From the NCBI RefSeq assembly GCF_900458895.1, contig NZ_LR962863.1, positions 2,108,001 to 2,172,000 of the forward strand: DNA of 64,000 nucleotides. Reading direction: 5' to 3'. A program made the position numbers and the translations under genes. The notes under the pieces are model-generated. The model ran no database searches. It was not told where the DNA came from and worked only from the letters and a program-made list of their open reading frames with translations. Source of the stretch: Staphylococcus schleiferi. Its GTDB lineage: Bacteria; Bacillota; Bacilli; Staphylococcales; Staphylococcaceae. This document shows, piece after piece, positions 1 to 64,000 of this stretch. Every line of letters starts with the position of its first letter. Position 1 is the stretch's first letter.

Positions 1-192
1 AATCGTTTGTAATACAGCAGCGATATTAATGACAATTTCTGACAGTTTCTTTGTTTTTGTCAAAAGGATTCCAAGTGGCACACCAATAAGCACTGCAATG
101 AGTAATGCAACAAAAGACAGTTGAATATGTTCAAGTAATCGAGCTAATAATTCCCCTTTTCGATCACTTAAAGTATTGAGGATGGTATTCAT
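1..192 (-). CDS. opuBB: Osmoprotectant ABC transporter permease, N-terminal part (cut by window edge)
   Basis: Only the first 64 codons are present; the gene runs off the left edge. The visible protein starts MNTILNTLSDRKGEL and then has a hydrophobic segment (LSFVALLIAVLIGVPLGIL) typical of the first membrane helix of OpuBB/OpuCB permeases for choline, carnitine or glycine betaine. Its ATG overlaps the stop codon of the ATPase gene upstream (ATGA), so the two are translationally coupled. In staphylococci this permease is often fused to the substrate-binding domain, but that part lies outside the window. Identity rests on the short sequence plus the operon partner. Confidence 0.8.
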   Translation of the reverse strand, partial: MNTILNTLSDRKGELLARLLEHIQLSFVALLIAVLIGVPLGILLTKTKKLSEIVINIAAVLQTI

Positions 193-1148
193 ACAGATTC
201 ACCTGCCTGGTTTTTTGATAAGAAACTAAAAATATCTTGTCGTGACAATAACCAAGATTGTGCATCGACCGTAACAATAACTGCATCATGTGATACGAGT
301 TCGCGATAGACGTCGCTGACCGCTTGATTATGATCGACAACCGGATAATCTAATGTTTCGTTCGTATCAAGCTTTCTTCCTGCAAGTTCGGCTACTTTTC
401 CAAGTGTAAAATGATTTAATACCACACCGGTCAAGTTTCCTAAAAATTGGCGTACAAAATCGTTTTTAGGCGTTTTAATAAAGTCATTAGGTGTCCCAAT
501 TTGTTCAACACGTCCATGATTCAGTAAACATATCCGATCGCCTAATTTAAAAGCTTCTTCAATATCATGCGTCACAAACACAATAGTTTTCTTGATTTTA
601 CTTTGTAAGCTTAAAAGGTCATCTTGCAATTTTTCACGTGTAATCGGGTCTAAAGCACTGAAAGGTTCATCCATTAAAATGACAGGCGGGTCTGCTGCTA
701 GTGCACGCACGACACCGACACGTTGACGTTGACCGCCAGACAACTCGTCAGGCTTACGATTTTTAAATTGTTCAGGTTCTAAACCTACCATTGTCAATAA
801 CTCATCGACACGCGCATCAATTTTTGATTTAGACCAATCTTTCATTAAAGGCACTTGCGCAATATTGTCACGGATTGTCATATGTGGAAACAGCGCAATT
901 TGCTGTAACACATACCCCATATCCCAGCGCATCTCATACACAGAATAGTCACTAATAGGTCTTTCTTTAAAGTAAATATAGCCGTCTGATAAGGGGATAA
1001 GACGGTTAATCATTTTCATCGTTGTCGTTTTGCCCGATCCTGATGGTCCAATTAAAACGAAAAATTCGCCTTCTTGAATCTCCATATCGACTTGATCAAC
1101 AACGACTTTATCACCGTAACGTTTCGTTACATTATTAAACTTAATCAT
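189..1148 (-). CDS. opuBA: Osmoprotectant (glycine betaine/carnitine/choline) ABC transporter ATP-binding protein
   Basis: A 319-residue ATPase that would energise uptake of quaternary-amine compatible solutes with the OpuBB permease. Visible motifs are Walker A GPSGSGKTT (about residue 34), signature LSGGQRQRVGVVRAL, Walker B VILMDEPFSALDP and the switch His in FVTHD. The C-terminal 70 residues contain a single CBS-like repeat (HDAVIVTVDAQSWLLS), as in OpuA/OpuC ATPases, where CBS domains sense ionic strength. An RBS (GAGGGATTCA) precedes the ATG. It is the first gene of an operon leaving the window. The exact substrate cannot be read from the sequence. Confidence 0.9.
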   Translation of the reverse strand: MIKFNNVTKRYGDKVVVDQVDMEIQEGEFFVLIGPSGSGKTTTMKMINRLIPLSDGYIYFKERPISDYSVYEMRWDMGYVLQQIALFPHMTIRDNIAQVPLMKDWSKSKIDARVDELLTMVGLEPEQFKNRKPDELSGGQRQRVGVVRALAADPPVILMDEPFSALDPITREKLQDDLLSLQSKIKKTIVFVTHDIEEAFKLGDRICLLNHGRVEQIGTPNDFIKTPKNDFVRQFLGNLTGVVLNHFTLGKVAELAGRKLDTNETLDYPVVDHNQAVSDVYRELVSHDAVIVTVDAQSWLLSRQDIFSFLSKNQAGESV

Positions 1149-1429
1149 TGAATCCCTCGTTCTCTATTTTATTGATTTTCATTTATATAGCTCAATTACC
1201 CCAAACTTTGAAACTTATACTTATTAAATCATAATTCATTGAAAAAATAACTCAATTTGCCTCTAATTTTTAATCGAGCTTAATCTATAAAATAATACGT
1301 TACAAGTAGCATTCAATTTTATATAAACTGTTTCTTTTAACGCCATTATGTATATCAATAATCTAATCCATTTTATCGCAGGCGATGATCAAAATTTTTA
1401 ATTGTCTTTACAAAAACATTGTCTCAAAA

Positions 1430-1478
1430 AAGCAATAAAAAACAACACAGACTGCATTGTCTGTGCTGCTTTATTTTC
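1430..1478 (-). terminator. Rho-independent terminator of the recQ operon
   Basis: On the minus strand GCACAGAC-aatgca-GTCTGTGT forms an 8-bp stem followed by a T-rich run (TTGTTTTTTATT). It sits about 50 bases past the recQ stop. The remaining 1149-1526 interval is AT-rich and shows no convincing gene; it should hold the opuBA promoter. Confidence 0.75.
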
Positions 1479-1526
1479 TACTGCTACAACGACCTATCCT
1501 TTAATATAGTCACTCCGACGTATTAT

Positions 1527-3308
1527 TTATGAACTATGCATTTTATAATCTTGAATAGCTGTTAAAAATTCAGGACAGTAGTGTTTTAATTTATAACTAC
1601 CTACACCTTCAATTTGAATCATATCTTGCTTTGAAAGTGGCTTTCGTTTCGCAAACGCTTCTAATGTATAATCCGTAAAAATATTCGTCGGTGGAATATT
1701 CATTTTTTCGCTCATATGTTGACGTACTTCAACTAATTTTTCAAATAAAATACGGTCAACACCTTCGACAGTATTAATATTAACAGTTTCTTTTGATTTT
1801 CGTTTGAAAGGTGTCGTATAAATTTTCGTTTCGTCATACAATAACGTCTCGACAGATTGATCACACAACAAAATTTCATCGTGTTCATTTAAAAAACCTT
1901 TAAAGCGTAACTCGTCAATTAAATGATGTAATTCACCTGTCGTATAATGTTTCATGATGCCATATGTGGAAAGTGTCTCATACGCGTGATGACGTATGTA
2001 GTCTGTCTTTTCACCACGCAATACTTGAATCACTGTTTGATAACTTTCATTTTGTCTTAAACGTGCAACACAACTGACAATCATTTTAGCTTCATTTGTC
2101 ATGTCATACGTTTTATTTTTATCTACACAGTTACTACATTGTTGACATTCTTCTAACTTTTCATTGGGCTCAAAATAATGAACGAGTGTAGCTTCTAAAC
2201 ACTTACTTGTTTTAGTATATTGGATCATCTTCGTAAGCTTTTCACCCATGCGTTCCTTATAATCATCATCCGCTTTTGAACTACTAATAAAATACTGATG
2301 TAAACTGATATCACGATCACTATACAATAATATACAATCACTTTCTAAACCATCTCGTCCTGCACGTCCCGCTTCTTGATAATATGATTCCAAATCACCC
2401 GGCATATTGTAATGAATAACGTAACGAACGTTGGATTTATCAATCCCCATACCAAAGGCATTTGTGGCGATGACGACGCGAATACGATCGTACAAAAAAT
2501 CATTTTGTGCTTCGTTTCTTTGGTTAGATGTCAGCCCTGCATGATAATAAGTTGCAGCGACACCGACATCTTCAAGTGCTTCATAAAGCGCCTCTACTTG
2601 TTTACGGGTAGAGCAATAAATAATGCCTGAAACTTTCGCATGACTTTTAACATAATCAACAATAAACTTTTGTCTTTGATAAGTCGCATTGACTTGAAAT
2701 TTTAAATTACGACGTCTAATACTCGTTTTTACGACATGATTAGGGTGAATCATCAAGCGCGACATAATATCTTGTTGTACTTCCGTCGTAGCAGTCGCAG
2801 TAAGTGCTATAATCGCAAAATGTTGAGGCATAGCTAGGACCCGTTGAATGACCGCTTGATAACTTGGACGAAAATCATGGCCCCATTTCGATATACAGTG
2901 TGCTTCATCAAATGCGACAAGCGCAATATTGACACGGCGCAACAGCATTTCAAAATACGTACTCTCGAATCGCTCTGGTGCGACATACAAAAATTTTAAT
3001 TCACCATCGACTAATTGTTGCTCGATTTCTTTTTGGGCTTGTGCAGTTAAACTACTATTTAAATAAGCCGCTGCAATGCCCATCGCTTTCAATTGATCGA
3101 CCTGATCTTTCATTAATGAAATTAACGGGCTGATTACAATTGTTGTACCTTCTAACATCAGTCCTGGCACTTGATAACAAATTGATTTACCACCCCCAGT
3201 AGGTAAAACACCTAATGTGTGATGATGATTTAAAATCAATTCAATAATTTCTTTTTGACCAGGACGAAAACTCTGGTATCCAAAATAATGCGACAGTGTT
3301 TGCTCCAT
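1527..3308 (-). CDS. recQ: ATP-dependent DNA helicase RecQ
   Basis: A 593-residue 3'-5' DNA helicase acting in recombination and stalled-fork repair. Visible in order: a Q-motif region FRPGQKEII (about 14-22), Walker A GVLPTGGGKS, the RecQ-type box DEAHCISKWGHDFRPSYQ, helicase motif VI YQEAGRAGRDG, a zinc-binding cluster (CLEATLVHYFEP, then CQQCSNC), a winged helix, and a C-terminal HRDC domain (about 515-590). Full length for the family. RBS AGAGGGATAAT precedes the ATG. It begins 10 bases after the ABC-F gene, so the two are probably cotranscribed. Confidence 0.96.
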   Translation of the reverse strand: MEQTLSHYFGYQSFRPGQKEIIELILNHHHTLGVLPTGGGKSICYQVPGLMLEGTTIVISPLISLMKDQVDQLKAMGIAAAYLNSSLTAQAQKEIEQQLVDGELKFLYVAPERFESTYFEMLLRRVNIALVAFDEAHCISKWGHDFRPSYQAVIQRVLAMPQHFAIIALTATATTEVQQDIMSRLMIHPNHVVKTSIRRRNLKFQVNATYQRQKFIVDYVKSHAKVSGIIYCSTRKQVEALYEALEDVGVAATYYHAGLTSNQRNEAQNDFLYDRIRVVIATNAFGMGIDKSNVRYVIHYNMPGDLESYYQEAGRAGRDGLESDCILLYSDRDISLHQYFISSSKADDDYKERMGEKLTKMIQYTKTSKCLEATLVHYFEPNEKLEECQQCSNCVDKNKTYDMTNEAKMIVSCVARLRQNESYQTVIQVLRGEKTDYIRHHAYETLSTYGIMKHYTTGELHHLIDELRFKGFLNEHDEILLCDQSVETLLYDETKIYTTPFKRKSKETVNINTVEGVDRILFEKLVEVRQHMSEKMNIPPTNIFTDYTLEAFAKRKPLSKQDMIQIEGVGSYKLKHYCPEFLTAIQDYKMHSS

Positions 3309-3318
3309 ATTATCCCTC

Positions 3319-5199
3319 TTACTGTTCTAAAATTTCTTCTAGTTCACTCCATCTCGTGATGTCTAAATCATATTGCGTCTCAAGCGCTTCTTTTTCTTCA
3401 CTCAATGCTTTGATTTTGGAATAATCTGCGTTGGCTTCAATCATCTCTTCGTCAATGGCTTTGAGACGTGTTTCTGTTTCATCAATTCTAACGATTAACA
3501 TGTCGTATTCTCTTTTTTCTTTATATGATAATCCTTTTTTCTTTTTCTTCGGTTGTTCTTTTGGCGTATCTTTCGAATCTTTCACTTGTGTTGATGCTTC
3601 AACGTATTGTTTCTGATAAGCAAGATAGTCCTCAAATTGTCCTAATATCACATCAAATTGCCCGTCATGAATATACCAATAACAATCGACGACTTTATTT
3701 AAAAAGTAACGGTCATGGCTTACGGTAATGACTGTTCCACCAAAAGTTTGAATATAGTCTTCAAGGATCGTCAATGTTTCAGTATCTAAGTCATTCGTCG
3801 GTTCATCTAATAATAGAACATTCGGTTGATGAACTAACAATTTAAGTAAATATAAGCGCTTCTGTTCTCCACCAGACAGTTTATATACTTTTTTACCATG
3901 AGTCGCACTCGGAAAGAGAAAACGCTCCAACAACTGTGTAATCGAAATGGTTGTGCCATCCTTTTGACGGGCTAATTCACTCTCTTCTCGCAGAAAATCA
4001 ATCATACGAATATCTCGATTTAAACGCTCATCTGTTTGTTTAAAGTAAGCAATTTTAACCGTTTGACCCACTTTAACGACACCCTCATATGCGGTGTCTT
4101 CTCCTGCTAAAATATTCAATAATGTTGTTTTACCAGCGCCATTCGGTCCAACAATACCAATTTGTGCCCCTTTTTGAATCAATGTTGTAATATTTTCAAA
4201 TAACGTGCGTTGATTGATTGCTTTCGTTACATTTTCTAGTTCAAAAACTTGTTTACCTAAGCGTGAATAAGCAAGACCTAGTGATCCTTTTTCCTGTGAT
4301 TTTTGCGCATTGACTTGCTTTTCTAAATCATGGAACCGATCTTGTCTCGCTTGTTGTTTCGTCGTTCTCGCCTTAACGCCCGCACGCATCCACGCAAGTT
4401 CTTGTTTGTATAGGGCACGTTGCTTGGTTTGTTGGCGTGCTTCGATTTCTTCTCGTTCTGCACGCATCGCGATATAGGCCTCATAATTACCCGGATACGT
4501 TTCTAGCTGACCATTCTTCAGTTCTACAATGCGCGTCGCCACTTCGTTTAAAAAGTAGCGGTCATGCGTCACAAAGACAACTGTTTTCGGGTAAGATTTT
4601 ACAAACTGAATAAGCCAATGGATAGATTCAAAGTCTAAATGATTGGTCGGCTCATCTAAAAGCAGTAAATCTGGTTTTTCAATTAATGTACGTGCTAAAA
4701 TAACGCGCTTTTGTTGGCCCCCTGACAAAGATCCGAGTTGCCGCGTTGTATCATGAATACCTAATCTAGAAAGTATCGTTTTAATTTCAGCACTGTAATC
4801 CCATGCACCTAAATTGTCCATTTCTGTTTGCGCTGCCATCATTGCATCAAAAGCTTGGTCACTTTGTACTTCAGCATAAGTTGCAGTGGCTTCTTCATAA
4901 CGCTTAATAACTTGTAACTCTTTAGAGTTTGCACCATATACTGTTTCGTACACTGTCATCTCGGGATTTAAATCATGATTTTGTGCAGCATAGCGAATGC
5001 GATAATTTTTAGGATGCGACTGTTCGGCATCAAAGTCATCGTCTTTACCTGCAATCACCTTTAATAACGAACTCTTCCCTGTCCCATTAATTCCTACTAA
5101 TCCAATTCGTTCTTGATGAGAAATGGATAGATGAAGGTCATCAAATATCACTTTATCCGCATACGATTTATTGAGGTGTTCAATTTTATACGCTTCCAC
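3319..5199 (-). CDS. ABC-F family ATPase (Uup-like)
   Basis: A 626-residue soluble protein with two ABC ATPase domains and no membrane segments: Walker A GINGTGKSS and GPNGAGKTT, signatures LSGGQQKR and LSGGEQKR, and Walker B LLLLDEPTNHLD and VLLLDEPTNDLD. A linker rich in Arg/Lys/Glu (about 240-300) separates the domains. The C-terminus has a Lys-rich stretch (PKEQPKKKKKGLSYKEKREY) followed by a coiled coil of the Uup type. Such proteins act on ribosomes; Uup binds DNA and affects transposon excision in E. coli. The start is GTG behind AAGGG. A resistance role is not indicated. Confidence 0.88.
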   Translation of the reverse strand: MEAYKIEHLNKSYADKVIFDDLHLSISHQERIGLVGINGTGKSSLLKVIAGKDDDFDAEQSHPKNYRIRYAAQNHDLNPEMTVYETVYGANSKELQVIKRYEEATATYAEVQSDQAFDAMMAAQTEMDNLGAWDYSAEIKTILSRLGIHDTTRQLGSLSGGQQKRVILARTLIEKPDLLLLDEPTNHLDFESIHWLIQFVKSYPKTVVFVTHDRYFLNEVATRIVELKNGQLETYPGNYEAYIAMRAEREEIEARQQTKQRALYKQELAWMRAGVKARTTKQQARQDRFHDLEKQVNAQKSQEKGSLGLAYSRLGKQVFELENVTKAINQRTLFENITTLIQKGAQIGIVGPNGAGKTTLLNILAGEDTAYEGVVKVGQTVKIAYFKQTDERLNRDIRMIDFLREESELARQKDGTTISITQLLERFLFPSATHGKKVYKLSGGEQKRLYLLKLLVHQPNVLLLDEPTNDLDTETLTILEDYIQTFGGTVITVSHDRYFLNKVVDCYWYIHDGQFDVILGQFEDYLAYQKQYVEASTQVKDSKDTPKEQPKKKKKGLSYKEKREYDMLIVRIDETETRLKAIDEEMIEANADYSKIKALSEEKEALETQYDLDITRWSELEEILEQ

Positions 5200-5313
5200 A
5201 ACACATGCACCCTTTTTCTTATAGATTTACTCGTATTTATTTGTTAACCTTAAATCAGTTCTATATATTATACACTTTTTTTGGAACAAATGATATAAAG
5301 AGAGGTGTGCTTG

Positions 5314-6126
5314 GTGGAATATATTTCAAATGCACCGCCCTTTCTTCAAGCACTCATTGCAGGTATCGTGACTTGGCTTTTAACTGCATTAGGGGCTGCA
5401 GTGGTATTTATTTTTAAAAAGGTCAATACACGTGTACTGAGTTCAATGCAAGGTTTCGCAGCCGGTATTATGATTGCTGCGAGTTTTTGGTCACTTTTGC
5501 AGCCTGCTATTGAAAGCAGTGCTGACAGTGCGACGCCGTGGTTACCTGCGACGATTGGCTTTCTTCTAGGGGGCGTATTTATCCGTTCTTTAGATGGGGT
5601 CATCCCGCATATCCATCGCAATGCAAAAGAAGCGTCACAAAGACAAGAGGGTGTCAAGACGCACTTAGATAAAAACACATTGCTATTACTCGCGATTACT
5701 TTGCACAACATACCAGAGGGGCTTGCGATTGGGGTTGCGTTCGGCGGTATTGCAACTGGAAATGCACATGCAACATGGCTTGGCGCTTTAGGGTTGGCAA
5801 TAGGGATCGGCATACAAAATATTCCTGAGGGTGCCGCATTGTCACTTCCTATACACGCATCAGGTCAAACAAAGTGGCGCGCTTTTAATTACGGGCAAGC
5901 TTCAGCGCTCGTCGAACCGATTTTTGCAGCAATAGGTGCTGCAGCTGTTTTGGTCGTGACGCCAATATTACCATATGCATTGGCATTTGCAGCAGGCGCA
6001 ATGATTTTTGTCGTTGTTGAAGAACTGATTCCAGATTCACAATCTGGGGATAATACAGACCTCGCAACTTTGAGTTTGATGCTTGGTTTTACCATAATGA
6101 TGATACTCGATGTTGCATTAGGCTAA
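5314..6126 (+). CDS. ZIP family divalent metal transporter
   Basis: A 270-residue membrane protein, likely taking up zinc or another divalent metal. The ZIP signature is clear: helix IV has HNIPEGLAIGVAFGG and helix V has IQNIPEGAALSLP, which supply the metal-binding His/Asn/Glu residues. A short hydrophilic loop (HIHRNAKEASQRQEG) lies between helices III and IV. I place the start at GTG 5314 (VEYISNAPP), 8 bases after GAGAGG, rather than a codon inside the RBS. It is divergent from the ABC-F gene and is the last core gene before the accessory island. Confidence 0.9.
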   Translation: MEYISNAPPFLQALIAGIVTWLLTALGAAVVFIFKKVNTRVLSSMQGFAAGIMIAASFWSLLQPAIESSADSATPWLPATIGFLLGGVFIRSLDGVIPHIHRNAKEASQRQEGVKTHLDKNTLLLLAITLHNIPEGLAIGVAFGGIATGNAHATWLGALGLAIGIGIQNIPEGAALSLPIHASGQTKWRAFNYGQASALVEPIFAAIGAAAVLVVTPILPYALAFAAGAMIFVVVEELIPDSQSGDNTDLATLSLMLGFTIMMILDVALG

Positions 6127-6362
6127 TAGGAAAATCAATTATAAGAATTGCTATTAATTTGGATATTTAGCTTATTACATCTTACATTGCCTGGTTTATA
6201 GTTCAGTACTCAACGGTTCTATTTAAATGTTTCCTGAAATTTGAGATTTTTTTAAGAATATCCAGTAATAGATGAGTATGATTTGGCATTATATACCCTT
6301 CTATAATCTTTATAATTGATATTTACACATTCATTTTTTATCGCTTTATTAGACGTAACAAA

Positions 6363-6418
6363 TCCCTGCTTTCGTTATTAATTTGGCTTGAACACCTTAA
6401 TTATAACGTTAAGCAGGG
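6363..6418. repeat. Long inverted repeat (CCCTGCTT ... AAGCAGGG)
   Basis: CCCTGCTTtCGTTATtAATT pairs with AATTATAACGttAAGCAGGG around a loop of about 15 bases, followed by CTCTTTT on the plus strand. It could terminate the ZIP transcript, although it lies 240 bases past the stop, or be the scar of a lost insertion. No coding sequence was found between 6127 and 6553. Confidence 0.5.
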
Positions 6419-6641
6419 CTCTTTTAGAATAACTCTGATTGACCGCTCACATAGCAAGTAGTTTATTGTTTAACACTGTTATCGTACCCAACTGACTGAA
6501 GTCATTAAAAATAATATTTCGAAGTAACTTTGGATTTATGTCAAGAATACGGACACAGAAAAAGAGAATTCTACCGCGCTTCGCTTGCTAGCCTAGCCCA
6601 TCATGTACTTTTAAAAATCAAAAAGTACATTCTGAGCTAGG

Positions 6642-7422
6642 TTATTTTGTTGCGTATTTCTTCTCAAATGCAATGGGAGTCATATAATTCAACGTTGAAT
6701 GTACGCTTTTAGAATTGTAAAAAGTAAGGATATATTCCACAATGCTAAACATCGCTTCATTCCTAGTTTTATAGTTCTGATGATGTATCAATTCCTTTTT
6801 GATGATACTATGAAAAGATTCTATACATGCGTTGTCGTAACAGTTTCCTTTACGACTCATACTGCTCTAAATCCCTTTTTCACGTAGTAAATTTTGATAC
6901 TCTATTGAGGCATATTGACTTCCTTGATTTGAGTGATGGATTAGGCCTTCTCTAGGTTCTTGAATTGTATACGCTTTGTTTAAAGCTGACATCACAAATT
7001 CTTTTGTCATACGTGATGTCAGCCACCCAAACGCTGCCAGGTTGTGATACTTTAAACTGTTGGTTCAATAAATTGGGGTATACAGGAAGATGATGCTTTA
7101 AATGGGTCGTTGCCTTGTATTTCTTTTTTGTGATAGACCTTATACCGAGTTCCTTCATCATTCTACTGACAGTTCTTTGAGTTACAGTATGTCCGTGACG
7201 CCTTAGTATTTGTGTGATTTTGGGGCTTCCGTATCGTTTTTGACTTTTAATATAGATTTGATAAATATACTTCTTCAAACCTTCACGCTTCACTGTACGC
7301 GTACTTGGCTTGCGATTTTTCCAATCATAATAACCACTTCTCGAAACACCTAGTACTTGGCACATCTTTACGACACGAAATTCATGTCGGTGTTCATAGA
7401 TAAACTTATATATTACTTCTGG
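6642..7422 (-). pseudogene. IS3/IS150-type transposase orfB, internally deleted
   Basis: The N-terminal part reads [19 protein letters not shown] and continues to SVWVADITY, the region of the first catalytic Asp. The frame then jumps: the next recognisable stretch ([14 protein letters not shown], then GLIHHSNQGSQYAS) is in another frame, and the C-terminal piece is MSRKGNCYDNACIESFHS with the catalytic Glu. The block between the first and second Asp regions is therefore partly deleted, and a frameshift or stop also separates the last piece. The C-terminal NSKSVHSTLNYMTP motif is typical of IS150 OrfB. Confidence 0.85.
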
Positions 7423-7700
7423 TCTTTGGCAAAGATGTGCATAGCCTTTTTTAAGATTTTATTTTCTTCCTCTAAGTCTCTTAATCGCTTTTCTAAATCT
7501 GCTTCTACTTGTGTATTTGACGTACGTTTACCGCTACCAACAAAACCTTTTTCACCGTCTTTACGGTATATACTCAGCCATCTTGTTAAGGTTTGAATAG
7601 GAATATCTAAATCTCTCGAAATTTCTGAGGCACGTCTCCCTGATTCTACTCATTGAATTGCTTCCATTTTAAAGCTATAATCGTATTTTCTTCTCGCCAT
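7423..7700 (-). pseudogene. IS3/IS150-type transposase orfA with in-frame stop
   Basis: The frame reads MARRKYDYSFKMEAIQ, then TGA, then VESGRRASEISRDLDIP, a helix-turn-helix. It ends in a leucine-zipper-like segment ([19 protein letters not shown]) as expected for OrfA. The single TGA early in the frame inactivates it. OrfB follows in the usual overlapping arrangement. Confidence 0.85.
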
Positions 7701-7770
7701 CACTGACACTCCTATAAATTGATTTTTTTTACTATACATTAAATTCCTATCAACTTACTGTGTCCGTTTC

Positions 7771-7920
7771 TTAGTCTCGCATCACTTCTTCTCTTGAACA
7801 ATATATATAACTATCATCATTAGGACATAGTTCATAATGATTCAAAATACTACAAGGAATGCATAATTTATATTTATATTCTTCTATATCAAAAATAAAC
7901 CACCTGCTTAATAATTTGAT
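7771..7920 (-). pseudogene. Cys-rich open frame, remnant or very small gene
   Basis: A 50-codon open stretch without an ATG lies between the IS and the HTH_42 gene. It reads on as FIFDIEEYKYKLCIPCSIL and ends YIYCSREEVMRD. It contains four cysteines (C-x2-C-x8-C-x9-C). AGGTGG sits just upstream of an ATT codon, so a rare start is conceivable. It may instead be the tail of a gene cut by the IS. No family recognised. Confidence 0.3.
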
Positions 7921-7960
7921 CTAGTAATTTTTTTAGCACCTACTTTTTTAGCATAATATT

Positions 7961-9025
7961 CTAAAAGACAAAACACTTTTTTTCTATTTTTCTATTTCTA
8001 TATGCTTGTAGGATATTTAATGATAAAACTATTAATTCATTCTCCTCTCTATTGTAATTTAAATCTATAGTGCCTATTAAATTATTTTCTATTAAAATTG
8101 GCAAAGCATAATAGCCATTTTTCCTCTTTTTTTTAGGAATATAAGACTCTAATCTATATTCAAAAGAAAAAAGTTTTTTTAATCGTGTTCTATTATAAAT
8201 TAAATTATCAAAAGGAGATAAAAACACATTTTTAGATACTATTTCACTACTTTGATTATTAAAACACTCAATATCTTTGTTAAGTATATAATGCTTTTCA
8301 GCTTCATTAAACAAAGCATTCACTTCATTTAACTTCTCTAATTCACTTAAAACCTCTTGAACGTCGTTAATTTTCACTTTCCATTCAAATGCTATTTCCT
8401 TAGCTGTTAATACACCTAATCCTTCAAGAGAACACAACACATAATATTTTAAAGATTCCTTATAGCTATACGAATTATCTATAGTTTCTTTTTTATATAG
8501 ATACCTTTGAAAATTCTTATCTCTTAAAACTCCTATCTGTCCCGTTCTAAATAAAAAATCTGTTAAATCTTGTATTTTGCCTTTTTTCCACCCTTTAGAC
8601 TTATTATACTTATAGATGTTAGTTAATTCTTTAAACGATAATAGCGTATTTTCTGAAATAGACTCTAATATCTTTTCCATTAAATCAAAATCGTCTGTGT
8701 TATAAGACCTTTTATATTTTTCATAGAAGCTAGCCTGCCTCCAAAAATGTTTATTATCATCTTGCATATTATTTATAGTTAGCGCTCTACTATAATTTTC
8801 ACTTATTTTAAATTTTTCATAACATTTTAATAAATCTTCTTGCTCATAACTTTTAATTCTATTTACAAAATACAAATCTTGGGTCTTAAGAAAAACGTTA
8901 ATACTATCTAACTGAACTATACCTATATTATCAAGAGCATCATATATATCAGTAAAATAATTACCTTTATTTAACTTCTGTTTGAATATACTAAAATTTT
9001 TAATTTGTTTGTTTGATATTTGCAT
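7961..9025 (-). CDS. HTH_42 (YcaQ/AlkX/AlkZ-type) DNA glycosylase, C-terminus frameshifted
   Basis: Reads as 354 residues. The fold is recognisable: the N-terminal block LDNIGIVQLDSINVF carries the catalytic-type Q-L-D motif at about residues 38-40. The C-terminal block FLSPFDNLIYNRTRLKKLF ... GYYALPILI ... IGTIDLN is the family hallmark. E. coli YcaQ (AlkX) and Streptomyces AlkZ unhook DNA interstrand crosslinks; AlkZ is a self-resistance protein of the azinomycin cluster. The start at 9025 follows AGAGG and overlaps the MFS gene by 26 bases. The current stop seems premature: one extra T in the TTTT run near 7963 would restore LEYYAKKVGAKKITRSNY, ending at 7908, a plausible natural tail. Enzymatic activity is inferred. 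Confidence 0.8.
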   Translation of the reverse strand: MQISNKQIKNFSIFKQKLNKGNYFTDIYDALDNIGIVQLDSINVFLKTQDLYFVNRIKSYEQEDLLKCYEKFKISENYSRALTINNMQDDNKHFWRQASFYEKYKRSYNTDDFDLMEKILESISENTLLSFKELTNIYKYNKSKGWKKGKIQDLTDFLFRTGQIGVLRDKNFQRYLYKKETIDNSYSYKESLKYYVLCSLEGLGVLTAKEIAFEWKVKINDVQEVLSELEKLNEVNALFNEAEKHYILNKDIECFNNQSSEIVSKNVFLSPFDNLIYNRTRLKKLFSFEYRLESYIPKKKRKNGYYALPILIENNLIGTIDLNYNREENELIVLSLNILQAYRNRKIEKKCFVF

Positions 9026-10202
9026 AAACACCTCTGATTATAATCGAAAAAGCAACAATTGTTATTAAAATTGTTGATAAAATAACAATAGTATACTTAA
9101 CACCTAGTACATTAACTATAAAACCTGATAAAGCCAATCCCAAAGGATAGCCTGCTGTACTAAAAGAATAAAATAAAGAAAATATTTCCCCTTGATTTTG
9201 CTCAGGTATATTTTCTTGTATATAAGTCTTAGAAAATATCATTGCTGGAACAGAAATAATGCCAAATAATAATGCTAGCAAAAGAAAGAAAAATTCATTA
9301 TTAGATATACCTATAGCAAAAAATATTACTCCATGCGCTATGATAGAAAAATCAATGATCTTTCTATTACTTCTAACTTTTAACTTAGAAATAATAACAC
9401 TTCCTACAACTATGCCTAAAGACAAAAGAGATGAAAATAAAGAAAATATTATTGGACTATCACCAATTTCACTCTTAATAAATATAGGTATCACAACCGG
9501 ATATACCCCCCATATAAATAGATTCCAAAATGAGTTATTTATTAACAATGATAAAACACTAGTTTCTTTTAAAATTTTTTTCAAAGAATAATTTTTTGAA
9601 ATATCTTTTTGAGCTATGTCACTAAGTTTTTTATTATCCAATTTATTTATAAGTTTTAAAAATAGAAATAATGAAATTAAAAATGTAATTGCATTCACTA
9701 TAAAACCAATACTATTATAATGAAAATTCAAGAAAATCCCTGAAATAATCGGCCCTAGAATAAGCGCTATATCAAATTGGATATAATGAATACTATTAGC
9801 GGATATTAACTCATTTTTATTAACAACTTTAGGTATTAAAATATTTGATAATATATCATTAGCTGATGAAAACGTACCCGAAATAAAGAGTAAAATGAAT
9901 ACTATATATACATTATTATCGTATAATAATATTGGTATTATAAAAAACACTATAGCTCTTGATAAAAACGATATATATGTAATTATTTTTATATTTTTAT
10001 CAATTAGTCTCCCAATTAATGGAGAAAATAGAATTGCAGGTACTTCTAAACAAAGTAATGCGATGGCAATATAAATAGGTTGATTAGTTATAGAATATAT
10101 CAACCAAACTAAAAATAAATTAGCCATGGCATCTCCTAGATTTGAAATAAAACTACCACTAATTAAACTCAAAAAATTCTTTTGTTTTAAAATTGAAATC
10201 AT
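9000..10202 (-). CDS. MFS efflux transporter (EntS/Mef-like, MFS_3)
   Basis: A 400-residue, about 12-helix transporter. The start FLSLISGSFISNLGDAM and the helix 2-3 loop PLIGRLIDKN match the drug-exporter branch that includes macrolide Mef and siderophore EntS pumps. RBS GCGAGG lies 10 bases before the ATG, 4 bases after the DUF6065-like gene stop. The HTH_42 gene starts inside its 3' end. Very AT-rich codon use (many Ile, Asn, Lys codons ending in A/T) separates it from the flanking core genes. Substrate unknown; its position suggests export of a compound made or met by this operon. Confidence 0.85.
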   Translation of the reverse strand: MISILKQKNFLSLISGSFISNLGDAMANLFLVWLIYSITNQPIYIAIALLCLEVPAILFSPLIGRLIDKNIKIITYISFLSRAIVFFIIPILLYDNNVYIVFILLFISGTFSSANDILSNILIPKVVNKNELISANSIHYIQFDIALILGPIISGIFLNFHYNSIGFIVNAITFLISLFLFLKLINKLDNKKLSDIAQKDISKNYSLKKILKETSVLSLLINNSFWNLFIWGVYPVVIPIFIKSEIGDSPIIFSLFSSLLSLGIVVGSVIISKLKVRSNRKIIDFSIIAHGVIFFAIGISNNEFFFLLLALLFGIISVPAMIFSKTYIQENIPEQNQGEIFSLFYSFSTAGYPLGLALSGFIVNVLGVKYTIVILSTILITIVAFSIIIRGVYANIKQTN

Positions 10203-10206
10203 TATA

Positions 10207-10857
10207 CTAACCTCGCAGGTATTCTACATTTAACTTATAATCCAATTTAACGACATATATTCGACACAATAAATCGCCTTTATTTATTTTATGTTCAACT
10301 ATAGGTTCTATTGCTATAGATAATCCCAAACCAGTGTCATTCATCTCTTTTAATTTTTTTTCATTTAAAATACCAGGATGAATTCTAAATCTTGATTCTC
10401 CTTCAATTGGTTGTATTAATATTGAATAGCCTTCTGGGATCTCTATTCCCCATCCTAACCTCCATTCTAAACTACCTTGCCCATTAGGTATAAACACAGG
10501 ATGCCAACTTCCATTGCTGAAATATTGATATAACCTAAACCAATTTGAATTTCGAATACCGATATATATTTTTTCTCTTTTTATCCAAAAAGTAGTTTCA
10601 GTAAACTCTGATAGTTTGTTTAATTCCATCTCATCATTTACGCTAACTTGAGTTTCTACCAATGGTTCACACGTAATATCAAATGGTGCCAAGACTTCTA
10701 AAGATGTCTCTATAGCTAACTTATACGGCCAACACTTTCCTTTAACTCTTTCTTGAGAAAGCCATCTTAATCCTTCGTATTGATTTGAAAGATTTCCAGT
10801 AGCTCCTTTTTTTGGTAATTCAGTCCATTTAAAAAGTTCTAGTATATTTATATTCAT
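10207..10857 (-). CDS. Uncharacterised protein resembling the DUF6065 family
   Basis: A 216-residue soluble protein with no signal peptide. It has LRWLSQERVKGKCWPYKLAI followed by LEVLAPFDI, then WRLGWGIEIPEGYSILIQP and a C-terminal DLLCRIYVVKL. This pattern (R-x-C-x-P near an N-terminal beta core, then a W-G and EGYS segment) recalls DUF6065, a family with no established reaction; the match is from memory and uncertain. I chose ATG 10857 because GAGGAG lies 8-9 bases upstream; a longer reading frame would overlap the terminator and the preceding gene. Second gene of the island operon. Confidence 0.55.
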   Translation of the reverse strand: MNINILELFKWTELPKKGATGNLSNQYEGLRWLSQERVKGKCWPYKLAIETSLEVLAPFDITCEPLVETQVSVNDEMELNKLSEFTETTFWIKREKIYIGIRNSNWFRLYQYFSNGSWHPVFIPNGQGSLEWRLGWGIEIPEGYSILIQPIEGESRFRIHPGILNEKKLKEMNDTGLGLSIAIEPIVEHKINKGDLLCRIYVVKLDYKLNVEYLRG

Positions 10858-10879
10858 ACTATTAATCTCCTCAAAACTA

Positions 10880-10906
10880 TAAAAAAGGGAGTATCCCCCT
10901 TTTTTA
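10880..10906 (-). terminator. Intra-operon hairpin after the beta-propeller gene
   Basis: On the minus strand AAAAAAGGGGGATACTCCC followed by TTTTTTATAG forms an 11-bp stem with a short loop and T-run. It starts at the stop codon of the propeller gene. It is placed to terminate most transcripts after gene 1, giving lower expression of the three downstream genes. Confidence 0.75.
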
Positions 10907-11893
10907 TACCGTTGTACTATTGTTAGTTTCATAAGTATTAATAAGTGTTTCTGAACTTGGTTCATATATAGATACACTACAAGGTCCTAATCCTGTTTTA
11001 ACATATCCCTTTCTTTCTAACGTTTTCAGGTCTACTACAGATAAACCGTCGCCATCTTGATTATATTTACTAATCATAGTTCGTTTAAAAGCTGAAACAT
11101 ATAGAGTTTCGCTTTCCTCATCAATTTTTAATCCTCTAGGTGTAGGACCAACATCAATATGTTTTATTTCTTCATTTTTATTTATATCAATTGCACTTAC
11201 TGAATTCGAAGCTTCACAACTTACATATACAAGGTTTTTATAAGGATCAGCTATAACAGCTCTTGGTCCATAGCCTACGGGTATTTCAGTAATCAATGTC
11301 TTTTTATGCAAATCAATAACACTTACAGAATGCCTATGAGTATTTGCTGTATAGACATTATAGTTTTTGTGTGTAAATGCGTGATATGGTTTAGCATTTT
11401 CGCCTAATTCAACTATTGAACTAATTTTTGAATCTAAAATATTCTCACCTAATTCAATAATATAAATACTATCTGAACCAGAGCAAGGTACACTTAAATA
11501 TTTCCCATCTGAAGATACAGATAAAAATCTAGGGTTCTCGCCAACCTTAATACGTGAAATTTCCTGATCATTTTCAGTTGAAACAATAGAAACATCGCTT
11601 GATCCCGAATTAGAAACATATATAATTTCTTTGTTAGGATCGACACATACCCCCCTAGGAGCCAGTCCTACTTTGATTTTGCTATCTTCTTTGTTATTTG
11701 TAAGGTCTATTTTTGAAATTGTATCACCTGCGCAATTACAAACGTAACCATAAGGCAAGCTTTTGTGTAAAGCCATACTACCTCTAGGACTCCCTCCTAC
11801 AGGAATCCTAGTTAATTCGCTCTCCTGCTTACTACTAATTACAGAAATGTCATTTGAATCAGTATTAGTTACATAAATAAACTTTTCTTTCAT
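10904..11893 (-). CDS. YVTN-repeat beta-propeller protein (YncE-like)
   Basis: A 329-residue protein made of about seven repeats of roughly 42 residues, each ending like DISVIS...ELTRIPVGGSPRG. Examples are YVTNTDSNDISVIS, YVSNSGSSDVSIVS, YTANTHRHSVSVID and YVSCEASNSVSAID. This is the YVTN/YncE seven-bladed propeller. No signal peptide or anchor is visible, so it is probably cytoplasmic, unlike E. coli YncE. Perfect RBS GGAGGTGTTTTC before ATG. It is the first gene of the operon and is followed by a terminator-like hairpin. Function unknown; propellers commonly bind proteins, DNA or small ligands, and some are enzymes. Confidence 0.85.
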   Translation of the reverse strand: MKEKFIYVTNTDSNDISVISSKQESELTRIPVGGSPRGSMALHKSLPYGYVCNCAGDTISKIDLTNNKEDSKIKVGLAPRGVCVDPNKEIIYVSNSGSSDVSIVSTENDQEISRIKVGENPRFLSVSSDGKYLSVPCSGSDSIYIIELGENILDSKISSIVELGENAKPYHAFTHKNYNVYTANTHRHSVSVIDLHKKTLITEIPVGYGPRAVIADPYKNLVYVSCEASNSVSAIDINKNEEIKHIDVGPTPRGLKIDEESETLYVSAFKRTMISKYNQDGDGLSVVDLKTLERKGYVKTGLGPCSVSIYEPSSETLINTYETNNSTTV

Positions 11894-11989
11894 GAAAACA
11901 CCTCCATTTTTATACTTTAATTAATATACTAAAAATTCTGAAAAGTCAACTAAATATACAAAAATAGTAATTATTCATATAAAATGTCC

Positions 11990-12199
11990 TTATTCGAATT
12001 TTTTATTAATATACGTATCTGTCATTGCTATGGGTTGTCTTGCAAAATTAAATTCATAATATAATTTGTTCATATCCTTGATATAGTAGCTACCAGCAAC
12101 GGAAAAACTATTCTAACAACTCATTAAATACAATAATTCGTTATCGCTAACCTTCTTTAACGCTACATCTTTAGAATTTTTATCTATACTCAATAACAC
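11990..12199 (-). pseudogene. Small ORF (70 codons) with an internal amber stop
   Basis: GTG at 12199 follows AGGAGGTTTGAC, a strong RBS. The frame reads LLSIDKNSKDVALKKVSDNE to MSC, then TAG at 12113-12115. It continues in the same frame as NSFSVAGSYYIKDMNKLYYE and ends INKKFE. The TAG most likely replaced a TGG tryptophan codon. It starts 22 bases after the restored DUF1002 stop and is probably the last gene of that module. No family recognised. Confidence 0.55.
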
Positions 12200-12220
12200 G
12201 TCAAACCTCCTATTCATTGA

Positions 12221-13198
12221 TTAAAAAATACGATTAAATAAACTTGAAATGAAATCTATGATAGTCTGAATAATTTGTAAAATGCTATCCCAAATTTTTT
12301 GTAAAAAGTTTCTATTTTCTTCTGTGTTTAAATCTTTAGCTTTTTCCTTAGCTTTATCTAATAAATCGCCTGAATTTTTTCTATACTTTTCAAAGCGACT
12401 TTTGCATTTTTAGCAAATGCTTTAGGATCTGAAGTTAAAGCGTTAGAATTTGCAACATTAGCCCTATTTTCAGTTATCATTTGTTTTTGATTATCTGTTA
12501 AAGTTCCAGACAATCCTCTTTCATCAAGCACTTTATTAACTATGTCTTCAACTTGTTTTGGCGTAATCTGTTCATCTTGTTTTTTCTTTATATCTGCTAA
12601 CTGTTGTTTAATATCTGCTATAGACGCGTTTAAAGCTTCGTCTGAATACCCATATTTATTTTGATTTTCTTCAGATATTGAAGTTAAATCTTGCATTTCT
12701 TTATTTGAGTTTTGGATATCTTCAGAATTTAATTTGTTACCTTTTTCTTCATAAGCTTTATAAATACCTGCTAACGCACCTTCTCCAGTAACTTTTTCAA
12801 CTGAAGCTATATGAATTTCAGCGTCTTTAATACCTGCTGTGATTGACGCGTTTTGATATTGTTCACTTGTAACCTTTGTAATGTTATCAGGTGTGTCTAT
12901 TTCCACATCTACACCATTACCCCATTTTTTATGCTTAATAGTTGTACTTGAATATATATAACTTAAATTACCACTATTAGGAATATATTTACTAACGTCA
13001 TCTGTTGTTACGCTGTATGTTTCATAGTCATCTTTCACGCCTAAATCATCTTCAGTCTGTTGTAAACCTTGACCTTCAAGATCAGCGCCCTTTATAAAAA
13101 ACAGGCTTATCCCAATCTTACTTTTTTTCTGCTTTGGCCATACCTGGAACAGTTAATAATAATGTTACTACTGCTGTACTAACCATTAATTTTTTCAT
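12221..13198 (-). pseudogene. Secreted DUF1002-family protein, frame broken near both ends
   Basis: The start ATG 13198 gives a signal peptide MKKLMVSTAVVTLLLTVPGM-AKA that runs into TAA at 13118-13120. The main frame then resumes with GADLEGQGLQQTEDDLGVKD and continues through the DUF1002 body (YSVTTDDVSKYIP, ALAGIYKAYEEKG). Near 12380 the frame is lost again in an A run: the natural C-terminus (KYRKNSGDLLDKAKEKAKD, ending IIDFISSLFNRIF) lies one frame over and stops at 12221. With one base corrected at each end the gene would encode about 325 residues. DUF1002 proteins are exported proteins of unknown role. It lies 16 bases after the nuclease gene. Confidence 0.8.
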
Positions 13199-13214
13199 TT
13201 TTATTTAACCCTTT

Positions 13215-14075
13215 TTAATAGTTATAACTACCGTCCTTATAATTAATCTGAACGCCTTCTTGTTTATTCGCAATCCAAACATTGATATTTATTGTTTGGC
13301 CGTCATCATTAATTGAGTAGGCTCTAACGTGTGAACCTCTTGGCACAAGTTCATCATCTTTATAAACGGGCGTAACTTCATAAAACACTTTTGTTTCAGG
13401 ATTATCATACATTGCATTTCTTATTTGCGTTTCAGGATAACCCATGCCCCCACCTTCAGGGTCTTTATTAGATCCAACATTTTGCGCCCTAGTACCTAAT
13501 GTTAAATTATGTGTTTCCATATCTCCGCCCAATGACCAGGCAAGCGAATGAGATTTATTATATATATAACCCCTATACCCATCTAATTGTAATATTTGGT
13601 TGTTTGAGTTCTCGCCTTCCCATGCCTGCTTTTCAGGGTTATATGTTCCATCTTTATACTCCCCAGCTACATGAACACCGTAATCAAATGATGGTCTTTT
13701 TTGTGCTTTTGAAGAATGACTTTGAACAGCTTCATTTGTAATCAACGCTTTAACTTTGCCTGCTCTACCGTATTTATCCAAATCAGGATAATCGGCCCAA
13801 AAACGGTCATTACCTTTTTTATTTAATAAATTTTGATCTTCCTGACTTAATTCTGTCTTGTTGTCGTTTATAAAAGCATAGTTTTCACTATTAGTTTCAG
13901 CACCAATAAGTTTTATATCTTCTTTACTGTTTTTTATTTCAGGTGTATCTGATTTACTGAAATCACTAATAGTTGTTATTAAATTATCAACTTCATTTAT
14001 TGCCTTTTCTGTATCACAACCACTTAATACAATAAGTGATAATAATAAGGCTATCAGTGGTTTAAATATCTTCAT
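13215..14075 (-). CDS. Lipoprotein DNA/RNA non-specific endonuclease (streptodornase-like)
   Basis: A 286-residue predicted surface lipoprotein: the signal peptide ends LIVLSGC, a lipobox with Cys at about residue 20, followed by a low-complexity linker (about 21-90) and a nuclease domain. The core IYNKSHSLAWSLGGDMETHN followed by LTLGTRAQNVGSNKD and GGGMGYPE matches the His-metal finger of streptococcal Spd/EndA-type nucleases; the His in KSHS is the expected general base. RBS AAAGGAG lies 8 bases before ATG. It would act outside the membrane, degrading nucleic acid for nutrition, trap escape or competition. Its partner HTH and DUF1002 genes suggest one transcription unit. Confidence 0.85.
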   Translation of the reverse strand: MKIFKPLIALLLSLIVLSGCDTEKAINEVDNLITTISDFSKSDTPEIKNSKEDIKLIGAETNSENYAFINDNKTELSQEDQNLLNKKGNDRFWADYPDLDKYGRAGKVKALITNEAVQSHSSKAQKRPSFDYGVHVAGEYKDGTYNPEKQAWEGENSNNQILQLDGYRGYIYNKSHSLAWSLGGDMETHNLTLGTRAQNVGSNKDPEGGGMGYPETQIRNAMYDNPETKVFYEVTPVYKDDELVPRGSHVRAYSINDDGQTININVWIANKQEGVQINYKDGSYNY

Positions 14076-14087
14076 TGCATTACTCCT

Positions 14088-14336
14088 TTACTCAAATTGT
14101 TCAGCAATCCAAAAATATTTAGTGTAACTTTTATTCTCATAATAAAATAAAGGCTTAGGCACAACTTTAAAATTTTTATTTTTGACGTGCATAGTAACAT
14201 TTTGTCTTGTTACACCTAATCTTTCAGCTACTTCATTAACATCTATGAGTTGCTGTGGTTCAGAACTTTCACGAATTAAATCATCTAAATTATTACTTTG
14301 AAGCTTACCAGTATAAATAGTGTTGTTTTTCTCCAT
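14088..14336 (-). CDS. Small helix-turn-helix DNA-binding protein
   Basis: An 82-residue protein with a helix-turn-helix, VNEVAERLGVTRQNVTMHVK (about 36-55), followed by a short wing-like tail (FYYENKSYTKYFWI). I chose ATG 14336 (MEKNNTIYTG) because GAAGG lies about 10 bases upstream. It is the first gene of the nuclease module, 12 bases before the nuclease RBS region. It may regulate the module or be a plasmid-type accessory regulator. An inverted repeat that could be its operator lies upstream at 14391-14430. Confidence 0.65.
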   Translation of the reverse strand: MEKNNTIYTGKLQSNNLDDLIRESSEPQQLIDVNEVAERLGVTRQNVTMHVKNKNFKVVPKPLFYYENKSYTKYFWIAEQFE

Positions 14337-14390
14337 AATATACACACCTTCATTCACTGCTATTTCATGCTGTAAATGGCGGTTATAAAA

Positions 14391-14430
14391 TGTAGGAAAA
14401 TGGCGGAATGAAAATGCTGTTTTTCCTACA
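14391..14430. repeat. Inverted repeat TGTAGGAAA ... TTTCCTACA with T-run
   Basis: Nine to ten paired bases separated by about 20 bases, followed on the plus strand by TTTTTTATTTT. The octamer AATGGCGG occurs just upstream (about 14385) and again inside the loop. It sits in the promoter region of the HTH gene, so it may be an operator, or a terminator reading rightward. Confidence 0.45.
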
Positions 14431-14492
14431 TTTTTTATTTTCTAAAATATATAATCATGTCTTAACTCAATCTTTGAATGGAGGTTGTTTGA

Positions 14493-15068
14493 TTGAGACA
14501 TGATATATACGAAGGAGTGTTATTTTACATTATGAAAGGCATAAAACCAAATTACGCTGAGCTGGCTAGACAATATCATTGCGATCCAAGGACAGTTAAA
14601 AAATATTATGAAGCTGGGAAAGGCAATGAGTTGAAAAAATTAAAAACAAAGAAAACGGCAAAGAGAGTATCAAAATTAGAACCCTATAAAACGCTCATAG
14701 ACGAAAAATTAGAGTTAGGTTGTACGGCTATGGCGATTTATAAATATATTTCTGAAAAAGGATATGAAGGCAAGTATACGATTCTAAGAGAATATTGTAA
14801 GTAAAAGAAAGAAAAGGAAATTAAAAAAGCAACTATACGGGTAGAAAAACGCCCTGGTATAGCTGCTGAAGTAGACTGGAAAGAAGATATGGTCATGCAT
14901 GATAAATTTGGCAAACGTTATCAATTCAATATCTTTCTTTACGTTCTACACTATTCAAAAATGAAGTATATCACATTAACTTGGGATAGAAAACAAGATA
15001 CATTATTTCAATGTTTAAAAGAATCTTTTGAGCACACTGGAGGCGTTCCTAGGTTGTATATTTTTAAC
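14493..15068 (+). pseudogene. IS21-family transposase istA, 5' fragment
   Basis: The start is TTG 14493 after GGAGG. The N-terminus carries the helix-turn-helix YAELARQYHCDPRTVKKYYE typical of IstA. An in-frame TAA at 14802-14804 interrupts it. After the stop the same frame continues with RVEKRPGIAAEVDWKEDM, which holds the first catalytic Asp of the integrase core. The gene is then cut near 15068 by the ISL3 element, and istB is absent. Two lesions make it non-functional. Confidence 0.85.
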
Positions 15069-16535
15069 GGTTGGCGAAATATTCACTGACCGTTATTTTA
15101 ATTTTTGATATTAAAAAAGCACAAATATCTCTATAATTGTAAGTGCCTAAACCAACGATTAAGGAGATATTGTGCCTACCTGTAATGATATATCAGAAAT
15201 GCTTGGAATTAATATCAAAAATTTAAAAATCACTCAAAATCTAGGATTACATGTTCATAAAAACGTAAAGGCATTATTATACGAAGGCCAATTGACATAT
15301 CATCCCAGTGCTTGTGCGTGTTGTGGAATTAAAAATGATGCCCATTTAATTATTAAACATGGCTTTCGTAAAACGAAAGTTTATATGGGATTAATTTTTG
15401 AAAGACCTGCCTATTTAAAATTGAAGAAACAGCGCTTTTACTGTAAAGCTTGTCAACAAACCTTTACAGCTCAAACACCTTATATTCAACCCCGATGTAC
15501 CATCTCAAATGAGGTCAAATGCATGATGATCCGGAAACTATCTAAAGTCATCTCTGAAAAGGATGTCGCTGAAAGTCTATGTGTATCACCTTCAACTGTC
15601 CATCGCCATTTAAAAGAGGTAAGTGATTCGGTGAAGACGCAGGCACATCATGTTTTACCGGAGCACTTAGCTTTTGACGAATTCAAATCAACGAAAGGTG
15701 TCGAAGGTGCGATGAGCTTTATTTACTGTGATAGTGTAACCCATGATATCATCGATATTTTACCTGATCGTCGCAAACATAAATGAGAAGCCTATTTTTT
15801 AAAGTTCTCTAGAAAGCAACGTGAAAGAGTGAAAACCATCTCTATAGATATGTTTCCGCCTTATATCGCACTCATTCAAGACTTATTTCCTCATGCGGAG
15901 ATGATTATTGATCGCTTTCATATCGTGCAAGCAATCAATCGTGAAATCAATCGATGCCGAGTTCAAGTTATGAATGGTTTTAGGACAAAAGACAGACCTC
16001 AATATAATAAATTAAAGCGTTATTGGAAGTTACTATTAAAAGCGCCCTTAGATTTGGATCGAATGATATATCAGTCATACAGACTTTTTAAGTCTTGGCA
16101 GAGTCAATACAGTTTAGTTCAGTATTTATTGGGCCTTGATGAGAGACTCAAAGAGACATATGAAACAGGGCATCGTCTTTTAAGTGCTCTGAAATCAAAC
16201 GATATCCAGCAATTACAGTTCATCTTACAGTATTCAAAGACAAAAGATATTTCACAAGGCCTCAAGCGCGTCATTCAAACATTCATCAAATACTTGCCCT
16301 ATATCTCAAATACGATGCGTTACCCACATTTAACGAATGGGCCAATTGAGGGCATTAATAATAAAATAAAACTGATTAAACGGGTTTCTTATGGTTATAG
16401 AAATTTCTGGAATTTTAGGAATCGAATCTTAATCATTTCCAAGGTATTTGTAAGTGAATATAAAAAACGCATTAAACAACAAAATAACGTTGCTTAATGC
16501 GTTATCGTCTCGCCAACCGACGTTGACAAAGAACC
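15069..16535 (+). mobile_element. ISL3-family insertion sequence
   Basis: The right end reads CGCCAACCGACGTTGACAAA then GAACCC, the reverse complement of the usual ISL3/IS1181-like terminus. On the left only the inner part GGTTGGCGA is clear; the outer bases are degenerate or lost. It disrupts the IS21 istA gene and ends about 115 bases from the ltaS stop. Confidence 0.8.
15172..16497 (+). pseudogene. ISL3-family transposase with one in-frame stop
   Basis: GTG start after AAGGAGATATT. The N-terminal zinc finger is visible (SACACCGIKND, then FYCKACQQTF), followed by a helix-turn-helix (EKDVAESLCVSPSTVHRHLK) and the DDE-type core: LAFDEFKSTKG, MIIDRFHIVQAINREI, and the C-terminal NGPIEGINNKIKLIKR with the catalytic Glu. 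A TGA at 15784-15786 breaks the frame, but the same frame continues through EAYFLKFSRKQRERVKTI. The full product would be about 441 residues, normal for the family, so a single point mutation (or suppression) separates it from an intact gene. Confidence 0.88.
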
Positions 16536-16545
16536 CTATAAATAA

Positions 16546-16577
16546 AGGGGTCAAGACATTTATATGTCTCAACCCCT
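16546..16577 (-). terminator. Probable ltaS terminator
   Basis: AGGGGTcAAGACAT pairs with ATGTCTcAACCCCT (palindromic stem of about 13 bp). On the minus strand it is followed by TTATTTATAG, a weak T-run. It lies just downstream of ltaS and next to the ISL3 end. Confidence 0.6.
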
Positions 16578-16649
16578 AACCATTTCAAATGGGAAAGTTA
16601 TATTCCACAATGTCACTATTTGATATCAATAGCCTTATACAAACCGAAA

Positions 16650-18591
16650 TTATTGCTTAATGTCTGCTTTTGGACCTTGTGGATATTTATATTTAGATGG
16701 ATTCACTTTGTTGAAGTCTGGGTTTTTGTAGAAACGGAATAAATCGCCGTTTAAAATTTTATCGCTGACTTCTAAGTCATTTTCAACTTGCTTTTTATTT
16801 TTCTCTAAATCAGCAGGTTGTTTTTCTACTGGATGATTGTCTTTATTGCTGTATACCTTGCCATTTACATACTTGTAGTCTTTTGTTACAAAGTCACCGT
16901 TACGGAATGGCACCACTTGTTTGTGATCTTTAGACAGCATATCCGTACCAAGCATCAAATAGTTTTTCGTATCAATGCCCATTAAGTGAAGTAATGTAGG
17001 CATCACGTCGATTTGACCTGCATATGTTTCATCCACTTTTGGTTCAACACCAGGTGCTTTCAACCAAAAACCAGTCGCATTTAAGTCATTAAACTTCGCT
17101 GGCGTAATCGGTTCACCTAACAATTGAGACATTGCTTTATTATGATTTTCAGAAATACCATAGTGGTCACCATAAATCATGATTACAGAGTTGTCGTATA
17201 AACCACGTTTTTTCAAATCGTTAATAAATGCTTCTAAAGATTCATCGAGGTAACGTGCAGTTTGAATATAACCGTCGACTGTTGGGTTACCTGTATCCCC
17301 TTTCGGAATCGATGCATCTTTATCGCTTAACGTAAATGGATAATGGTTCGTTAACGTAATTAAATGAGAATAGAAAGGTTGTTTTTCTTTATCTAAGTAT
17401 GATGCTGCCTCTTTGAAGAAGACTTTATCTTTTAAACCTAAGTTTTCAAGATTTTCTGGTGACATATCAAAATATGTCGCATCATAAAACTTATCAATAC
17501 CGAAATGACGATATACTTGATCTCTATTCCAAAACGTTTTGTAGTCACCATGCATAACATTCGTCGTATAGCCCTCTTTTTGATGTAAGATAGCTGGTAA
17601 TGATTGGTATGTGTTATCTCCTTTTAAAGAGAAAGCTGAACCTTGTGGTAAACCATAAAGACTGTTATCCATAGTAAACTCAGCGTCCGATGTTTTTACC
17701 TTGACCTGTTTGGTGATAAAAATGCGGATAGTATCTAAAGTCATTATTACCAGATGAAAGTTTGTTCAAAAATGGTGTAACTTCTTGTCCATGAATCTTT
17801 TTATTAATTAAAAAGGTTTGGAAACTTTCTAAGTGGATTTTAATGACGTTTTTACCTTTAGCTTTACCGTAATACTGCATGTTCGGTTCAACATTTTTTT
17901 GCTTAGAGTAATTTAACACTTTTGTTAAATCATCTTCAGAAGCTAGTGCTTTTTGTTGATTGTTTTGAACTGTTTTCACGCCATCATAAACTGTGAAGTT
18001 ATAAGGTCCTAAATATTTGACTAAATATTTATGGTCAAATGTACGTGTTAATAACTCTGGTCGATCTGTTTCTGCAAATGCTAAATTCAAGAAGAATAAA
18101 GCAATCGCTGTTGCCATCACAACTGGCACGAATTTTTTATGGAACACATTTTTACTTAACCATTTTTGTTTAAAAACAAGAATGAATAAGTACACTAATG
18201 TATCAATAAAATAAACAAAGTCATACCATTGGAATGATGCCCCAACAGCACCGCCCATTGAATCCACATTGCTTACTTGGTTTAATGTACTAAAAGTAAT
18301 GAAGTCTGAGAAAAATCGGAAATAGACGACATTGGCATAAAGTAAGAAAGTTAATAAGAAACCTCCTGTAAATATAAACCAATAGGCTTTTCTACCTTTA
18401 AAAAATAAAAACACACTTAATAGCAATGCAACTAAGCTATATGGGTTCATGAGTAAAATTAAGTTTTGTGTTAATCCTTTAACACCAAGTGACAAGTCAA
18501 CATAATAAGCAAAATACGTTTTTAATGCGATGGTTAAAACCGTCAGTAGGAAAAACGCAAATATACCTATTCTTTTTTTTCCTTTTTCCAT
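16650..18591 (-). pseudogene. ltaS: Lipoteichoic acid synthase, one-base frameshift at the active site
   Basis: LtaS polymerises glycerol phosphate from phosphatidylglycerol outside the membrane. The N-terminal part has five membrane helices and the SpsB cleavage context [10 protein letters not shown]. The metal-binding Glu lies in IHLESFQTF. The C-terminal frame carries the remaining active-site motifs ([25 protein letters not shown]). The two frames meet at 17693-17697, where the coding strand reads GGTAAAAACATCGGAC. Removing one A gives GKTSDAEF with the catalytic Thr at position 300; as written, residue 300 is Asn and the frame ends three codons later. Corrected length is 646 residues, the S. 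aureus length. As ltaS is nearly essential, sequencing error or a suppressed mutant are both possible. ATG 18591 follows GGGGG. Confidence 0.93.
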
Positions 18592-18766
18592 ATTTGTTCC
18601 CCCGTCGTTTTATCTGTTGATTAAAATTCAATCGTTTAATAATTTCTCTAAATTTGTAAAATTCTCCACTAAAAGCTTTATTAATATGTAATATTCTTGT
18701 AATATACATGATTAAGTTCAATATAACAATATATACCCATTAAGACAAAAATTCAAGCGAAAGCCG

Positions 18767-18801
18767 TTCGTTTGATTGAGATTAAAATGGCTTTCAATCT
18801 G
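18767..18801 (-). terminator. Terminator-like hairpin after pxpC
   Basis: GAAAGCC...GGCTTTC with a 20-base loop, followed on the minus strand by GCTTGAATTTTTG. It lies between the pxpC stop (18995) and the ltaS start. The rest of 18592-18994 is AT-rich, holds the ltaS promoter region and has no gene I can support. Confidence 0.5.
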
Positions 18802-18994
18802 GGTTTATATTGACTTTATATTGGCTTAATATTTTAAAAAACACTGCTTTAAATTGATGTAAGGATATGCAATATAAAATTGTAATATACTCGCCTCTCA
18901 ATCAGAACGTATATGATTATACATAAATCACGCTTTAAATGACTCGGCCCATAGTTGTATTTCTACATCTTGTAGATTTAACTCGTTTAAACGC

Positions 18995-19999
18995 TTATTT
19001 TAACAACTCGCTTTGCATTCTAAACTCTATTCCTTGGAATAATTGCTTCCGCCACTGATGATACTTCACTAAATTTTGTTCAGCTTGTAACACATCAATA
19101 AACTGAAATTTAATTTTTGAACCTTGACTTTTTTGTGCAATTTTAGATAGATGATAAGAAGCGATTGTCCCAATTTGTGGGTAACTACCTAACGTATAAT
19201 GATCATTAAGCAATACTATCGGTGCGCCTTCTTTCTTAACTTGAATAGTACCTCGTTTGACTGACCGATGTGGGGGCATATCTTTGTAAAAGGCTTTAAT
19301 GGATGGGCCTTCTAATATCATTCCCATACGATTGGCCTTGCTCGAAATTTGGTATTCACTTTGAGTAAAACGTTTGAGAATAGCTTCTTCAAAGTCTTCT
19401 GTACCTTTATTCGGGATGACATGCACAACATCAGATAAATAGTTAAAAGAGAGTGCATAACCATCAACACCCCATGACACAGTCTTTCGCTCTTCCAATT
19501 TTTTAAACAATTGATGATGCCTTTCGTTATAATCCCGCTTCATATTGACGGTGTCGCCATCTCTTAAACGACGACCTTGAAATCCACCTATTCCTGAAAT
19601 CATGTCAGTTGAAGTCGAATTCAGCCATTCATCCAATTCAAAGCCACCTGCAATCGCAAGATATACTCGTGCACCACGATATAAATGATCAAAAGAAAGC
19701 ACATCGCCTTTGTTCATTAAATACAGTTTATTAACTTGAACTTGCATTTCGTCTGTATGTGCTAAAACTTGTGCACCTGAGAATGCAATTAATGTCGGCT
19801 CCGTGAACCGAATTTTAGCCATTTTATGTGTCATTTCTAACGTCGATTCATTCCGATCATTACCAACGAGTCGATTCGCATTTTCGTGAGCGAGCACATC
19901 GAGCGCCCCACTTCGAATAACACCCATATGTTCATAGCCCTGTCTTCCAAAATCTTGAAAACTCGAAAACAATCCACTATCTTCTATGATGATGGCCAT
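18995..19999 (-). CDS. pxpC: 5-oxoprolinase subunit C (biotin-dependent carboxyltransferase/KipA family)
   Basis: A 334-residue protein of the allophanate hydrolase subunit 2 family. It starts IIEDSGLFSSFQDFGRQGYE, the usual opening of PxpC/KipA, and contains GALDVLAHENANRLVGND and RMGMILEGPSI ... PPHRSVKRGTIQV, all family hallmarks. With PxpA and PxpB it hydrolyses 5-oxoproline (pyroglutamate) to glutamate using ATP. Its ATG overlaps the pxpB stop (TAATG). PxpA is not in this window. B. subtilis KipA/KipI also affects sporulation kinase signalling, which is not relevant here. Confidence 0.88.
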   Translation of the reverse strand: MAIIIEDSGLFSSFQDFGRQGYEHMGVIRSGALDVLAHENANRLVGNDRNESTLEMTHKMAKIRFTEPTLIAFSGAQVLAHTDEMQVQVNKLYLMNKGDVLSFDHLYRGARVYLAIAGGFELDEWLNSTSTDMISGIGGFQGRRLRDGDTVNMKRDYNERHHQLFKKLEERKTVSWGVDGYALSFNYLSDVVHVIPNKGTEDFEEAILKRFTQSEYQISSKANRMGMILEGPSIKAFYKDMPPHRSVKRGTIQVKKEGAPIVLLNDHYTLGSYPQIGTIASYHLSKIAQKSQGSKIKFQFIDVLQAEQNLVKYHQWRKQLFQGIEFRMQSELLK

Positions 20000-20678
20000 T
20001 ATGCATCCCCTCCTTGTGCTACAACTGTAAACTTCACTTGGTCTCCTAACGAAATTCTTGCAAAATCTTTTTTATTCGGTTGAAATAATTGTAATGGTGT
20101 ACGCCCAATCACTAACCAATCGCCGTACGTTTCAGTCGTTGTAATACCACATTTATTATTTTCCATAATAATAGAACCCGCAGGAATCACACGTGGCTCA
20201 TTCGCCATATGATTGACTATAATGCGAGGATCAACGCCCGTTAAATAAGGGAAAGCTGGCGAATAACCCATCATCGATACGAAATAGTCTGATTCCGTGT
20301 GGAGTTGAATAAAAGTTTGCGCATCCATATTCAACTCCGCTAAGATTTTCTCAAAATGCAAACCGTGTATGCCCCCATATTCCACTGGCACTTTAATACA
20401 GCGCTGTTGTTTTTCAAAAACAGCATCACTGATATCAATATGTTCAATAAGCGATTTCATATGTAAAAAGGAGACGCTATTTTTAAATGTCTCATCATCA
20501 TATATGCATCATAAGAAATGAGCATATCTGTTTCCGTTGGGACAATCTCAGTAATATATGGGTAATTTTGAGCGACTAAATAATTACGAATCATCAGTAA
20601 CCTTTGTGTCGCTGTTGGCGTGACAGCCCCTTTTAAAGAGACCACTATCGCTTGATCCCCTTGACTATATACTTTCAT
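19999..20678 (-). pseudogene. pxpB: 5-oxoprolinase subunit B (KipI family), split by a one-base frameshift
   Basis: The N-terminal frame (MKVYSQGDQAIVVSLKG, start 20678 after AGAGGTGG) covers the first domain and ends early after MMMRHLKIASPFYI. The C-terminal domain (CIKVPVEYGG, MMGYSPAFPYLTGVD, GDWLVIGRTPLQLF) is in another frame. No RBS precedes the ATG at 20460, so this is not two genes. Adding one A to the five-base run at 20480-20484 (coding strand TTTAAAAATAG) joins them as RHLKNSVSFLHMKSLIEHID, giving about 226 residues, normal for PxpB. Either a natural pseudogene or a homopolymer error. Confidence 0.85.
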
Positions 20679-20691
20679 TTTTCCACCTCTA

Positions 20692-20898
20692 TTAATTATC
20701 ATAAAATAAGCTTAAAACCTCAATGACACGGGGTGCCAATTCACTTATCAACCCGTATATGATTCCCCCTTGAATAATGAGCACACATAGCATCCATACA
20801 TAGGCCCAAAAACGCTTTTGATGAAAAATAAGTTGATTACCTATCCATTGGCCAAGCCAGAGTACGATCATAAATCCTAATAAATATACCACTATCAT
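20692..20898 (-). CDS. Small membrane protein, unknown function
   Basis: A 68-residue protein with two hydrophobic segments (VVYLLGFMIVLWLGQWIG and FWAYVWMLCVLIIQGGIIYG) separated by a basic loop. It lies between pabC and pxpB with gaps of 8 and 13 bases, so it is part of the same minus-strand transcription unit. A similar small protein sits near pab genes in other staphylococci, as far as I recall. No function can be assigned. Confidence 0.6.
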   Translation of the reverse strand: MIVVYLLGFMIVLWLGQWIGNQLIFHQKRFWAYVWMLCVLIIQGGIIYGLISELAPRVIEVLSLFYDN

Positions 20899-20906
20899 AA
20901 AATCAC

Positions 20907-21518
20907 CTAATTCTTTAGTTCAAGTGAAATAGGGACCCATTCACGCAAACTATTAATCATCCACAACTGACCACCTTGTTGTAACATTTCTAACAAGTCG
21001 CCCACTGTAAAATACTGCTCAGTAATTTTATGTTGCTCCAGTAGCATTTGGCGCATGCACCCTTGCAAAAAATCGTGTGCGTAATTGGGCGTGATAGATT
21101 GGCCGTTAAGCACGACAACAACATTCCCTATATCGAATTCTAAAATTTTTCCATCCGCATCATAAAAAAGTGCTAACTGTGTCGTATGATCATGTGTTAA
21201 ATAATCGCGTTCAGATGTTTTGTAGATTCGTTGCCACGTAGGTACTTGATTTTTTGATGGTATCAACTGTGCAGTCATCTTTTTGGTTTCACCAAGCGCA
21301 CCAACTTCAACTTGCATCTCCCCAGATTGATGCACAATCAGCTTGACCCGATACAGTCCACTAGGATATTGTGTTTGAACATGCTTCAAATTGTGTTGCC
21401 ATCGTTCAGAGTCAAAGGGGATGTTTAATGACTGGCTCGCACTTCTTATTCTTTTATAATGATATTGAAGGCGAGCAATCTGGCCCGCTTCAAGCCGCAT
21501 CGTTTCAAATAATTTCAT
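20907..21518 (-). CDS. pabC: Aminodeoxychorismate lyase-like aminotransferase class IV protein
   Basis: A 203-residue PLP-fold type IV protein that would convert aminodeoxychorismate to p-aminobenzoate and pyruvate. It starts with LFETMRLEAGQIARLQYHYK, where family members have the ET-x-R substrate loop, and contains LYRVKLIVHQSG and ILEFDIGNVVVVLNGQ. The conserved PLP Lys is best placed in YRVKLIV. It is shorter than E. coli PabC (269), but this size is usual for staphylococcal copies. It follows pabB with a 2-base gap. Confidence 0.8.
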   Translation of the reverse strand: MKLFETMRLEAGQIARLQYHYKRIRSASQSLNIPFDSERWQHNLKHVQTQYPSGLYRVKLIVHQSGEMQVEVGALGETKKMTAQLIPSKNQVPTWQRIYKTSERDYLTHDHTTQLALFYDADGKILEFDIGNVVVVLNGQSITPNYAHDFLQGCMRQMLLEQHKITEQYFTVGDLLEMLQQGGQLWMINSLREWVPISLELKN

Positions 21519-21520
21519 AA

Positions 21521-22654
21521 CTATCCCTCTAATATTTTAGTTTTCGCACAAAATTCTTCATATTCTTTGTCGGGATCAGAATCAATCGTAATGCCTGCAC
21601 CTACACCGTAATAAAAAACTTCATTGATCCGTTCAATCGTCCGAATCGGTACGTTGAAAATCGCACGGCCATTCGGATGAAGTAAGCCTACCGAACCACA
21701 ATAAATATGACGGGGTGTCGCTTCAAGTTCATGAATGATACGCATCGTATTGATTTTAGGCGCCCCGGTAATCGAACCACAAGGAAATAGCGCACGCAGT
21801 AAATCTTGATAAGTTGTATCATCTGAAATTTCCCCTGTGACCATCGTTGTCATTTGAAAAACAGTCTGATAACGTTCGATCGCAAATGGATGTTTCACTT
21901 GAACGGTCCCTTTTTTCGCTACACGTGCAATATCGTTTCTTAATAAATCAACAATCATTACATTTTCGGCTCTGTCTTTTTGAGAAGTTCTTAACGTTTG
22001 TTCATTAGCTTGATCATCTTTCACCGTAATCCCTCGAGGCATCGTCCCTTTCATCGGTTTACTTACCAATGTACGAGGATTTGTTTCGAAATCGCCTAAT
22101 TGAAAAAATAATTCTGGCGAAATAGATGCTACTTTAATTTCTTTAGTGTCTATTAATACCGTATAGTCCCCATTCGCGGTCTGAGTAAAGCGTTGGTACA
22201 AAGCTGAAATCGACATCGCATCAAAGCTTTTAAGACGCGTCGTATAGTTGACTTGGTATGTCCACCCAGCAGTGATTTCATCTTGAATTTTGCGAATGTG
22301 TTGCTTAATGGTTTCCGGCGGTGTCACGAAATGAAAACGTCCGACTGCCTTCTCTGTTCTTTCTTCCTCTTCAACAGCGTTCACTGGTGCATCAAACACA
22401 TAATAGGCTGCATAAATATGATGCTTTGGTGTATGCGTAATGAAGTCGCGTTGGAAATAAGGCGCTGCCTCATAAGGCAAATAAAGCGCGACATAATAGC
22501 CTTGTCGTTGGTAGGCTTCTGCTTCATCAATTAAAGGTCCAACTTCTTCAATTTCATAAGCAATCCTTTGCTCAACGGGATGCTCAAAATGATATCGATA
22601 AGATGTCGTTGTATTTGCATCGCTATAATATTTATAATTAAACTTCACAATCAT
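21521..22654 (-). CDS. pabB: Aminodeoxychorismate synthase component I
   Basis: A 377-residue chorismate-binding enzyme that, with the PabA glutaminase, aminates chorismate for folate synthesis. Visible motifs are ISPELFFQ, SKPMKGTMPRG, DRAENVMIVDLLRNDIARV, CGSITGAPKINTMRII (with the catalytic-loop Lys) and VGAGITIDSDPDKEYEE. The N-terminal 110 residues are poorly conserved. It overlaps the end of pabA by 17 bases, so translation is coupled. Confidence 0.92.
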   Translation of the reverse strand: MIVKFNYKYYSDANTTTSYRYHFEHPVEQRIAYEIEEVGPLIDEAEAYQRQGYYVALYLPYEAAPYFQRDFITHTPKHHIYAAYYVFDAPVNAVEEEERTEKAVGRFHFVTPPETIKQHIRKIQDEITAGWTYQVNYTTRLKSFDAMSISALYQRFTQTANGDYTVLIDTKEIKVASISPELFFQLGDFETNPRTLVSKPMKGTMPRGITVKDDQANEQTLRTSQKDRAENVMIVDLLRNDIARVAKKGTVQVKHPFAIERYQTVFQMTTMVTGEISDDTTYQDLLRALFPCGSITGAPKINTMRIIHELEATPRHIYCGSVGLLHPNGRAIFNVPIRTIERINEVFYYGVGAGITIDSDPDKEYEEFCAKTKILEG

Positions 22655-23231
22655 CGATAATCCCTGCTTTTCTTAAAAAATTTCTCATTTGTTCATGTCC
22701 GTACTCTGACAAAATGGACTCCGGATGATACTGTAAACCGTAAATTGGCCACTGCATATGGCGCACTGCCATCACAATGTCATCTTCATTCAACGCTGAA
22801 ACGACTAAAGGCGTGTGTATTGTGGTAGGGTTAGCCATTAATGAATGGTAACGCATCACGTTAAAAGATTTAGGCAACGCATGAAATAACGTTGACCCAT
22901 CATGACGCAAACGTGTCGTATGACCGTGAACCGGACGCGGGGCATGAATAATTTTTCCGCCATAATACGTCACAATAAGTTGAAATCCTAAACAGATACC
23001 TAAAATTGGGACTTCTTTCTCAAATGTGCGCATTACGTCAAACAATATTGGATAATCTTCGGGTGCACCAGGTCCCGGAGAAATCACAATAGCACTCGGT
23101 TTCAACTGCTCCAGCATAGGAAGAGATACCTCATCGACATCAATGAATTTTACTGTTTGCTGACTCTCTACCTCTAAATAATCAACAATATTATACGTAA
23201 ATGAATCTTTATTATCTATCATGACTATCAT
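22638..23231 (-). CDS. pabA: Aminodeoxychorismate/anthranilate synthase glutamine amidotransferase component
   Basis: A 197-residue class I glutamine amidotransferase that releases ammonia from glutamine for PabB. Visible are the opening MIDNKDSFTYNIVDYL, the oxyanion strand VISPGPGAPEDYP, the nucleophile Cys in ILGICLGFQ and the catalytic His-Glu in GLQYHPESIL. ATG 23231 follows GAGGCAAAAAA. It is the first gene of the minus-strand pabA-pabB-pabC-(membrane protein)-pxpB-pxpC unit, divergent from the queCDE operon. A TrpG role is possible for this family, but the pabB neighbour supports PabA. Confidence 0.9.
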   Translation of the reverse strand: MIVMIDNKDSFTYNIVDYLEVESQQTVKFIDVDEVSLPMLEQLKPSAIVISPGPGAPEDYPILFDVMRTFEKEVPILGICLGFQLIVTYYGGKIIHAPRPVHGHTTRLRHDGSTLFHALPKSFNVMRYHSLMANPTTIHTPLVVSALNEDDIVMAVRHMQWPIYGLQYHPESILSEYGHEQMRNFLRKAGIIDDCEV

Positions 23232-23375
23232 TTTTTTGCCTCATTTTTATTTAATAATTCTATTATCACAAATGTGCGCATAATTGACAAAGTTCTAGCC
23301 AATTTCATTTTAAAATATAAGGATGACTTGATTTCTGCGCCTAAATGTATTACAGTATGGAACGTAATTGAATTA

Positions 23376-23413
23376 AAGAGGTTCCTAGCTTCCAACCCTC
23401 TATAAAAAACTAG
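23376..23413 (+). promoter_or_regulatory. preQ1-I riboswitch aptamer
   Basis: AGAGGTTCCTAGCttcca followed by ACCCTCTATAAAAAACTA is the compact preQ1-I pseudoknot: stem AGAGG/CCTCT and the A-rich tail ending ACTAG that pairs with the CTAG loop segment. It is about 85 bases upstream of queC. Binding of preQ1 should favour the following terminator and switch off queCDE. Confidence 0.93.
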
Positions 23414-23417
23414 ACAC

Positions 23418-23453
23418 CTTCCGTCTATCTTTTTATAGAGACGGCTTTTTTTA
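23418..23453 (+). terminator. preQ1-controlled intrinsic terminator
   Basis: CCGTCTaT...aGAGACGG followed by CTTTTTTTATG, immediately after the preQ1 aptamer. This is the expression platform for transcriptional control of queCDE. Confidence 0.85.
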
Positions 23454-23498
23454 TGTCTTATTTTAGGATCTCTACATAAAATAAGGAGCGAAACAATT

Positions 23499-24170
23499 AT
23501 GTCTAAGGTGCTCAATGATGAAAAAGCAGTCGTTGTATTTAGTGGTGGCCAAGATAGTACAACCTGTCTCTTTTATGCGAAAAAACATTTCAAAGAGGTG
23601 GAGTTGGTTACTTTTGAATACGGTCAACGTCATGCGAAAGAAATAGAAGTTGCGAAAGAAATCGCAGAGGATCAAGGGCTTAAACATCATATTCTTGATA
23701 TGAGTTTATTATCTCAACTAACACCAAACGCGCTGACATCGCACGACATGCAAATAAAGACGGATGAACAAATACCTAACACCTTTGTTCCTGCGCGAAA
23801 CTTACTTTTCCTCTCTTTTGCCGGTGCACTCGCCTATCAAATTGGTGCGAAACATATTATTACAGGTGTTTGTGAAACAGATTTCTCGGGTTACCCAGAT
23901 TGCCGTGATGTCTTTATTAAATCAATGAATGTCACGCTCAACTTATCGATGGAACGCGATTTTGTTATTCATACACCATTAATGTGGTTAGATAAAAAAG
24001 AAACATGGGCATTGAGTGATGAATTAGGCGTACTTGATTATGTGCGTCATCGTACACTTACTTGCTACAACGGCATCATCGCAGAAGGTTGTGGCGAATG
24101 CCCAGCTTGTCGCTTACGTCAACGCGGTTTAGAACAATATCTTGCTGAGAAAGGAAGTGAAAAATCATGA
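23499..24170 (+). CDS. queC: 7-cyano-7-deazaguanine (preQ0) synthase
   Basis: A 223-residue ATP-dependent enzyme converting 7-carboxy-7-deazaguanine to preQ0. The PP-loop is [16 protein letters not shown] (about 13-28), the substrate loop is [11 protein letters not shown], and the C-terminal zinc site is [17 protein letters not shown] plus the Cys in LTCYNG. RBS AAGGAGCGAAACAATT before ATG. First gene of the preQ1-controlled operon; its stop overlaps the queD start. Confidence 0.96.
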
Positions 24171-24598
24171 TGCAACAAATTTATCCATCTGTAAATCATG
24201 ATTATACGTACGAACTCAATAAAGACTTTAACTTTTCAGCTGCACATTTTATCCCTGATGAACGTGCGGGTAAATGCATGCGCGTTCATGGGCACACGTA
24301 TTTTGTAAATATTACGATAGCAGGCGATGCCTTAGATGAACTTGGTTTCCTCATTAATTTTAGTGAACTTAAAAGTCTCATCCATGACAAATTTGATCAT
24401 TATTTATTGAATGATTTAACACATTTTCAAGGCAAAAGCCCCTCTACTGAAATCGTAGCGCAAACAATTTACGAAATTGTCGCTGAACATTTAAAAGATT
24501 TACCACATGCGCCAAAATGTCTTCAGATCTTTTTACGCGAAACACCTACAAGCTATGTCGTCTATCGACCGAAAAAACAGGAGCCAAAGCATGGCTAA
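24167..24598 (+). CDS. queD: 6-carboxy-5,6,7,8-tetrahydropterin synthase
   Basis: A 143-residue member of the 6-pyruvoyltetrahydropterin synthase family, the first dedicated step of queuosine synthesis from dihydroneopterin triphosphate. The zinc ligands are visible: His in NFSAAHFI and both His in [13 protein letters not shown]; the nucleophilic Cys region is CMRV. The DHYLLNDL motif and ending [11 protein letters not shown] are typical. It starts inside the queC stop (ATGATG) and overlaps queE by 8 bases. Confidence 0.95.
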
Positions 24599-25304
24599 AA
24601 TACCTGTACTCGAAATTTTTGGTCCTACAATCCAAGGTGAAGGTCGTGTTATCGGTAGAAAGACAATGTTTGTGCGCACAGCTGGATGTGATTTTCGTTG
24701 TAGTTGGTGTGATTCTAAATTCACTTGGGATGGCAGCATGAAAGATGAAATCCGAATGATGTCCGCTGAAGCCATTTTCGACCAACTTAAAGCGATTGGT
24801 GGTGATCGCTTTAATCATGTCACGATTTCGGGTGGAAATCCTGCACTCATTAAAGGGATACAAGCATTAATCGATGTTTGTCAATCCCACGGCGTCCATA
24901 CCGCTCTTGAAACACAAGGAAGCCATTTCCAACCTTGGATGCGTCAAATTGATGATTTAACGATTTCACCGAAACCACCAAGTTCTGGTATGAAACAAGA
25001 TTTGGAGCGATTAAATCATGTGATCGCGCAATGTGACGTGTCCCAGATTAATTTAAAGGTTGTTGTATTTGATGATGCGGATTATGAATTCGCTAAAATG
25101 ATTCATCATCGCTATCCTCACCTTCCATTTTATTTACAAGTTGGAAATCCTTATCTTGAAGATCATGTCGAACACCATACTCAAAAATTACTTGAACATT
25201 ATGAACAACTGATTGATCGTGTCACTGAAGATGCAGAAATGAATGAAGTATACGTGTTGCCACAATTGCACACATTAGTTTGGAGTAATAAGAAAGGCGT
25301 TTAA
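24591..25304 (+). CDS. queE: 7-carboxy-7-deazaguanine synthase (radical SAM)
   Basis: A 237-residue radical SAM enzyme turning carboxytetrahydropterin into 7-carboxy-7-deazaguanine. The [4Fe-4S] motif is C-x3-C-x2-C in GCDFRCSWCDSKFTW. The N-terminal EIFGPTIQGEGRVIGRKTMF and the VTISGGNPAL SAM-binding segment agree. I start at ATG 24591 (MAKIPVLE), preceded by CAGGAG, rather than a longer frame inside queD. Last gene of the operon. Confidence 0.95.
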   Translation: MAKIPVLEIFGPTIQGEGRVIGRKTMFVRTAGCDFRCSWCDSKFTWDGSMKDEIRMMSAEAIFDQLKAIGGDRFNHVTISGGNPALIKGIQALIDVCQSHGVHTALETQGSHFQPWMRQIDDLTISPKPPSSGMKQDLERLNHVIAQCDVSQINLKVVVFDDADYEFAKMIHHRYPHLPFYLQVGNPYLEDHVEHHTQKLLEHYEQLIDRVTEDAEMNEVYVLPQLHTLVWSNKKGV

Positions 25305-25353
25305 CTCACTCAGCCTTTCATCCATATAGTATATCCTCTCTTGAGGATGGAGA

Positions 25354-25404
25354 TTAATAGATGAAGGAAACCTGTCTGTATGACGATTTTCCTTCATCTA
25401 TTAA
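25354..25404 (+). terminator. Terminator of the queCDE operon
   Basis: TTAATAGATGAAGGAAA pairs with TTTCCTTCATCTATTAA (17 bp, about 17-base loop), followed by ATTTTATA. It lies 50 bases past the queE stop. Confidence 0.7.
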
Positions 25405-25495
25405 ATTTTATAAAGATTTAAAGTGTTATTAAATGCTAATAAGAGATGAGATTGATATAATGGAAAAATGAATTGCGAATAGTTAGGAGAACATA

Positions 25496-26095
25496 ATGGC
25501 CTTATTTGTCATCTTAAACATTATTATCGTGATTGGGACATTATTAGTTGATTTACATCGACATCACTATCAATATATTCGACTCAGTTCGGTGATACTA
25601 TCACTCACGTTGAGTAGTTTTGTGAACCCAATCTTATTGAATAAGCTTAATTTTATTACACTCGCCACGATGTTAATGTATTTAACATGGTTGATCTTAC
25701 AATATCATTTAGATTACACGCATCATGCATTTAAAATTCGACACCAAAAATTCTTTATTGGTATTTTGACCATTATGGTTAGTATTTTATTTGTCATTTT
25801 GGCACGGACATCTGAAGCATCGATTTATATGTCTGTACCGTATTTAGCCCCTGCCATTTTTCTATTTGGTGGGATATTACAATTTTCAACTACGTTAAAC
25901 TCACCGCGTTTTTCAAAATTTTATCAAGTTTTGAAAATAAAGCATCCCATTTGGATGGGTGGCACTTTGATTCTCTTATCAATGATTACAATGGTTAGCC
26001 TCACGCCTTTTTGGTACCTTTTTGTGATAGTTTACATCGGCTTTTGGGCAACGTTAACGATTGAAAAAATATTTATCTTACCAAAAAATGATTAA
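25496..26095 (+). CDS. Six-helix membrane protein, unknown function
   Basis: A 199-residue hydrophobic protein with about six membrane segments, e.g. LFVILNIIIVIGTLLVDL, FIGILTIMVSILFVILA and FWYLFVIVYIGFWATLTI. RBS TAGGAGAACATA before ATG. It stands alone between the queE terminator and the GlsB-like gene. No conserved family motif was recognised. Confidence 0.65.
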   Translation: MALFVILNIIIVIGTLLVDLHRHHYQYIRLSSVILSLTLSSFVNPILLNKLNFITLATMLMYLTWLILQYHLDYTHHAFKIRHQKFFIGILTIMVSILFVILARTSEASIYMSVPYLAPAIFLFGGILQFSTTLNSPRFSKFYQVLKIKHPIWMGGTLILLSMITMVSLTPFWYLFVIVYIGFWATLTIEKIFILPKND

Positions 26096-26161
26096 ACTAT
26101 CCATAAATGTGGTATTTACTTGTAGAACCTTATGGTATAGAAAAAAAAGGAGGCATACACT

Positions 26162-26416
26162 ATGGGTTTTATAATTATGTTAATCGTCGGTGGTCTTATC
26201 GGTTGGGCTGCTGGAGCAATTTTAGGTAAAGATATCCCAGGTGGTATTATTGGTAACATTATCGCTGGTTTAGTCGGTTCTGCAATTGGTAGCTGGCTAT
26301 TCGGTCATTGGGGCCCATCATTAGGCGGCGTTTATATTTTACCAGCATTAATTGGTGCAATTCTTGTTATCGCAATTGTGTCATTAGTATTAGGTAAAAT
26401 GCGTGGTAAAAAATAA
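26162..26416 (+). CDS. GlsB/YeaQ/YmgE family stress-response membrane protein
   Basis: An 84-residue protein with three membrane segments rich in Gly, typical of the transglycosylase-associated (GlsB/YeaQ) family: GGLIGWAAGAILGKDIPGG, NIIAGLVGSAIGSWLFG and IGAILVIAIVSLVLG, ending in a basic tail. The RBS is a strong AAAGGAGGCATACACT. A monocistronic unit followed by its own terminator. Members are stress-inducible in staphylococci and enterococci; the exact role is unknown. Confidence 0.85.
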   Translation: MGFIIMLIVGGLIGWAAGAILGKDIPGGIIGNIIAGLVGSAIGSWLFGHWGPSLGGVYILPALIGAILVIAIVSLVLGKMRGKK

Positions 26417-26428
26417 ATTTGAATATTA

Positions 26429-26460
26429 AAATACATGGGCCTTGGCTCATGTATTTTTTT
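26429..26460 (+). terminator. Terminator after the GlsB-like gene
   Basis: AATACATGgGCCttgGCtCATGTATT followed by TTTTTT; a strong hairpin directly after the stop codon. Confidence 0.88.
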
Positions 26461-26691
26461 ATGTATAAAAAAAGGTATTAAAGTATCGTGTTTGTATAAC
26501 ACTGTCATCCTTAATGCGCCTTGATAAACGCTACATAACTACCATTCATCAATCCGCGACTTTATCCTCAGAAAGCTTCTTTTTGCATTGTATAAAATTT
26601 AAACTTTAAATATAAAACGAATGTATTTTACTCACTAATATTTATTTATCTATAATATTGCTTTTTAAAATTAGTTTACATATAATACTTT

Positions 26692-26734
26692 TAAAGGCAT
26701 ACCTCTCTTCATAGTGAGGTCTTGGCCTTTTTTA
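26692..26734 (+). terminator. Orphan terminator-like hairpin
   Basis: AAAGGC-atA-CCTC-tcttcatagt-GAGG-TcttG-GCCTTT followed by TTTTAT. No gene lies between it and the previous terminator at 26460, so it may end a small RNA or attenuate the transcript of the gene at 26849. Otherwise nothing is visible in 26461-26848. Confidence 0.5.
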
Positions 26735-26848
26735 TAACTATGATTTTGAATCTTTGAACGCAACCAATACAATCTAAATTTTACATTTTATACAGTGTTT
26801 GATGATTTATCTCTATCCACTAGATATTGATAATATGGGAGATGATTA

Positions 26849-27268
26849 ATGAAAATGAATTATAAAGCTGCACTATTTGCACTCTTTTTAAATATATTAT
26901 TTTCAATTCTAATGTTCATATTAAAGTTTAATATCGGTTTAATGATTATGGCATTTACGATTATTTTAGTTCCTGTTTTGATTAATATCCTCTCTTTATT
27001 TATGAGTAAAGAATCTTATAATATATTGACATTATTAACAATGAGTGTTTTCAATATTGCATATTATGTTATTTCTGCAAATACCATATTAAATAACTCT
27101 CATTTTCAAATCTTTGCTTGTCATTATTCCTATGAGACAAATGGCTCTATTATGAATTTAAAAGAACATTCACTTTCCATACCTCACTTGATTGTTTTCT
27201 TCTTACTTTATTTTGTGTTGAGTTTATTGTGCGCTAAAATTTATTCAAAAAGCTTAAAATTGAAATGA
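26849..27268 (+). CDS. Small membrane protein, unknown function
   Basis: A 139-residue AT-rich gene product with four hydrophobic segments (LFALFLNILFSILMFILKF, LMIMAFTIILVPVLINILSL, a third about residues 62-80, and LIVFFLLYFVLSLLCAKIY). RBS GGGAGATGATTA before ATG. No family recognised; base composition is more AT-rich than its neighbours, which could mean recent acquisition. Confidence 0.5.
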   Translation: MKMNYKAALFALFLNILFSILMFILKFNIGLMIMAFTIILVPVLINILSLFMSKESYNILTLLTMSVFNIAYYVISANTILNNSHFQIFACHYSYETNGSIMNLKEHSLSIPHLIVFFLLYFVLSLLCAKIYSKSLKLK

Positions 27269-27446
27269 TGCGTTTGAAAAATACAATGGTCGTACAACAA
27301 AAATGGTCATTTTCAACATCATTTGCGCGCATTTTCGTATTAGTTGTGCACTACGTGGCCTATGCATCGTTTTAAATCTATTCTAAGTTTTACAACATAC
27401 ACTTTGCCCTTCTTTAAAGCAAGTTCACCATTGTTTTGAAATAAAA

Positions 27447-27492
27447 AAAGCGTAGGAGAGAAATCGTTTTGATTTCGTCATCCTACGCTCCA
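27447..27492 (-). terminator. Terminator of the GT2 glycosyltransferase gene
   Basis: On the minus strand GAGCGTAGGATGACGAAATC pairs with GATTTCTCTCCTACGCT around an AAAAC loop and is followed by TTTTTTTATTTC. It lies about 45 bases after the stop at 27540. Confidence 0.85.
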
Positions 27493-27539
27493 CAAAAAAC
27501 AGTCGCCCCTATGAAGATTAAAAATAAAATTGATACTTG

Positions 27540-28499
27540 TTACTTTTTATCAAACTTTGGTGTTTCTACATTAGAGGCTTGCACAATGTATTGCGGTCGT
27601 CGCTTTACCTCATAATATATCCGCCCGATATACTCACCCATCACTCCAATAGAGACGAGTTGAATACCACCAATAAATAATATCGCCGCAATTAACGTAA
27701 AATAGCCGGGAACATCAACACCATGGATAAGTGTATCAACAAATAAGTAAATAATATAAACCATACTCATTAAAAAAATGAACAATCCCAAGTAAATCAT
27801 TGTACGTAGTGGCTTATAATTAAATGAAATCAATCCATCTATAGCATAATTGAATAAACTTTTTATTGACCATTTTGATTGTCCTGCTTCCCGCTCAACA
27901 TTTTCATATTGAATCACTTTACTACGGTAACCAATCCATGAAAATAAGCCTTTAGAAAAACGATTATACTCTTCTAAACTTACTAACGAACGCACCGCGC
28001 GTTGACTTAAAAGTCTAAAGTCACCAATGCCATCCTCTAATTCAATATCTTCAATGAAATAGTTGATCATTTTGTAGTAACAGCGCGTCATCCATTTCCG
28101 AGAAGCGTGTTCACCTTCGCGATTACGCTTTGCGATAATTTGGTCATAGCCTTCCCGGTATGCTTTTACCATATCAGGTATAAGTTCTGGAGGATGTTGT
28201 AAGTCTGCATCAATCATCACAACCGCATCACAATCTACACTATGTTCAAATCCTGCAAACATTGCTGCTTCTTTACCAAAATTTCGACTAAATGAGATAT
28301 ATTTAAGATGTTGCGTTTCATTGGCTGCCTCTTGAAGTATTGTAATCGTATTATCGTGACTCCCGTCATCAATAAACAACAAATCATACTCATACACTTG
28401 TGCAACACTGTCTTTTTCTAATATTCCTATCAATTGTTGTATGGTTTGATGTAGTACGTCTTTCTCGTTATAACATGGGACAATCACACGTAATTTCAT
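27540..28499 (-). CDS. GT2 family membrane glycosyltransferase (GtrB/CsbB/DPM1-like)
   Basis: A 319-residue polyprenyl-phosphate sugar transferase. The N-terminal GT-A domain has VIVPCYNEKDVLHQTIQQL, FIDDGSHDNT and the metal-binding DxD-type VMIDADLQHPPE. Two C-terminal membrane helices (YLGLFIFLMSMVYIIYLF and FTLIAAILFIGGIQLVSIGV) are followed by the amphipathic GEYIGRIYYEVKRRPQYI typical of GtrB/CsbB. It would charge undecaprenyl phosphate with a sugar, used for decorating teichoic acids or other glycans. It is monocistronic; the flippase and final transferase are not adjacent. Confidence 0.9.
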   Translation of the reverse strand: MKLRVIVPCYNEKDVLHQTIQQLIGILEKDSVAQVYEYDLLFIDDGSHDNTITILQEAANETQHLKYISFSRNFGKEAAMFAGFEHSVDCDAVVMIDADLQHPPELIPDMVKAYREGYDQIIAKRNREGEHASRKWMTRCYYKMINYFIEDIELEDGIGDFRLLSQRAVRSLVSLEEYNRFSKGLFSWIGYRSKVIQYENVEREAGQSKWSIKSLFNYAIDGLISFNYKPLRTMIYLGLFIFLMSMVYIIYLFVDTLIHGVDVPGYFTLIAAILFIGGIQLVSIGVMGEYIGRIYYEVKRRPQYIVQASNVETPKFDKK

Positions 28500-28704
28500 T
28501 ATTTGTGCACCTACTCTATCTACTTTTTCTATGTCTCATCCTTTTGTTTCTACCCATTTCCTACATAAAAGTAACGTTCATTAGAAAAGCGCGCGCTCAC
28601 GCAAGGCGCTATCCCTACCTCTAAAGGATAGCATATGATCATTCGGTTTTAATCTCAAAGCCCTTTCCAGTCTATGATAGCGTCGAATATAAAATCTAAA
28701 AAAA

Positions 28705-28742
28705 GAGAGGAGTTGTCCACTTTATGTCATGGACACTCCTCA
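28705..28742 (-). terminator. Terminator of the MpfA-like gene
   Basis: GAGGAGTGTCCA ... TGGACAACTCCTC on the minus strand followed by TCTTTTTTTAG; 40 bases after the stop at 28781. Confidence 0.85.
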
Positions 28743-28780
28743 TTAAAATCATTCACTTTTCAGTATGATGATACTTATCT

Positions 28781-30136
28781 TCAAGATTCTTCTTGAAGTT
28801 CATAATCATCTTCATCACGTTGTCGAGGACGTTCTAAGTTGTATTCATAACGCAACAATACATGAATTATCTGATGATTTTCGATTTCTGATATCACCCA
28901 ACGATCATAAGTTGTATCGACGTAATCATCTTGTTCTAAGTCTGTATTTTGAGCTTGAAGCCAGCCCCCGATTGTATCAATATCTTCTGAGTCTTCAAAG
29001 TAAATACCAAACTTTTCTTCTAAATCGCTTAGTAGTACACGACCGTTGATTTGATATGTTTGTTCATCGAGCTCGACAATATCATTGATTTCATCATCAT
29101 CAAATTCATCACGAATTTCACCAACGATCTCTTCAAGAATATCTTCCATCGTCAATATCCCAGCTGTACCGCCATATTCATCAATAATTAAGCTGATATG
29201 CACATGCTCACGTTGCATTCGAACAAGCGCATCGCTAATCCGTGTTGATTCTGAAATCATTGGTAATTCATGAATATAGTTGGCAATTTTAATTGGCACA
29301 CCCGATGCATATTCTGTCAGAAATTCTTTTACGTTGATAAATCCTTTAATATGGTCTTTGTCACCATCTTCAGTAATCGGATAACGTGTGAACTGATGCT
29401 CTTTAATTGTTTCTAATAACTCATCTACATTGAAAGGTTCGTTCAATGTGATCATTTGCGTACGTGGCACCATAATATCTTTGGCATGACGCTCATCGAA
29501 TGAAAAAATATTTTGCATATACGCAAGTTCAGTTTGGTTGATTTCACCACCATGATAACTGTTGTTCATAATGATTTTCAATTCTTCTTCAGACATCGCC
29601 TCATTACCAGCATTTGGATCAGCGCCAAACATTCTAATAATTAAACGCGCAGAACCATTCATTAACCAAATTAACGGTTTCATCACAAAACCGAAGTAAT
29701 ATAAAGGTCTCGCATATAATAATGCGATGCGGTCTGTATGTTGGATTGCTAAACTTTTAGGTGCAAGCTCACCGATAACAACGTGAATGTATGTCACGAT
29801 AATAAATGCAGTCACAATTGATACGGTTGTCACAATCGCATCAGGAATATGAATGAGTCCAATCAGTGGCTCTAATAAGTGCTTAAATAAAGGTTCACCT
29901 AACCACCCTAAGCCTAGAGATGTCACTGTAATCCCTAGCTGACAGGCTGATAAATAATAATCAAGATTTGAAATCATTTTTTTTACAACACGCGCATTGC
30001 CATTCCCTTCAGCAATTAGCTGTTCAATGCGTGATGCTCTTACTTTAACTAATGCAAATTCTGAACCGACAAATACAGTAGTTAAGGCAATTAATGCAAA
30101 AAATATAAATAAATATAATATGGTCGTACTATCCAA
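28781..30136 (-). CDS. mpfA: CNNM/CorC-type transporter with CBS domains (MpfA-like)
   Basis: A 451-residue membrane protein. The N-terminal CNNM (DUF21) domain (about 1-190) has helices TTILYLFIFFALIALTTVFV, QLGITVTSLGLGWLGEPLF and IVTAFIIVTYIHVVIGELAP; the conserved GELAPKSLAI is present. Then come a CBS pair (about 200-340, with IMVPRTQMITL and LIIDEYGGTAGILTMEDILEE) and a C-terminal CorC_HlyC domain. S. aureus MpfA of this family is linked to magnesium export and tolerance. The start appears to be TTG 30136, about 8 bases after AGGGA. A long structured leader precedes it, suggesting regulation at RNA level. The assignment to MpfA rather than its paralogue is by general similarity. Confidence 0.8.
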   Translation of the reverse strand: MDSTTILYLFIFFALIALTTVFVGSEFALVKVRASRIEQLIAEGNGNARVVKKMISNLDYYLSACQLGITVTSLGLGWLGEPLFKHLLEPLIGLIHIPDAIVTTVSIVTAFIIVTYIHVVIGELAPKSLAIQHTDRIALLYARPLYYFGFVMKPLIWLMNGSARLIIRMFGADPNAGNEAMSEEELKIIMNNSYHGGEINQTELAYMQNIFSFDERHAKDIMVPRTQMITLNEPFNVDELLETIKEHQFTRYPITEDGDKDHIKGFINVKEFLTEYASGVPIKIANYIHELPMISESTRISDALVRMQREHVHISLIIDEYGGTAGILTMEDILEEIVGEIRDEFDDDEINDIVELDEQTYQINGRVLLSDLEEKFGIYFEDSEDIDTIGGWLQAQNTDLEQDDYVDTTYDRWVISEIENHQIIHVLLRYEYNLERPRQRDEDDYELQEES

Positions 30137-30290
30137 TTAGTTCCCTAATAGATAGGGATTCACCTCCGTTAATTGCATCGCTCAATAGAAAGCGATGATG
30201 ATAAGTGTATATGACCTAAGTGACACAACAGCGTGTTCATGCCTAAATCCTTCCCATTGAGCTACCTCCAGACATAAAAATATTAATTTT
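30137..30290 (-). promoter_or_regulatory. Structured 5' leader of the MpfA-like gene
   Basis: On the minus strand the leader has CATCGCT...AGCGATG (30176-30197), a second hairpin TCCCTA...TAGGGA just before the start, and ACAC-gctgtt-GTGT. An upstream GCTCAAT (30256-30262) is perfectly complementary to ATTGAGC (30180-30186), which overlaps the CATCGCT hairpin, so two exclusive folds are possible. A strong GGAGGTG lies about 30 bases before the TTG. It does not match the M-box or the yybP-ykoY consensus that I know. Confidence 0.5.
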
Positions 30291-30570
30291 ATCATACCAT
30301 AACTTTTAGTGAAATAATACTATGAAACTATCGTACTTTAGTAGGATTTCCAATATAACACGCACATCTTTTTCACTCAGCCATTCTTAGTTCATCACAT
30401 TATTTAAAAGCAATCTGTTTCTGTATAAAACAGAGCGTTCGGGACATAAAATATTGGATTAATTTGTCTTCATGAACTCGCTTGCTTAGGGGCTGAAGTC
30501 ACATGTGCAACAAAGATTTCGTTGTATTGCCTATGCAAAGCTGACTAGACTAAGCAAAAGCGACTTGTTC

Positions 30571-30733
30571 TTAACTATAATAGTGAATAATTATATGCAT
30601 AAACGAAGTATGGATGACGAGACTCCTGAGGGAACAGGACGAGCCGAAGACTACAGGCTGAGGCTGTCCCCTCGGAAAGCGAAGTCATACAATACGAAGT
30701 TTTTATCATAAAAAGAAGCGTTAAGACGATTTT
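30571..30733 (+). repeat. Repeat unit copy 1 (structured core)
   Basis: Contains GTATGGATGAC ... GTCATACAATAC outer arms and the core hairpin GAGGGaACAG-gacg-AGCC-gaagactaca-GGCT-gagg-CTGTcCCCTC. Virtually identical to copy 2. Confidence 0.8.
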
Positions 30734-30814
30734 CGTTTTCTCTCATATTACCTTAAGCAATTCGTTTGTTGTGGCAATCATACTGTAATCAATATAGATA
30801 GAAAGGACAATTTT

Positions 30815-30977
30815 TTAACTATAATAGTGAATAATTATATGCATAAACGAAGTATGGATGACGAGACTCCTGAGGGAACAGGACGGGCCGAAGACTACAG
30901 GCTGAGGCTGTCCCCTCGGAAAGCGAAGTCATACAATACGAAGTTTTTATCATAAAAAGAAGCGTTAAGACGATTTT
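30815..30977 (+). repeat. Repeat unit copy 2 (structured core)
   Basis: Same as copy 1 with one change (ggacgggcc for ggacgagcc). It is followed by AGCGTTAAGA...TCTTAACGCT (30961-30999), a terminator-like hairpin that could also serve fruA transcripts arriving from the right. Confidence 0.8.
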
Positions 30978-31111
30978 CTATTAAAACCATCTTAACGCTA
31001 TTTAATTTAGTATTGATGACCGAAACGCTTTAAATCTATCACTTTACTTTCCATTCTTATCGGCTTTTGTAAATGATCTCATCACCTTACTATTAATAAT
31101 CATCTTATTTT

Positions 31112-33013
31112 TTAAATAGTAGGTTTTGTTGGAGCCTTTTTCAACAATCCATAAATGACCGCACTTACAATAGCACCAATCAAAATGGCAACAATTGTTA
31201 AAAATGCATGACTTGGATCAGTCTCGATAATAACGACCAATCCACCATGTGGCGCGTTAATAGATGCACCAAACAATAGGGCAAGTCCACCCGCTACGCC
31301 TGAACCAATCATCATGGAAGGAATGACACGCAATGGGTCAGCTGCAGCAAACGGAATTGCACCTTCAGTGATAAAGCTTGCACTCATTACAAAATTCGGG
31401 ATAATAGAACCACGTTGCTCTTTTGTAAATTTTGAGCGGAAAATTAACATTGCAAGCGCGATTGCGATAGGTGGCACCATACCGCCGATCATTGCTGCAG
31501 AAATTGGTGCTGTATTACCCGCTGTTAATGCAGCAGTACTAAATACATATGCGGCTTTATTGAAAGGTCCGCCCATATCGATGGCCATCATCGCACCGAT
31601 AACAACACCAAGCAATACGATATTACTACCTGATAAATGATCTAATCCATTGACTAAGCCGTTATTTAACCATGCGGCCGGCGTATTGAAAACATAAATC
31701 ATCAATATCCCTGTCAAGAATACAGAAAATATTGGATAAATCAATGTTGGTTTTAAACCTTCTAACATTTGAGGTAAGTTTCTTGTTAATTTTTTAATCC
31801 CTTCAGTGATGTAACCAGCTAAGAAACCAGCTATAATACCACCTAAAAATCCTGAACCACCTGAAATAGCGAGCATCCCACCAACAAGACCTGCGGCAAA
31901 ACCAGGTTTATAAGCAATGCTTCGTGCAATATAACCTGCTAAAATAGGAATAATTAATGCAAATGCACTTTTGTTCCCAATCTGCCATAACGTTGCTGCA
32001 AAAGCGTTGTAATGACTACTATTCGGGTCAAATGCATCTGGATGAATCATAAACACAATCGCCATTAAAATACCACCTGCTATAACGAGTGGTAACATGT
32101 TAGAAACACCGTTCATCAAGTGTTTGTAGATTGTTTTACCGACACCTAATTTTTCATTACTTTCTTCAGTTTGCTGTCCAGAGGCAGCTACAAAAGGTTT
32201 TCTTGATGTATCTAAAGCACTGTTGATTAAAGCTTCTGGGCGCTTGATACCATCAGCAACAGGTACTTGAACAACATTTTTTCCATCAAAACGGTTTGTT
32301 TCAACATGCACATCCGCTGCCACAATAATCCCGTTAGCGCGTTCAATATCCTCTGAAGTCAATTTGTTTTTGATTCCACCTGCACCATTTGTTTCTACTT
32401 TAATATTAACGCCCATTTCTTCAGCTTGTTTTTTCAATGCATCCCTTGCCATAAAAGTGTGCGCAATACCTGTTGGGCAAGCAGTAACCGCCAATACATA
32501 AGGTTGATCTTGATCGACAATAGGTTGTGCGTCTTCAGCACTGTCTTCATCTGTTGCTTCATCATCTGCACGATTAATAATTGCTAATACATCTTCCTGC
32601 GTCTCTGCATTTAAAAGTGCTTCTCTCACTTTTTCGTCCATCAAAATACCTGAGAGTTTCGCTAATGCATCTAAGTGTGTTTGTGCCCCTGAAGCAGGTG
32701 CCGCAATCATAAAGAAGAGATGTGCGGGTTGCATATCTAAACTGTCATAGTCAATCCCTGCTTTTGACTTACCAAATGCAATCGCAGGTTGTTTTACAGC
32801 TGCTACTTTTGCATGTGGAATTGCAATCCCTTCACCAATTCCTGTTGAACTTTGTTGTTCCCGTGCGTGGATGGCTTTTTTGAAATCTTCTAGATGGCTT
32901 AATTTTCCTGCTTGATTTAATTGCTGTGCAAGTTCATCGATTGCTGTATCTTTTGTTGTCGCAGAAAGATCCATAGCAATCGTTTCTTTAGTGAGTAACT
33001 CTGTAATTCTCAT
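31112..33013 (-). CDS. fruA: PTS fructose transporter subunit IIABC
   Basis: A 633-residue fused phosphotransferase permease importing fructose as fructose-1-phosphate. Domain order: EIIA (about 1-150, phospho-His in GIAIPHAKV), EIIB (about 170-270, phospho-Cys in AVTACPTGIAHTFMARDAL) and EIIC (about 290-630, with YIARSIAYKPGFAAGLVGGM and the membrane helices). A linker of acidic residues (DDEATDEDSAEDAQ) separates EIIA and EIIB. It starts 1 base after the fruK stop and ends the fruR-fruK-fruA operon. Confidence 0.96.
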   Translation of the reverse strand: MRITELLTKETIAMDLSATTKDTAIDELAQQLNQAGKLSHLEDFKKAIHAREQQSSTGIGEGIAIPHAKVAAVKQPAIAFGKSKAGIDYDSLDMQPAHLFFMIAAPASGAQTHLDALAKLSGILMDEKVREALLNAETQEDVLAIINRADDEATDEDSAEDAQPIVDQDQPYVLAVTACPTGIAHTFMARDALKKQAEEMGVNIKVETNGAGGIKNKLTSEDIERANGIIVAADVHVETNRFDGKNVVQVPVADGIKRPEALINSALDTSRKPFVAASGQQTEESNEKLGVGKTIYKHLMNGVSNMLPLVIAGGILMAIVFMIHPDAFDPNSSHYNAFAATLWQIGNKSAFALIIPILAGYIARSIAYKPGFAAGLVGGMLAISGGSGFLGGIIAGFLAGYITEGIKKLTRNLPQMLEGLKPTLIYPIFSVFLTGILMIYVFNTPAAWLNNGLVNGLDHLSGSNIVLLGVVIGAMMAIDMGGPFNKAAYVFSTAALTAGNTAPISAAMIGGMVPPIAIALAMLIFRSKFTKEQRGSIIPNFVMSASFITEGAIPFAAADPLRVIPSMMIGSGVAGGLALLFGASINAPHGGLVVIIETDPSHAFLTIVAILIGAIVSAVIYGLLKKAPTKPTI

Positions 33014-33014
33014 G

Positions 33015-33938
33015 TTACCCCTCCTCGTATAATGGTTGGATTGTCACTCGTGCTCTCAGTTCTTGGATTTTGTCATATTCTGCTAGATCATGATTAAACG
33101 CCGTTGCAGAGCCCGAAGCAATCGCGAGTTTCAATGCTTCTGGAACTGTTAATTTTTGAGTTAATCCTGCAACCATGCCTGCCACTGTACTATCACCTGA
33201 ACCGACTGTATTAATCACTTGACCTTGTGGTGCTTGAATCCGATAGGCTTCCTTCTCATCAACATAAATCGCGCCTGCACCACCTAGAGACACGATAACG
33301 GCCTGTGCACCTTTTGTAACTAATTGACGTGCATACTTAAGTACTTCTTGATCAGTCTTAATTGCGACATTAAACATCTGCTCTAGTTCATGTTGATTCG
33401 GCTTAATAAAGCGTGGGCGATAAGGTAATATCCCTTCAATTAATGATTTTTCAGCATCTACAACCAATTGTGCTCCTGTTTGTTGCGTGATTTTTGCAAT
33501 GTCGGAATAAATACTTCCAGTCAAACAGTTCGGTACACTTCCGGCAACAATAATTACATCGTCTGCAGTTGTTTTACGAAGTTGTTCAAATAACGCTTCG
33601 ACTTGTGCATCAGTAATATGCGGACCGGCAGCATTAATTTCCGTCTCGTCACCACTTTTTAACTTAATGTTAATACGTGTATCTTCATTGACGTGGGTAA
33701 ATGCAGTTTGAATACCCGCTGTTTTTAATGTGTCTTCGATAAATTGCCCAGGAAATCCACCTACAAAACCGAGAGCCGTGGATGGCGTATCTAATGTTTG
33801 TAAGACACGGGAAACGTTAATCCCTTTACCTCCTGCAAATTTAGCAGTGTCTGTCGTACGGTTCAGTCCGCCCGTTTCAAAATTATCTACAAACATGACA
33901 TAATCGATGGATGGATTAAACGTCACTGTGTAAATCAT
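33015..33938 (-). CDS. fruK: 1-phosphofructokinase
   Basis: A 307-residue PfkB-family sugar kinase phosphorylating fructose-1-phosphate to fructose-1,6-bisphosphate. It starts IYTVTFNPSIDYVMFVDNF, has the GGKGINVSRVL substrate motif near 37 and the PfkB signature NTVGSGDSTVAGMVAGL, where the Asp is the catalytic base. Overlaps the fruR stop by 4 bases (ATGA-type coupling). Annotated fruB or pfkB in some staphylococci. Confidence 0.95.
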   Translation of the reverse strand: MIYTVTFNPSIDYVMFVDNFETGGLNRTTDTAKFAGGKGINVSRVLQTLDTPSTALGFVGGFPGQFIEDTLKTAGIQTAFTHVNEDTRINIKLKSGDETEINAAGPHITDAQVEALFEQLRKTTADDVIIVAGSVPNCLTGSIYSDIAKITQQTGAQLVVDAEKSLIEGILPYRPRFIKPNQHELEQMFNVAIKTDQEVLKYARQLVTKGAQAVIVSLGGAGAIYVDEKEAYRIQAPQGQVINTVGSGDSTVAGMVAGLTQKLTVPEALKLAIASGSATAFNHDLAEYDKIQELRARVTIQPLYEEG

Positions 33939-34690
33939 AATTGCCCTCCTAAAATTTCAAAATGTGAATCATATTGTGCATAACCATTGATACTTTTCAC
34001 TTTTTCTGAAGTGATGATAATGGGTCGCTCTTGTGTATGAATCGTCGCTAAAAATTGTTCATTGAATTTGGAAGTATCTGCGAGTACATAAGCTTGTTGC
34101 GCCTGTGACACGGCCGTTTCTTTAACAATCGCTTCTCGTTCATCAGGTGTTGTAAAGCCTGCCTCAATATCAATCCCGTTCACACCAAGAAACACCTTGT
34201 TAAAGCGATAATGCTTTAGAAAATCAACAGCTCGACCGCCTACAACAGCCAACGTATTTCCTTTCACATCTCCGCCAATCAATTTAGTTGGGATACCTTG
34301 TTTGAGTAGGCCTTCAACATGAGATAAACCATTTGTCACAACGGTAATCTCTTTCGCACTCAGATAAGGAATCATCTCTAACGTCGTCGAGCCAGCGTCG
34401 AGATATATGCAATCTCCCTCATTAACGAGTTGGGCCGCCTTTTTAGCAATGGCCACTTTTTCTTCAATATGCTGTGTTCTTTTTTCGTAAAGTTCTGGCT
34501 CTTTAGGATTATTAATTAATTTTGCGCCACCATGCACACGTGTTAACTTGCCCTCTTCTTGTAGCCGAGATAAATCCCTTCGAATCGTCGAGGCACTTGA
34601 CTCTGTATATTCGACGAGATGTTGTAATGACAAAAAGTTATGTTGTGCTAATGCGTCGAGTATCATTTCATGTCTTTTCTCAGTTAACAT
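33935..34690 (-). CDS. fruR: DeoR-family fructose operon repressor
   Basis: A 251-residue regulator. The N-terminal DeoR helix-turn-helix reads LSLQHLVEYTESSASTIRRD (about 19-38) with LQEEGKLTRVHGGAKL after it. The C-terminal DeoRC sensor domain has DAGSTTLEMIPYL and VNGIDIEAGFTTPDEREA, the phosphosugar-binding family motifs. It is first in its own operon, so autoregulation is likely; two exact copies of a 13-base motif lie around the promoter. Confidence 0.93.
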   Translation of the reverse strand: MLTEKRHEMILDALAQHNFLSLQHLVEYTESSASTIRRDLSRLQEEGKLTRVHGGAKLINNPKEPELYEKRTQHIEEKVAIAKKAAQLVNEGDCIYLDAGSTTLEMIPYLSAKEITVVTNGLSHVEGLLKQGIPTKLIGGDVKGNTLAVVGGRAVDFLKHYRFNKVFLGVNGIDIEAGFTTPDEREAIVKETAVSQAQQAYVLADTSKFNEQFLATIHTQERPIIITSEKVKSINGYAQYDSHFEILGGQL

Positions 34691-34712
34691 CTTCCCACCT
34701 CAATTCGCCTTC

Positions 34713-34741
34713 ATTATAGTGTATCCGTTTTCAAAAATCAA
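34713..34741 (-). promoter_or_regulatory. Sigma-A promoter of fruRKA
   Basis: On the minus strand -35 TTGATT, a 17-base spacer, and a perfect -10 TATAAT (34713-34718), about 22 bases before the fruR start. A candidate operator lies immediately upstream. Confidence 0.75.
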
Positions 34742-34744
34742 TCG

Positions 34745-34757
34745 TTTTCAATCAAAA
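34745..34757 (-). promoter_or_regulatory. Candidate FruR operator 1
   Basis: TTTTGATTGAAAA, just upstream of the -35 box. An identical 13-mer lies at 34807-34819, and both are preceded (minus strand) by GGTTGTT or GGTTAG. Assignment to FruR is inferred from position. Confidence 0.5.
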
Positions 34758-34789
34758 CTAACCAATAACAACCATATAATAAATAAAAA

Positions 34790-34835
34790 AGACACATTTT
34801 AGTCATTTTTCAATCAAAAACAACCAAAATGTGTC
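34790..34835 (-). terminator. Terminator of ybaK, with a FruR-like motif in its loop
   Basis: GACACATTTT...AAAATGTGTC (10 bp) followed by TTTTTTATTT on the minus strand. The loop contains the second TTTTGATTGAAAA copy (34807-34819). Confidence 0.8.
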
Positions 34836-34842
34836 ATTTCAC

Positions 34843-35322
34843 TTACTGGATTACATCAACTGTCTGTGCTTGACTCATTCGAATTAAGTCTTCTGGTGCA
34901 ATTCCCATTTGTACACCTCTTTGACCTGCACTCACAAATACAGTTTCACAAGCTAAAACTGCCGTATGAATCGTCGTTGGAAAATGTGTCTTCATCCCTA
35001 TAGGTGAACATCCACCGCGGATATAACCTGTTACTTTCTTCAAATCATCTAAAGGCATAAGATGCAACTTTTTCTCATTGACGGCAGCCGCTGCTGCTTT
35101 CATATCTAAGTGTGCATTAACTGGAATAACGAACACAAAATGGGCATGGTCATCATTTTCAAGTACGAGTATTTTATATACCGTATCTGTCTCTGCTTGA
35201 ATTAAAGCAGCAACTTCATGCCCTTCAATATGTGCATCACTCACAGGAAAAGTACGTATCTCATATTCTACTTTCGCTTGATCTAACATGCGCATCGCAT
35301 TTGTTTTCTTTTGCTTTGCCAT
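34843..35322 (-). CDS. ybaK: Cys-tRNA(Pro)/Cys-tRNA(Cys) deacylase, YbaK/EbsC family
   Basis: A 159-residue trans-editing protein that hydrolyses mischarged tRNA. The family pattern is present: TNAMRMLDQAKVEYE at the start, a catalytic Lys region DTVYKILVLEN, HLDMKAAAAAVNEKKLHL and GYIRGGCSPIGMK. Full length for YbaK. Preceded on the same strand by the glycosyltransferase gene with a 23-base gap, so they may be cotranscribed. Confidence 0.92.
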   Translation of the reverse strand: MAKQKKTNAMRMLDQAKVEYEIRTFPVSDAHIEGHEVAALIQAETDTVYKILVLENDDHAHFVFVIPVNAHLDMKAAAAAVNEKKLHLMPLDDLKKVTGYIRGGCSPIGMKTHFPTTIHTAVLACETVFVSAGQRGVQMGIAPEDLIRMSQAQTVDVIQ

Positions 35323-35345
35323 GATATCCCTTCTTTCAAGTCTTA

Positions 35346-37670
35346 CTATTGTTCTAAGATAAACTGTGCCACTTTATTATCGCTCTCGATTTGATCATAG
35401 GTCATAAGTTCGTTTGTCATTTTTTGATGATCGACATGTTTATTTTGTAAAATCATGTGCTGAATTTGTTCGATGTTTTGACCTACTTTTTGAATGTTTG
35501 TAAATTGCTCAATATCAAAGTAAAAACCGATATCTTGTTGATAACGCGTCGTATCTTCCTCAAGGATAAGTATAGGTCGATCTAAGTGTGCATAATCAAA
35601 AATTGCTGACGAATAATCTGTTATTAAGACATCTGAAATTAAATACAACTCTTGAATATCAACCAATTCATTGAAGAAACAATGAATTCTTGGATGTAAT
35701 CGATCATACACTTCACGTAAATGCCCCTCGTTCGGATGCAGTTTAACAATCATTTCATACTGATCAGGCAGCCCTTCTATCAATGACACAATATCAAGTG
35801 TCGAGACGGATTGACGTGTATCTTTTCGCCATGTAGGACAAAATAAAATATATCGCTTCTCTTCATTCTTAGTAAACATATACTTTTCTTGGATTGTTGA
35901 TCTTCTCTCCACATCGTCTTGATAGCGCATCAAATCACTATTTCTCGGTGCGCCTTCACGCAATATTTTTAAATTTGGATGCGTCTTTAATTGGAAGGCA
36001 GATTGAATGTATTGTTCATAACGTGGTGAAGATGAAAGCAAAACATCCCATTTTTTCATACGCGGGGCAAATTGCAGCGCTTGCTTTTGACGTTCTTGCT
36101 CATCCATTAAGTCATTCACCATCCGTTTTAACGGAAAACCATGCCATGTTTGAACAACACATTGCTGTGGATGTTTCACTAATCGATCCCATAAATTCCC
36201 ATTAATTATAACGTAGGCACTTTTCTCAAAAGCACGCATATATGAACGTGTACCAAATCGTATCGGTGTCATGCCGAAAGCTCTAATCTCCAATTCAACT
36301 AACGGATCTGCAGCACTTACGTAAATTTCTAATTCTGGATCTAATCTTTTAAGTGCACAGGCAATGTATTTAGGATCCCCTGAAAAGTTTTTGCCATGAA
36401 AAGATTCAACAAAGACGTGTTTTTTAGAGACTTGACGTTGATGAATTTGGCGTTGTTTCACACGTCCTTCGACTTTAAAAATAGCTTGGCGAACTTTATT
36501 ATAAACGCGAGAACCTTTACGTAGCGGTCCTTTAGATGAGGACTCTAAATTTTGTTTTGTCTGGATTGCAAATCTTTTCGCCATTTCCTGAGCAAATTGA
36601 TATCTCGCTTTTATTTTTGGGGGCTGAATCTCAGCTTGGTTCACTTGATGCTGTTGTGCGATTTCCATCGTTTTAGCAATGAGCGCATTTGTATCATTAA
36701 TACGGATAAATTGTTGTTTTAAAACCTCAATATCTTCTTGTCTCTCTTCATCCGTGTACTGCGCACTAAAAGCTTGCATCAACGTATCGGCGTCTGATTT
36801 TAAATCTTTTTGAAGCCAGTGCACAGCATGAAAAGGTGTGTAAATAGCTCTCAACACCTGATCATCTCCAGGATAAAGGCATACACGATGCCCTTGTGCG
36901 ATGGCTTCTAGTATAGAATAGCCCAATGTTTCATAGGGCGAAGATGAAAAATAAATATAAGATTCTGGTTCTGCTTCATTGATATGAACATTGCTTTCTA
37001 AACGATAATAGCGTACTAAATTCTCATAAAGTTCAAGTGAAGGCCCATAGCCTTGAAGATACAAATGAATCTGTGATTGGTGACGTTCGTGTATGAAATA
37101 ACGCATCATTTTTAATGCATAAGAAATATCTTTAATTTCGTCTTCAAAACGTGCTTTAATTAATAAATTATAAGTCGTAGCTGTAGGGGCTTTCGCTATT
37201 TTTAGATGACTTGTATTGACATACATCGGAAACACGTACGGATAATCATAGCGTTGTTCGAATGCTCGTGCAATGGCTTCTGTACTTACACGTACTGCAT
37301 CGACCGCTTCTAACGCCAAGTCCATATGCGGTGAAATATAAGCTAACGGACTGTGAATTTCACCGAGTATCACTGTTTCAGGTGAAAGCTGCTTCACTTC
37401 GCGTGCAAATTTAAAAAAGTCTTCTCGTGTGATGATCAATAAATCTGCGTGCGCAATAGAATTTGCACCAAGAAACGATTGGAATTTCACATTTTTTAGT
37501 TGCCCACCTTCTTCTGCTATCAGTGACTTTAATCGTTGTTTTCTCACACCCATATAGTTGACGTAAGTCACTTGATGACCTGCTTGGCACAACGACTGAA
37601 TCAAATTTAAATTACTTCTTGTTGTGCCTCCTTTTTGAAAAATATGATAACCCAATATTTTAATATGCAT
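35346..37670 (-). CDS. Two-domain glycosyltransferase / CDP-glycerol glycerophosphotransferase
   Basis: A 774-residue protein. The N-terminal half (about 1-340) looks like a GT4-type glycosyltransferase (IFQKGGTTRSNLNLIQSLC, YIYFSSSPYETLGYSILEAI). The C-terminal half (about 410-770) is a TagF/TarL-type transferase: QTWHGFPLKRM, KLHPNEGH, VLITDYSSAIFDYAHLDRP, the last being the CDP-glycerol signature. It may build or modify a teichoic-acid-like polymer. I start at ATG 37670, 9 bases after AGGAG; an upstream in-frame ATG lacks an RBS. The fused layout is less common than stand-alone TagF. Confidence 0.82.
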   Translation of the reverse strand: MHIKILGYHIFQKGGTTRSNLNLIQSLCQAGHQVTYVNYMGVRKQRLKSLIAEEGGQLKNVKFQSFLGANSIAHADLLIITREDFFKFAREVKQLSPETVILGEIHSPLAYISPHMDLALEAVDAVRVSTEAIARAFEQRYDYPYVFPMYVNTSHLKIAKAPTATTYNLLIKARFEDEIKDISYALKMMRYFIHERHQSQIHLYLQGYGPSLELYENLVRYYRLESNVHINEAEPESYIYFSSSPYETLGYSILEAIAQGHRVCLYPGDDQVLRAIYTPFHAVHWLQKDLKSDADTLMQAFSAQYTDEERQEDIEVLKQQFIRINDTNALIAKTMEIAQQHQVNQAEIQPPKIKARYQFAQEMAKRFAIQTKQNLESSSKGPLRKGSRVYNKVRQAIFKVEGRVKQRQIHQRQVSKKHVFVESFHGKNFSGDPKYIACALKRLDPELEIYVSAADPLVELEIRAFGMTPIRFGTRSYMRAFEKSAYVIINGNLWDRLVKHPQQCVVQTWHGFPLKRMVNDLMDEQERQKQALQFAPRMKKWDVLLSSSPRYEQYIQSAFQLKTHPNLKILREGAPRNSDLMRYQDDVERRSTIQEKYMFTKNEEKRYILFCPTWRKDTRQSVSTLDIVSLIEGLPDQYEMIVKLHPNEGHLREVYDRLHPRIHCFFNELVDIQELYLISDVLITDYSSAIFDYAHLDRPILILEEDTTRYQQDIGFYFDIEQFTNIQKVGQNIEQIQHMILQNKHVDHQKMTNELMTYDQIESDNKVAQFILEQ

Positions 37671-37795
37671 ATCGAATTCGCTCCTAATTTTACTTTTCAA
37701 TTTCTCCTATTATATCACGAATGCTTTGCCTTTTCGGCTGAAAACATTAGCCTGCACTTTCTCACTTTCCACTATCATTTTATGTATTCAAGAAT

Positions 37796-37873
37796 AAAAC
37801 CTCGCTCATAGAATTAAGATGGGTGGCTTATTTTACAGCCATTCAACCCATATTTCTATCAACGAGGTGTTAT
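37796..37873 (-). terminator. Terminator after norA
   Basis: An imperfect long hairpin: ACCTCGttgATAGAA...TTCTATgagCGAGGT with inner TATGGGT/ACCCAT and GGCT/GCC pairs, followed by TTTATTC on the minus strand. Confidence 0.65.
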
Positions 37874-37924
37874 TTCATCATTCACCCACATGGGCGCATG
37901 TTTTGATTTTAAGCAAAGCAATCA

Positions 37925-39088
37925 TTACTTGCTTTTTTGATATTTCGCTCTAAACTGGTTTTCAATGACAATGACGACGCAACCTAATATCATAAAAGCG
38001 ATGGACATTAATAACGGATATTCAATATCGATATCGTAAAGCGTTCCTGCAATTAATGGTCCAATAAAGTTCCCCATACTTGTAAATGTCGAATTCAGTC
38101 CTCCTGCAAATCCTTGACGATGTCCTGCTATATTTGAAAAATAATTGGTAAGGGCTGGGCGAATTAAATCAAAGCCAATAAAGACAACAAAACATAATAA
38201 CATGACATGCCAATACGTATGTGCATAAATCATTAATACTAAAATAATCATTGAATAGATCAAAGCATAAGCAATAAATTTCAATTCACTAAAATAACGC
38301 ATCATTTTATCAAACAAGAACACTTGGAAGATGGCTCCCAAGATGCCCCCACCTGTAATGGCAATTGAAATATCTACCGGTTTGAAATTAATTTTATCTG
38401 CTGTATATAGCGGGAATAACGTTTCAAATGCAGATAAACCAAATGCAAGGATTAACGTCAGTATGGCGGGCGTAATAAATACTTTATAATTAATTTTTCC
38501 TAGTTCGGCGTTATCAAACTGATGAAAACCTTGTGTCGTTTGTTTTTTTGGAGAGTGGACGTAGATGACCGTTCCGACAAAAGCTAATGCACCAAGTGCC
38601 CCGGCCACAACAAACGGCATACGATGTGAGATTTCGGCAAAGAAACCGCCGGCGCCGGGACCGAGAATGTAGCCTGCTGATATAATCGCTGACATATATC
38701 CAAAGTTACGCGCTTTATCTTTTGAGGGTGATAAATCTGCAATCAAACCGGTCACACCTGGCATAACCATTCCTGCACTCAAACCACCTAATACGCGAGA
38801 AAGGATTAAATATGAAAATGTATGGCTCGCTGCAAATAAAAATTCAGAAACACTAAACAGCACAAGCCCAATACAAATAATTAATTTTTTACCTAAACGG
38901 TCAGCTAATGCACCTCCGAAAGGTGAAATAATCATTTGTGCAAGCGCAAAAACAGCAACAAGTATTCCGAGATCAGAACCAGTTAACCCTAAATCCTTTA
39001 AATAGATAGGAAGTACTGGAATTACGAGACCAATTCCTAGAAATACTAGAAAAATATTTAAGTATAAAATAATAAACTGTTTATTCAT
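37925..39088 (-). CDS. norA: Multidrug efflux MFS transporter NorA
   Basis: A 387-residue, 12-helix drug/proton antiporter exporting fluoroquinolones and dyes. It matches NorA across its length, e.g. GIGLVIPVLPIYLKDLGLTG at helix 1, the motif A loop GGALADRLGKK, and motif C GYILGPGAGGF. Normal length (S. aureus NorA 388). Monocistronic, divergent from the DUF1361 gene. In S. aureus it is regulated by MgrA, whose gene lies 6 kb to the right here. Confidence 0.95.
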   Translation of the reverse strand: MNKQFIILYLNIFLVFLGIGLVIPVLPIYLKDLGLTGSDLGILVAVFALAQMIISPFGGALADRLGKKLIICIGLVLFSVSEFLFAASHTFSYLILSRVLGGLSAGMVMPGVTGLIADLSPSKDKARNFGYMSAIISAGYILGPGAGGFFAEISHRMPFVVAGALGALAFVGTVIYVHSPKKQTTQGFHQFDNAELGKINYKVFITPAILTLILAFGLSAFETLFPLYTADKINFKPVDISIAITGGGILGAIFQVFLFDKMMRYFSELKFIAYALIYSMIILVLMIYAHTYWHVMLLCFVVFIGFDLIRPALTNYFSNIAGHRQGFAGGLNSTFTSMGNFIGPLIAGTLYDIDIEYPLLMSIAFMILGCVVIVIENQFRAKYQKSK

Positions 39089-39486
39089 ACACTTCCCTCC
39101 CTCAATGCATTCAAAATATTAAAACATTATATAACAACGACTTAACAAAATAAAGAACAAAAACTCAAATCAAACCATTTAAAATATCTATTTAAAATAA
39201 AATTTGAGCGTTTATTTTTGTCTTTACAAAATAGATAGTCCACTTTACAAAACTTCTCATCTCATCGGCTTATAATTGAAGGCGCTCTATTTAATCACGA
39301 TACACAATATGCCCTTATAACATCAGGCTTTAGGCTACTCCTAATTTCTTCCATACCCTTCATTTACCCTATTTCAATGAGTAACAAATTTAATTATATG
39401 TATATTTTTTTGTTCTGATCTTATAAAATATTTGAATCCTTTTTCATAACAAGTTATCCTTATTTGCGCATCACATAGAAGGAGGC

Positions 39487-40110
39487 TTGATAATGAAAGC
39501 ACGTTATATTACACGTTTATTTTATATTGTCTTATTCATCATCTCACTTTTTTCACCTACACAATATAAATTTATAGCACTGAATATTACACTTGCCTAC
39601 ATTCCTTTAGAGCTTGTATTTTTGCTTAAACTCTTTCTTCCAAAACGCTGGTTTGAATGGCCATTATTTTTAGTGTTTTTAACAGTGTTTATTTTAATGT
39701 TACCTAATACCTTTTATATGGTGACAGATTTGATACATCTTAATCATTTTGGCTTTGATTTTCTATCAGGTCTTAATCTCATAGAGTGGACCAATTTTGC
39801 TTTATTGACAGCTTCCGTCATGTTTGCGGCATACTGTTATGTATTAATCGCATTAGAACTTTATCATATGATAACATCGAAGTGGTTTAGGGTTTTAGTC
39901 CTGCTTGGCATGATGATTTTAAATGGCGTCGGTATTTATGTAGGTCGTTTTTTACGCTTCCATAGTGTACACGTCATTAACCATCCATTTTCTGTCATAT
40001 GGTCAACGTTAAAAGCCATTGATACCCCTGCCATGATTTTCATTTCGTTAATCGTTGGCTTACAAGCACTCTTATTAATATTTGTGAAAGGGGTGCGTAG
40101 TCAATCATGA
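39487..40110 (+). CDS. DUF1361 membrane protein
   Basis: A 207-residue protein with six membrane helices; the loop segment VFILMLPNTFYMVTDLIHLN is the DUF1361 hallmark. RBS GGAGG before ATG at 39487-39492. Its stop overlaps the start of the next gene by 4 bases. Function unknown. The 39089-39486 spacer upstream holds the divergent promoters with norA and no gene that I can support. Confidence 0.8.
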   Translation: MIMKARYITRLFYIVLFIISLFSPTQYKFIALNITLAYIPLELVFLLKLFLPKRWFEWPLFLVFLTVFILMLPNTFYMVTDLIHLNHFGFDFLSGLNLIEWTNFALLTASVMFAAYCYVLIALELYHMITSKWFRVLVLLGMMILNGVGIYVGRFLRFHSVHVINHPFSVIWSTLKAIDTPAMIFISLIVGLQALLLIFVKGVRSQS

Positions 40111-40394
40111 ATATGCTCTTTATTTTTGTCATTGCCATCGTATTGATACAAGCAATCATTGCTATACTCTATTCTCAAATGAATTGGCCATGGTATGTAT
40201 GTCTTATTGTCTTTTCATTTCCGTTCGGTATCGCGTTGTTTTTAATACAGTTATTCTATTACGAACGTTTTCATAAAGATTGGGATGTCGCATTTAAAAC
40301 AAAATTATTACTAAAGTATAGTTATATTTTGACGTTTTTTAGAGTTTGTTGCATTGTATTTAATCATTTTTGTGGTTTAATAGTATCATCATAG
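40107..40394 (+). CDS. Small membrane protein, unknown function
   Basis: A 95-residue product with two or three hydrophobic segments (MLFIFVIAIVLIQAIIAILY, WYVCLIVFSFPFGIALFLI) and a hydrophilic patch YYERFHKDWDVAFK. It starts inside the stop of the DUF1361 gene. The last 20 residues look unlike a natural terminus, but no frame lesion is obvious. Confidence 0.55.
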   Translation: MNMLFIFVIAIVLIQAIIAILYSQMNWPWYVCLIVFSFPFGIALFLIQLFYYERFHKDWDVAFKTKLLLKYSYILTFFRVCCIVFNHFCGLIVSS

Positions 40395-40415
40395 TTCATA
40401 TATGGAGGTCATCTT

Positions 40416-41129
40416 ATGCGCGCATCTTCAAATCATCCTGTTGCCTGGCGAGACCTATGGGCATTTGTGATTTATATTTTAGTTCAAGTCATCTTAGCAA
40501 ATTTGTTTCACTTATTGTTAGTTCCATTGCATATTTTCCCAGTAGGTTTATTATTTATCTTTATCGGGGTTATCACTGCATTAACGGTGATTGGATATTT
40601 AATTTGGTCCCATCGACATCATTGGAAAGAAAAAATAATCCATGCTTTTAAAGCGTCTCGAAAGTATGTTGGTACAATGATTGGTGCTTATTTCCTTTAT
40701 ATTTTTGCCAATGGGCTCATAACGTACCTTTTTAAATTTTTACCAGAACAATGGAAATTTAAGGAAACAGGTAATCAAGAGAGCTTGATGATTTTTTTCA
40801 ATGACCCTAAATGGTTACCGCTTGCGTTTTTAAGCATTGTTATTTTATCTCCTATTACGGAAGAGTTACTATTTCGACATGTGTTAATTGGGGAACTCGG
40901 AAAAAAATTTGGATATGTAATAATGGGAATCATTTCCGCTGTCGTTTTTGCACTTTTACATATGCAAGCGGCACAATCTCCATTTGAAATTTTCCCATAT
41001 CTATTATTAGGAATTTTATTTGTCTATACTTACATCAAAAGTGGATGCAATATTGCAGTTTCAATTATGATGCACATGTTTAACAACTTTATGGCGTTTA
41101 TCATTATGGTGATTCAGCTTCACGCATAG
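40416..41129 (+). CDS. CPBP family intramembrane glutamic endopeptidase
   Basis: A 237-residue membrane protease with the three Abi/CPBP motifs: EELLFRHVL (EExxxR), FALLHMQAA (FxxxH) and HMFNNFMAF (HxxxN). Seven or so hydrophobic segments precede and surround them. RBS GGAGG before ATG. Family members include CAAX-type proteases and bacteriocin self-immunity proteins such as the S. aureus Spd group and MroQ; which applies here is not clear. Confidence 0.85.
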   Translation: MRASSNHPVAWRDLWAFVIYILVQVILANLFHLLLVPLHIFPVGLLFIFIGVITALTVIGYLIWSHRHHWKEKIIHAFKASRKYVGTMIGAYFLYIFANGLITYLFKFLPEQWKFKETGNQESLMIFFNDPKWLPLAFLSIVILSPITEELLFRHVLIGELGKKFGYVIMGIISAVVFALLHMQAAQSPFEIFPYLLLGILFVYTYIKSGCNIAVSIMMHMFNNFMAFIIMVIQLHA

Positions 41130-41140
41130 TGTAATCGATA

Positions 41141-41544
41141 CGAGCCTGAGACAAAATTGTCTCAATAATCGATGAAATCCGAGGTTTTCGTAAAAAACGA
41201 AAAATCTCGTATGTTTTCCTTTTATCATCAGTTTAGCCGCACTAGATGCGACTAATTTCCTTAGGCACCTCATTAATTTAGTTTTTGTTGTGATGAATTA
41301 AATTATACGAAAGTGCCTTATTTTTTTTAAGTATAATGGTGAATGATTACATATATAAGCGAAGTATTTATAGCGAGACTCCTGAGGGAACAGGACGAGC
41401 CGAAGACTACAGGCTGAGGCTGTCCCCTCGGAAAGCGATCCTATATAATACGAAGCATGATAATAAAAAGGAAGCTCGAAGACGATTTTTATCAAAATCA
41501 TCTTCGAGCTATTTATTTTGGTATTTATGTCCCAGGCTCCTTTG
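41141..41544. repeat. Non-coding repeat element with inverted ends (third copy of the 30-kb repeat family)
   Basis: GAGCCTGAGACAAAAT on the left pairs with TTATGTCCCAGGCTC on the right. It contains a hairpin GAG-TTTTCGT/ACGAAAA-CTC, a strong terminator-like hairpin TAAGGCAC...GTGCCTTA followed by TTTTTTT (41263-41328), and one copy of the conserved unit (41327-41490). No coding frame is supported within it. Confidence 0.75.
41327..41490 (+). repeat. Repeat unit copy 3 (structured core)
   Basis: The central 64 bases starting GAGACTCCTGAGGGAACAGG are identical to copies 1-2. The flanking arms differ but remain complementary (GTATTTATAG ... CTATATAATAC), and the terminal hairpin differs too (AGCTCGAAGA ... 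TCTTCGAGCT, 41473-41510). Confidence 0.8.
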
Positions 41545-41586
41545 TTATAAAATCACAGTGTCATTCAATATTTTGTTTTTCACATA

Positions 41587-41641
41587 AAAGATGACTCAAT
41601 TTTTAAAAATGTCTATACAAATTTAAAAATCGAGTCATCTT
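41587..41641 (-). terminator. Terminator of mdh
   Basis: AAGATGACTC-aATTTTTAAA ... TTTAAAAAT-cGAGTCATCTT; long A/T-rich stem downstream of the mdh stop (41688), followed on the minus strand by TTATGTG. Position fits the end of mdh. Confidence 0.6.
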
Positions 41642-41687
41642 CTAAAATGGCACTAGCCCAAACTTAATCTATTTTTTATACGTCGAT

Positions 41688-42641
41688 TTAATGTGATTGT
41701 GATGACGTTGTTTTTAATGAGGCTTTAACGGATTCAACCGCTTCAACCGAATGTGCTAATTGTTGCTGTTCGTCTTCATTCAGTTCTAATTCGATAATGC
41801 GTTCTACACCATTCGCACCTAAGATGGCAGGTACACCAATATAAATATCATTTAATTGATATTCCCCTTGGCAGTATGCAATTGTTGGAAGTACCCGCTT
41901 CTGATCTTCTAAAATAGCAAGAACCATTTCATATACTGCTGCAGCAGGTGCATAATATGCAGAGCCGTTGCCTAATAGTTTTACAATTTCTGCGCCACCT
42001 TTTCTTGTTCTTTCAACAATAGCGTCTATTTGTTCTTGTGGCATAAGTTCAGTTAATAACACGCCGTTCACTTGGCTGTGACGAATTAAAGGGACCATAG
42101 TATCTCCATGTCCACCTAAAACAAGCCCTGTCACATCTTTCACTGCGACGTTGAGCGCTTCAGCTACAAAAGTATTAAATCTCGCTGTATCTAAAACGCC
42201 TGATTGACCCATCACTCTTTCACTAGGAAAGCCGGACGTGCGATAAACGGTGTAAGTCATCGCATCAACAGGATTAGTTAATACGATAATTGTACAGTTT
42301 GGCGAATATTTAACTACTTTTTGAGTGACCTCGACCATAATTTCTTCATTCGTTTGAACTAAATCGTCTCGACTCATCCCCGGTTGTCTTGGCAAGCCAG
42401 CTGTAATTACAACAACATCAGAATCTTTAGTTTCTGCATAGTCCACAGTTGCATGCACATGTACATTAAACCCTAAAATTGCACCGCTTTGTTGCATATC
42501 TAAGGCTTTCCCTTTCATCACCGATTCATTTTTTTCTCGGTCTACAAGTAAGACATCTGCATGACCATGCATCGCAATAATAAATGCTAATGTTGCCCCT
42601 GTATGACCTGATCCAATGATAGAAACTTTTTTACGTTTCAT
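41688..42641 (-). CDS. mdh: Malate dehydrogenase (NAD, LDH-like type)
   Basis: A 317-residue NAD-dependent 2-hydroxyacid dehydrogenase. Dinucleotide fold [12 protein letters not shown], catalytic His in [14 protein letters not shown]. The substrate loop reads [15 protein letters not shown], with Arg where lactate dehydrogenases have Gln, so malate/oxaloacetate specificity is indicated. The sequence is close to Bacillus Mdh throughout ([27 protein letters not shown]). Start ATG 42641 follows AAGGGGG. S. aureus relies mainly on malate:quinone oxidoreductase, so an NAD enzyme is a point of difference. Monocistronic. Confidence 0.88.
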
Positions 42642-42882
42642 GTTCACTACCCCCTTGTATATCATCGTCTTTATTATAACACCCTCGAGTTGCTTTTTTT
42701 CATTTTTAGAGTAAAATCATTTGCATCTTTTTTTATCTTCCATTCACAAATCGATAGACACAAAAAACGCCTCCCTATCATAAAGTCCAAATGCGATACT
42801 TCGTTTGACGCAAAAGCGATTCGATACTTATCAAATTCTCGTTACTTTAGGTCATAAACATTGCGTCCTTATCAAAAAAACA

Positions 42883-42930
42883 GCACTTTTACATCAGTCT
42901 TTTTCAATAAGCTGATGATAAAAGTGCCAT
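42883..42930 (-). terminator. Terminator after the 93-residue membrane protein
   Basis: GCACTTTT-acATCAG ... GCTGATgat-AAAAGTGC stem, followed by TGTTTTTTTG on the minus strand. Confidence 0.8.
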
Positions 42931-42938
42931 TCTTTACA

Positions 42939-43220
42939 TTAGTGATATTTGAAAAACATATATAAGTATAACGAAAATGCGCCAATCATTAACACGGTCA
43001 TCATTAATAAATACAATGCTGTACGACCGTATTTAAATAAGAATGCGATGAACATCGCGATGACGTTATAAACCATAAAAATACCAAAAACTGTCACTAA
43101 CCAAACCGTATCAGGTGAAAAGATAAATAAAAATGCAACGATGAGTGCAAAAATAATATAAGGTATAGCGATGACGTTGCGTTTAAAACGACTACGTTTA
43201 ATTTTTTCTTCTTCTGTCAT
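42939..43220 (-). CDS. Small three-helix membrane protein, unknown function
   Basis: A 93-residue product with a basic N-terminus (EEEKIKRSRFKRN) and three hydrophobic segments (VIAIPYIIFALIVAFLFIF, LVTVFGIFMVYNVIAMFIAF and ALYLLMMTVLMIGAFSLYLY). It is followed by its own terminator and stands alone upstream of mdh. No family recognised. Confidence 0.6.
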   Translation of the reverse strand: MTEEEKIKRSRFKRNVIAIPYIIFALIVAFLFIFSPDTVWLVTVFGIFMVYNVIAMFIAFLFKYGRTALYLLMMTVLMIGAFSLYLYMFFKYH

Positions 43221-43300
43221 AAGACTGCCCCTAACTTCAATTCATAATAATCCGATTTTACAATGTTTTTAAATATGATGCACCGACAAGTTGTGACAAA

Positions 43301-44209
43301 TTATGGAATATCATAACCTTGTGCCGCAGTAAATATATCAAACCATTCTTGGTCATATAATTCAATATCAAGCCCTTGGATTACACGATCAAGTCGCTCT
43401 AACTGTTGCGTCCCTATAATCGGCATAATCTGAGCAGGATGCTTTTTAAACCAAGCCGAAACAACGGCTTCAACAGTTGTGTGATGTGCTTGTGCAATCC
43501 GTTTAAGTTCCTTCATAACACGTTGTCCTTTTTGATCGTCATTTTGAAATAGTGCACCACCAGCAAAAGGGCTCCAAGCCATTAATTTGACGTTTTCGCG
43601 TTGCATATCATCAATCGTGCCATCTTGAAAAGCGATCAATTGATGTGGAGAAATTTCAATTTGATTCACTGCAATATGAAATTTATCGTCTTTCAAACAT
43701 CGATTAAGCAATTCATATTGTGCGCGTTTAAAATTAGATACACCAAACGAACGAATTTTACCTTCATCGACCAAATCTTTCACAGCATCTGTAATTTCAC
43801 AAGGCTGCATCAGTGGTGAAGGTCGGTGAATGAGTAAACTATCTAAGTAATCAACTTGAAGTTCTTTTAAAGACCGCTCTACTGCACGCTTAATATGTAT
43901 TTTACTAAGATCATATCGATGTGCGGTTTGATGAGGGTGAATCGTGTTTGGCTGGACAATCCCACACTTTGTCACAATCTGCAGTTGATCTCTAAGCGCA
44001 GGAGATAACGCAAGCGCCTTGCCGAACATCCCTTCTACAGTATAATGGCCATAAATATCTGCATGGTCCATGGTTGTGACACCTCGCTCAACCAATTCAT
44101 GAATAAAGCGATTCATTTCTTGTGGTGTCATTCCCCACTGATCTGCACGATAAAATCCTTGAATAATTCTTGAATAGTGTACATGTTGATTAATTGCAAT
44201 CTTCTCCAT
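43301..44209 (-). CDS. Aldo/keto reductase family oxidoreductase
   Basis: A 302-residue NADPH-dependent reductase with a TIM barrel. The catalytic tetrad region is visible: MDHADIYGHYTVE (Asp, Tyr), IVTKCGIVQ (Lys) and LLIHRPSP (His). The NADPH-binding end has MPIIGTQQLERLDRV. It resembles YdhF-like members. Start at ATG 44209, 8 bases after AGAGG. It follows the CobW gene with a 26-base gap, probably one operon. Substrate unknown. Confidence 0.88.
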   Translation of the reverse strand: MEKIAINQHVHYSRIIQGFYRADQWGMTPQEMNRFIHELVERGVTTMDHADIYGHYTVEGMFGKALALSPALRDQLQIVTKCGIVQPNTIHPHQTAHRYDLSKIHIKRAVERSLKELQVDYLDSLLIHRPSPLMQPCEITDAVKDLVDEGKIRSFGVSNFKRAQYELLNRCLKDDKFHIAVNQIEISPHQLIAFQDGTIDDMQRENVKLMAWSPFAGGALFQNDDQKGQRVMKELKRIAQAHHTTVEAVVSAWFKKHPAQIMPIIGTQQLERLDRVIQGLDIELYDQEWFDIFTAAQGYDIP

Positions 44210-44235
44210 AAATAACACCTCTTGATTGATCCATA

Positions 44236-45228
44236 TTAGCTAAATTGTAGCACATCCAAATTATTTCTGAGTCTGGCTTCATCTAATTGCTCCCCAATCA
44301 AAACGACTGATGATGGAAAATCTACATCTCCAACACTTTCAATCGTAGGCAAACCTTGAGCATATTGAATTAAATACATTTCATTCGGACTTTCTCGAAG
44401 TCTAACGTAACCTTTTAAGCGTAACACATTTTCAGGTAATTTTAGGATAAACTGCACCAACTGCGCTTGTGAAATTGCTGAACTAAAAGTATATTTTAGA
44501 CTTGTATAATGCGCATGATGATGGTCGTGATGATGATTACCATCATGGTGATGTTCATGATTATGGTGCGCATGATGTCCGTGACGATGTGCATGCTCAG
44601 GTAACGTATACTCAGCGCCTGTGTTTTCAATGACAGTTTGTTGCACTTGTCCATGGTCTGAAATTAACACACGACTTTTGGGAGCAATGGTTTCAATCGC
44701 TTCTACAATTTCCTTTAAGTCGCTGTCATTTGTTAATAAATCAACCTTATTAATAACAATCGTTTGACTCGCCCGAACTTGGTCTTCTAATAAATCAAGC
44801 GTTTGTTTCGAATAGTTTTGTCGAGATAAAAATCTTGAACTATCTACAATACAAATCGCTTCTGGATTTTCGAAGGCTTGCGCAATAAGTGGGTCTTGGC
44901 AAGCTATCAAAACATCAATCGGATTTGCAATCCCTGTCGCTTCAATAATAATATGATCAACATTGTTTTCTTGTTGACTCAGTTGATATAAAACTGCAAT
45001 TAAATCATGTTGTAAATCACAGCAAATGCAGCCTTGCAATATGGATTGTTTGACGTTGTAATCCTTTAAAATTCGACTATCCACATCAAAATCTCCAAAT
45101 TCATTTACAATGAGTGCGACTTTCTCATCTTTTTTTAATATTTGCGTCATATAATGATTTAAGAATGTGGTTTTGCCACTTCCTAAAAACCCATTAACGA
45201 TTGTAAGACGCGTTTTATTTTTAAGCAT
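44236..45228 (-). CDS. CobW/ZNG1-family metallochaperone GTPase with His-rich loop
   Basis: A 330-residue G3E GTPase. Walker A GFLGSGKTTFLNHY, metal-binding C-x-C-C in GCICCDLQH, Walker B/switch VDHIIIEATG and NKVDL are all visible, plus a C-terminal CobW_C domain (about 240-325). Between about residues 200 and 235 is a His-rich stretch (HRHGHHAHHNHEHHHDGNHH) that could store or sense zinc, nickel or cobalt. Such proteins deliver zinc to target metalloenzymes. No Zur box was recognised upstream. Divergent from mgrA. Confidence 0.9.
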   Translation of the reverse strand: MLKNKTRLTIVNGFLGSGKTTFLNHYMTQILKKDEKVALIVNEFGDFDVDSRILKDYNVKQSILQGCICCDLQHDLIAVLYQLSQQENNVDHIIIEATGIANPIDVLIACQDPLIAQAFENPEAICIVDSSRFLSRQNYSKQTLDLLEDQVRASQTIVINKVDLLTNDSDLKEIVEAIETIAPKSRVLISDHGQVQQTVIENTGAEYTLPEHAHRHGHHAHHNHEHHHDGNHHHDHHHAHYTSLKYTFSSAISQAQLVQFILKLPENVLRLKGYVRLRESPNEMYLIQYAQGLPTIESVGDVDFPSSVVLIGEQLDEARLRNNLDVLQFS

Positions 45229-45266
45229 AAATTTAATCCTTTCTCTTAATAAATCTACAAATCTGT

Positions 45267-45272
45267 TATAAT
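45267..45272 (+). promoter_or_regulatory. Possible -10 box of mgrA
   Basis: TATAAT 180 bases upstream of the mgrA start, with a weak -35. It implies a long 5' UTR. Between it and the gene are two perfect hairpins (see the next entry). Confidence 0.4.
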
Positions 45273-45332
45273 ATATGTGTATGTCTGACTTTTAACTTGA
45301 TAAAGTACGCTTTATCTTCTAAAATTACCGCA

Positions 45333-45380
45333 TGCTATATTTTAAGGATAGCATAGATTTAAGTGAGAACGGCTTAAATC
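45333..45380 (+). promoter_or_regulatory. Hairpins in the mgrA 5' UTR
   Basis: TGCTAT...ATAGCA (45333-45353) and GATTTAAG...CTTAAATC (45356-45380). In S. aureus the mgrA 5' UTR is a binding site for RNAIII, which stabilises the mRNA; whether these hairpins serve that here is inference. Confidence 0.45.
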
Positions 45381-45453
45381 CACTCGATTATGGACGGGTT
45401 CCCATTCGTGATAGAGAGAGAAAACGAATAGAATGTCTGGAGGAGAACTAATT

Positions 45454-45891
45454 ATGTCTGACCATTTAAACTTGAAAGAGCAAGTATGTTTTAGTTTGTA
45501 TAACGCACAAAGACAAGTTAATCGTTATTATTCAAACAAAATTTTCAAAAAATACAATCTCACGTATCCACAATTTTTAGTATTAGAAATTTTATGGGAC
45601 CATTCTCCTGTTAATGTAAAGAAAGTTGTAACAGACTTAGCGCTTGATACGGGTACAGTATCACCATTATTAAAGCGTATGGAACAAATTAATCTCATTA
45701 AAAGAGAACGTTCTGAAATTGACCAACGTGAAGTGTTTGTACATTTAACTGAAAAAAGCAAAGATATGCAACCAGAGCTCGCAAATGCATCACAACTTGT
45801 TACTGAAGCTTCATCATTAACAACTGATGAGGTTAAGGAGCTCAATCGATTACTTGAAAAAGTAATTACTGCATTTGAAGAAAAGAAATAA
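45454..45891 (+). CDS. mgrA: MarR-family global regulator MgrA
   Basis: A 145-residue global regulator of virulence, autolysis and efflux. It follows S. aureus MgrA closely: [20 protein letters not shown] with the redox-sensing Cys near residue 12, the winged-helix [20 protein letters not shown] and the wing [14 protein letters not shown] start at ATG 45454 (MSDHLNLK), 8 bases after GGAGGAG, not at the upstream in-frame ATG overlapping the RBS. It controls norA in S. aureus. Confidence 0.95.
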
Positions 45892-46047
45892 TAATTAACA
45901 GTTCTTGAAGTGTGTTCTATTTAATGGGTGATAAAATCAGTTATTCTAAGTTTCAAATATGACAGTGTATTGCTATAGATAGACTTTGATTTTTGGGGAC
46001 CGAATCAATATTTACGAAATCATACTGGGGAAATCGTAGTATTGACT

Positions 46048-46088
46048 TTTCAACCTGTTACTTTTCATAAAATCCTAACAGGTTGAAA
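46048..46088. repeat. Perfect inverted repeat after mgrA
   Basis: TTTCAACCTGTTA ... TAACAGGTTGAAA (13 bp, 15-base loop), no T-run. It could be a processing site, an operator or part of a small RNA. The 45892-46274 spacer otherwise contains only this and the hairpin at 46163-46208. Confidence 0.5.
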
Positions 46089-46162
46089 TCATATCAAAAA
46101 AATGAGGTATTTGATATTGACCACCTTGGTTTATCTATACATACTTTATCAACGACTGAAAG

Positions 46163-46208
46163 CGCGTTGAATGCATAAACGACTTTGCATTCACGCACTT
46201 TTTTTATT
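46163..46208 (+). terminator. Terminator-like hairpin between mgrA and cydC
   Basis: GCGCGTtGAATGCA ... TGCATTCACGC followed by ACTTTTTTTATTTT on the plus strand. It is 270 bases past mgrA, so it may end a longer mgrA transcript or a separate small RNA. Confidence 0.6.
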
Positions 46209-46274
46209 TTGCCTTTTTCTACTCTACATTGCACATCTCATCTATCATTAGGCTATCGCTTCAACACATATGGT

Positions 46275-47963
46275 TTATAGTTCAATGGGGTGATGAACAT
46301 ATTGCGTCAAAAATGATTCTGGGGACATATCTCCTACCACTTTTCCTTCTTGCATAACAATCACACGATCAAAACCTTTTAAATATTCCATATCATGTGT
46401 CGCGACAATCAACGTTTGCGCTTGTTGATGAAGCTGTTGCATGACCAATTTTGAATTTTCGATATCTAACGCAGTGGTTGGCTCATCAACGATCCAAACT
46501 GGTTGTCGACGAAGCAGCATACGTGCAATAGCTAATCGTTGAAATTCTCCACCAGAAAGCGCCGTTTTCGTCATCGTAATCGGTCGTTCTAATGGAATAT
46601 GCGCTAACTGCAATTGATCTAACACTTTACGACATTCTGTCTCTGACGCTTGGGTCAATAAATTATCATACACTGTACCATCGAAAAAGTGCGGTTGTTG
46701 TAACAAGGTATTGATTTGCGCATGAAAATGCGACGTATCGAGTTGGCCTATAGGCATCTGATTGATCGTTATTTGACCTTCTGTTGTCTCGTACAAGCCC
46801 ATCAAAAGATATAATAGCGTTGATTTTCCTGCACCTGATTCTCCAACAATCGCCACATACTCACCTTGATGAATCGTTAAGTTCAAATGAGATAAAATGG
46901 GTCTTTGTTGATGTTCATAACGTAGTGACACATCTGTCAAATTGAACATTGGTTCGCCGTTCTCAATGTCTGCAATATTTAAATTTTGGTGCCCCTTTTC
47001 ACTACCTTGTTCGCGCATCACTTCTGATAAACTTTGTTGCGCAAGTTCTGTCTCACTCTTATAATAAGCCACTTGACTCATTGGCACTGCTTGTTCAAGT
47101 AATGTCAGAATCATTAAAATAATACTTGTCGCATAAACAACGTCCACATATTGCTTTTCGACCATCACAATAATTAGGATGATACTGACCAAGAGTGCAA
47201 CCATACTTATAATATTTCTCACATACGCATACTTTAAATGTCCGAGTTGTGAATGATGTTCTGCTAAATTAAAGTGGGTTTCGCTTTTGGAAAGCTTAGT
47301 CTCATATTTTTCAGAACTATTGAAGCGTCGCAGTTCATTATGTCCTAAAATTCTGTCATGATACTCATGCATAAATTGTTGTTGAGATTGATTAACAGTC
47401 GTCTGAACTTGCTTAGCTTGTTGTGCTTGCAGCCAAGGCAAAACCAACAGCGTTAACACCATCGTGAATAGGATTAATACCGCATGTGTCCATGAAAAAT
47501 AAAATAGGACCCCCGCTGTTAATAAAGTCGTTATTCCTATCACAATAGGCGGATAATAGACACGTAAATACACATTTTGCAAAGATTCCACTTGTGTCAC
47601 CATACGACCTAATAAGTCACTTGAACGAAATTTACGAAATACATCCGGTACGATTGGAATTAAAGCGCGGTAGAGTTGTACACGTACATCTCGCAACATC
47701 GTAAATGTGGCCCGATGAGAACGTAGTCTCTCATAATAACGTGTAATTGCACGAGTAAAACCGAATAATTTCACTGTAACAATGAGTCCCATTAATGCAA
47801 AGAGAGGCGCACCTAGCGCACTTTGTGTAATCATATAGCCACTTAAGAAAAACATGCCTAAAGCAACCGCACTCCCTACAACACCTATAAAGATGGCCAT
47901 TAATATATCTTTGTTCCATTTAATATTAATGGTTCGGTTTAATTTTTGATTGTATTGATTCAT
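46275..47963 (-). CDS. cydC: ABC exporter, CydC-like subunit
   Basis: A 562-residue half transporter: membrane domain (about 1-320, e.g. ILMAIFIGVVGSAVALGMFF), then an ATPase with Walker A GESGAGKSTLLYLL, signature ALSGGEFQRLAIARM and Walker B VWIVDEPTTALD. In E. coli the CydDC pair exports cysteine/glutathione or handles heme for cytochrome bd assembly. In staphylococci this pair sits beside mgrA and uppP; the substrate is unproven. It starts immediately after the cydD stop (TAAATG). Confidence 0.85.
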   Translation of the reverse strand: MNQYNQKLNRTINIKWNKDILMAIFIGVVGSAVALGMFFLSGYMITQSALGAPLFALMGLIVTVKLFGFTRAITRYYERLRSHRATFTMLRDVRVQLYRALIPIVPDVFRKFRSSDLLGRMVTQVESLQNVYLRVYYPPIVIGITTLLTAGVLFYFSWTHAVLILFTMVLTLLVLPWLQAQQAKQVQTTVNQSQQQFMHEYHDRILGHNELRRFNSSEKYETKLSKSETHFNLAEHHSQLGHLKYAYVRNIISMVALLVSIILIIVMVEKQYVDVVYATSIILMILTLLEQAVPMSQVAYYKSETELAQQSLSEVMREQGSEKGHQNLNIADIENGEPMFNLTDVSLRYEHQQRPILSHLNLTIHQGEYVAIVGESGAGKSTLLYLLMGLYETTEGQITINQMPIGQLDTSHFHAQINTLLQQPHFFDGTVYDNLLTQASETECRKVLDQLQLAHIPLERPITMTKTALSGGEFQRLAIARMLLRRQPVWIVDEPTTALDIENSKLVMQQLHQQAQTLIVATHDMEYLKGFDRVIVMQEGKVVGDMSPESFLTQYVHHPIEL

Positions 47964-49598
47964 TTAAACATCACCATCCTGTTGATCCGCTTTGAAATCA
48001 ATTTGAATTTGGGTATCATCAGAGCGTACCTTTCCGTCTTGTAAATAAATTCGACGGTTCGCATGTGCTATCGTTTGTTGTCTGTGTGCAATCGTCAAAC
48101 GCGTCGTCTCATTAAAATAGGCATCCAACGTTTGTTGAATCAACTGTTCAGTTGCGCGGTCTAATCCAGCAACAGGCTCATCTAAAACAACAAAGTCTGG
48201 CTGCATTAACAAAAGACGTGCCAATTCTATTCGACGCATTTCTCCTCCTGACATCATCTCACCACCCTCTCCAATCAGGGTATCAATGCCGTCATGTAAA
48301 GCATTGATTTTATCCCACAAGTTGACCGCTTGCAGAACAGTCATTATTTTTTCACGCGGAACTGTGTTAAATACACTTACGTTTTCAGCAATCGTTGCAT
48401 TAAAAATATATGGATTTTGCGATAAATAACCGATCTTAAGGTGGGCGTTTTGATAGGAAACATATCCTTTTTGTGGCGCCAATTCTCCAAGTAAGATTTG
48501 AATCAATGTTGATTTTCCAGCACCACTAGGGCCTACAAGCGCAATTTTGTCCCCTTTATTAATATCAAATTGAATATCACTCAGAACCTCATTCGCCATA
48601 CCTTCATAACGAAATGACAGCTCTCGAACTTGGATGAGAGAGGTCTGTGTGGTATCTATCACAGGTAACTTTTGTCTCGGCAATTTATTATCGAGCGCCT
48701 CATGAATAATATCACTTGCGCCTTCACTCTCTTTTCCGGTATGAAATGCTTGTCCCAAATCTTTAATCGCATTATAAAATTCAGGTGCCATAATTAACGC
48801 AATAGCTGCTGTGTAGAAATGAATAGATTTAAAGACAATCAAACTTAACCCTACTTCTAAAGCGACCAGTCCAATGCCTAGCATACTGATAAATTCAAGC
48901 ATCAATCCTGAAAGAAAAGCACTTCTTAAAATGACCATCGTCTTGTCACGGAATTGTGTACTCTCTTGTGAAACAGTCTCCACCGCTTGTTCTGAACGAT
49001 TAAATAATTTTAAAGTGACTAATCCTTTAGTCAAGTTGAGAAAACGTTGACTGAAATGGTTTAAAAAAGTCATTTGGTCTTTGGCGTCATCTCGTGTTTT
49101 CAATCCAAACACAATGTAAAAGACTGGAATAAAAGGTGCAGTCACTAACATAATCAGTGCTGCAGGAATATGGATTTTAAACATGACAACAATAATGACA
49201 AATGGAATAAACGTAGATTTAAAAACTTGAGGTAGATAATTTCGATAGAACGGTAGCATATCGGATAGTGTCTCAGTAGCCATTGTTAATCTTTCACCAA
49301 CGGCTTGTTGATTCACTTGTTTCAATAAACGGTGTCGAATCGTCGCCCGAACACGATGCGCAAGTTTTTCACCTAACCACGAATTCAAATAATCTAAGCT
49401 TGCTCTCATTAAAAGTGCCACTGCTAAAAGTGTCACTATCGGTAACCAGTGGGTGGATTTATTTGTAAGTAGACGGTCTAATATCACACCGATCGTAATA
49501 TTTTGTGTCACGACTGTGATTGCTAAAGCTAAGCAGACAACCGCCATTAATAATGGATATAAGTAAAATTTCTTTGCCCATGAATGCAATTGTTTCAT
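47964..49598 (-). CDS. cydD: ABC exporter, CydD-like subunit
   Basis: A 544-residue half transporter, partner of the CydC-like protein. Membrane domain with FYLYPLLMAVVCLALAITVV and FIPFVIIVVMFKIHIPAALI; ATPase with Walker A GPSGAGKSTLIQIL, signature MSGGEMRRIELARL and Walker B FVVLDEPVAGLD. Start ATG 49598 (MKQLHSWAK) follows GGAGG by 8 bases; a longer frame would include the RBS. First gene of the pair. Confidence 0.85.
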   Translation of the reverse strand: MKQLHSWAKKFYLYPLLMAVVCLALAITVVTQNITIGVILDRLLTNKSTHWLPIVTLLAVALLMRASLDYLNSWLGEKLAHRVRATIRHRLLKQVNQQAVGERLTMATETLSDMLPFYRNYLPQVFKSTFIPFVIIVVMFKIHIPAALIMLVTAPFIPVFYIVFGLKTRDDAKDQMTFLNHFSQRFLNLTKGLVTLKLFNRSEQAVETVSQESTQFRDKTMVILRSAFLSGLMLEFISMLGIGLVALEVGLSLIVFKSIHFYTAAIALIMAPEFYNAIKDLGQAFHTGKESEGASDIIHEALDNKLPRQKLPVIDTTQTSLIQVRELSFRYEGMANEVLSDIQFDINKGDKIALVGPSGAGKSTLIQILLGELAPQKGYVSYQNAHLKIGYLSQNPYIFNATIAENVSVFNTVPREKIMTVLQAVNLWDKINALHDGIDTLIGEGGEMMSGGEMRRIELARLLLMQPDFVVLDEPVAGLDRATEQLIQQTLDAYFNETTRLTIAHRQQTIAHANRRIYLQDGKVRSDDTQIQIDFKADQQDGDV

Positions 49599-49964
49599 TT
49601 TTCGTGCCTCCATTTTGGATGCGTTATTTTTTCTATTTTACATTGTTTATAAGGCAGAAAGCTAAAAATTAAATTGGTATTTTCAATCGATTTTCATGAT
49701 GTTCGTACGCTGAATCAATGCGCCTGAACTCGTTTCGAAGATGTGACAGATTTTCGAATATCATCAACCTTTTGATATCAAGACTTAATTATTTTTACTA
49801 AGATAGGATAACGTCCTCTTTTAGATATCTCTTCATGTTATCTAAGTTTGATTTCATACTTTGGTCCTAGAATATAGGTTAACTAAAGACATGTGAGGGG
49901 TTCTTGTGCTATCATATGCTATATTATATTAACAAATAAACAAAAATGAATAGAGGGTACTTGT

Positions 49965-50816
49965 ATGTTATTTTTTGAATTGATCAAAGCAATCATTCTC
50001 GGTATTGTGGAAGGTCTCACAGAGTTTGCACCTGTTTCTTCCACTGGGCATATGATTCTCGTCGATGATATGTGGCTCAAGTCGACTGAATTTTTAGGCT
50101 CACAATCTGCTTTTACATTTAAGGTTGTCATACAGCTAGGTTCCATTTTTGCTGCAGCATGGGTATTCCGACATAAATATTTCGAAATGTTACATATTGG
50201 TAAGTATGCACCTGAACGTCAAGAAGGTCGACGTTCTAAGCCACGACGTTTGAAATTATCACATATTATTGTCGGTATGATTCCTGCTGGTATACTAGGA
50301 CTTTTATTTGATGATTTAATTGAAAAGTATTTATTCAGTGTACCAACTGTTCTCATTGGCCTTTTCCTTGGCGCAATTTATATGATTTTAGCTGATAAGT
50401 ATAGTCGCAACGTTCGAAATCCAAAAACTGTTGATGAGATTAACTATTTCCAAGCTTTTGTTATCGGACTTTCTCAAGCTATTGCGATGTGGCCGGGTTT
50501 CTCTCGTTCAGGATCAACAATTTCTACAGGGGTCTTGATGAAGTTAGACCACAAATCAGCCTCAGATTTCACTTTTATGATGGCTGTGCCTATTATGCTT
50601 GCGGCAAGTGGTTTATCCATCGTAAAGCATTATAATTATATTCAATTTGCGCATATCCCGTTTTACATTTTAGGCTTTTTAGCTGCATTTATCTTTGGTT
50701 TTATTTCAATTAAACTTTTCTTAAAATTGATTCAAAACGTGAAGTTACTACCTTTCGCTATTTATCGAATTGTGCTCGTCGTCGTTATCGCAGTCGTTTA
50801 CTACGGTATCTTATAA
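49965..50816 (+). CDS. uppP: Undecaprenyl-diphosphatase
   Basis: A 283-residue membrane phosphatase recycling undecaprenyl diphosphate for cell-wall synthesis, conferring bacitracin tolerance. The two catalytic motifs are visible: GIVEGLTEFAPVSSTGHM near the N-terminus and WPGFSRSGSTISTGVLMK. Eight or so membrane helices. The upstream 49614-49964 spacer is AT-rich with no gene I can support; the promoter must lie there. Followed by a terminator. Confidence 0.95.
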   Translation: MLFFELIKAIILGIVEGLTEFAPVSSTGHMILVDDMWLKSTEFLGSQSAFTFKVVIQLGSIFAAAWVFRHKYFEMLHIGKYAPERQEGRRSKPRRLKLSHIIVGMIPAGILGLLFDDLIEKYLFSVPTVLIGLFLGAIYMILADKYSRNVRNPKTVDEINYFQAFVIGLSQAIAMWPGFSRSGSTISTGVLMKLDHKSASDFTFMMAVPIMLAASGLSIVKHYNYIQFAHIPFYILGFLAAFIFGFISIKLFLKLIQNVKLLPFAIYRIVLVVVIAVVYYGIL

Positions 50817-50858
50817 AAAGGGGCACGCACAATCATCATCTCAGTGATGGGTCAAATT

Positions 50859-50915
50859 GAGGGCGTACTTTAATCTCTAGCAGTTGACTTAAAGATTAAA
50901 GGCGCCCTCTTTTAC
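50859..50915 (+). terminator. Terminator of uppP
   Basis: GAGGGCG-tACTTTAATCT ... AGATTAAAGg-CGCCCTC followed by TTTT; strong long stem. Confidence 0.85.
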
Positions 50916-51006
50916 ATACGCTTTTTCACCTCGACCTTTAAGCGTTTATTTCCAAGCGCGAAAGGGTAATAACACATAAGTATACTCACAAATGGAGGCA
51001 ACGTTC

Positions 51007-51723
51007 ATGAACAAAACGATCAAAACAATTATAAACATCTTACCTGTCTTTCTCGTCCCACTCATTGTTGAACGTAAAAAGTTCAAGTCTCATCCAGATG
51101 TACAAAAAGTGACGCAAACGACCGTGCATACCTCTCAAAAAGTAGCACATAAAGCAGGACATGCTGCTGGGTATGTTAAAGACTCTGTCGTCTCTGGTTC
51201 TAGCCATTTAAAAAATCGTGTTCAAACTAAAAAACAACGTCATGATTATAATAAAGCGATGAAAAAAGAAGCGGAAAAACAACGCTATATGCGCCCTGAA
51301 AATGTACGCGCGCGTGGTGAAGCGCTTGCGAAAGAAAATCGCAAAGAAATCGATAAACTTTCAAAGAAATTAGACAAACAAATTTCAAAACGCCATAAAG
51401 AAGAAGATAAAGCGTTAGCGCAACGTCAAAAAAACTTAGTTAAAAATATGGAAAAAATGCAAAAGTATGAAGAAAAAGTCGGTCATACACCTGGAAGCAT
51501 AGATTTGAAAACAAAGCAGCGTGGCGATAAAATCGAGCAACAAAATAAAAAAGAAATCGAAAAAATGAATAAAAAATTAAAAAAACATCAAGAAGCACTG
51601 CGTAAAGAAGAAGAAAAGAATATAAAAGCACGTGAAAAAGCATTGAAAGCAAATATGAAATCCTTCCAAAAAGATGAACAGTTAAATGACACATCTCAAA
51701 ATGCACGTAACAAGCAGGATTAA
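51007..51723 (+). CDS. Membrane-anchored, highly charged coiled-coil protein, unknown function
   Basis: A 238-residue protein: an N-terminal hydrophobic segment (IKTIINILPVFLVPLIVE, about 4-21), then a very Lys/Glu/Gln-rich body predicted to form long coiled coils (KEIDKLSKKLDKQISKRHKE, KKEIEKMNKKLKKHQEALRK). I start at ATG 51007, 8 bases after GGAGG. It ends 3 bases before the YaiI-like gene, so the two are cotranscribed. No family recognised. Confidence 0.65.
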   Translation: MNKTIKTIINILPVFLVPLIVERKKFKSHPDVQKVTQTTVHTSQKVAHKAGHAAGYVKDSVVSGSSHLKNRVQTKKQRHDYNKAMKKEAEKQRYMRPENVRARGEALAKENRKEIDKLSKKLDKQISKRHKEEDKALAQRQKNLVKNMEKMQKYEEKVGHTPGSIDLKTKQRGDKIEQQNKKEIEKMNKKLKKHQEALRKEEEKNIKAREKALKANMKSFQKDEQLNDTSQNARNKQD

Positions 51724-51726
51724 TCA

Positions 51727-52176
51727 ATGCGTATATTGATAGATGGTGATGCTTGTCCAGTCGTAGATTCGATTATTCGTTTGACGTCTGAGACAGGCAT
51801 CTTTGTATATCTCTTTCGCACATACGACCATTTTTCTGTTCAATCATTTCCCGAACACGTTGAAGTGAAATATGTCGATGGAGGTCGAGATGCCGTTGAC
51901 TTTATGATTCTTCAATATGCTCAACCCGGCGATATTGTTGTCACACAAGACTATGGTTTAGCGAGCTTACTTTTAAATAAAGTCAAATATGTTTTGCATC
52001 ATACAGGACATTTATATACGGCTCAAAATATAGAACGTTTGCTCACACAACGTTATTATCATCAACAAGAACGTCGAAAATCAAAACGTTATCCCAAAGG
52101 GCCAAAAGCTTTTAATCAAGATCAACGTTTATCTTTTGAATCACAATTGTTAAAATTAATTGAGACACAACAGTAA
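51727..52176 (+). CDS. YaiI/YqxD family protein (DUF188)
   Basis: A 149-residue protein with the DUF188 opening MRILIDGDACPVVDSI, plus VDGGRDAVDFMILQYAQPGD and VVTQDYGLASLLLNK. This is a PIN-like fold, so a nuclease activity is plausible but unproven. Full length. Follows the coiled-coil gene directly. Confidence 0.88.
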   Translation: MRILIDGDACPVVDSIIRLTSETGIFVYLFRTYDHFSVQSFPEHVEVKYVDGGRDAVDFMILQYAQPGDIVVTQDYGLASLLLNKVKYVLHHTGHLYTAQNIERLLTQRYYHQQERRKSKRYPKGPKAFNQDQRLSFESQLLKLIETQQ

Positions 52177-52179
52177 CAG

Positions 52180-52293
52180 ATGACCTGATTTCATAATTTT
52201 TTATTTAAAATCAGTGATTAAAAAAGGTGACGCGATTGCGTAGACGCCTTTAATTCAAGTTTTACGTATTATGTGTCACCTAAACCGGGTCAT
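52180..52293 (+). promoter_or_regulatory. Candidate three-way-junction RNA leader of the LOG-family gene
   Basis: P1 ATGACC (52180-52185) pairs with GGTCAT (52288-52293). P2 is CTGATTT/AAAATCAG (52185-52214). P3 is AGGTGAC/GTCACCT (52225-52281), enclosing CGC-gatt-GCG. An alternative fold pairs AAAGG (around 52225) with CCTTT (52247 region) and would break P3. It ends about 48 bases before the LOG gene. No known riboswitch consensus was recognised. Confidence 0.45.
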
Positions 52294-52341
52294 TGGAAGA
52301 TGATACTCAAATAGATTCATCAATATTAAGGAGGAGGCAAT

Positions 52342-52911
52342 ATGATTAAAAGAATTGCTGTTTTTTGTGGTGCAAGCAAAGGTCACGATGATACATATGT
52401 GAAAGAAGCATACGCTCTAGGAAAGTACCTCGCAGAACATCAAATTGAGTTAGTTTTTGGGGCAGGTTCTGTTGGTATCATGGGCGCCATACAAGAAGGT
52501 GTCTTAGATTATGGCGGACGCGTGATAGGTGTTATGCCTAAGTTTCTAGATGAACGAGAAATCACAAGCCAAAAAGTATCAGAATTAATCTTAGTAGATT
52601 CGATGCATGAGCGAAAACAAAAAATGTCTGATTTAGCTGATGCTTTTGTGATGGCTCCTGGCGGTGCAGGTTCTTTAGAAGAATTCTTTGAAATTTATAG
52701 TTGGGCACAAATTGGGTTACATCAAAAACCAATTGGTATTTATAATACGAAACAATTTTTTAATCCGCTTCAAAATTTAATTGAACATATGATTAAAGAA
52801 GGATTTATTGATGAAAAATATACGCATCTCGCACGCCTTTATGAAACGCCTGAAAGTTTATTAGAAGGCCTTAAAAATGCAAAACCTATCTCAACACGGA
52901 CATATGATTAA
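52342..52911 (+). CDS. LOG family protein (cytokinin-activating-like nucleotide phosphoribohydrolase)
   Basis: A 189-residue Rossmann-fold protein of the TIGR00730 group that cleaves nucleoside 5'-monophosphates to free bases. It shows the opening IAVFCGASKGHDDTYV, the LVFGAGSVGIMG strand, the family signature MHERKQKMSDLADAFVMAPG with PGGAGSLEEFFE just after. Strong RBS AAGGAGGAGGCAAT. Monocistronic with a structured leader and its own terminator. The physiological substrate in staphylococci is not established. Confidence 0.9.
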   Translation: MIKRIAVFCGASKGHDDTYVKEAYALGKYLAEHQIELVFGAGSVGIMGAIQEGVLDYGGRVIGVMPKFLDEREITSQKVSELILVDSMHERKQKMSDLADAFVMAPGGAGSLEEFFEIYSWAQIGLHQKPIGIYNTKQFFNPLQNLIEHMIKEGFIDEKYTHLARLYETPESLLEGLKNAKPISTRTYD

Positions 52912-52945
52912 TCCCAATCATTCGAGATAGCGTGTTACGCCATAT

Positions 52946-53000
52946 AAGGGAGTTGGTATAATAAAACCCTTGTTAGGGATTGATGCCACTCCCTTTTTTC
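52946..53000 (+). terminator. Terminator of the LOG-family gene
   Basis: AAGGGAGT-tGG ... CC-ACTCCCTT with inner CCCTtgttAGGG, followed by TTTTCATTTC. Confidence 0.85.
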
Positions 53001-53033
53001 ATTTCACCATTTTTGGACATTTCTTCTATTTAA

Positions 53034-53609
53034 TTACGACGACTTTTTATGCGCCTCTGCCACGTCATCATAAAGCGGTTTGTGGTATCTAACTTGTTGT
53101 TTTAAGACATGATGCGGGCTTAGCTCTCTTTTTTCAAATTCATCATAAAAAGACATTCCGATTTTCTCCATTACACGAATAGAAGGACGATTAATGCGTG
53201 CAGCGATGGCATATACCTCGGATACTCCTCGCTGTTTAATATAATTTAAAACCGCTTCCGCCCCTTCAGTGGCAATTCCGTTGTCCCACACTTCTGGTGA
53301 TAAACGCCAACCAATTTCATAAAAAGGTAAATTATCAAATGGATAGTCGCTCGTTTTAGGTATGTAATTCACACCAATAAAACCAATCCACTCTTTTGTC
53401 GCTTTCAATTCAACCGCAAATAAACCGACTTCATTTTTAGAAAGATAAGTTTTCATCGCTTCAAAATCAAGTCTTGATTTTTCATAGCTTAACAGGCTCG
53501 GAAAATATTGTCTGACTTGGCGATTTGCATTTAATTGTTGCAAAGGTAGTAAATCTTCCTCTTGCCAATCTCTTAGCTTTAGTCGTGCTGTCTCTATATA
53601 TACTGTCAT
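53034..53609 (-). CDS. GNAT-family N-acetyltransferase (RimJ/RimL-like)
   Basis: A 191-residue acetyltransferase. It begins VYIETARLKLRDWQEEDLLP and has FYEIGWRLSPEVWDNGIATEG with the acetyl-CoA loop, then ARINRPSIRVMEKIGM, the usual RimJ/RimL ending. I start at ATG 53609 (MTVYIET) behind GGGGGG. Substrate unknown; it may modify a ribosomal protein or a small molecule. Confidence 0.85.
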   Translation of the reverse strand: MTVYIETARLKLRDWQEEDLLPLQQLNANRQVRQYFPSLLSYEKSRLDFEAMKTYLSKNEVGLFAVELKATKEWIGFIGVNYIPKTSDYPFDNLPFYEIGWRLSPEVWDNGIATEGAEAVLNYIKQRGVSEVYAIAARINRPSIRVMEKIGMSFYDEFEKRELSPHHVLKQQVRYHKPLYDDVAEAHKKSS

Positions 53610-53636
53610 TGATGATCCCCCCATTGTAACAGCTCA

Positions 53637-53676
53637 TAAAAAATAGACTCTATAGCTACAATAGCCATAGAGCTGC
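53637..53676 (-). terminator. Terminator of the 99-residue protein gene
   Basis: CTCTATgGCTA-ttg-TAGCtATAGAG followed by TCTATTTTTT on the minus strand. Confidence 0.8.
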
Positions 53677-53695
53677 AAAAGTGATGCCATATCCA

Positions 53696-53995
53696 TTATG
53701 CCTTTGAAATGTAGCTAATCAGTTGGATTTTAACGGGTACTTCTTTTATGCGATTTGGATTTTGACCTTTACTTGTTGTAAATGTCGCATCAACAAAATC
53801 ATTTTTATGGTTCAAACGATATGTTGCGACATACGTTTCCCAATCATGATCAAAATTTGGTTTTAATGCAATTACACGTTTCAACTCACCTGTTGCATCT
53901 ATAATTGAATAACCTGTAATATTTTCAAGCTCACGTCCGAGTTCAATTAAAGACATGTCGCGACCTTCTAATAACTCAAATTCCTTTTCATACAT
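53696..53995 (-). CDS. Conserved hypothetical protein, 99 residues
   Basis: A soluble product starting MYEKEFELLEGRDMSLIELG and containing VIALKPNFDHDWETYVATYR. I use ATG 53995, 7 bases after GAGGG, rather than the TTG just before it. Followed by a terminator. No family recognised; no signal peptide. Confidence 0.6.
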   Translation of the reverse strand: MYEKEFELLEGRDMSLIELGRELENITGYSIIDATGELKRVIALKPNFDHDWETYVATYRLNHKNDFVDATFTTSKGQNPNRIKEVPVKIQLISYISKA

Positions 53996-54123
53996 GTGCA
54001 ATCCCTCTTTTCTGTACGTTCATATATGTGTTTTTAATACCCTCTCCATTTTAACATCAAACGCTTGAGATGTAGTCAATGAGTGAAGGCTTTCCATTAC
54101 GCGCCTTTATAATTTGCGTGTGG

Positions 54124-54504
54124 TTAATGTTGCTTGTCGTTTGAATCTGAAGTTGCTTGTTCTTTATGCACTTCATTCGTCTTTTTATGTGTAGACGCCT
54201 TTTCATTAGCGCTTGTTGGTTCTTTTGTATGATTGGCTTTTTGATGGTTTTTTTCTTTTTCTTGCGGTTTATCTTTTTTCTTTTCTGTATCCGTTGATTT
54301 ACCTTCATCAATAGATTTTTCTACATTTTTAATTTGATGATCTAAATCATCACCTTGCTTTTTTAACTTCTCATTTTCTTGTTGGAGTGTTTTTTGCTCT
54401 TTTTCTAGCGATTGAATTTCATTTTGCAGTTTATCCTTTTCACTCTTCCCACAACCAGACAAAACAAATGTGAGTGTCACAAGTATAATTAGCCATTTTT
54501 TCAT
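54124..54504 (-). CDS. Lipoprotein with Lys/Glu-rich coiled coil
   Basis: A 126-residue predicted lipoprotein: signal peptide MKKWLIILVTLTFVLSGCGK with lipobox LSGC (Cys about residue 18), then a heptad-like coiled coil (LQNEIQSLEKEQKTLQQENE) and a low-complexity polar tail of Lys, Glu, Thr and His. Function unknown; such lipoproteins often line the outer face of the membrane. Confidence 0.65.
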   Translation of the reverse strand: MKKWLIILVTLTFVLSGCGKSEKDKLQNEIQSLEKEQKTLQQENEKLKKQGDDLDHQIKNVEKSIDEGKSTDTEKKKDKPQEKEKNHQKANHTKEPTSANEKASTHKKTNEVHKEQATSDSNDKQH

Positions 54505-54688
54505 TTTCTTTCTCCCATATCAAAAAATACTTCTCTTTTATTCTATCATGGTTTTACACTTCTAGCATAACGAGGCTATGCGCATCGTGATAAAAAATCT
54601 GAATTCACTCTTAACTTCTTTAGCCTTTCCTTATTACAAAAATAGAGACTATCTTCGAAAACAGCTCGATTCGCACTTCCCTAACGTC

Positions 54689-55144
54689 TTAATGCTCAAG
54701 ATTTTTAACCATCGTATACTTTTCGACTTGATAACCTAACTTTTGGTTCAATGCTATCATAGCTTCATTATTCTTATCCACTTTGCCAATCAACTGATGT
54801 GCCCCTCGTTTGATTGCCCACTGCTCAATTTCTTGTTTGAATTGCTCTGCATAGCCTTGTTTACGATAAGCAGGTGTTACATAAAGAGATTCAATCGTCA
54901 CTGTTTGAGAAGTACCATCAAAATGCGCCCATCCATACGCTTGAACTCTATCGTCGTCTTCCCTCATCACACCTAGCCAGTCTTGTGTATAGCGCAACCG
55001 ACGTTCAATCATTTCTTCGTATAATGCAATTTCCATCTGACTCACAGTCTTTTTATTGCTATGACGCTGTTCATACAACATTTGTACATGTATTGATGCC
55101 ACTTGATGTATATAATGGTGATTTTCTGGTTTCAGTAAAAACAT
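54689..55144 (-). CDS. GNAT-family N-acetyltransferase
   Basis: A 151-residue acetyltransferase with the core VTIESLYVTPAYRKQGYAEQ (acetyl-CoA P-loop region RKQGYA) and IGKVDKNNEAMIALNQKLGY, the usual GNAT ending motif. N-terminus HYIHQVASIHVQMLYEQRHS. Divergent from the DUF1129 gene. Substrate unknown. Confidence 0.85.
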   Translation of the reverse strand: MFLLKPENHHYIHQVASIHVQMLYEQRHSNKKTVSQMEIALYEEMIERRLRYTQDWLGVMREDDDRVQAYGWAHFDGTSQTVTIESLYVTPAYRKQGYAEQFKQEIEQWAIKRGAHQLIGKVDKNNEAMIALNQKLGYQVEKYTMVKNLEH

Positions 55145-55241
55145 AAGGGATTCCTCTCTCTTAAGTATTGATTTATTTCTATAAAATCGTCATAATAGTG
55201 ACAGTTTAATGTTGAACCGAATAAAGGGAGGTGCATGACCA

Positions 55242-55925
55242 ATGAAGACAACTAACGAACTCATGAAAGAAAATAATGTTAAGTCATTGCGCTTAAATAA
55301 TACAGACCGTCAAATATTTGAAAGCTATATGACATATGTACGCGCAGATATGCGGGTCAATGCACATGACTCAGAAATTGTTCTACAACGTATTTTGACG
55401 CATTTGCTTAATGCTGAAAATAAAGGGATGCATGCGATGGATTTTTTTAATCATGATCCCAAAAAACATGCAATCCAAACGATTAAAGAGTTACCCAACC
55501 ATACATTTATCAATATATTTCGTTATATTTTCCAACATATTATTTTTTTATTAGGCCTCTTTTGCTTTTTAAAAGGTTTTTTAGGCTTCTTTATCAATGA
55601 TACCCGAATTTATCTTTATACTTTCCCGTTCACTTTTATTTTAGGTATTTTTATTACATTTTTGTTTGTTTGGGCTTGCTTTAAAATGGTACAGCTGCAA
55701 GCTTTTAGCTATTCCCGAATTGCCTGGCTTTTAGGTTACATAGTTTTAATCGCTTTAGTGGTGATTATTTTTATTGTTTTCTTCTTCCCACAAAACTTTT
55801 TACAGTTTGGTCCTTATATTCATATCAGCAATTGGGCTTTTATTGTGGCATCACTCATTATTGTGCCTGTAGGTGCTTATTTACAGAATCACAAACAGAA
55901 ACAGACCGGACCTTCATGGCGCTAA
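55242..55925 (+). CDS. DUF1129 family membrane protein
   Basis: A 227-residue protein with a soluble N-terminus (about 1-90, containing DRQIFESYMTYVRADMRVNA) and four membrane helices (IIFLLGLFCFLKGFLGFF and FPFTFILGIFITFLFVWACF, then two more). This layout matches DUF1129. RBS GGGAGG before ATG. Function unknown; the soluble domain may sit in the cytoplasm. Confidence 0.75.
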   Translation: MKTTNELMKENNVKSLRLNNTDRQIFESYMTYVRADMRVNAHDSEIVLQRILTHLLNAENKGMHAMDFFNHDPKKHAIQTIKELPNHTFINIFRYIFQHIIFLLGLFCFLKGFLGFFINDTRIYLYTFPFTFILGIFITFLFVWACFKMVQLQAFSYSRIAWLLGYIVLIALVVIIFIVFFFPQNFLQFGPYIHISNWAFIVASLIIVPVGAYLQNHKQKQTGPSWR

Positions 55926-56061
55926 AGTTAAGCACGGCCACCGTCCAAAGTAAAGCGACGACGCTTTCTTATATTACATATGAATCTTCAAAAGTACTAA
56001 GGTGCTTGAAGGCAGGCGTAAAAAATAAAACTTCTTCGCACCCTTAATTTGTGCTTAAATG

Positions 56062-56103
56062 ATTAAAAAAGGGGCTAGGAGCATATCCTAGCCTCGTTTT
56101 TTA
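56062..56103 (+). terminator. Bidirectional terminator between the DUF1129 and MFS genes
   Basis: AAAAAAGGGGCTAGGAgcataTCCTAGCCTCgTTTTTT. The plus strand ends the DUF1129 transcript, and the minus strand could end the efflux gene at 56179. Confidence 0.88.
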
Positions 56104-56178
56104 GTTACTATTTAAATCACTTCGCAAATGAAGCCCTATTTATCTCCTCAGTTGTCCAGCCTCTTTTCTGTATCGAAT

Positions 56179-57384
56179 TTAGCTCGCTTCAACTGTCTTT
56201 GGGCTTTTTTTAGTAAATAAAATCAATACAAAACCTAATGCTAATGATAATGCAGAGACATAGAAGACATTGCCTAAACCAATCCAATCACTCATGGCAC
56301 CGCCTAGCAGGTTTCCTAACAACTGGCCGACAACCATTGCATTTGCAAATAATGTTGAAGCATAACCTGGAAATTGTGGCAAAATATCTTGAAAGTAGCT
56401 AATCCCTATACCTAATAAAACAGCTAAAAATGCTGCAAGTAAGACTTGACCGATTAACATCATTCTCACACTTTCAAACACGCCGATACTTCCAAAAAAG
56501 AGACTGCCACAAACAGCCGCAATAGCTAGCAGCGTTCGTGTTTGAACCTTACTCGCAACAATGCCTAAAATAATCATAAAAGGCACTTCTAAACCTGCAC
56601 ATAAACTTGCTAAATGACCTACATATTTCTCTTCTTCACCAAGATATTTCGTAACAAAAAGTGGCATATTGAGTGTGTACATCCATTGCCCAATATGTAA
56701 TAACACAAAAGCAACAAATGGCACGATAAGATAGCGATGTCTCAACATAGAAGGCGCATTTTGTTCCGTATGTTTCGCTGTACGCGTGGGTTGTTTCGTC
56801 TTGATATCTTTGAAAAAGAAGACTTGTAAAAGTAGCGTTGTCAAAATGATTGCGACAGTGCCTCCGAACAGCCCGCTATAGCCCCATGACTGATTAAGGA
56901 TGTTGCCCACTAATGGTCCAAATAAGAAACCAAATGAAAACATAGACCGCAGCACAGAATTCGCAAAAACGGCGCGACTGCTTGAAGTCGACTGATCAAT
57001 AGATTCTCTCGCAGATGCATAAAGTTGTGGCATTGCAGGCGCGAACAGCCCTTGAAAAATGGCATATAAAATAATAAATAGCGTAATAGAATGAATAAAA
57101 AAGGGGAGTGCAAAGCTAATCGCGCCCATAAATAACCCAATAATAATTAATAACTTACGATTCACAGCATGCGTGTCTGAAAAACGCGCTACAATACTAT
57201 TCATTGTGAATTGGCTAATTGCCGCAAGTGCCAATAATAATCCAAACTGATTGGTAGTCATCCCGAGTTGGTTTGTTGCAAATAGCACAAAAAAAGGTAC
57301 TGTAATGGCAATCCCCATGCCAATCAGCATCATGTTGACTAAAAAGAGCTTATAATTTTTAATAGTTAATAATTCCCGAAACAT
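56179..57384 (-). CDS. SetA/SetB-like sugar efflux MFS transporter
   Basis: A 401-residue, 12-helix transporter. It starts FRELLTIKNYKLFLVNMMLI and contains IVARFSDTHAVNRKLLIIIG in the motif A loop, GLFAPAMPQLYASARESID, a stretch typical of the SET family, and FLFGPLVGNILNQSWGYSGL for motif C. SET pumps export sugars such as lactose or phosphosugar-related compounds. Substrate here is unproven. Monocistronic; the LysR regulator gene lies upstream on the same strand. Confidence 0.82.
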   Translation of the reverse strand: MFRELLTIKNYKLFLVNMMLIGMGIAITVPFFVLFATNQLGMTTNQFGLLLALAAISQFTMNSIVARFSDTHAVNRKLLIIIGLFMGAISFALPFFIHSITLFIILYAIFQGLFAPAMPQLYASARESIDQSTSSSRAVFANSVLRSMFSFGFLFGPLVGNILNQSWGYSGLFGGTVAIILTTLLLQVFFFKDIKTKQPTRTAKHTEQNAPSMLRHRYLIVPFVAFVLLHIGQWMYTLNMPLFVTKYLGEEEKYVGHLASLCAGLEVPFMIILGIVASKVQTRTLLAIAAVCGSLFFGSIGVFESVRMMLIGQVLLAAFLAVLLGIGISYFQDILPQFPGYASTLFANAMVVGQLLGNLLGGAMSDWIGLGNVFYVSALSLALGFVLILFTKKSPKTVEAS

Positions 57385-57479
57385 TTGTTTTCTCCTTAAT
57401 ACGTAATTATCTTCTTTCTTAAATGACTTTACATCATCCCTTACTTTTTCTTCTGTTTACCTAAAAAAGCACGCCCTTA

Positions 57480-57506
57480 AACCATCGCACGTAAACGTGC
57501 AATGGT
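57480..57506 (-). terminator. Hairpin after the LysR gene
   Basis: ACCATTGCACGTttACGTGCgATGGT, a strong 12-bp stem, followed by TTTAAGG and shortly after TTTTTTAG on the minus strand. Confidence 0.65.
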
Positions 57507-57511
57507 ATGCG

Positions 57512-58378
57512 TTACATCTGATCAAGATGTAGATATTCTTTGAAAACATTAATAAATGAGCTCACTTGCGGTAATTGCATCATACTCATGTCATAACTTA
57601 AATATGTAGAACGCACGAGCGAATGTGCTTCTATGTCTACTTTTAACATCTCGAATTGTGTAATATCTAAGTCTTTCACCATAATTTCTGGTAATATGGT
57701 CACGCCAACACCGCTCAAAAGTAACGCTTTACATGTTGCAACTTGATCCACCTTAATTCTTGCATGATAATCTTGAGACATATGTTGTTGATACCACGTT
57801 TTAATTTGATTAATGTAAACTGGATCAGCCTGAAATTCGATGAAAGGCAATTTATGTAGCTCATCTTTTTTATTTTTAGGATAAATAAAATAGTGTTTAT
57901 CGTCCATTAAATGATCATTATGCATATTTAGCAAAGGATTCCCGCGAACAATCATAATATGATAATCGTTATGATTCGCTTTAATATGTTCACTTGAACC
58001 CACTTGTAATTCAATTTCAACATTTGGAAATTCAGTTGTATAACGATTTAACACTTCAGGTAACACTGTTTGACCCACCAGTGATGAACAACCAATCGAT
58101 AGTGTCCCGTTAATCGCACCCACATGTGCTTTAATTTTATCTTGAAACAAGCGCTCTTGCTTTAACATTGATTTTGCATGCGCTATTACCATCGCACCTT
58201 CAGTTGTCGTAATTAACTGCTTTTTTGTTCGGATGAAAATCTCAACACCAAAATGTCTTTCTATAGATTTAAGACGTTGCGTCACTGCAGGTTGAGAAAT
58301 GTATAGTCTTTCAGCTGCTTTTCTCAATGTACGTGTCTCATCTAAAGTAATTAACAACCGATAATCATCAATCTTCAT
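57512..58378 (-). CDS. LysR-family transcriptional regulator
   Basis: A 288-residue regulator: N-terminal winged helix with TRTLRKAAERLYISQPAVTQ and RLKSIERHFGVEIFIRTKKQ, then a substrate-binding domain (about 90-288, starting GTLSIGCSSLVGQTVLPEVL). It probably controls the adjacent sugar-efflux gene or itself, but no operator was identified. The effector is unknown. Confidence 0.88.
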   Translation of the reverse strand: MKIDDYRLLITLDETRTLRKAAERLYISQPAVTQRLKSIERHFGVEIFIRTKKQLITTTEGAMVIAHAKSMLKQERLFQDKIKAHVGAINGTLSIGCSSLVGQTVLPEVLNRYTTEFPNVEIELQVGSSEHIKANHNDYHIMIVRGNPLLNMHNDHLMDDKHYFIYPKNKKDELHKLPFIEFQADPVYINQIKTWYQQHMSQDYHARIKVDQVATCKALLLSGVGVTILPEIMVKDLDITQFEMLKVDIEAHSLVRSTYLSYDMSMMQLPQVSSFINVFKEYLHLDQM

Positions 58379-58404
58379 CGTAGCGCCTCCTCAAAATAAA
58401 AGAA

Positions 58405-58435
58405 CACTAGACAAACAGAACATTGTCCAGTGTGC
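58405..58435 (-). terminator. Terminator of the DUF402 gene
   Basis: ACACTgGACA...TGTCtAGTGT followed by TCTTTTATTTTG on the minus strand. Confidence 0.75.
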
Positions 58436-58501
58436 TTGTATACTTTCACAGCACACGCTGGGTTGGTTGTAACGGTGTGTGAAAAACATTTCTTTTAATC
58501 A

Positions 58502-59065
58502 CTAATACTGTTTATGCTTTTCTTTTTTCTGATACTTATGCTTGATTTTCTGATAGCAGTACATTGCCCGTCTTTCGATACTTTCAAAGTCCTCGTCAAT
58601 CTGGATCATGAGTTGGTGTGCAATCACATAAGCCTCGTGGTATTGCTTTCTTGTAATTTGCTTCGTTTTCAGTGCATATTCCAAGTCGTCTTGATCAACA
58701 AGTTCATATCGGCCGTTAGGTAGTGCGAGCACATCTAAGCACAAGTCTAACGTGCGTGCCTTACCTTTTTGCGTAATATTTTTTAAATTAATATCAAAAT
58801 AATATTGCAATGGTTGTCCTTTATCATTAAACATGACAGTCATACTGTAACGCTTTTTTTCTGGTAATATTTGCAACCACTGATAGTTATCATCAGCCAC
58901 GACTATCTTTTTACCTACAACAGTCACCTCTAATGGCTCTCTCACCTTTTTAATTGTAATTAAACCTATGATGCCTTTAAATTTGTTATTGTTCACTTTA
59001 ACTTCGATATAATCATGGTCTAAGAGGCGACGCCAGTGACGTTTATCAATATATTTCACTTTCAC
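58502..59065 (-). CDS. DUF402 domain protein
   Basis: A 187-residue protein with a central DUF402 domain: MFNDKGQPLQYYFDINLKNI and LDLCLDVLALPNGRYELVDQ, which includes the conserved acidic metal-binding positions of this family. It ends in a basic tail. I start at GTG 59065 (VKVKYIDK), nine bases after AAGGGGG. DUF402 includes the nucleoside di/triphosphate phosphatase Ntdp of S. aureus, but this copy is distinct and its substrate unknown. Confidence 0.75.
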   Translation of the reverse strand: MKVKYIDKRHWRRLLDHDYIEVKVNNNKFKGIIGLITIKKVREPLEVTVVGKKIVVADDNYQWLQILPEKKRYSMTVMFNDKGQPLQYYFDINLKNITQKGKARTLDLCLDVLALPNGRYELVDQDDLEYALKTKQITRKQYHEAYVIAHQLMIQIDEDFESIERRAMYCYQKIKHKYQKKEKHKQY

Positions 59066-59288
59066 AGCCACCAACCCCCTTTCGTACATTATATATAAAT
59101 CAGCGTTATATGTCACTTCTCTCAGTTTCTAACCGTTTTGAAATTTGTTCATCCATGCCTCGATGATAGATGTCAGTCTGTCTAAAGCTGCGTGCTGTGT
59201 AATATTTATTATGCGTTCAATTTAAGCGTGGACGTTGATTTTCTGAAAGATGAGAACATCGTACGATTTCATACATCTTAATATGAAA

Positions 59289-59356
59289 CAAAAAACATAC
59301 TAAAGTGTATACAATCGTTAGGTTCTCATCACCTTAACATCCACCTTAGTATGTTT
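59289..59356 (-). terminator. Long hairpin terminator of the cupin gene
   Basis: AAACATACTAA ... TTAGTATGTTT with inner AGGT/ACCT pairs, followed by TTTTTG on the minus strand. The rest of 59066-59439 shows no gene. Confidence 0.7.
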
Positions 59357-59439
59357 AAAATCACAACCACTGTCTCCCATCATCGCCCTATATGTTATGG
59401 GATTGATGTAATGAGGTCACATTCCTCATTCCCTTTCAT

Positions 59440-59916
59440 TTACACATTCTTTTTCGCATATTTTTGAATGATTGTTTTATGCTCAGGATAAGTTTCTATA
59501 AGCTCATCTTGTGTGAATAATTCAAAATGTTCAAATTGAAATGCCGGTTGTACCATACAACCTACTACCGCAAAACTATTTTCTTGTTCAATAGAAGATG
59601 CAAAAATGGTATTTTTAGGTACAACAAATTGTAATACATCACCATTTGCTACATCGGGACCAAGTTGCACAGTTTCATATGTGTGATCAGGATGTATCAT
59701 ATGAATTGTGAGTGTGTGCCCAGCATGAAAGTACCATATTTCATCAGCATCAATGCGATGAAAATGAGAAATGTTTGCGTCTTCTAATAAAAAATAAATG
59801 CTTGAATAATTTGGACGGCCTTCTGTCTGATCTGGACTTAATATCGTTTCACGATAATATCCCCCTTCAGGATGAGGGGTTAAATTAAGATGCTGTATCC
59901 ATTCTTGAACATTCAT
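59440..59916 (-). CDS. Cupin family protein (DUF985/Cupin_5)
   Basis: A 158-residue single-domain cupin. It shows LTPHPEGGYYRETILS, SIYFLLEDANISHFHRIDAD with the metal-type His pair, EIWYFHAGHTLTIHM, and CMVQPAFQFEHFELF at the end, which are the DUF985 hallmarks. Function unknown for most members. RBS GGGAGGC before ATG. Confidence 0.9.
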   Translation of the reverse strand: MNVQEWIQHLNLTPHPEGGYYRETILSPDQTEGRPNYSSIYFLLEDANISHFHRIDADEIWYFHAGHTLTIHMIHPDHTYETVQLGPDVANGDVLQFVVPKNTIFASSIEQENSFAVVGCMVQPAFQFEHFELFTQDELIETYPEHKTIIQKYAKKNV

Positions 59917-59939
59917 AATAAATGCCTCCCAAAGATTTA

Positions 59940-60653
59940 TTATAGTTCAACATTATGAAAGACACGTTGTACATCTTCAAGGTCTTCTAATACGTCAATC
60001 AATTTTTCAAAAGTCGCTTGGTCTTCATCAGAAAGTTGCACTTCTGTTTGCGGTAACATTTCAAATTCTGCAACTTCAAAGTCAGTGACGCCCATGTCGC
60101 GTAAAGCTTGTTGAACTGTAGCAAACTGATCAGGTTCAGCATAGACGATTGTCAAATCACCTTCTTCAACTACGTCACGAACATCTATATCGTTTTCCAT
60201 TAATGCTTCAAGTACAGCATCTGCATCAAAACCTTCAAAGGCAAATGTCGCTGTGTGATCGAACATATAAGCAACTGAACCAGAAACACCCATATTTCCT
60301 CCATTTTTACCAAATGCGGCTCTTACATCAGATGCCGTACGATTAACATTGTTTGTTAAAGCGTCAACGATGACCATGGAGCCACTTGGACCAAAACCTT
60401 CATAACGTAACGCATCGAAATTTTCTTCGCCGCCACCTTTAGCTTTGTCGATTGCTCTTTCAATAATATGGTTGGGTACAGAATAAGTTTTAGCACGTTC
60501 AAGTACAAGTTTTAACGCTTGGTTTGACTCTGGATCTGGCTCTCCTGATTTTGCGGCCACATAGATTTCTTTACCAAATTTTGCATAAATACGACTTGTA
60601 TTTTTATCTTTTTGTGCTTTCTTTTCTTTAATGTTATTCCATTTACGTCCCAT
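59940..60653 (-). CDS. yebC: YebC/PmpR family protein
   Basis: A 238-residue protein: [20 protein letters not shown] at the start, [20 protein letters not shown], and VEGDLT-type strands typical of YebC. Recent work links YebC to relief of ribosome stalling at proline stretches; older annotation calls it a transcription regulator. I start at ATG 60653 (MGRKWNNI). Full length. Confidence 0.92.
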
Positions 60654-60727
60654 TACTTCCATCTCGCTTTCACATGCTTTTTTGAATACTCTTTATTATA
60701 CATGGAAATTTTACAGTATGGCAAATT

Positions 60728-61735
60728 CTACTCAATGTGAACAGGTTGTACGAATAATCGTTGTACTAATTCATGCGCCGTTTGCTGATCTGACGCGTGA
60801 TAAATCAACAACCGCCCATCTTGATATAATGTCATTTCATAGTCTTTATATTGTAATCGTTTAATAAAATGATTTTCGATTAAACATGTCACACTAGGAT
60901 GGATTTTTGCTGAAAACTGCTCTGGAGAGAGTCTATATTGATAAACGCCACCACACAGTAATTGTGTTTGTTCAAGTTGTTTATGATTTAATCGATCATA
61001 TTGATGTTGAGCACAAACTTTACAATCTTCTTCTTTCAATGCTTTGATAGACAATGTTTTCATTTTGCCACGATAAATATCCATTGTCGTCATACGATAA
61101 GAAAAATCACCATGCATCAAATAATGGAAGACTTCTGCTACAACCAGACTACTCGCCATATGAACAGCGGGCGGAAGAACACCATTAATATCACAACTTT
61201 CCATTGTATCTGGTACGTCTGGCATTACACAATGTAAGCATGGACCATCTTGATGAATTGGAAAAACACTCACTTGGCTCCCCACTACTGCCCCATAAAT
61301 ATAAGGAATATTTAACTTTCTAGAGGCTTCATTAACTAAATAACGTGTTTCAAATCGATCAAGTCCATCTAAAATCATGTCGGGTTGCGTTTCATTGAGG
61401 ATACCCAATATGTTCCTTGCTGTAATCTCCTCATTCAATGGTTCTATCGTCACTTCATGGTTCATTGCTGACAGATGTTGTTGTAATGCAAATACTTTCG
61501 GCGTCATAGCTTGTACATCTGCTTCAGTATAGCCACTTTGACGATGTAAATTAGATAAGGACACCACGTCTTTATCAACAATTGTTAAACGGCCGACACC
61601 ACTTCGCGTCAATTGCTCTGCGATACCACTGCCTAGCGCACCAACACCGATAACCATCACATGTAATTGTTGCAGTTGGACTTGTCCTTGTTGACCAAAA
61701 GGTTTAAATTTCTCTTGTCTGTTATAGCGGGTCAT
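60728..61735 (-). CDS. thiF: ThiF/MoeB/HesA adenylyltransferase
   Basis: A 335-residue E1-like enzyme that adenylates the ThiS C-terminus for sulfur loading. It starts NRQEKFKPFGQQGQVQLQQL, has the nucleotide loop IGVGALGSGIAEQL and the zinc Cys pairs CLHCVMPD and CKVCAQH. A C-terminal extension (about 250-335) is present. Its start overlaps the thiG stop. Genomic context (thiS, thiG) supports ThiF over MoeB. Confidence 0.9.
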   Translation of the reverse strand: MTRYNRQEKFKPFGQQGQVQLQQLHVMVIGVGALGSGIAEQLTRSGVGRLTIVDKDVVSLSNLHRQSGYTEADVQAMTPKVFALQQHLSAMNHEVTIEPLNEEITARNILGILNETQPDMILDGLDRFETRYLVNEASRKLNIPYIYGAVVGSQVSVFPIHQDGPCLHCVMPDVPDTMESCDINGVLPPAVHMASSLVVAEVFHYLMHGDFSYRMTTMDIYRGKMKTLSIKALKEEDCKVCAQHQYDRLNHKQLEQTQLLCGGVYQYRLSPEQFSAKIHPSVTCLIENHFIKRLQYKDYEMTLYQDGRLLIYHASDQQTAHELVQRLFVQPVHIE

Positions 61736-62505
61736 TATAAGAACCCTAACCCCTCTGATGGACTTGATTGAACAGCATTATAGCGAATAGGAATACGACC
61801 CGCTTCATAGCTCAAGCGACCCGCTTCAATACCTTTTTTCATTGCTTCTGCCATTTTCACAGAATCTTTAGCACGTGATACTGCAGAATTTAATAATATC
61901 GCATCTGCCCCAAGTTCCATCGCTTCCGCACAGTCTTTTGCTGAACCTATCCCCGCATCCACAATAACAGGAACTTGGCTTTTTTCTATAATATAACGTA
62001 AGTTTAAAGGATTGCTAATCCCTCTTCCTGTACCAATTGGCGAAGCAAGTGGCATCACGGCATGTACACCGAGCGCTTCCAAACGTTTCGCTAACACAAC
62101 ATCATCTGAAATATATGGACAAACAATGTAGCCTTTTTCTAATAAAATTTCACATGCTTTATAAGTTTCGAGGGGATCAGGTAATAATGTTTCATCATCA
62201 CCAATTACCTCTACTTTAATCATGTCACATACACCAGCTTCATTTGCCAATTCAGCAATACGTACTGCTTCTTCAGCCGTTTTCGCACCTGCTGTATTTG
62301 GAAATGTCGTAAATTTAGATAAGTCCACATTGGCTAAAGGGTTCGGCAACTTTTCATCATACAAACTCATTCGGCGTACCGCAAATGTAAGTACTTCTGT
62401 TTCAGATGCATCAATTGCACGAGATTGAATCTCTTCATTTTCGAATTTACCTGTTCCTAAAAACAATCTTGAATTGAAACTTAAATTACCAATTTTAAAC
62501 ATCAT
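61735..62505 (-). CDS. thiG: Thiazole synthase
   Basis: A 256-residue TIM-barrel enzyme forming the thiamine thiazole from 1-deoxy-D-xylulose 5-phosphate, dehydroglycine and ThiS thiocarboxylate. It has [35 protein letters not shown] with the Schiff-base Lys, [17 protein letters not shown] and [23 protein letters not shown] 62505 lies in the thiS stop (TAATG), 6 bases after GGAGG. Confidence 0.95.
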
Positions 62506-62705
62506 TAACCGCCTCCAACAAATTCTAAAAGTTCTAACTGATCGTCTTCACGCACTTCAGTTGTATCCCACTCTGAGCGTTTTACAACTTCTTCGTTACG
62601 TTCAACTGCCATGCGTTTTGATTCAATACCAAAGTGATTCAATATATCACGAATCGTAGTGCCTTCATCGAAAAGTTGCCTTTCACCATTCACATATACT
62701 TGCAT
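62505..62705 (-). CDS. thiS: Sulfur carrier protein ThiS
   Basis: A 66-residue ubiquitin-like protein, [20 protein letters not shown]..., ending EFVGGG; the C-terminal Gly-Gly is adenylated by ThiF and carries sulfur as a thiocarboxylate. ATG 62705 follows AAAGGAG. It lies 5 bases after the tenI stop. Confidence 0.93.
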
Positions 62706-62710
62706 TACCT

Positions 62711-63295
62711 TCACTCCTTTGCACGCCAATAAGTGACCATTTGTCTAAACTGATGGATTTCGTTTGAAAACGCACTTCCGATACATGCGATCCCCGAAAA
62801 ACCTGTAGGAACGTTTTGGATTGTCTCAAGACGAATGCCTCCAATTGCAATAATAGGAAAGTCAATAGACAACACTGCTGCAATTTCACTAGAGGATCGT
62901 GGTGGCTGATGGGGCTTAGAGGGTGTGGGAAAGAGATGACCAAACAATACGAAATCAAAATGTTGGGCTTGCGCATAGCGAATACTATTTTCAGAATGCG
63001 TAGACATACTAATACGATAATCCGGCGACTTCTGTTTGATATGTTCGGCGTTAACATCACCTTCTCTGAAATGAAGGCGATGAATGCCCAATTGCTCGGC
63101 AAGCTGCACATCCGTATGTACAATCATTTTAGATTTTGGAAAACCTTCATCATGCAACTTTAAAATCCAATTTTCTAGTTCAGGCTTTCTCATAGGTGTC
63201 CTGAAAATGACGCCATCAATATCAGGTTCAATTGCACACAAGCGTTGAATATGCGTATAATCAAGCCTTTGATAAGGTGTAACCACTACAATCAT
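62711..63295 (-). CDS. tenI: Thiazole tautomerase TenI / ThiE-like protein
   Basis: A 195-residue TIM-barrel protein of the thiamine phosphate synthase superfamily, IVVVTPYQRLDYTHIQRLC at the start, MIVHTDVQLAEQLGIHRLHF, FDFVLFGHLFPTPSKP, IIAIGGIRLETIQNVP. Position first in the operon and its divergence from ThiE favour TenI, which aromatises the thiazole. I start at ATG 63295, nine bases after AAGGAGG. Preceded by the TPP riboswitch. Confidence 0.88.
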   Translation of the reverse strand: MIVVVTPYQRLDYTHIQRLCAIEPDIDGVIFRTPMRKPELENWILKLHDEGFPKSKMIVHTDVQLAEQLGIHRLHFREGDVNAEHIKQKSPDYRISMSTHSENSIRYAQAQHFDFVLFGHLFPTPSKPHQPPRSSSEIAAVLSIDFPIIAIGGIRLETIQNVPTGFSGIACIGSAFSNEIHQFRQMVTYWRAKE

Positions 63296-63319
63296 CGTAT
63301 CCATCCTCCTTAACGCAAC

Positions 63320-63360
63320 AAAAAAAGCTACTTTTCATAAATCAAATTAAGAAAAGTAGC
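63320..63360 (-). terminator. TPP-controlled terminator
   Basis: GCTACTTTTCTTAA ... TTATGAAAAGTAGC followed by TTTTTTTG on the minus strand, between the aptamer and tenI. It is the expression platform. Confidence 0.88.
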
Positions 63361-63380
63361 GTGTTATTCCCACGAATTCA

Positions 63381-63473
63381 GCCACTTTCCTACGCCAGTA
63401 CGAACTGGATCAGGTTCAGGAATTTTGAAATCGCATTTCAATCTCAGCCATTCGCAATGGCACTTCCAGTGGA
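63381..63473 (-). promoter_or_regulatory. TPP riboswitch (THI element)
   Basis: On the minus strand GGAAGTGCCATTGCGAATGG then CTGAGATT, and the conserved 3' block CCTGATCCAGTTCGTACTGG then CGTAGGAAAGTGG. These match the thi-box core CUGAGA and ACCUGAUC..CGUAGGGA. TPP binding should promote the terminator and repress tenI-thiSGF. Confidence 0.95.
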
Positions 63474-63496
63474 ATCGTTTTATCTATTCAATTGCG

Positions 63497-64000
63497 TTAA
63501 CGTTTTACCATACGTGTTAATTCTAACACATAACGATTAATACGGAAAAGGTTTAAGAACAAATTGAAACCCATCTCTCTAGGTGAAAATTGTCCTCGTT
63601 TCATCCGATTAAAGTCATAAAGCGTATACAATAAGAATAATAACAAACCTACCACCGCAATGAGCGTATGGTAAATCGGGTTATGGATAAACCACCCAAG
63701 TAGACTTGCTAAAATTAAAGCGATAAGTGTCACGAATAAATATTTTCCAATACTTGAAGCATCTTTTATCAAAAAATAACCTAAAAAGCCAAAGATAAGA
63801 AACGCCGCAATCGCTAATAAAACAGTGTTAAAAAATACACTTGGCCCTAAATCTTCTAACGTATACATAAATGTGGCATAGGATAATAAGCCTGCAACAA
63901 TGGTATAAATATGTGAAATGATAGGACCACTAAAACGTACACGTTGGACAACCATCGAAATCAGAATAAGGATAAGTAATCCTATCGATAGCGGTTGGCG
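63497..64000 (-). CDS. Bax inhibitor-1 family membrane protein, C-terminal part (cut by window edge)
   Basis: The frame is open to the right edge (RQPLSIGLLILILISMVVQR) and covers 167 codons of a gene that begins outside. Several membrane helices (FNTVLLAIAAFLIFGFLGYF, YLFVTLIALILASLLGWF, TLIAVVGLLLFLLYTLYDFN) and the C-terminal LYTLYDFNRMKRGQFSP-type motif match the YetJ/YbhL family. B. subtilis YetJ is a pH-sensitive calcium leak. Function here inferred. Confidence 0.8.
   Translation of the reverse strand, partial: RQPLSIGLLILILISMVVQRVRFSGPIISHIYTIVAGLLSYATFMYTLEDLGPSVFFNTVLLAIAAFLIFGFLGYFLIKDASSIGKYLFVTLIALILASLLGWFIHNPIYHTLIAVVGLLLFLLYTLYDFNRMKRGQFSPREMGFNLFLNLFRINRYVLELTRMVKR

Follow-up and report, generated by a model that had tools for sequence, protein, structure and literature searches.

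What brings a DNA glycosylase, an exporter, a beta-propeller protein and a protein of a further family together in one short stretch of Staphylococcus schleiferi DNA, and what could the four do in common? The ORF list and the sequence of the window (the whole 64,000-nucleotide stretch of DNA analysed here) place four ORFs on the minus strand, along with two shorter signals:

10904..11893, minus strand: 329-aa beta-propeller protein of the YVTN/YncE type; leading gene of the operon
10207..10857, minus strand: 216-aa protein with a predicted dUTPase fold ('DUF6065-like' in the first-pass annotation; here, the DUF protein); best ATG at 10857
9000..10202, minus strand: MFS exporter, 400 aa; profile-based assignment
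7961..9025, minus strand: HTH_42 (AlkZ/YcaQ-like) DNA glycosylase, 354 aa; ATG at 9025; QLD motif
10881..10904, minus strand: RNA stem-loop, 10 pairs with a T-run, abutting the propeller stop codon
11899..11949, minus strand: upstream region with TTGACT and TATTAA 17 nt apart, followed by a GGAGGT ribosome-binding site (by eye)

The first-pass annotation had described four tightly packed, AT-rich minus-strand genes with a 4-base gap and a 26-base overlap, and the ORFs and base composition bear this out. The junctions, in gene order, are 46 bases (propeller/DUF), 4 bases (DUF/MFS) and the 26-base overlap (MFS/glycosylase); GC content is 0.24–0.25 for the glycosylase and MFS genes and 0.30–0.32 for the DUF and propeller genes, as compared to 0.36–0.43 in a comparison stretch at 2–6 kb. 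The DUF gene has an alternative start, a 256-aa ORF from 10977 that overlaps the propeller. The left edge of the operon had been set at 7908, in keeping with the longer frame of P0004, a 372-aa relative that is 99% identical, but the glycosylase frame in the window closes at 7961: the protein ends 18 residues earlier than P0004, with its last few residues altered. By eye, transposase-like ORFs are seen on both flanks of the four-gene stretch.

The four genes are one module that travels as a set among widely differing bacteria, in many cases on plasmids. All four are found together on a Priestia plasmid and in 11 of the 21 loci retrieved with the DUF protein; of 17 Streptomyces plasmid records listed, seven were opened, and all seven have the full set. 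A propeller search of the Streptomycetaceae yielded, besides the centre genome, 9 further genomes of 296, and all nine carry the complete set; the distribution is patchy, with genome counts, each including the centre genome, of 10/297, 2/200, 1/398 and 1/337. A three-gene form without the DUF gene occurs in Paenibacillus larvae, Gluconobacter and Burkholderia plasmids, and Tumebacillus has propeller, DUF and MFS genes without an adjoining glycosylase, its sole PF06224 protein being encoded elsewhere. No viral contig was found with the DUF profile or with the window propeller; a prophage contig (L133) carries a P. larvae-type copy with a truncated propeller frame and a full-length MFS frame, and another contig from the viral search (L134) encodes a different YVTN protein without module neighbours. 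The first-pass annotation, which treated the four genes as one unit, had allowed that their homologues might never co-occur elsewhere; co-occurrence is clear. The idea that these are unrelated island genes adjacent by chance, to which the flanking transposase-like ORFs would be congenial, is already refuted and retains virtually no probability, because the set is conserved across several phyla and was recovered from two different seeds. A literature search (supplementary files not covered) found no published description of this gene combination.

The glycosylase belongs to the AlkZ-like family PF06224 (E 1.3e-22; 81.3 bits against a cut-off of 25.9; residues 34–335), and the Q-L-D noted earlier is present as Q37-L-D39, in agreement with the (Q/H)x(D/Q) motif classes given for the family in the available text of PMC9040887. 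All 34 glycosylases labelled as module in our tree have QLD or QID and lie on the YcaQ-like side together with Klebsiella YcaQ (L102), opposite 30 sequences with QxQ, HxQ, HAT or HGS (support 1.0). Motif and grouping thus assign the module enzymes to the YcaQ-like (YQL) subfamily; the (Q/H)xQ motif of the antibiotic-cluster (AZL) subfamily is found in none. A grouping with azinomycin AlkZ is rejected on both counts, and the earlier comparison is unsupported in the form given. The 34 sequences comprise 30 from loci with a propeller and the Staphylococcus proteins P0004–P0007, of which only P0004 is tied to the module, P0005 matching a solitary copy (L038). Five of the 54 background loci listed for the tree are module copies already included, and the tree leaves out two loci on short contigs (L060, L110) and six weak or partial matches (L058, L063, L067, L068, L072, L075). 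Module glycosylases of three Bacillota are 33–41% identical to each other. Could the enzyme nevertheless group with housekeeping copies, as the first-pass annotation had considered? It does so in part: ten conserved chromosomal actinobacterial YcaQ-like copies nest within the clade of actinobacterial and proteobacterial module enzymes (support 0.99), but in Staphylococcus the glycosylase is not housekeeping: a match of any kind is seen in only 4/84 genomes, fragmented in one and a weak remnant in another.

The propeller protein is assigned to the YVTN/YncE propellers by its repeat profile (NCBIfam TIGR02276, E 9.5e-44, six stretches) and its predicted fold: the AF2 model (pLDDT 91.5) has 27 strands, which we read as seven blades, and is matched by Foldseek to 1l0q (E 1.2e-21), 3vgz and the solved structure of E. 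coli YncE with DNA, 3vh0. We also considered a virginiamycin-lyase-type propeller; none is among the best 50 Foldseek matches, which excludes nothing. In all 35 pairs that offer another gene for comparison (36 pairs in total), conservation is highest in the propeller. The exporter, an MFS_1 protein (Pfam, E 7.6e-34), is less conserved than the glycosylase in 18 of the 21 pairs having both.

The label 'DUF6065-like' is hardly supported. The window DUF protein has no Pfam match, and just one of 21 relatives matches PF19541 (DUF6065) at E <= 0.1, with E 0.01 and 15.8 bits against the curated cut-off of 26.6, so membership fails; a literature search for 'DUF6065' found nothing. The predicted fold is instead dUTPase-like, which would place the protein among the dUTPase-fold proteins. 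The catalytic motifs of dUTPases are PRSG and (I)DxDYRG. Pattern searches of 94 DUF-family sequences found neither a PRSG-like nor a DxYRG-like motif in any, and we rejected an active canonical dUTPase given their absence; a motif-4-like G[DQ]x[IVLP]A[QRK] is present in 68. The family has a conserved motif particular to it, NGxGTxEWRLGW, and the invariant residues C42, W106, N125-G126 and E131-W132.

The stem-loop behind the propeller gene is probably an internal terminator or stabiliser that would give propeller excess. It is the sole terminator-like site within 7400–12300; since 1.2 such sites are expected by chance, the case rests on conservation. A hairpin 3′ of the propeller reaches z <= -2 in 23 of 33 loci, close relatives included, as compared to 17 of 372 control windows, and in 13 of 21 hand-picked representatives. 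The ten loci falling short of this threshold are L003, L004, L016, L017, L019, L024, L026, L027, L029 and L045; in L003 the 60-nt window cuts the hairpin, which scores -4.5 on 83 nt. In the window itself the hairpin has z -2.0 over 60 nt and -4.0 over 41 nt. A promoter scan gave 31 sites where chance predicts 33.6; the TTGACT/TATTAA site was not among them, and the scan was uninformative on whether the last three genes have a promoter of their own.

The neighbourhoods add further genes. In the Streptomyces loci the module adjoins an ArsR-type regulator and a divergently oriented gene of the glyoxalase/bleomycin-resistance family, and a 2OG-Fe(II) oxygenase is present in 22 of 26 actinobacterial loci; by eye, the three forward frames of six gaps between regulator and oxygenase encode no common peptide that could be a RiPP precursor. 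A P450/cyclodipeptide synthase set lies about 4 kb downstream in L043, and an SDR, an oxidoreductase and a hydrolase 3–6 kb downstream in L004. No NRPS or PKS annotation was found within about 7–12 kb in eight opened four-gene plasmid records; the module genes could themselves amount to a small biosynthetic cluster. One copy is near CRISPR-Cas genes, another near a restriction endonuclease, and on a phage-like plasmid the module stands right behind the late genes.

The first-pass annotation proposed that the operon could make, modify or resist a DNA-damaging metabolite; a glycosylase with an exporter does point to the handling of such a compound, which the module may make or only resist. Our tentative preference, held at somewhat under even chances, is a horizontally moving cassette that protects against one class of DNA-damaging compound, which we infer to be a small molecule. 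In this scheme a surplus of propeller protein would bind the compound within the cytosol and the MFS pump would export it; the YcaQ-type glycosylase would excise damaged or crosslinked bases from DNA, and the dUTPase-fold protein would probably deal with a damaged nucleotide or with the compound in a nucleotide-like form. The linkage across phyla and on plasmids, the propeller–exporter–glycosylase core kept where the DUF gene is absent, the lack of NRPS/PKS annotation in the opened stretches, the glyoxalase-family gene and regulator alongside in Streptomyces, and the conservation ranking all agree with protection. So do the retained QxD motif, which is essential in the crosslink-unhooking YcaQ/AlkX according to the available portion of PMC13303869, and the hairpin, as internal terminators are described, in the accessible part of PMC9045158, in operons with binding proteins made in excess. 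Against protection, the actinobacterial oxygenase fits biosynthesis at least as well, and there are the enzyme genes downstream in L043 and L004; the propeller fold is common to enzymes and the DNA binder YncE, high conservation fits an enzyme too, Tumebacillus lacks the adjoining glycosylase and ten loci lack a hairpin at the threshold. The same portion of PMC13303869 also describes YcaQ-like proteins as a broad defence acting on several lesions and not tied to a single metabolite.

A close rival, to which we give about one chance in three, is a minimal producer-plus-immunity cassette: the propeller and the dUTPase-fold protein (with the oxygenase in Actinobacteria) would make a genotoxin out of some common metabolite, which may be a nucleoside or nucleotide, with MFS export and the glycosylase as self-immunity. 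The self-contained copies on plasmids and behind phage-like late genes, the frequent oxygenase, the familiar self-resistance pair of exporter and glycosylase and the nucleotide-like substrate suggested by the predicted fold speak for it; the three-gene form leaves the propeller as sole candidate enzyme, the dUTPase motifs are missing, and YcaQ-like-side glycosylases are reported, in the available text of PMC9040887, always outside Streptomyces clusters. An unlikely but bolder version is a phylum-crossing mobile chemical-warfare cassette of three to eight genes, in which a nucleotide-like genotoxin would be made from ordinary metabolites by the YVTN propeller together with a dUTPase fold put to new use (in Actinobacteria with the oxygenase as well), exported and countered by the QxD glycosylase; if true, it would be a remarkably small, previously undescribed genotoxin-plus-immunity system tied to the YcaQ branch. 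A toxin-free repair or nucleotide-pool module, with a DNA-binding propeller, a pool-cleaning dUTPase-fold protein, a repairing glycosylase and a pump for waste, would suit the YncE–DNA match, the predicted fold and the several lesions on which YcaQ-like enzymes act, but is improbable: it hardly accounts for the dedicated exporter that every complete copy has, and the patchy genome counts misfit general repair. More improbable still is phage defence or inter-element conflict, for which plasmid and prophage locations and the CRISPR-Cas and restriction neighbours could be cited; we rejected a defence system as none of the four proteins matches any PADLOC family at E <= 0.01, and an MFS exporter would be unusual in one.

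Glycosylases for crosslinked bases have so far been described either as general defence enzymes (YcaQ/AlkX) or, for the AlkZ type, as self-resistance genes of antibiotic clusters. A compact mobile module common to Staphylococcus, Priestia and Streptomyces, and to Burkholderia and Gluconobacter without the dUTPase-fold gene, may guard cells against, or help use, a DNA-damaging compound. Such breadth would imply a widespread, so far unrecognised genotoxin and offer a genetic handle for finding it, and the propeller and dUTPase-fold sets, two uncharacterised families, gain a testable common role.

How does the module compare with known systems? The propeller shares its fold with E. coli YncE and other YVTN propellers, yet the module set is distinct: the best match per Streptomycetaceae genome has E 4e-156 or better, the next propeller 2e-91. 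The DUF protein shares a predicted fold with dUTPases, with its own invariant residues in place of PRSG and DxYRG, and its likeness to DUF6065 amounts to the weak match of one relative. As in the ABC importer operons of PMC9045158, in so far as its accessible part describes them, a stem-loop follows the first, putative binding-protein gene; the module encodes no ABC importer, and propeller excess would be its counterpart. With the YcaQ/AlkX (YQL) crosslink glycosylases the module enzyme has the QxD motif and tree position in common, whereas the copies in modules are patchily distributed, lie on plasmids in many cases and, in Actinobacteria, come on top of other PF06224 copies. AlkZ-type self-resistance (azinomycin; trioxacarcin TxnU/LldU; hedamycin HedH4) likewise sets an HTH_42 glycosylase beside transport genes, and likely protection against a DNA-damaging compound is a second trait in common. 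Unlike the AlkZ type, the module shows no NRPS/PKS cluster within the stretches opened, pairs a QxD, YcaQ-side glycosylase, not a QxQ/HxQ one, with linked propeller and dUTPase-fold partners, and extends to Staphylococcus, Priestia and Proteobacteria.

The four genes lie in a one-contig, 2.52-Mb genome, of which the window covers positions 2108001-2172000, and are read from the minus strand in the order propeller, DUF (a 216-aa protein with a predicted dUTPase-like fold), MFS and glycosylase; 46 bases separate the first pair and 4 the second, while the last two genes overlap by 26. GC content falls to 0.24–0.25 across the glycosylase and MFS genes and is 0.30–0.32 across the DUF and propeller genes. 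The neighbouring features are:

about 6.6-7.7 kb and 14.5-16.5 kb: transposase-like ORFs flanking the operon stretch, judged by eye
7770-7890 (-): cysteine-rich short reading frame (CIPCSILNHYELCPNDD...) lacking an obvious start codon, downstream of the glycosylase
12240-13190 (-): DUF1002 protein gene (Pfam E 1e-43), which by eye looks broken, with a signal-peptide-like start and later pieces in different frames
13215-14075 (-): lipoprotein-like ORF with a DNA/RNA non-specific endonuclease domain (PF13930; phrog_5170, E 8e-29)
14088-14357: small HTH gene adjoining the endonuclease-domain ORF, the two being possible mobile-element remains
16650-18591 (-): LtaS-like lipoteichoic acid synthase (identified by eye), seemingly split into overlapping ORFs (17680-18591 and 16650-17744) in different frames

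The module is patchy in Staphylococcus. Among 84 genomes of the genus, the DUF gene is complete solely in the window genome, with C-terminal remnants in two more, while the MFS gene (E ≤ 1e-60) and the glycosylase gene were each detected in four, one of the MFS copies being partial, one glycosylase lying in two fragments and another being a weak remnant. With such a distribution, the glycosylase is no housekeeping gene in Staphylococcus. Pairwise dN/dS, against the window or between copies, is 0.13–0.18 for two MFS copies lacking a complete DUF gene or a glycosylase match and for one glycosylase lacking an MFS match at E ≤ 1e-60, and these lone copies have therefore evolved mostly under constraint. 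Named relatives of the glycosylase, from S. americanisciuri, S. rostri and S. felis (79–89%), are the basis for assigning the genome to Staphylococcus. The glycosylase frame in the window ends 18 residues short of that of a 99% identical 372-aa relative. Slight damage or a misreading may have affected it here, and full-length copies are known.

Beyond the genus, the four genes are a real module. A DUF-profile scan of genome contigs yielded at least 21 loci, with further ones turning up in later searches, and custom profiles recovered the complete set in 11 of the 21. A Tumebacillus locus carries propeller-DUF-MFS, a Phycisphaerae contig stops within the DUF gene with the propeller before it, and a Rubellimicrobium contig has the DUF gene at one edge and the propeller at the opposite end, as would be expected of a circular element. 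In the remaining seven (L010–L015 and L022; Paenibacillus, Cohnella and Brevibacillus) the DUF gene stands alone within the fetched stretch, which suggests that the family also has a role outside the cassette; in L013, L014 and L015 it sits beside a gene for a sequence resembling one 24-residue protein stretch (not shown). We also seeded with the propeller profile (E ≤ 1e-80) around genomes drawn from the DUF scan. Counting the centres, this returned 10 of 297 Streptomycetaceae genomes, all with the full module (L018, L091–L099), and two of 200 Micromonosporaceae genomes, again both complete; in Bacillota (1/398) and the class of Rubellimicrobium (1/337) the single hit was the window and the centre itself, respectively. 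Since the two seed sets overlap at four loci (L017, L018, L020/L093 and L028/L100), the propeller seed contributes eight new Streptomycetaceae loci that do not depend on the DUF scan. The last two genes occur in either order. The module of Tumebacillus avium (L009/L052) lacks a glycosylase, and the sole PF06224 protein of that genome is encoded elsewhere on the chromosome; it clusters with Bacillota module glycosylases and may serve the module in trans.

The module also travels on plasmids. With the DUF protein, tblastn matched 17 Streptomyces plasmid records and one from Priestia megaterium, and all eight examined out of these 18 have propeller-DUF-MFS-glycosylase in that order. A DUF-less form (propeller, glycosylase, MFS) is found on plasmids of Gluconobacter oxydans and Burkholderia glumae, the latter based on one of eight listed plasmid rows. 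The only plasmid record matched by the operon in blastn is a phage-like plasmid of Paenibacillus larvae, which encodes a YncE-type propeller, a glycosylase and an MFS protein in two frames. A viral contig (L133) holds a second copy of this type, with an unsplit MFS frame and a propeller frame that lacks its N-terminal part and by eye adjoins transposase-like ORFs; the glycosylase profile gave no match there.

The propeller's downstream junction is 46–291 bases long in all 12 loci compared (the window and 11 annotated plasmid stretches), and the later junctions of the same loci never exceed 4 bases and overlap by up to 32. A strong stem-loop lies in the gap after the propeller, with 10 pairs in the window and with 16 and 18 in L005 and L028, both from other genomes or elements, and its sequences are unrelated; in the window it ends in a T-run, followed by 23 bases up to the next start codon. 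A fixed 60-nt window past the propeller stop gave z ≤ -2 in 23/33 loci (median -3.27), against 17/372 random windows from the same loci, 1/29 after the DUF gene, 2/31 after an inner MFS or glycosylase gene and 5/32 after the last gene (Mann-Whitney p 8e-16, ignoring relatedness of loci); 13 of 21 representative loci pass. That the structure is kept while the sequence changes argues for a role in dosage: through partial termination or 3′-end protection, the propeller would be left in surplus.

Given such a surplus, the propeller would more likely be a stoichiometric binder than a catalyst. The simplest scheme for a propeller, an exporter and a glycosylase is probably to bind, export and repair: the abundant propeller would bind a DNA-damaging compound, the MFS protein would export it, the glycosylase would remove the lesions it leaves in DNA, and the dUTPase-fold protein might handle a nucleotide-like form of it. 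We lean, tentatively, towards a protection cassette. These parts would also suit a minimal producer cassette, which we consider somewhat less likely; this reading stays close because a 2OG-Fe(II) oxygenase (TIGR02466/PF13759) is present in 22 of 26 actinobacterial loci and there is no known target compound. A subset of actinobacterial loci adds a divergent glyoxalase/bleomycin-resistance-family gene, an ArsR-type regulator and a second propeller. In Streptomyces modules, this second propeller, itself divergent, is flanked by the glyoxalase-family gene on one side and the regulator on the other (L006:5439-6401, L044:6401-7402, L097:8123-9103 and others); L005 and L043 have only short matches to it. 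Six loci (L004, L005, L006, L042, L043 and L044) were compared in the 290–430 bp gap between the HTH and oxygenase genes; in all six the gap contains a similar stretch of DNA, whose translation in different frames reads EQDRIAC / SRIE-LA and which is perhaps a common operator or promoter.

The individual parts are of known kinds, while in the literature searched we found no description of their combination, its multi-phylum spread, the dUTPase fold predicted for the DUF protein or the conserved hairpin. The presumed propeller excess can be likened to that of the binding proteins of ABC importer operons, which are reported to be kept in excess by such means (PMC9045158).
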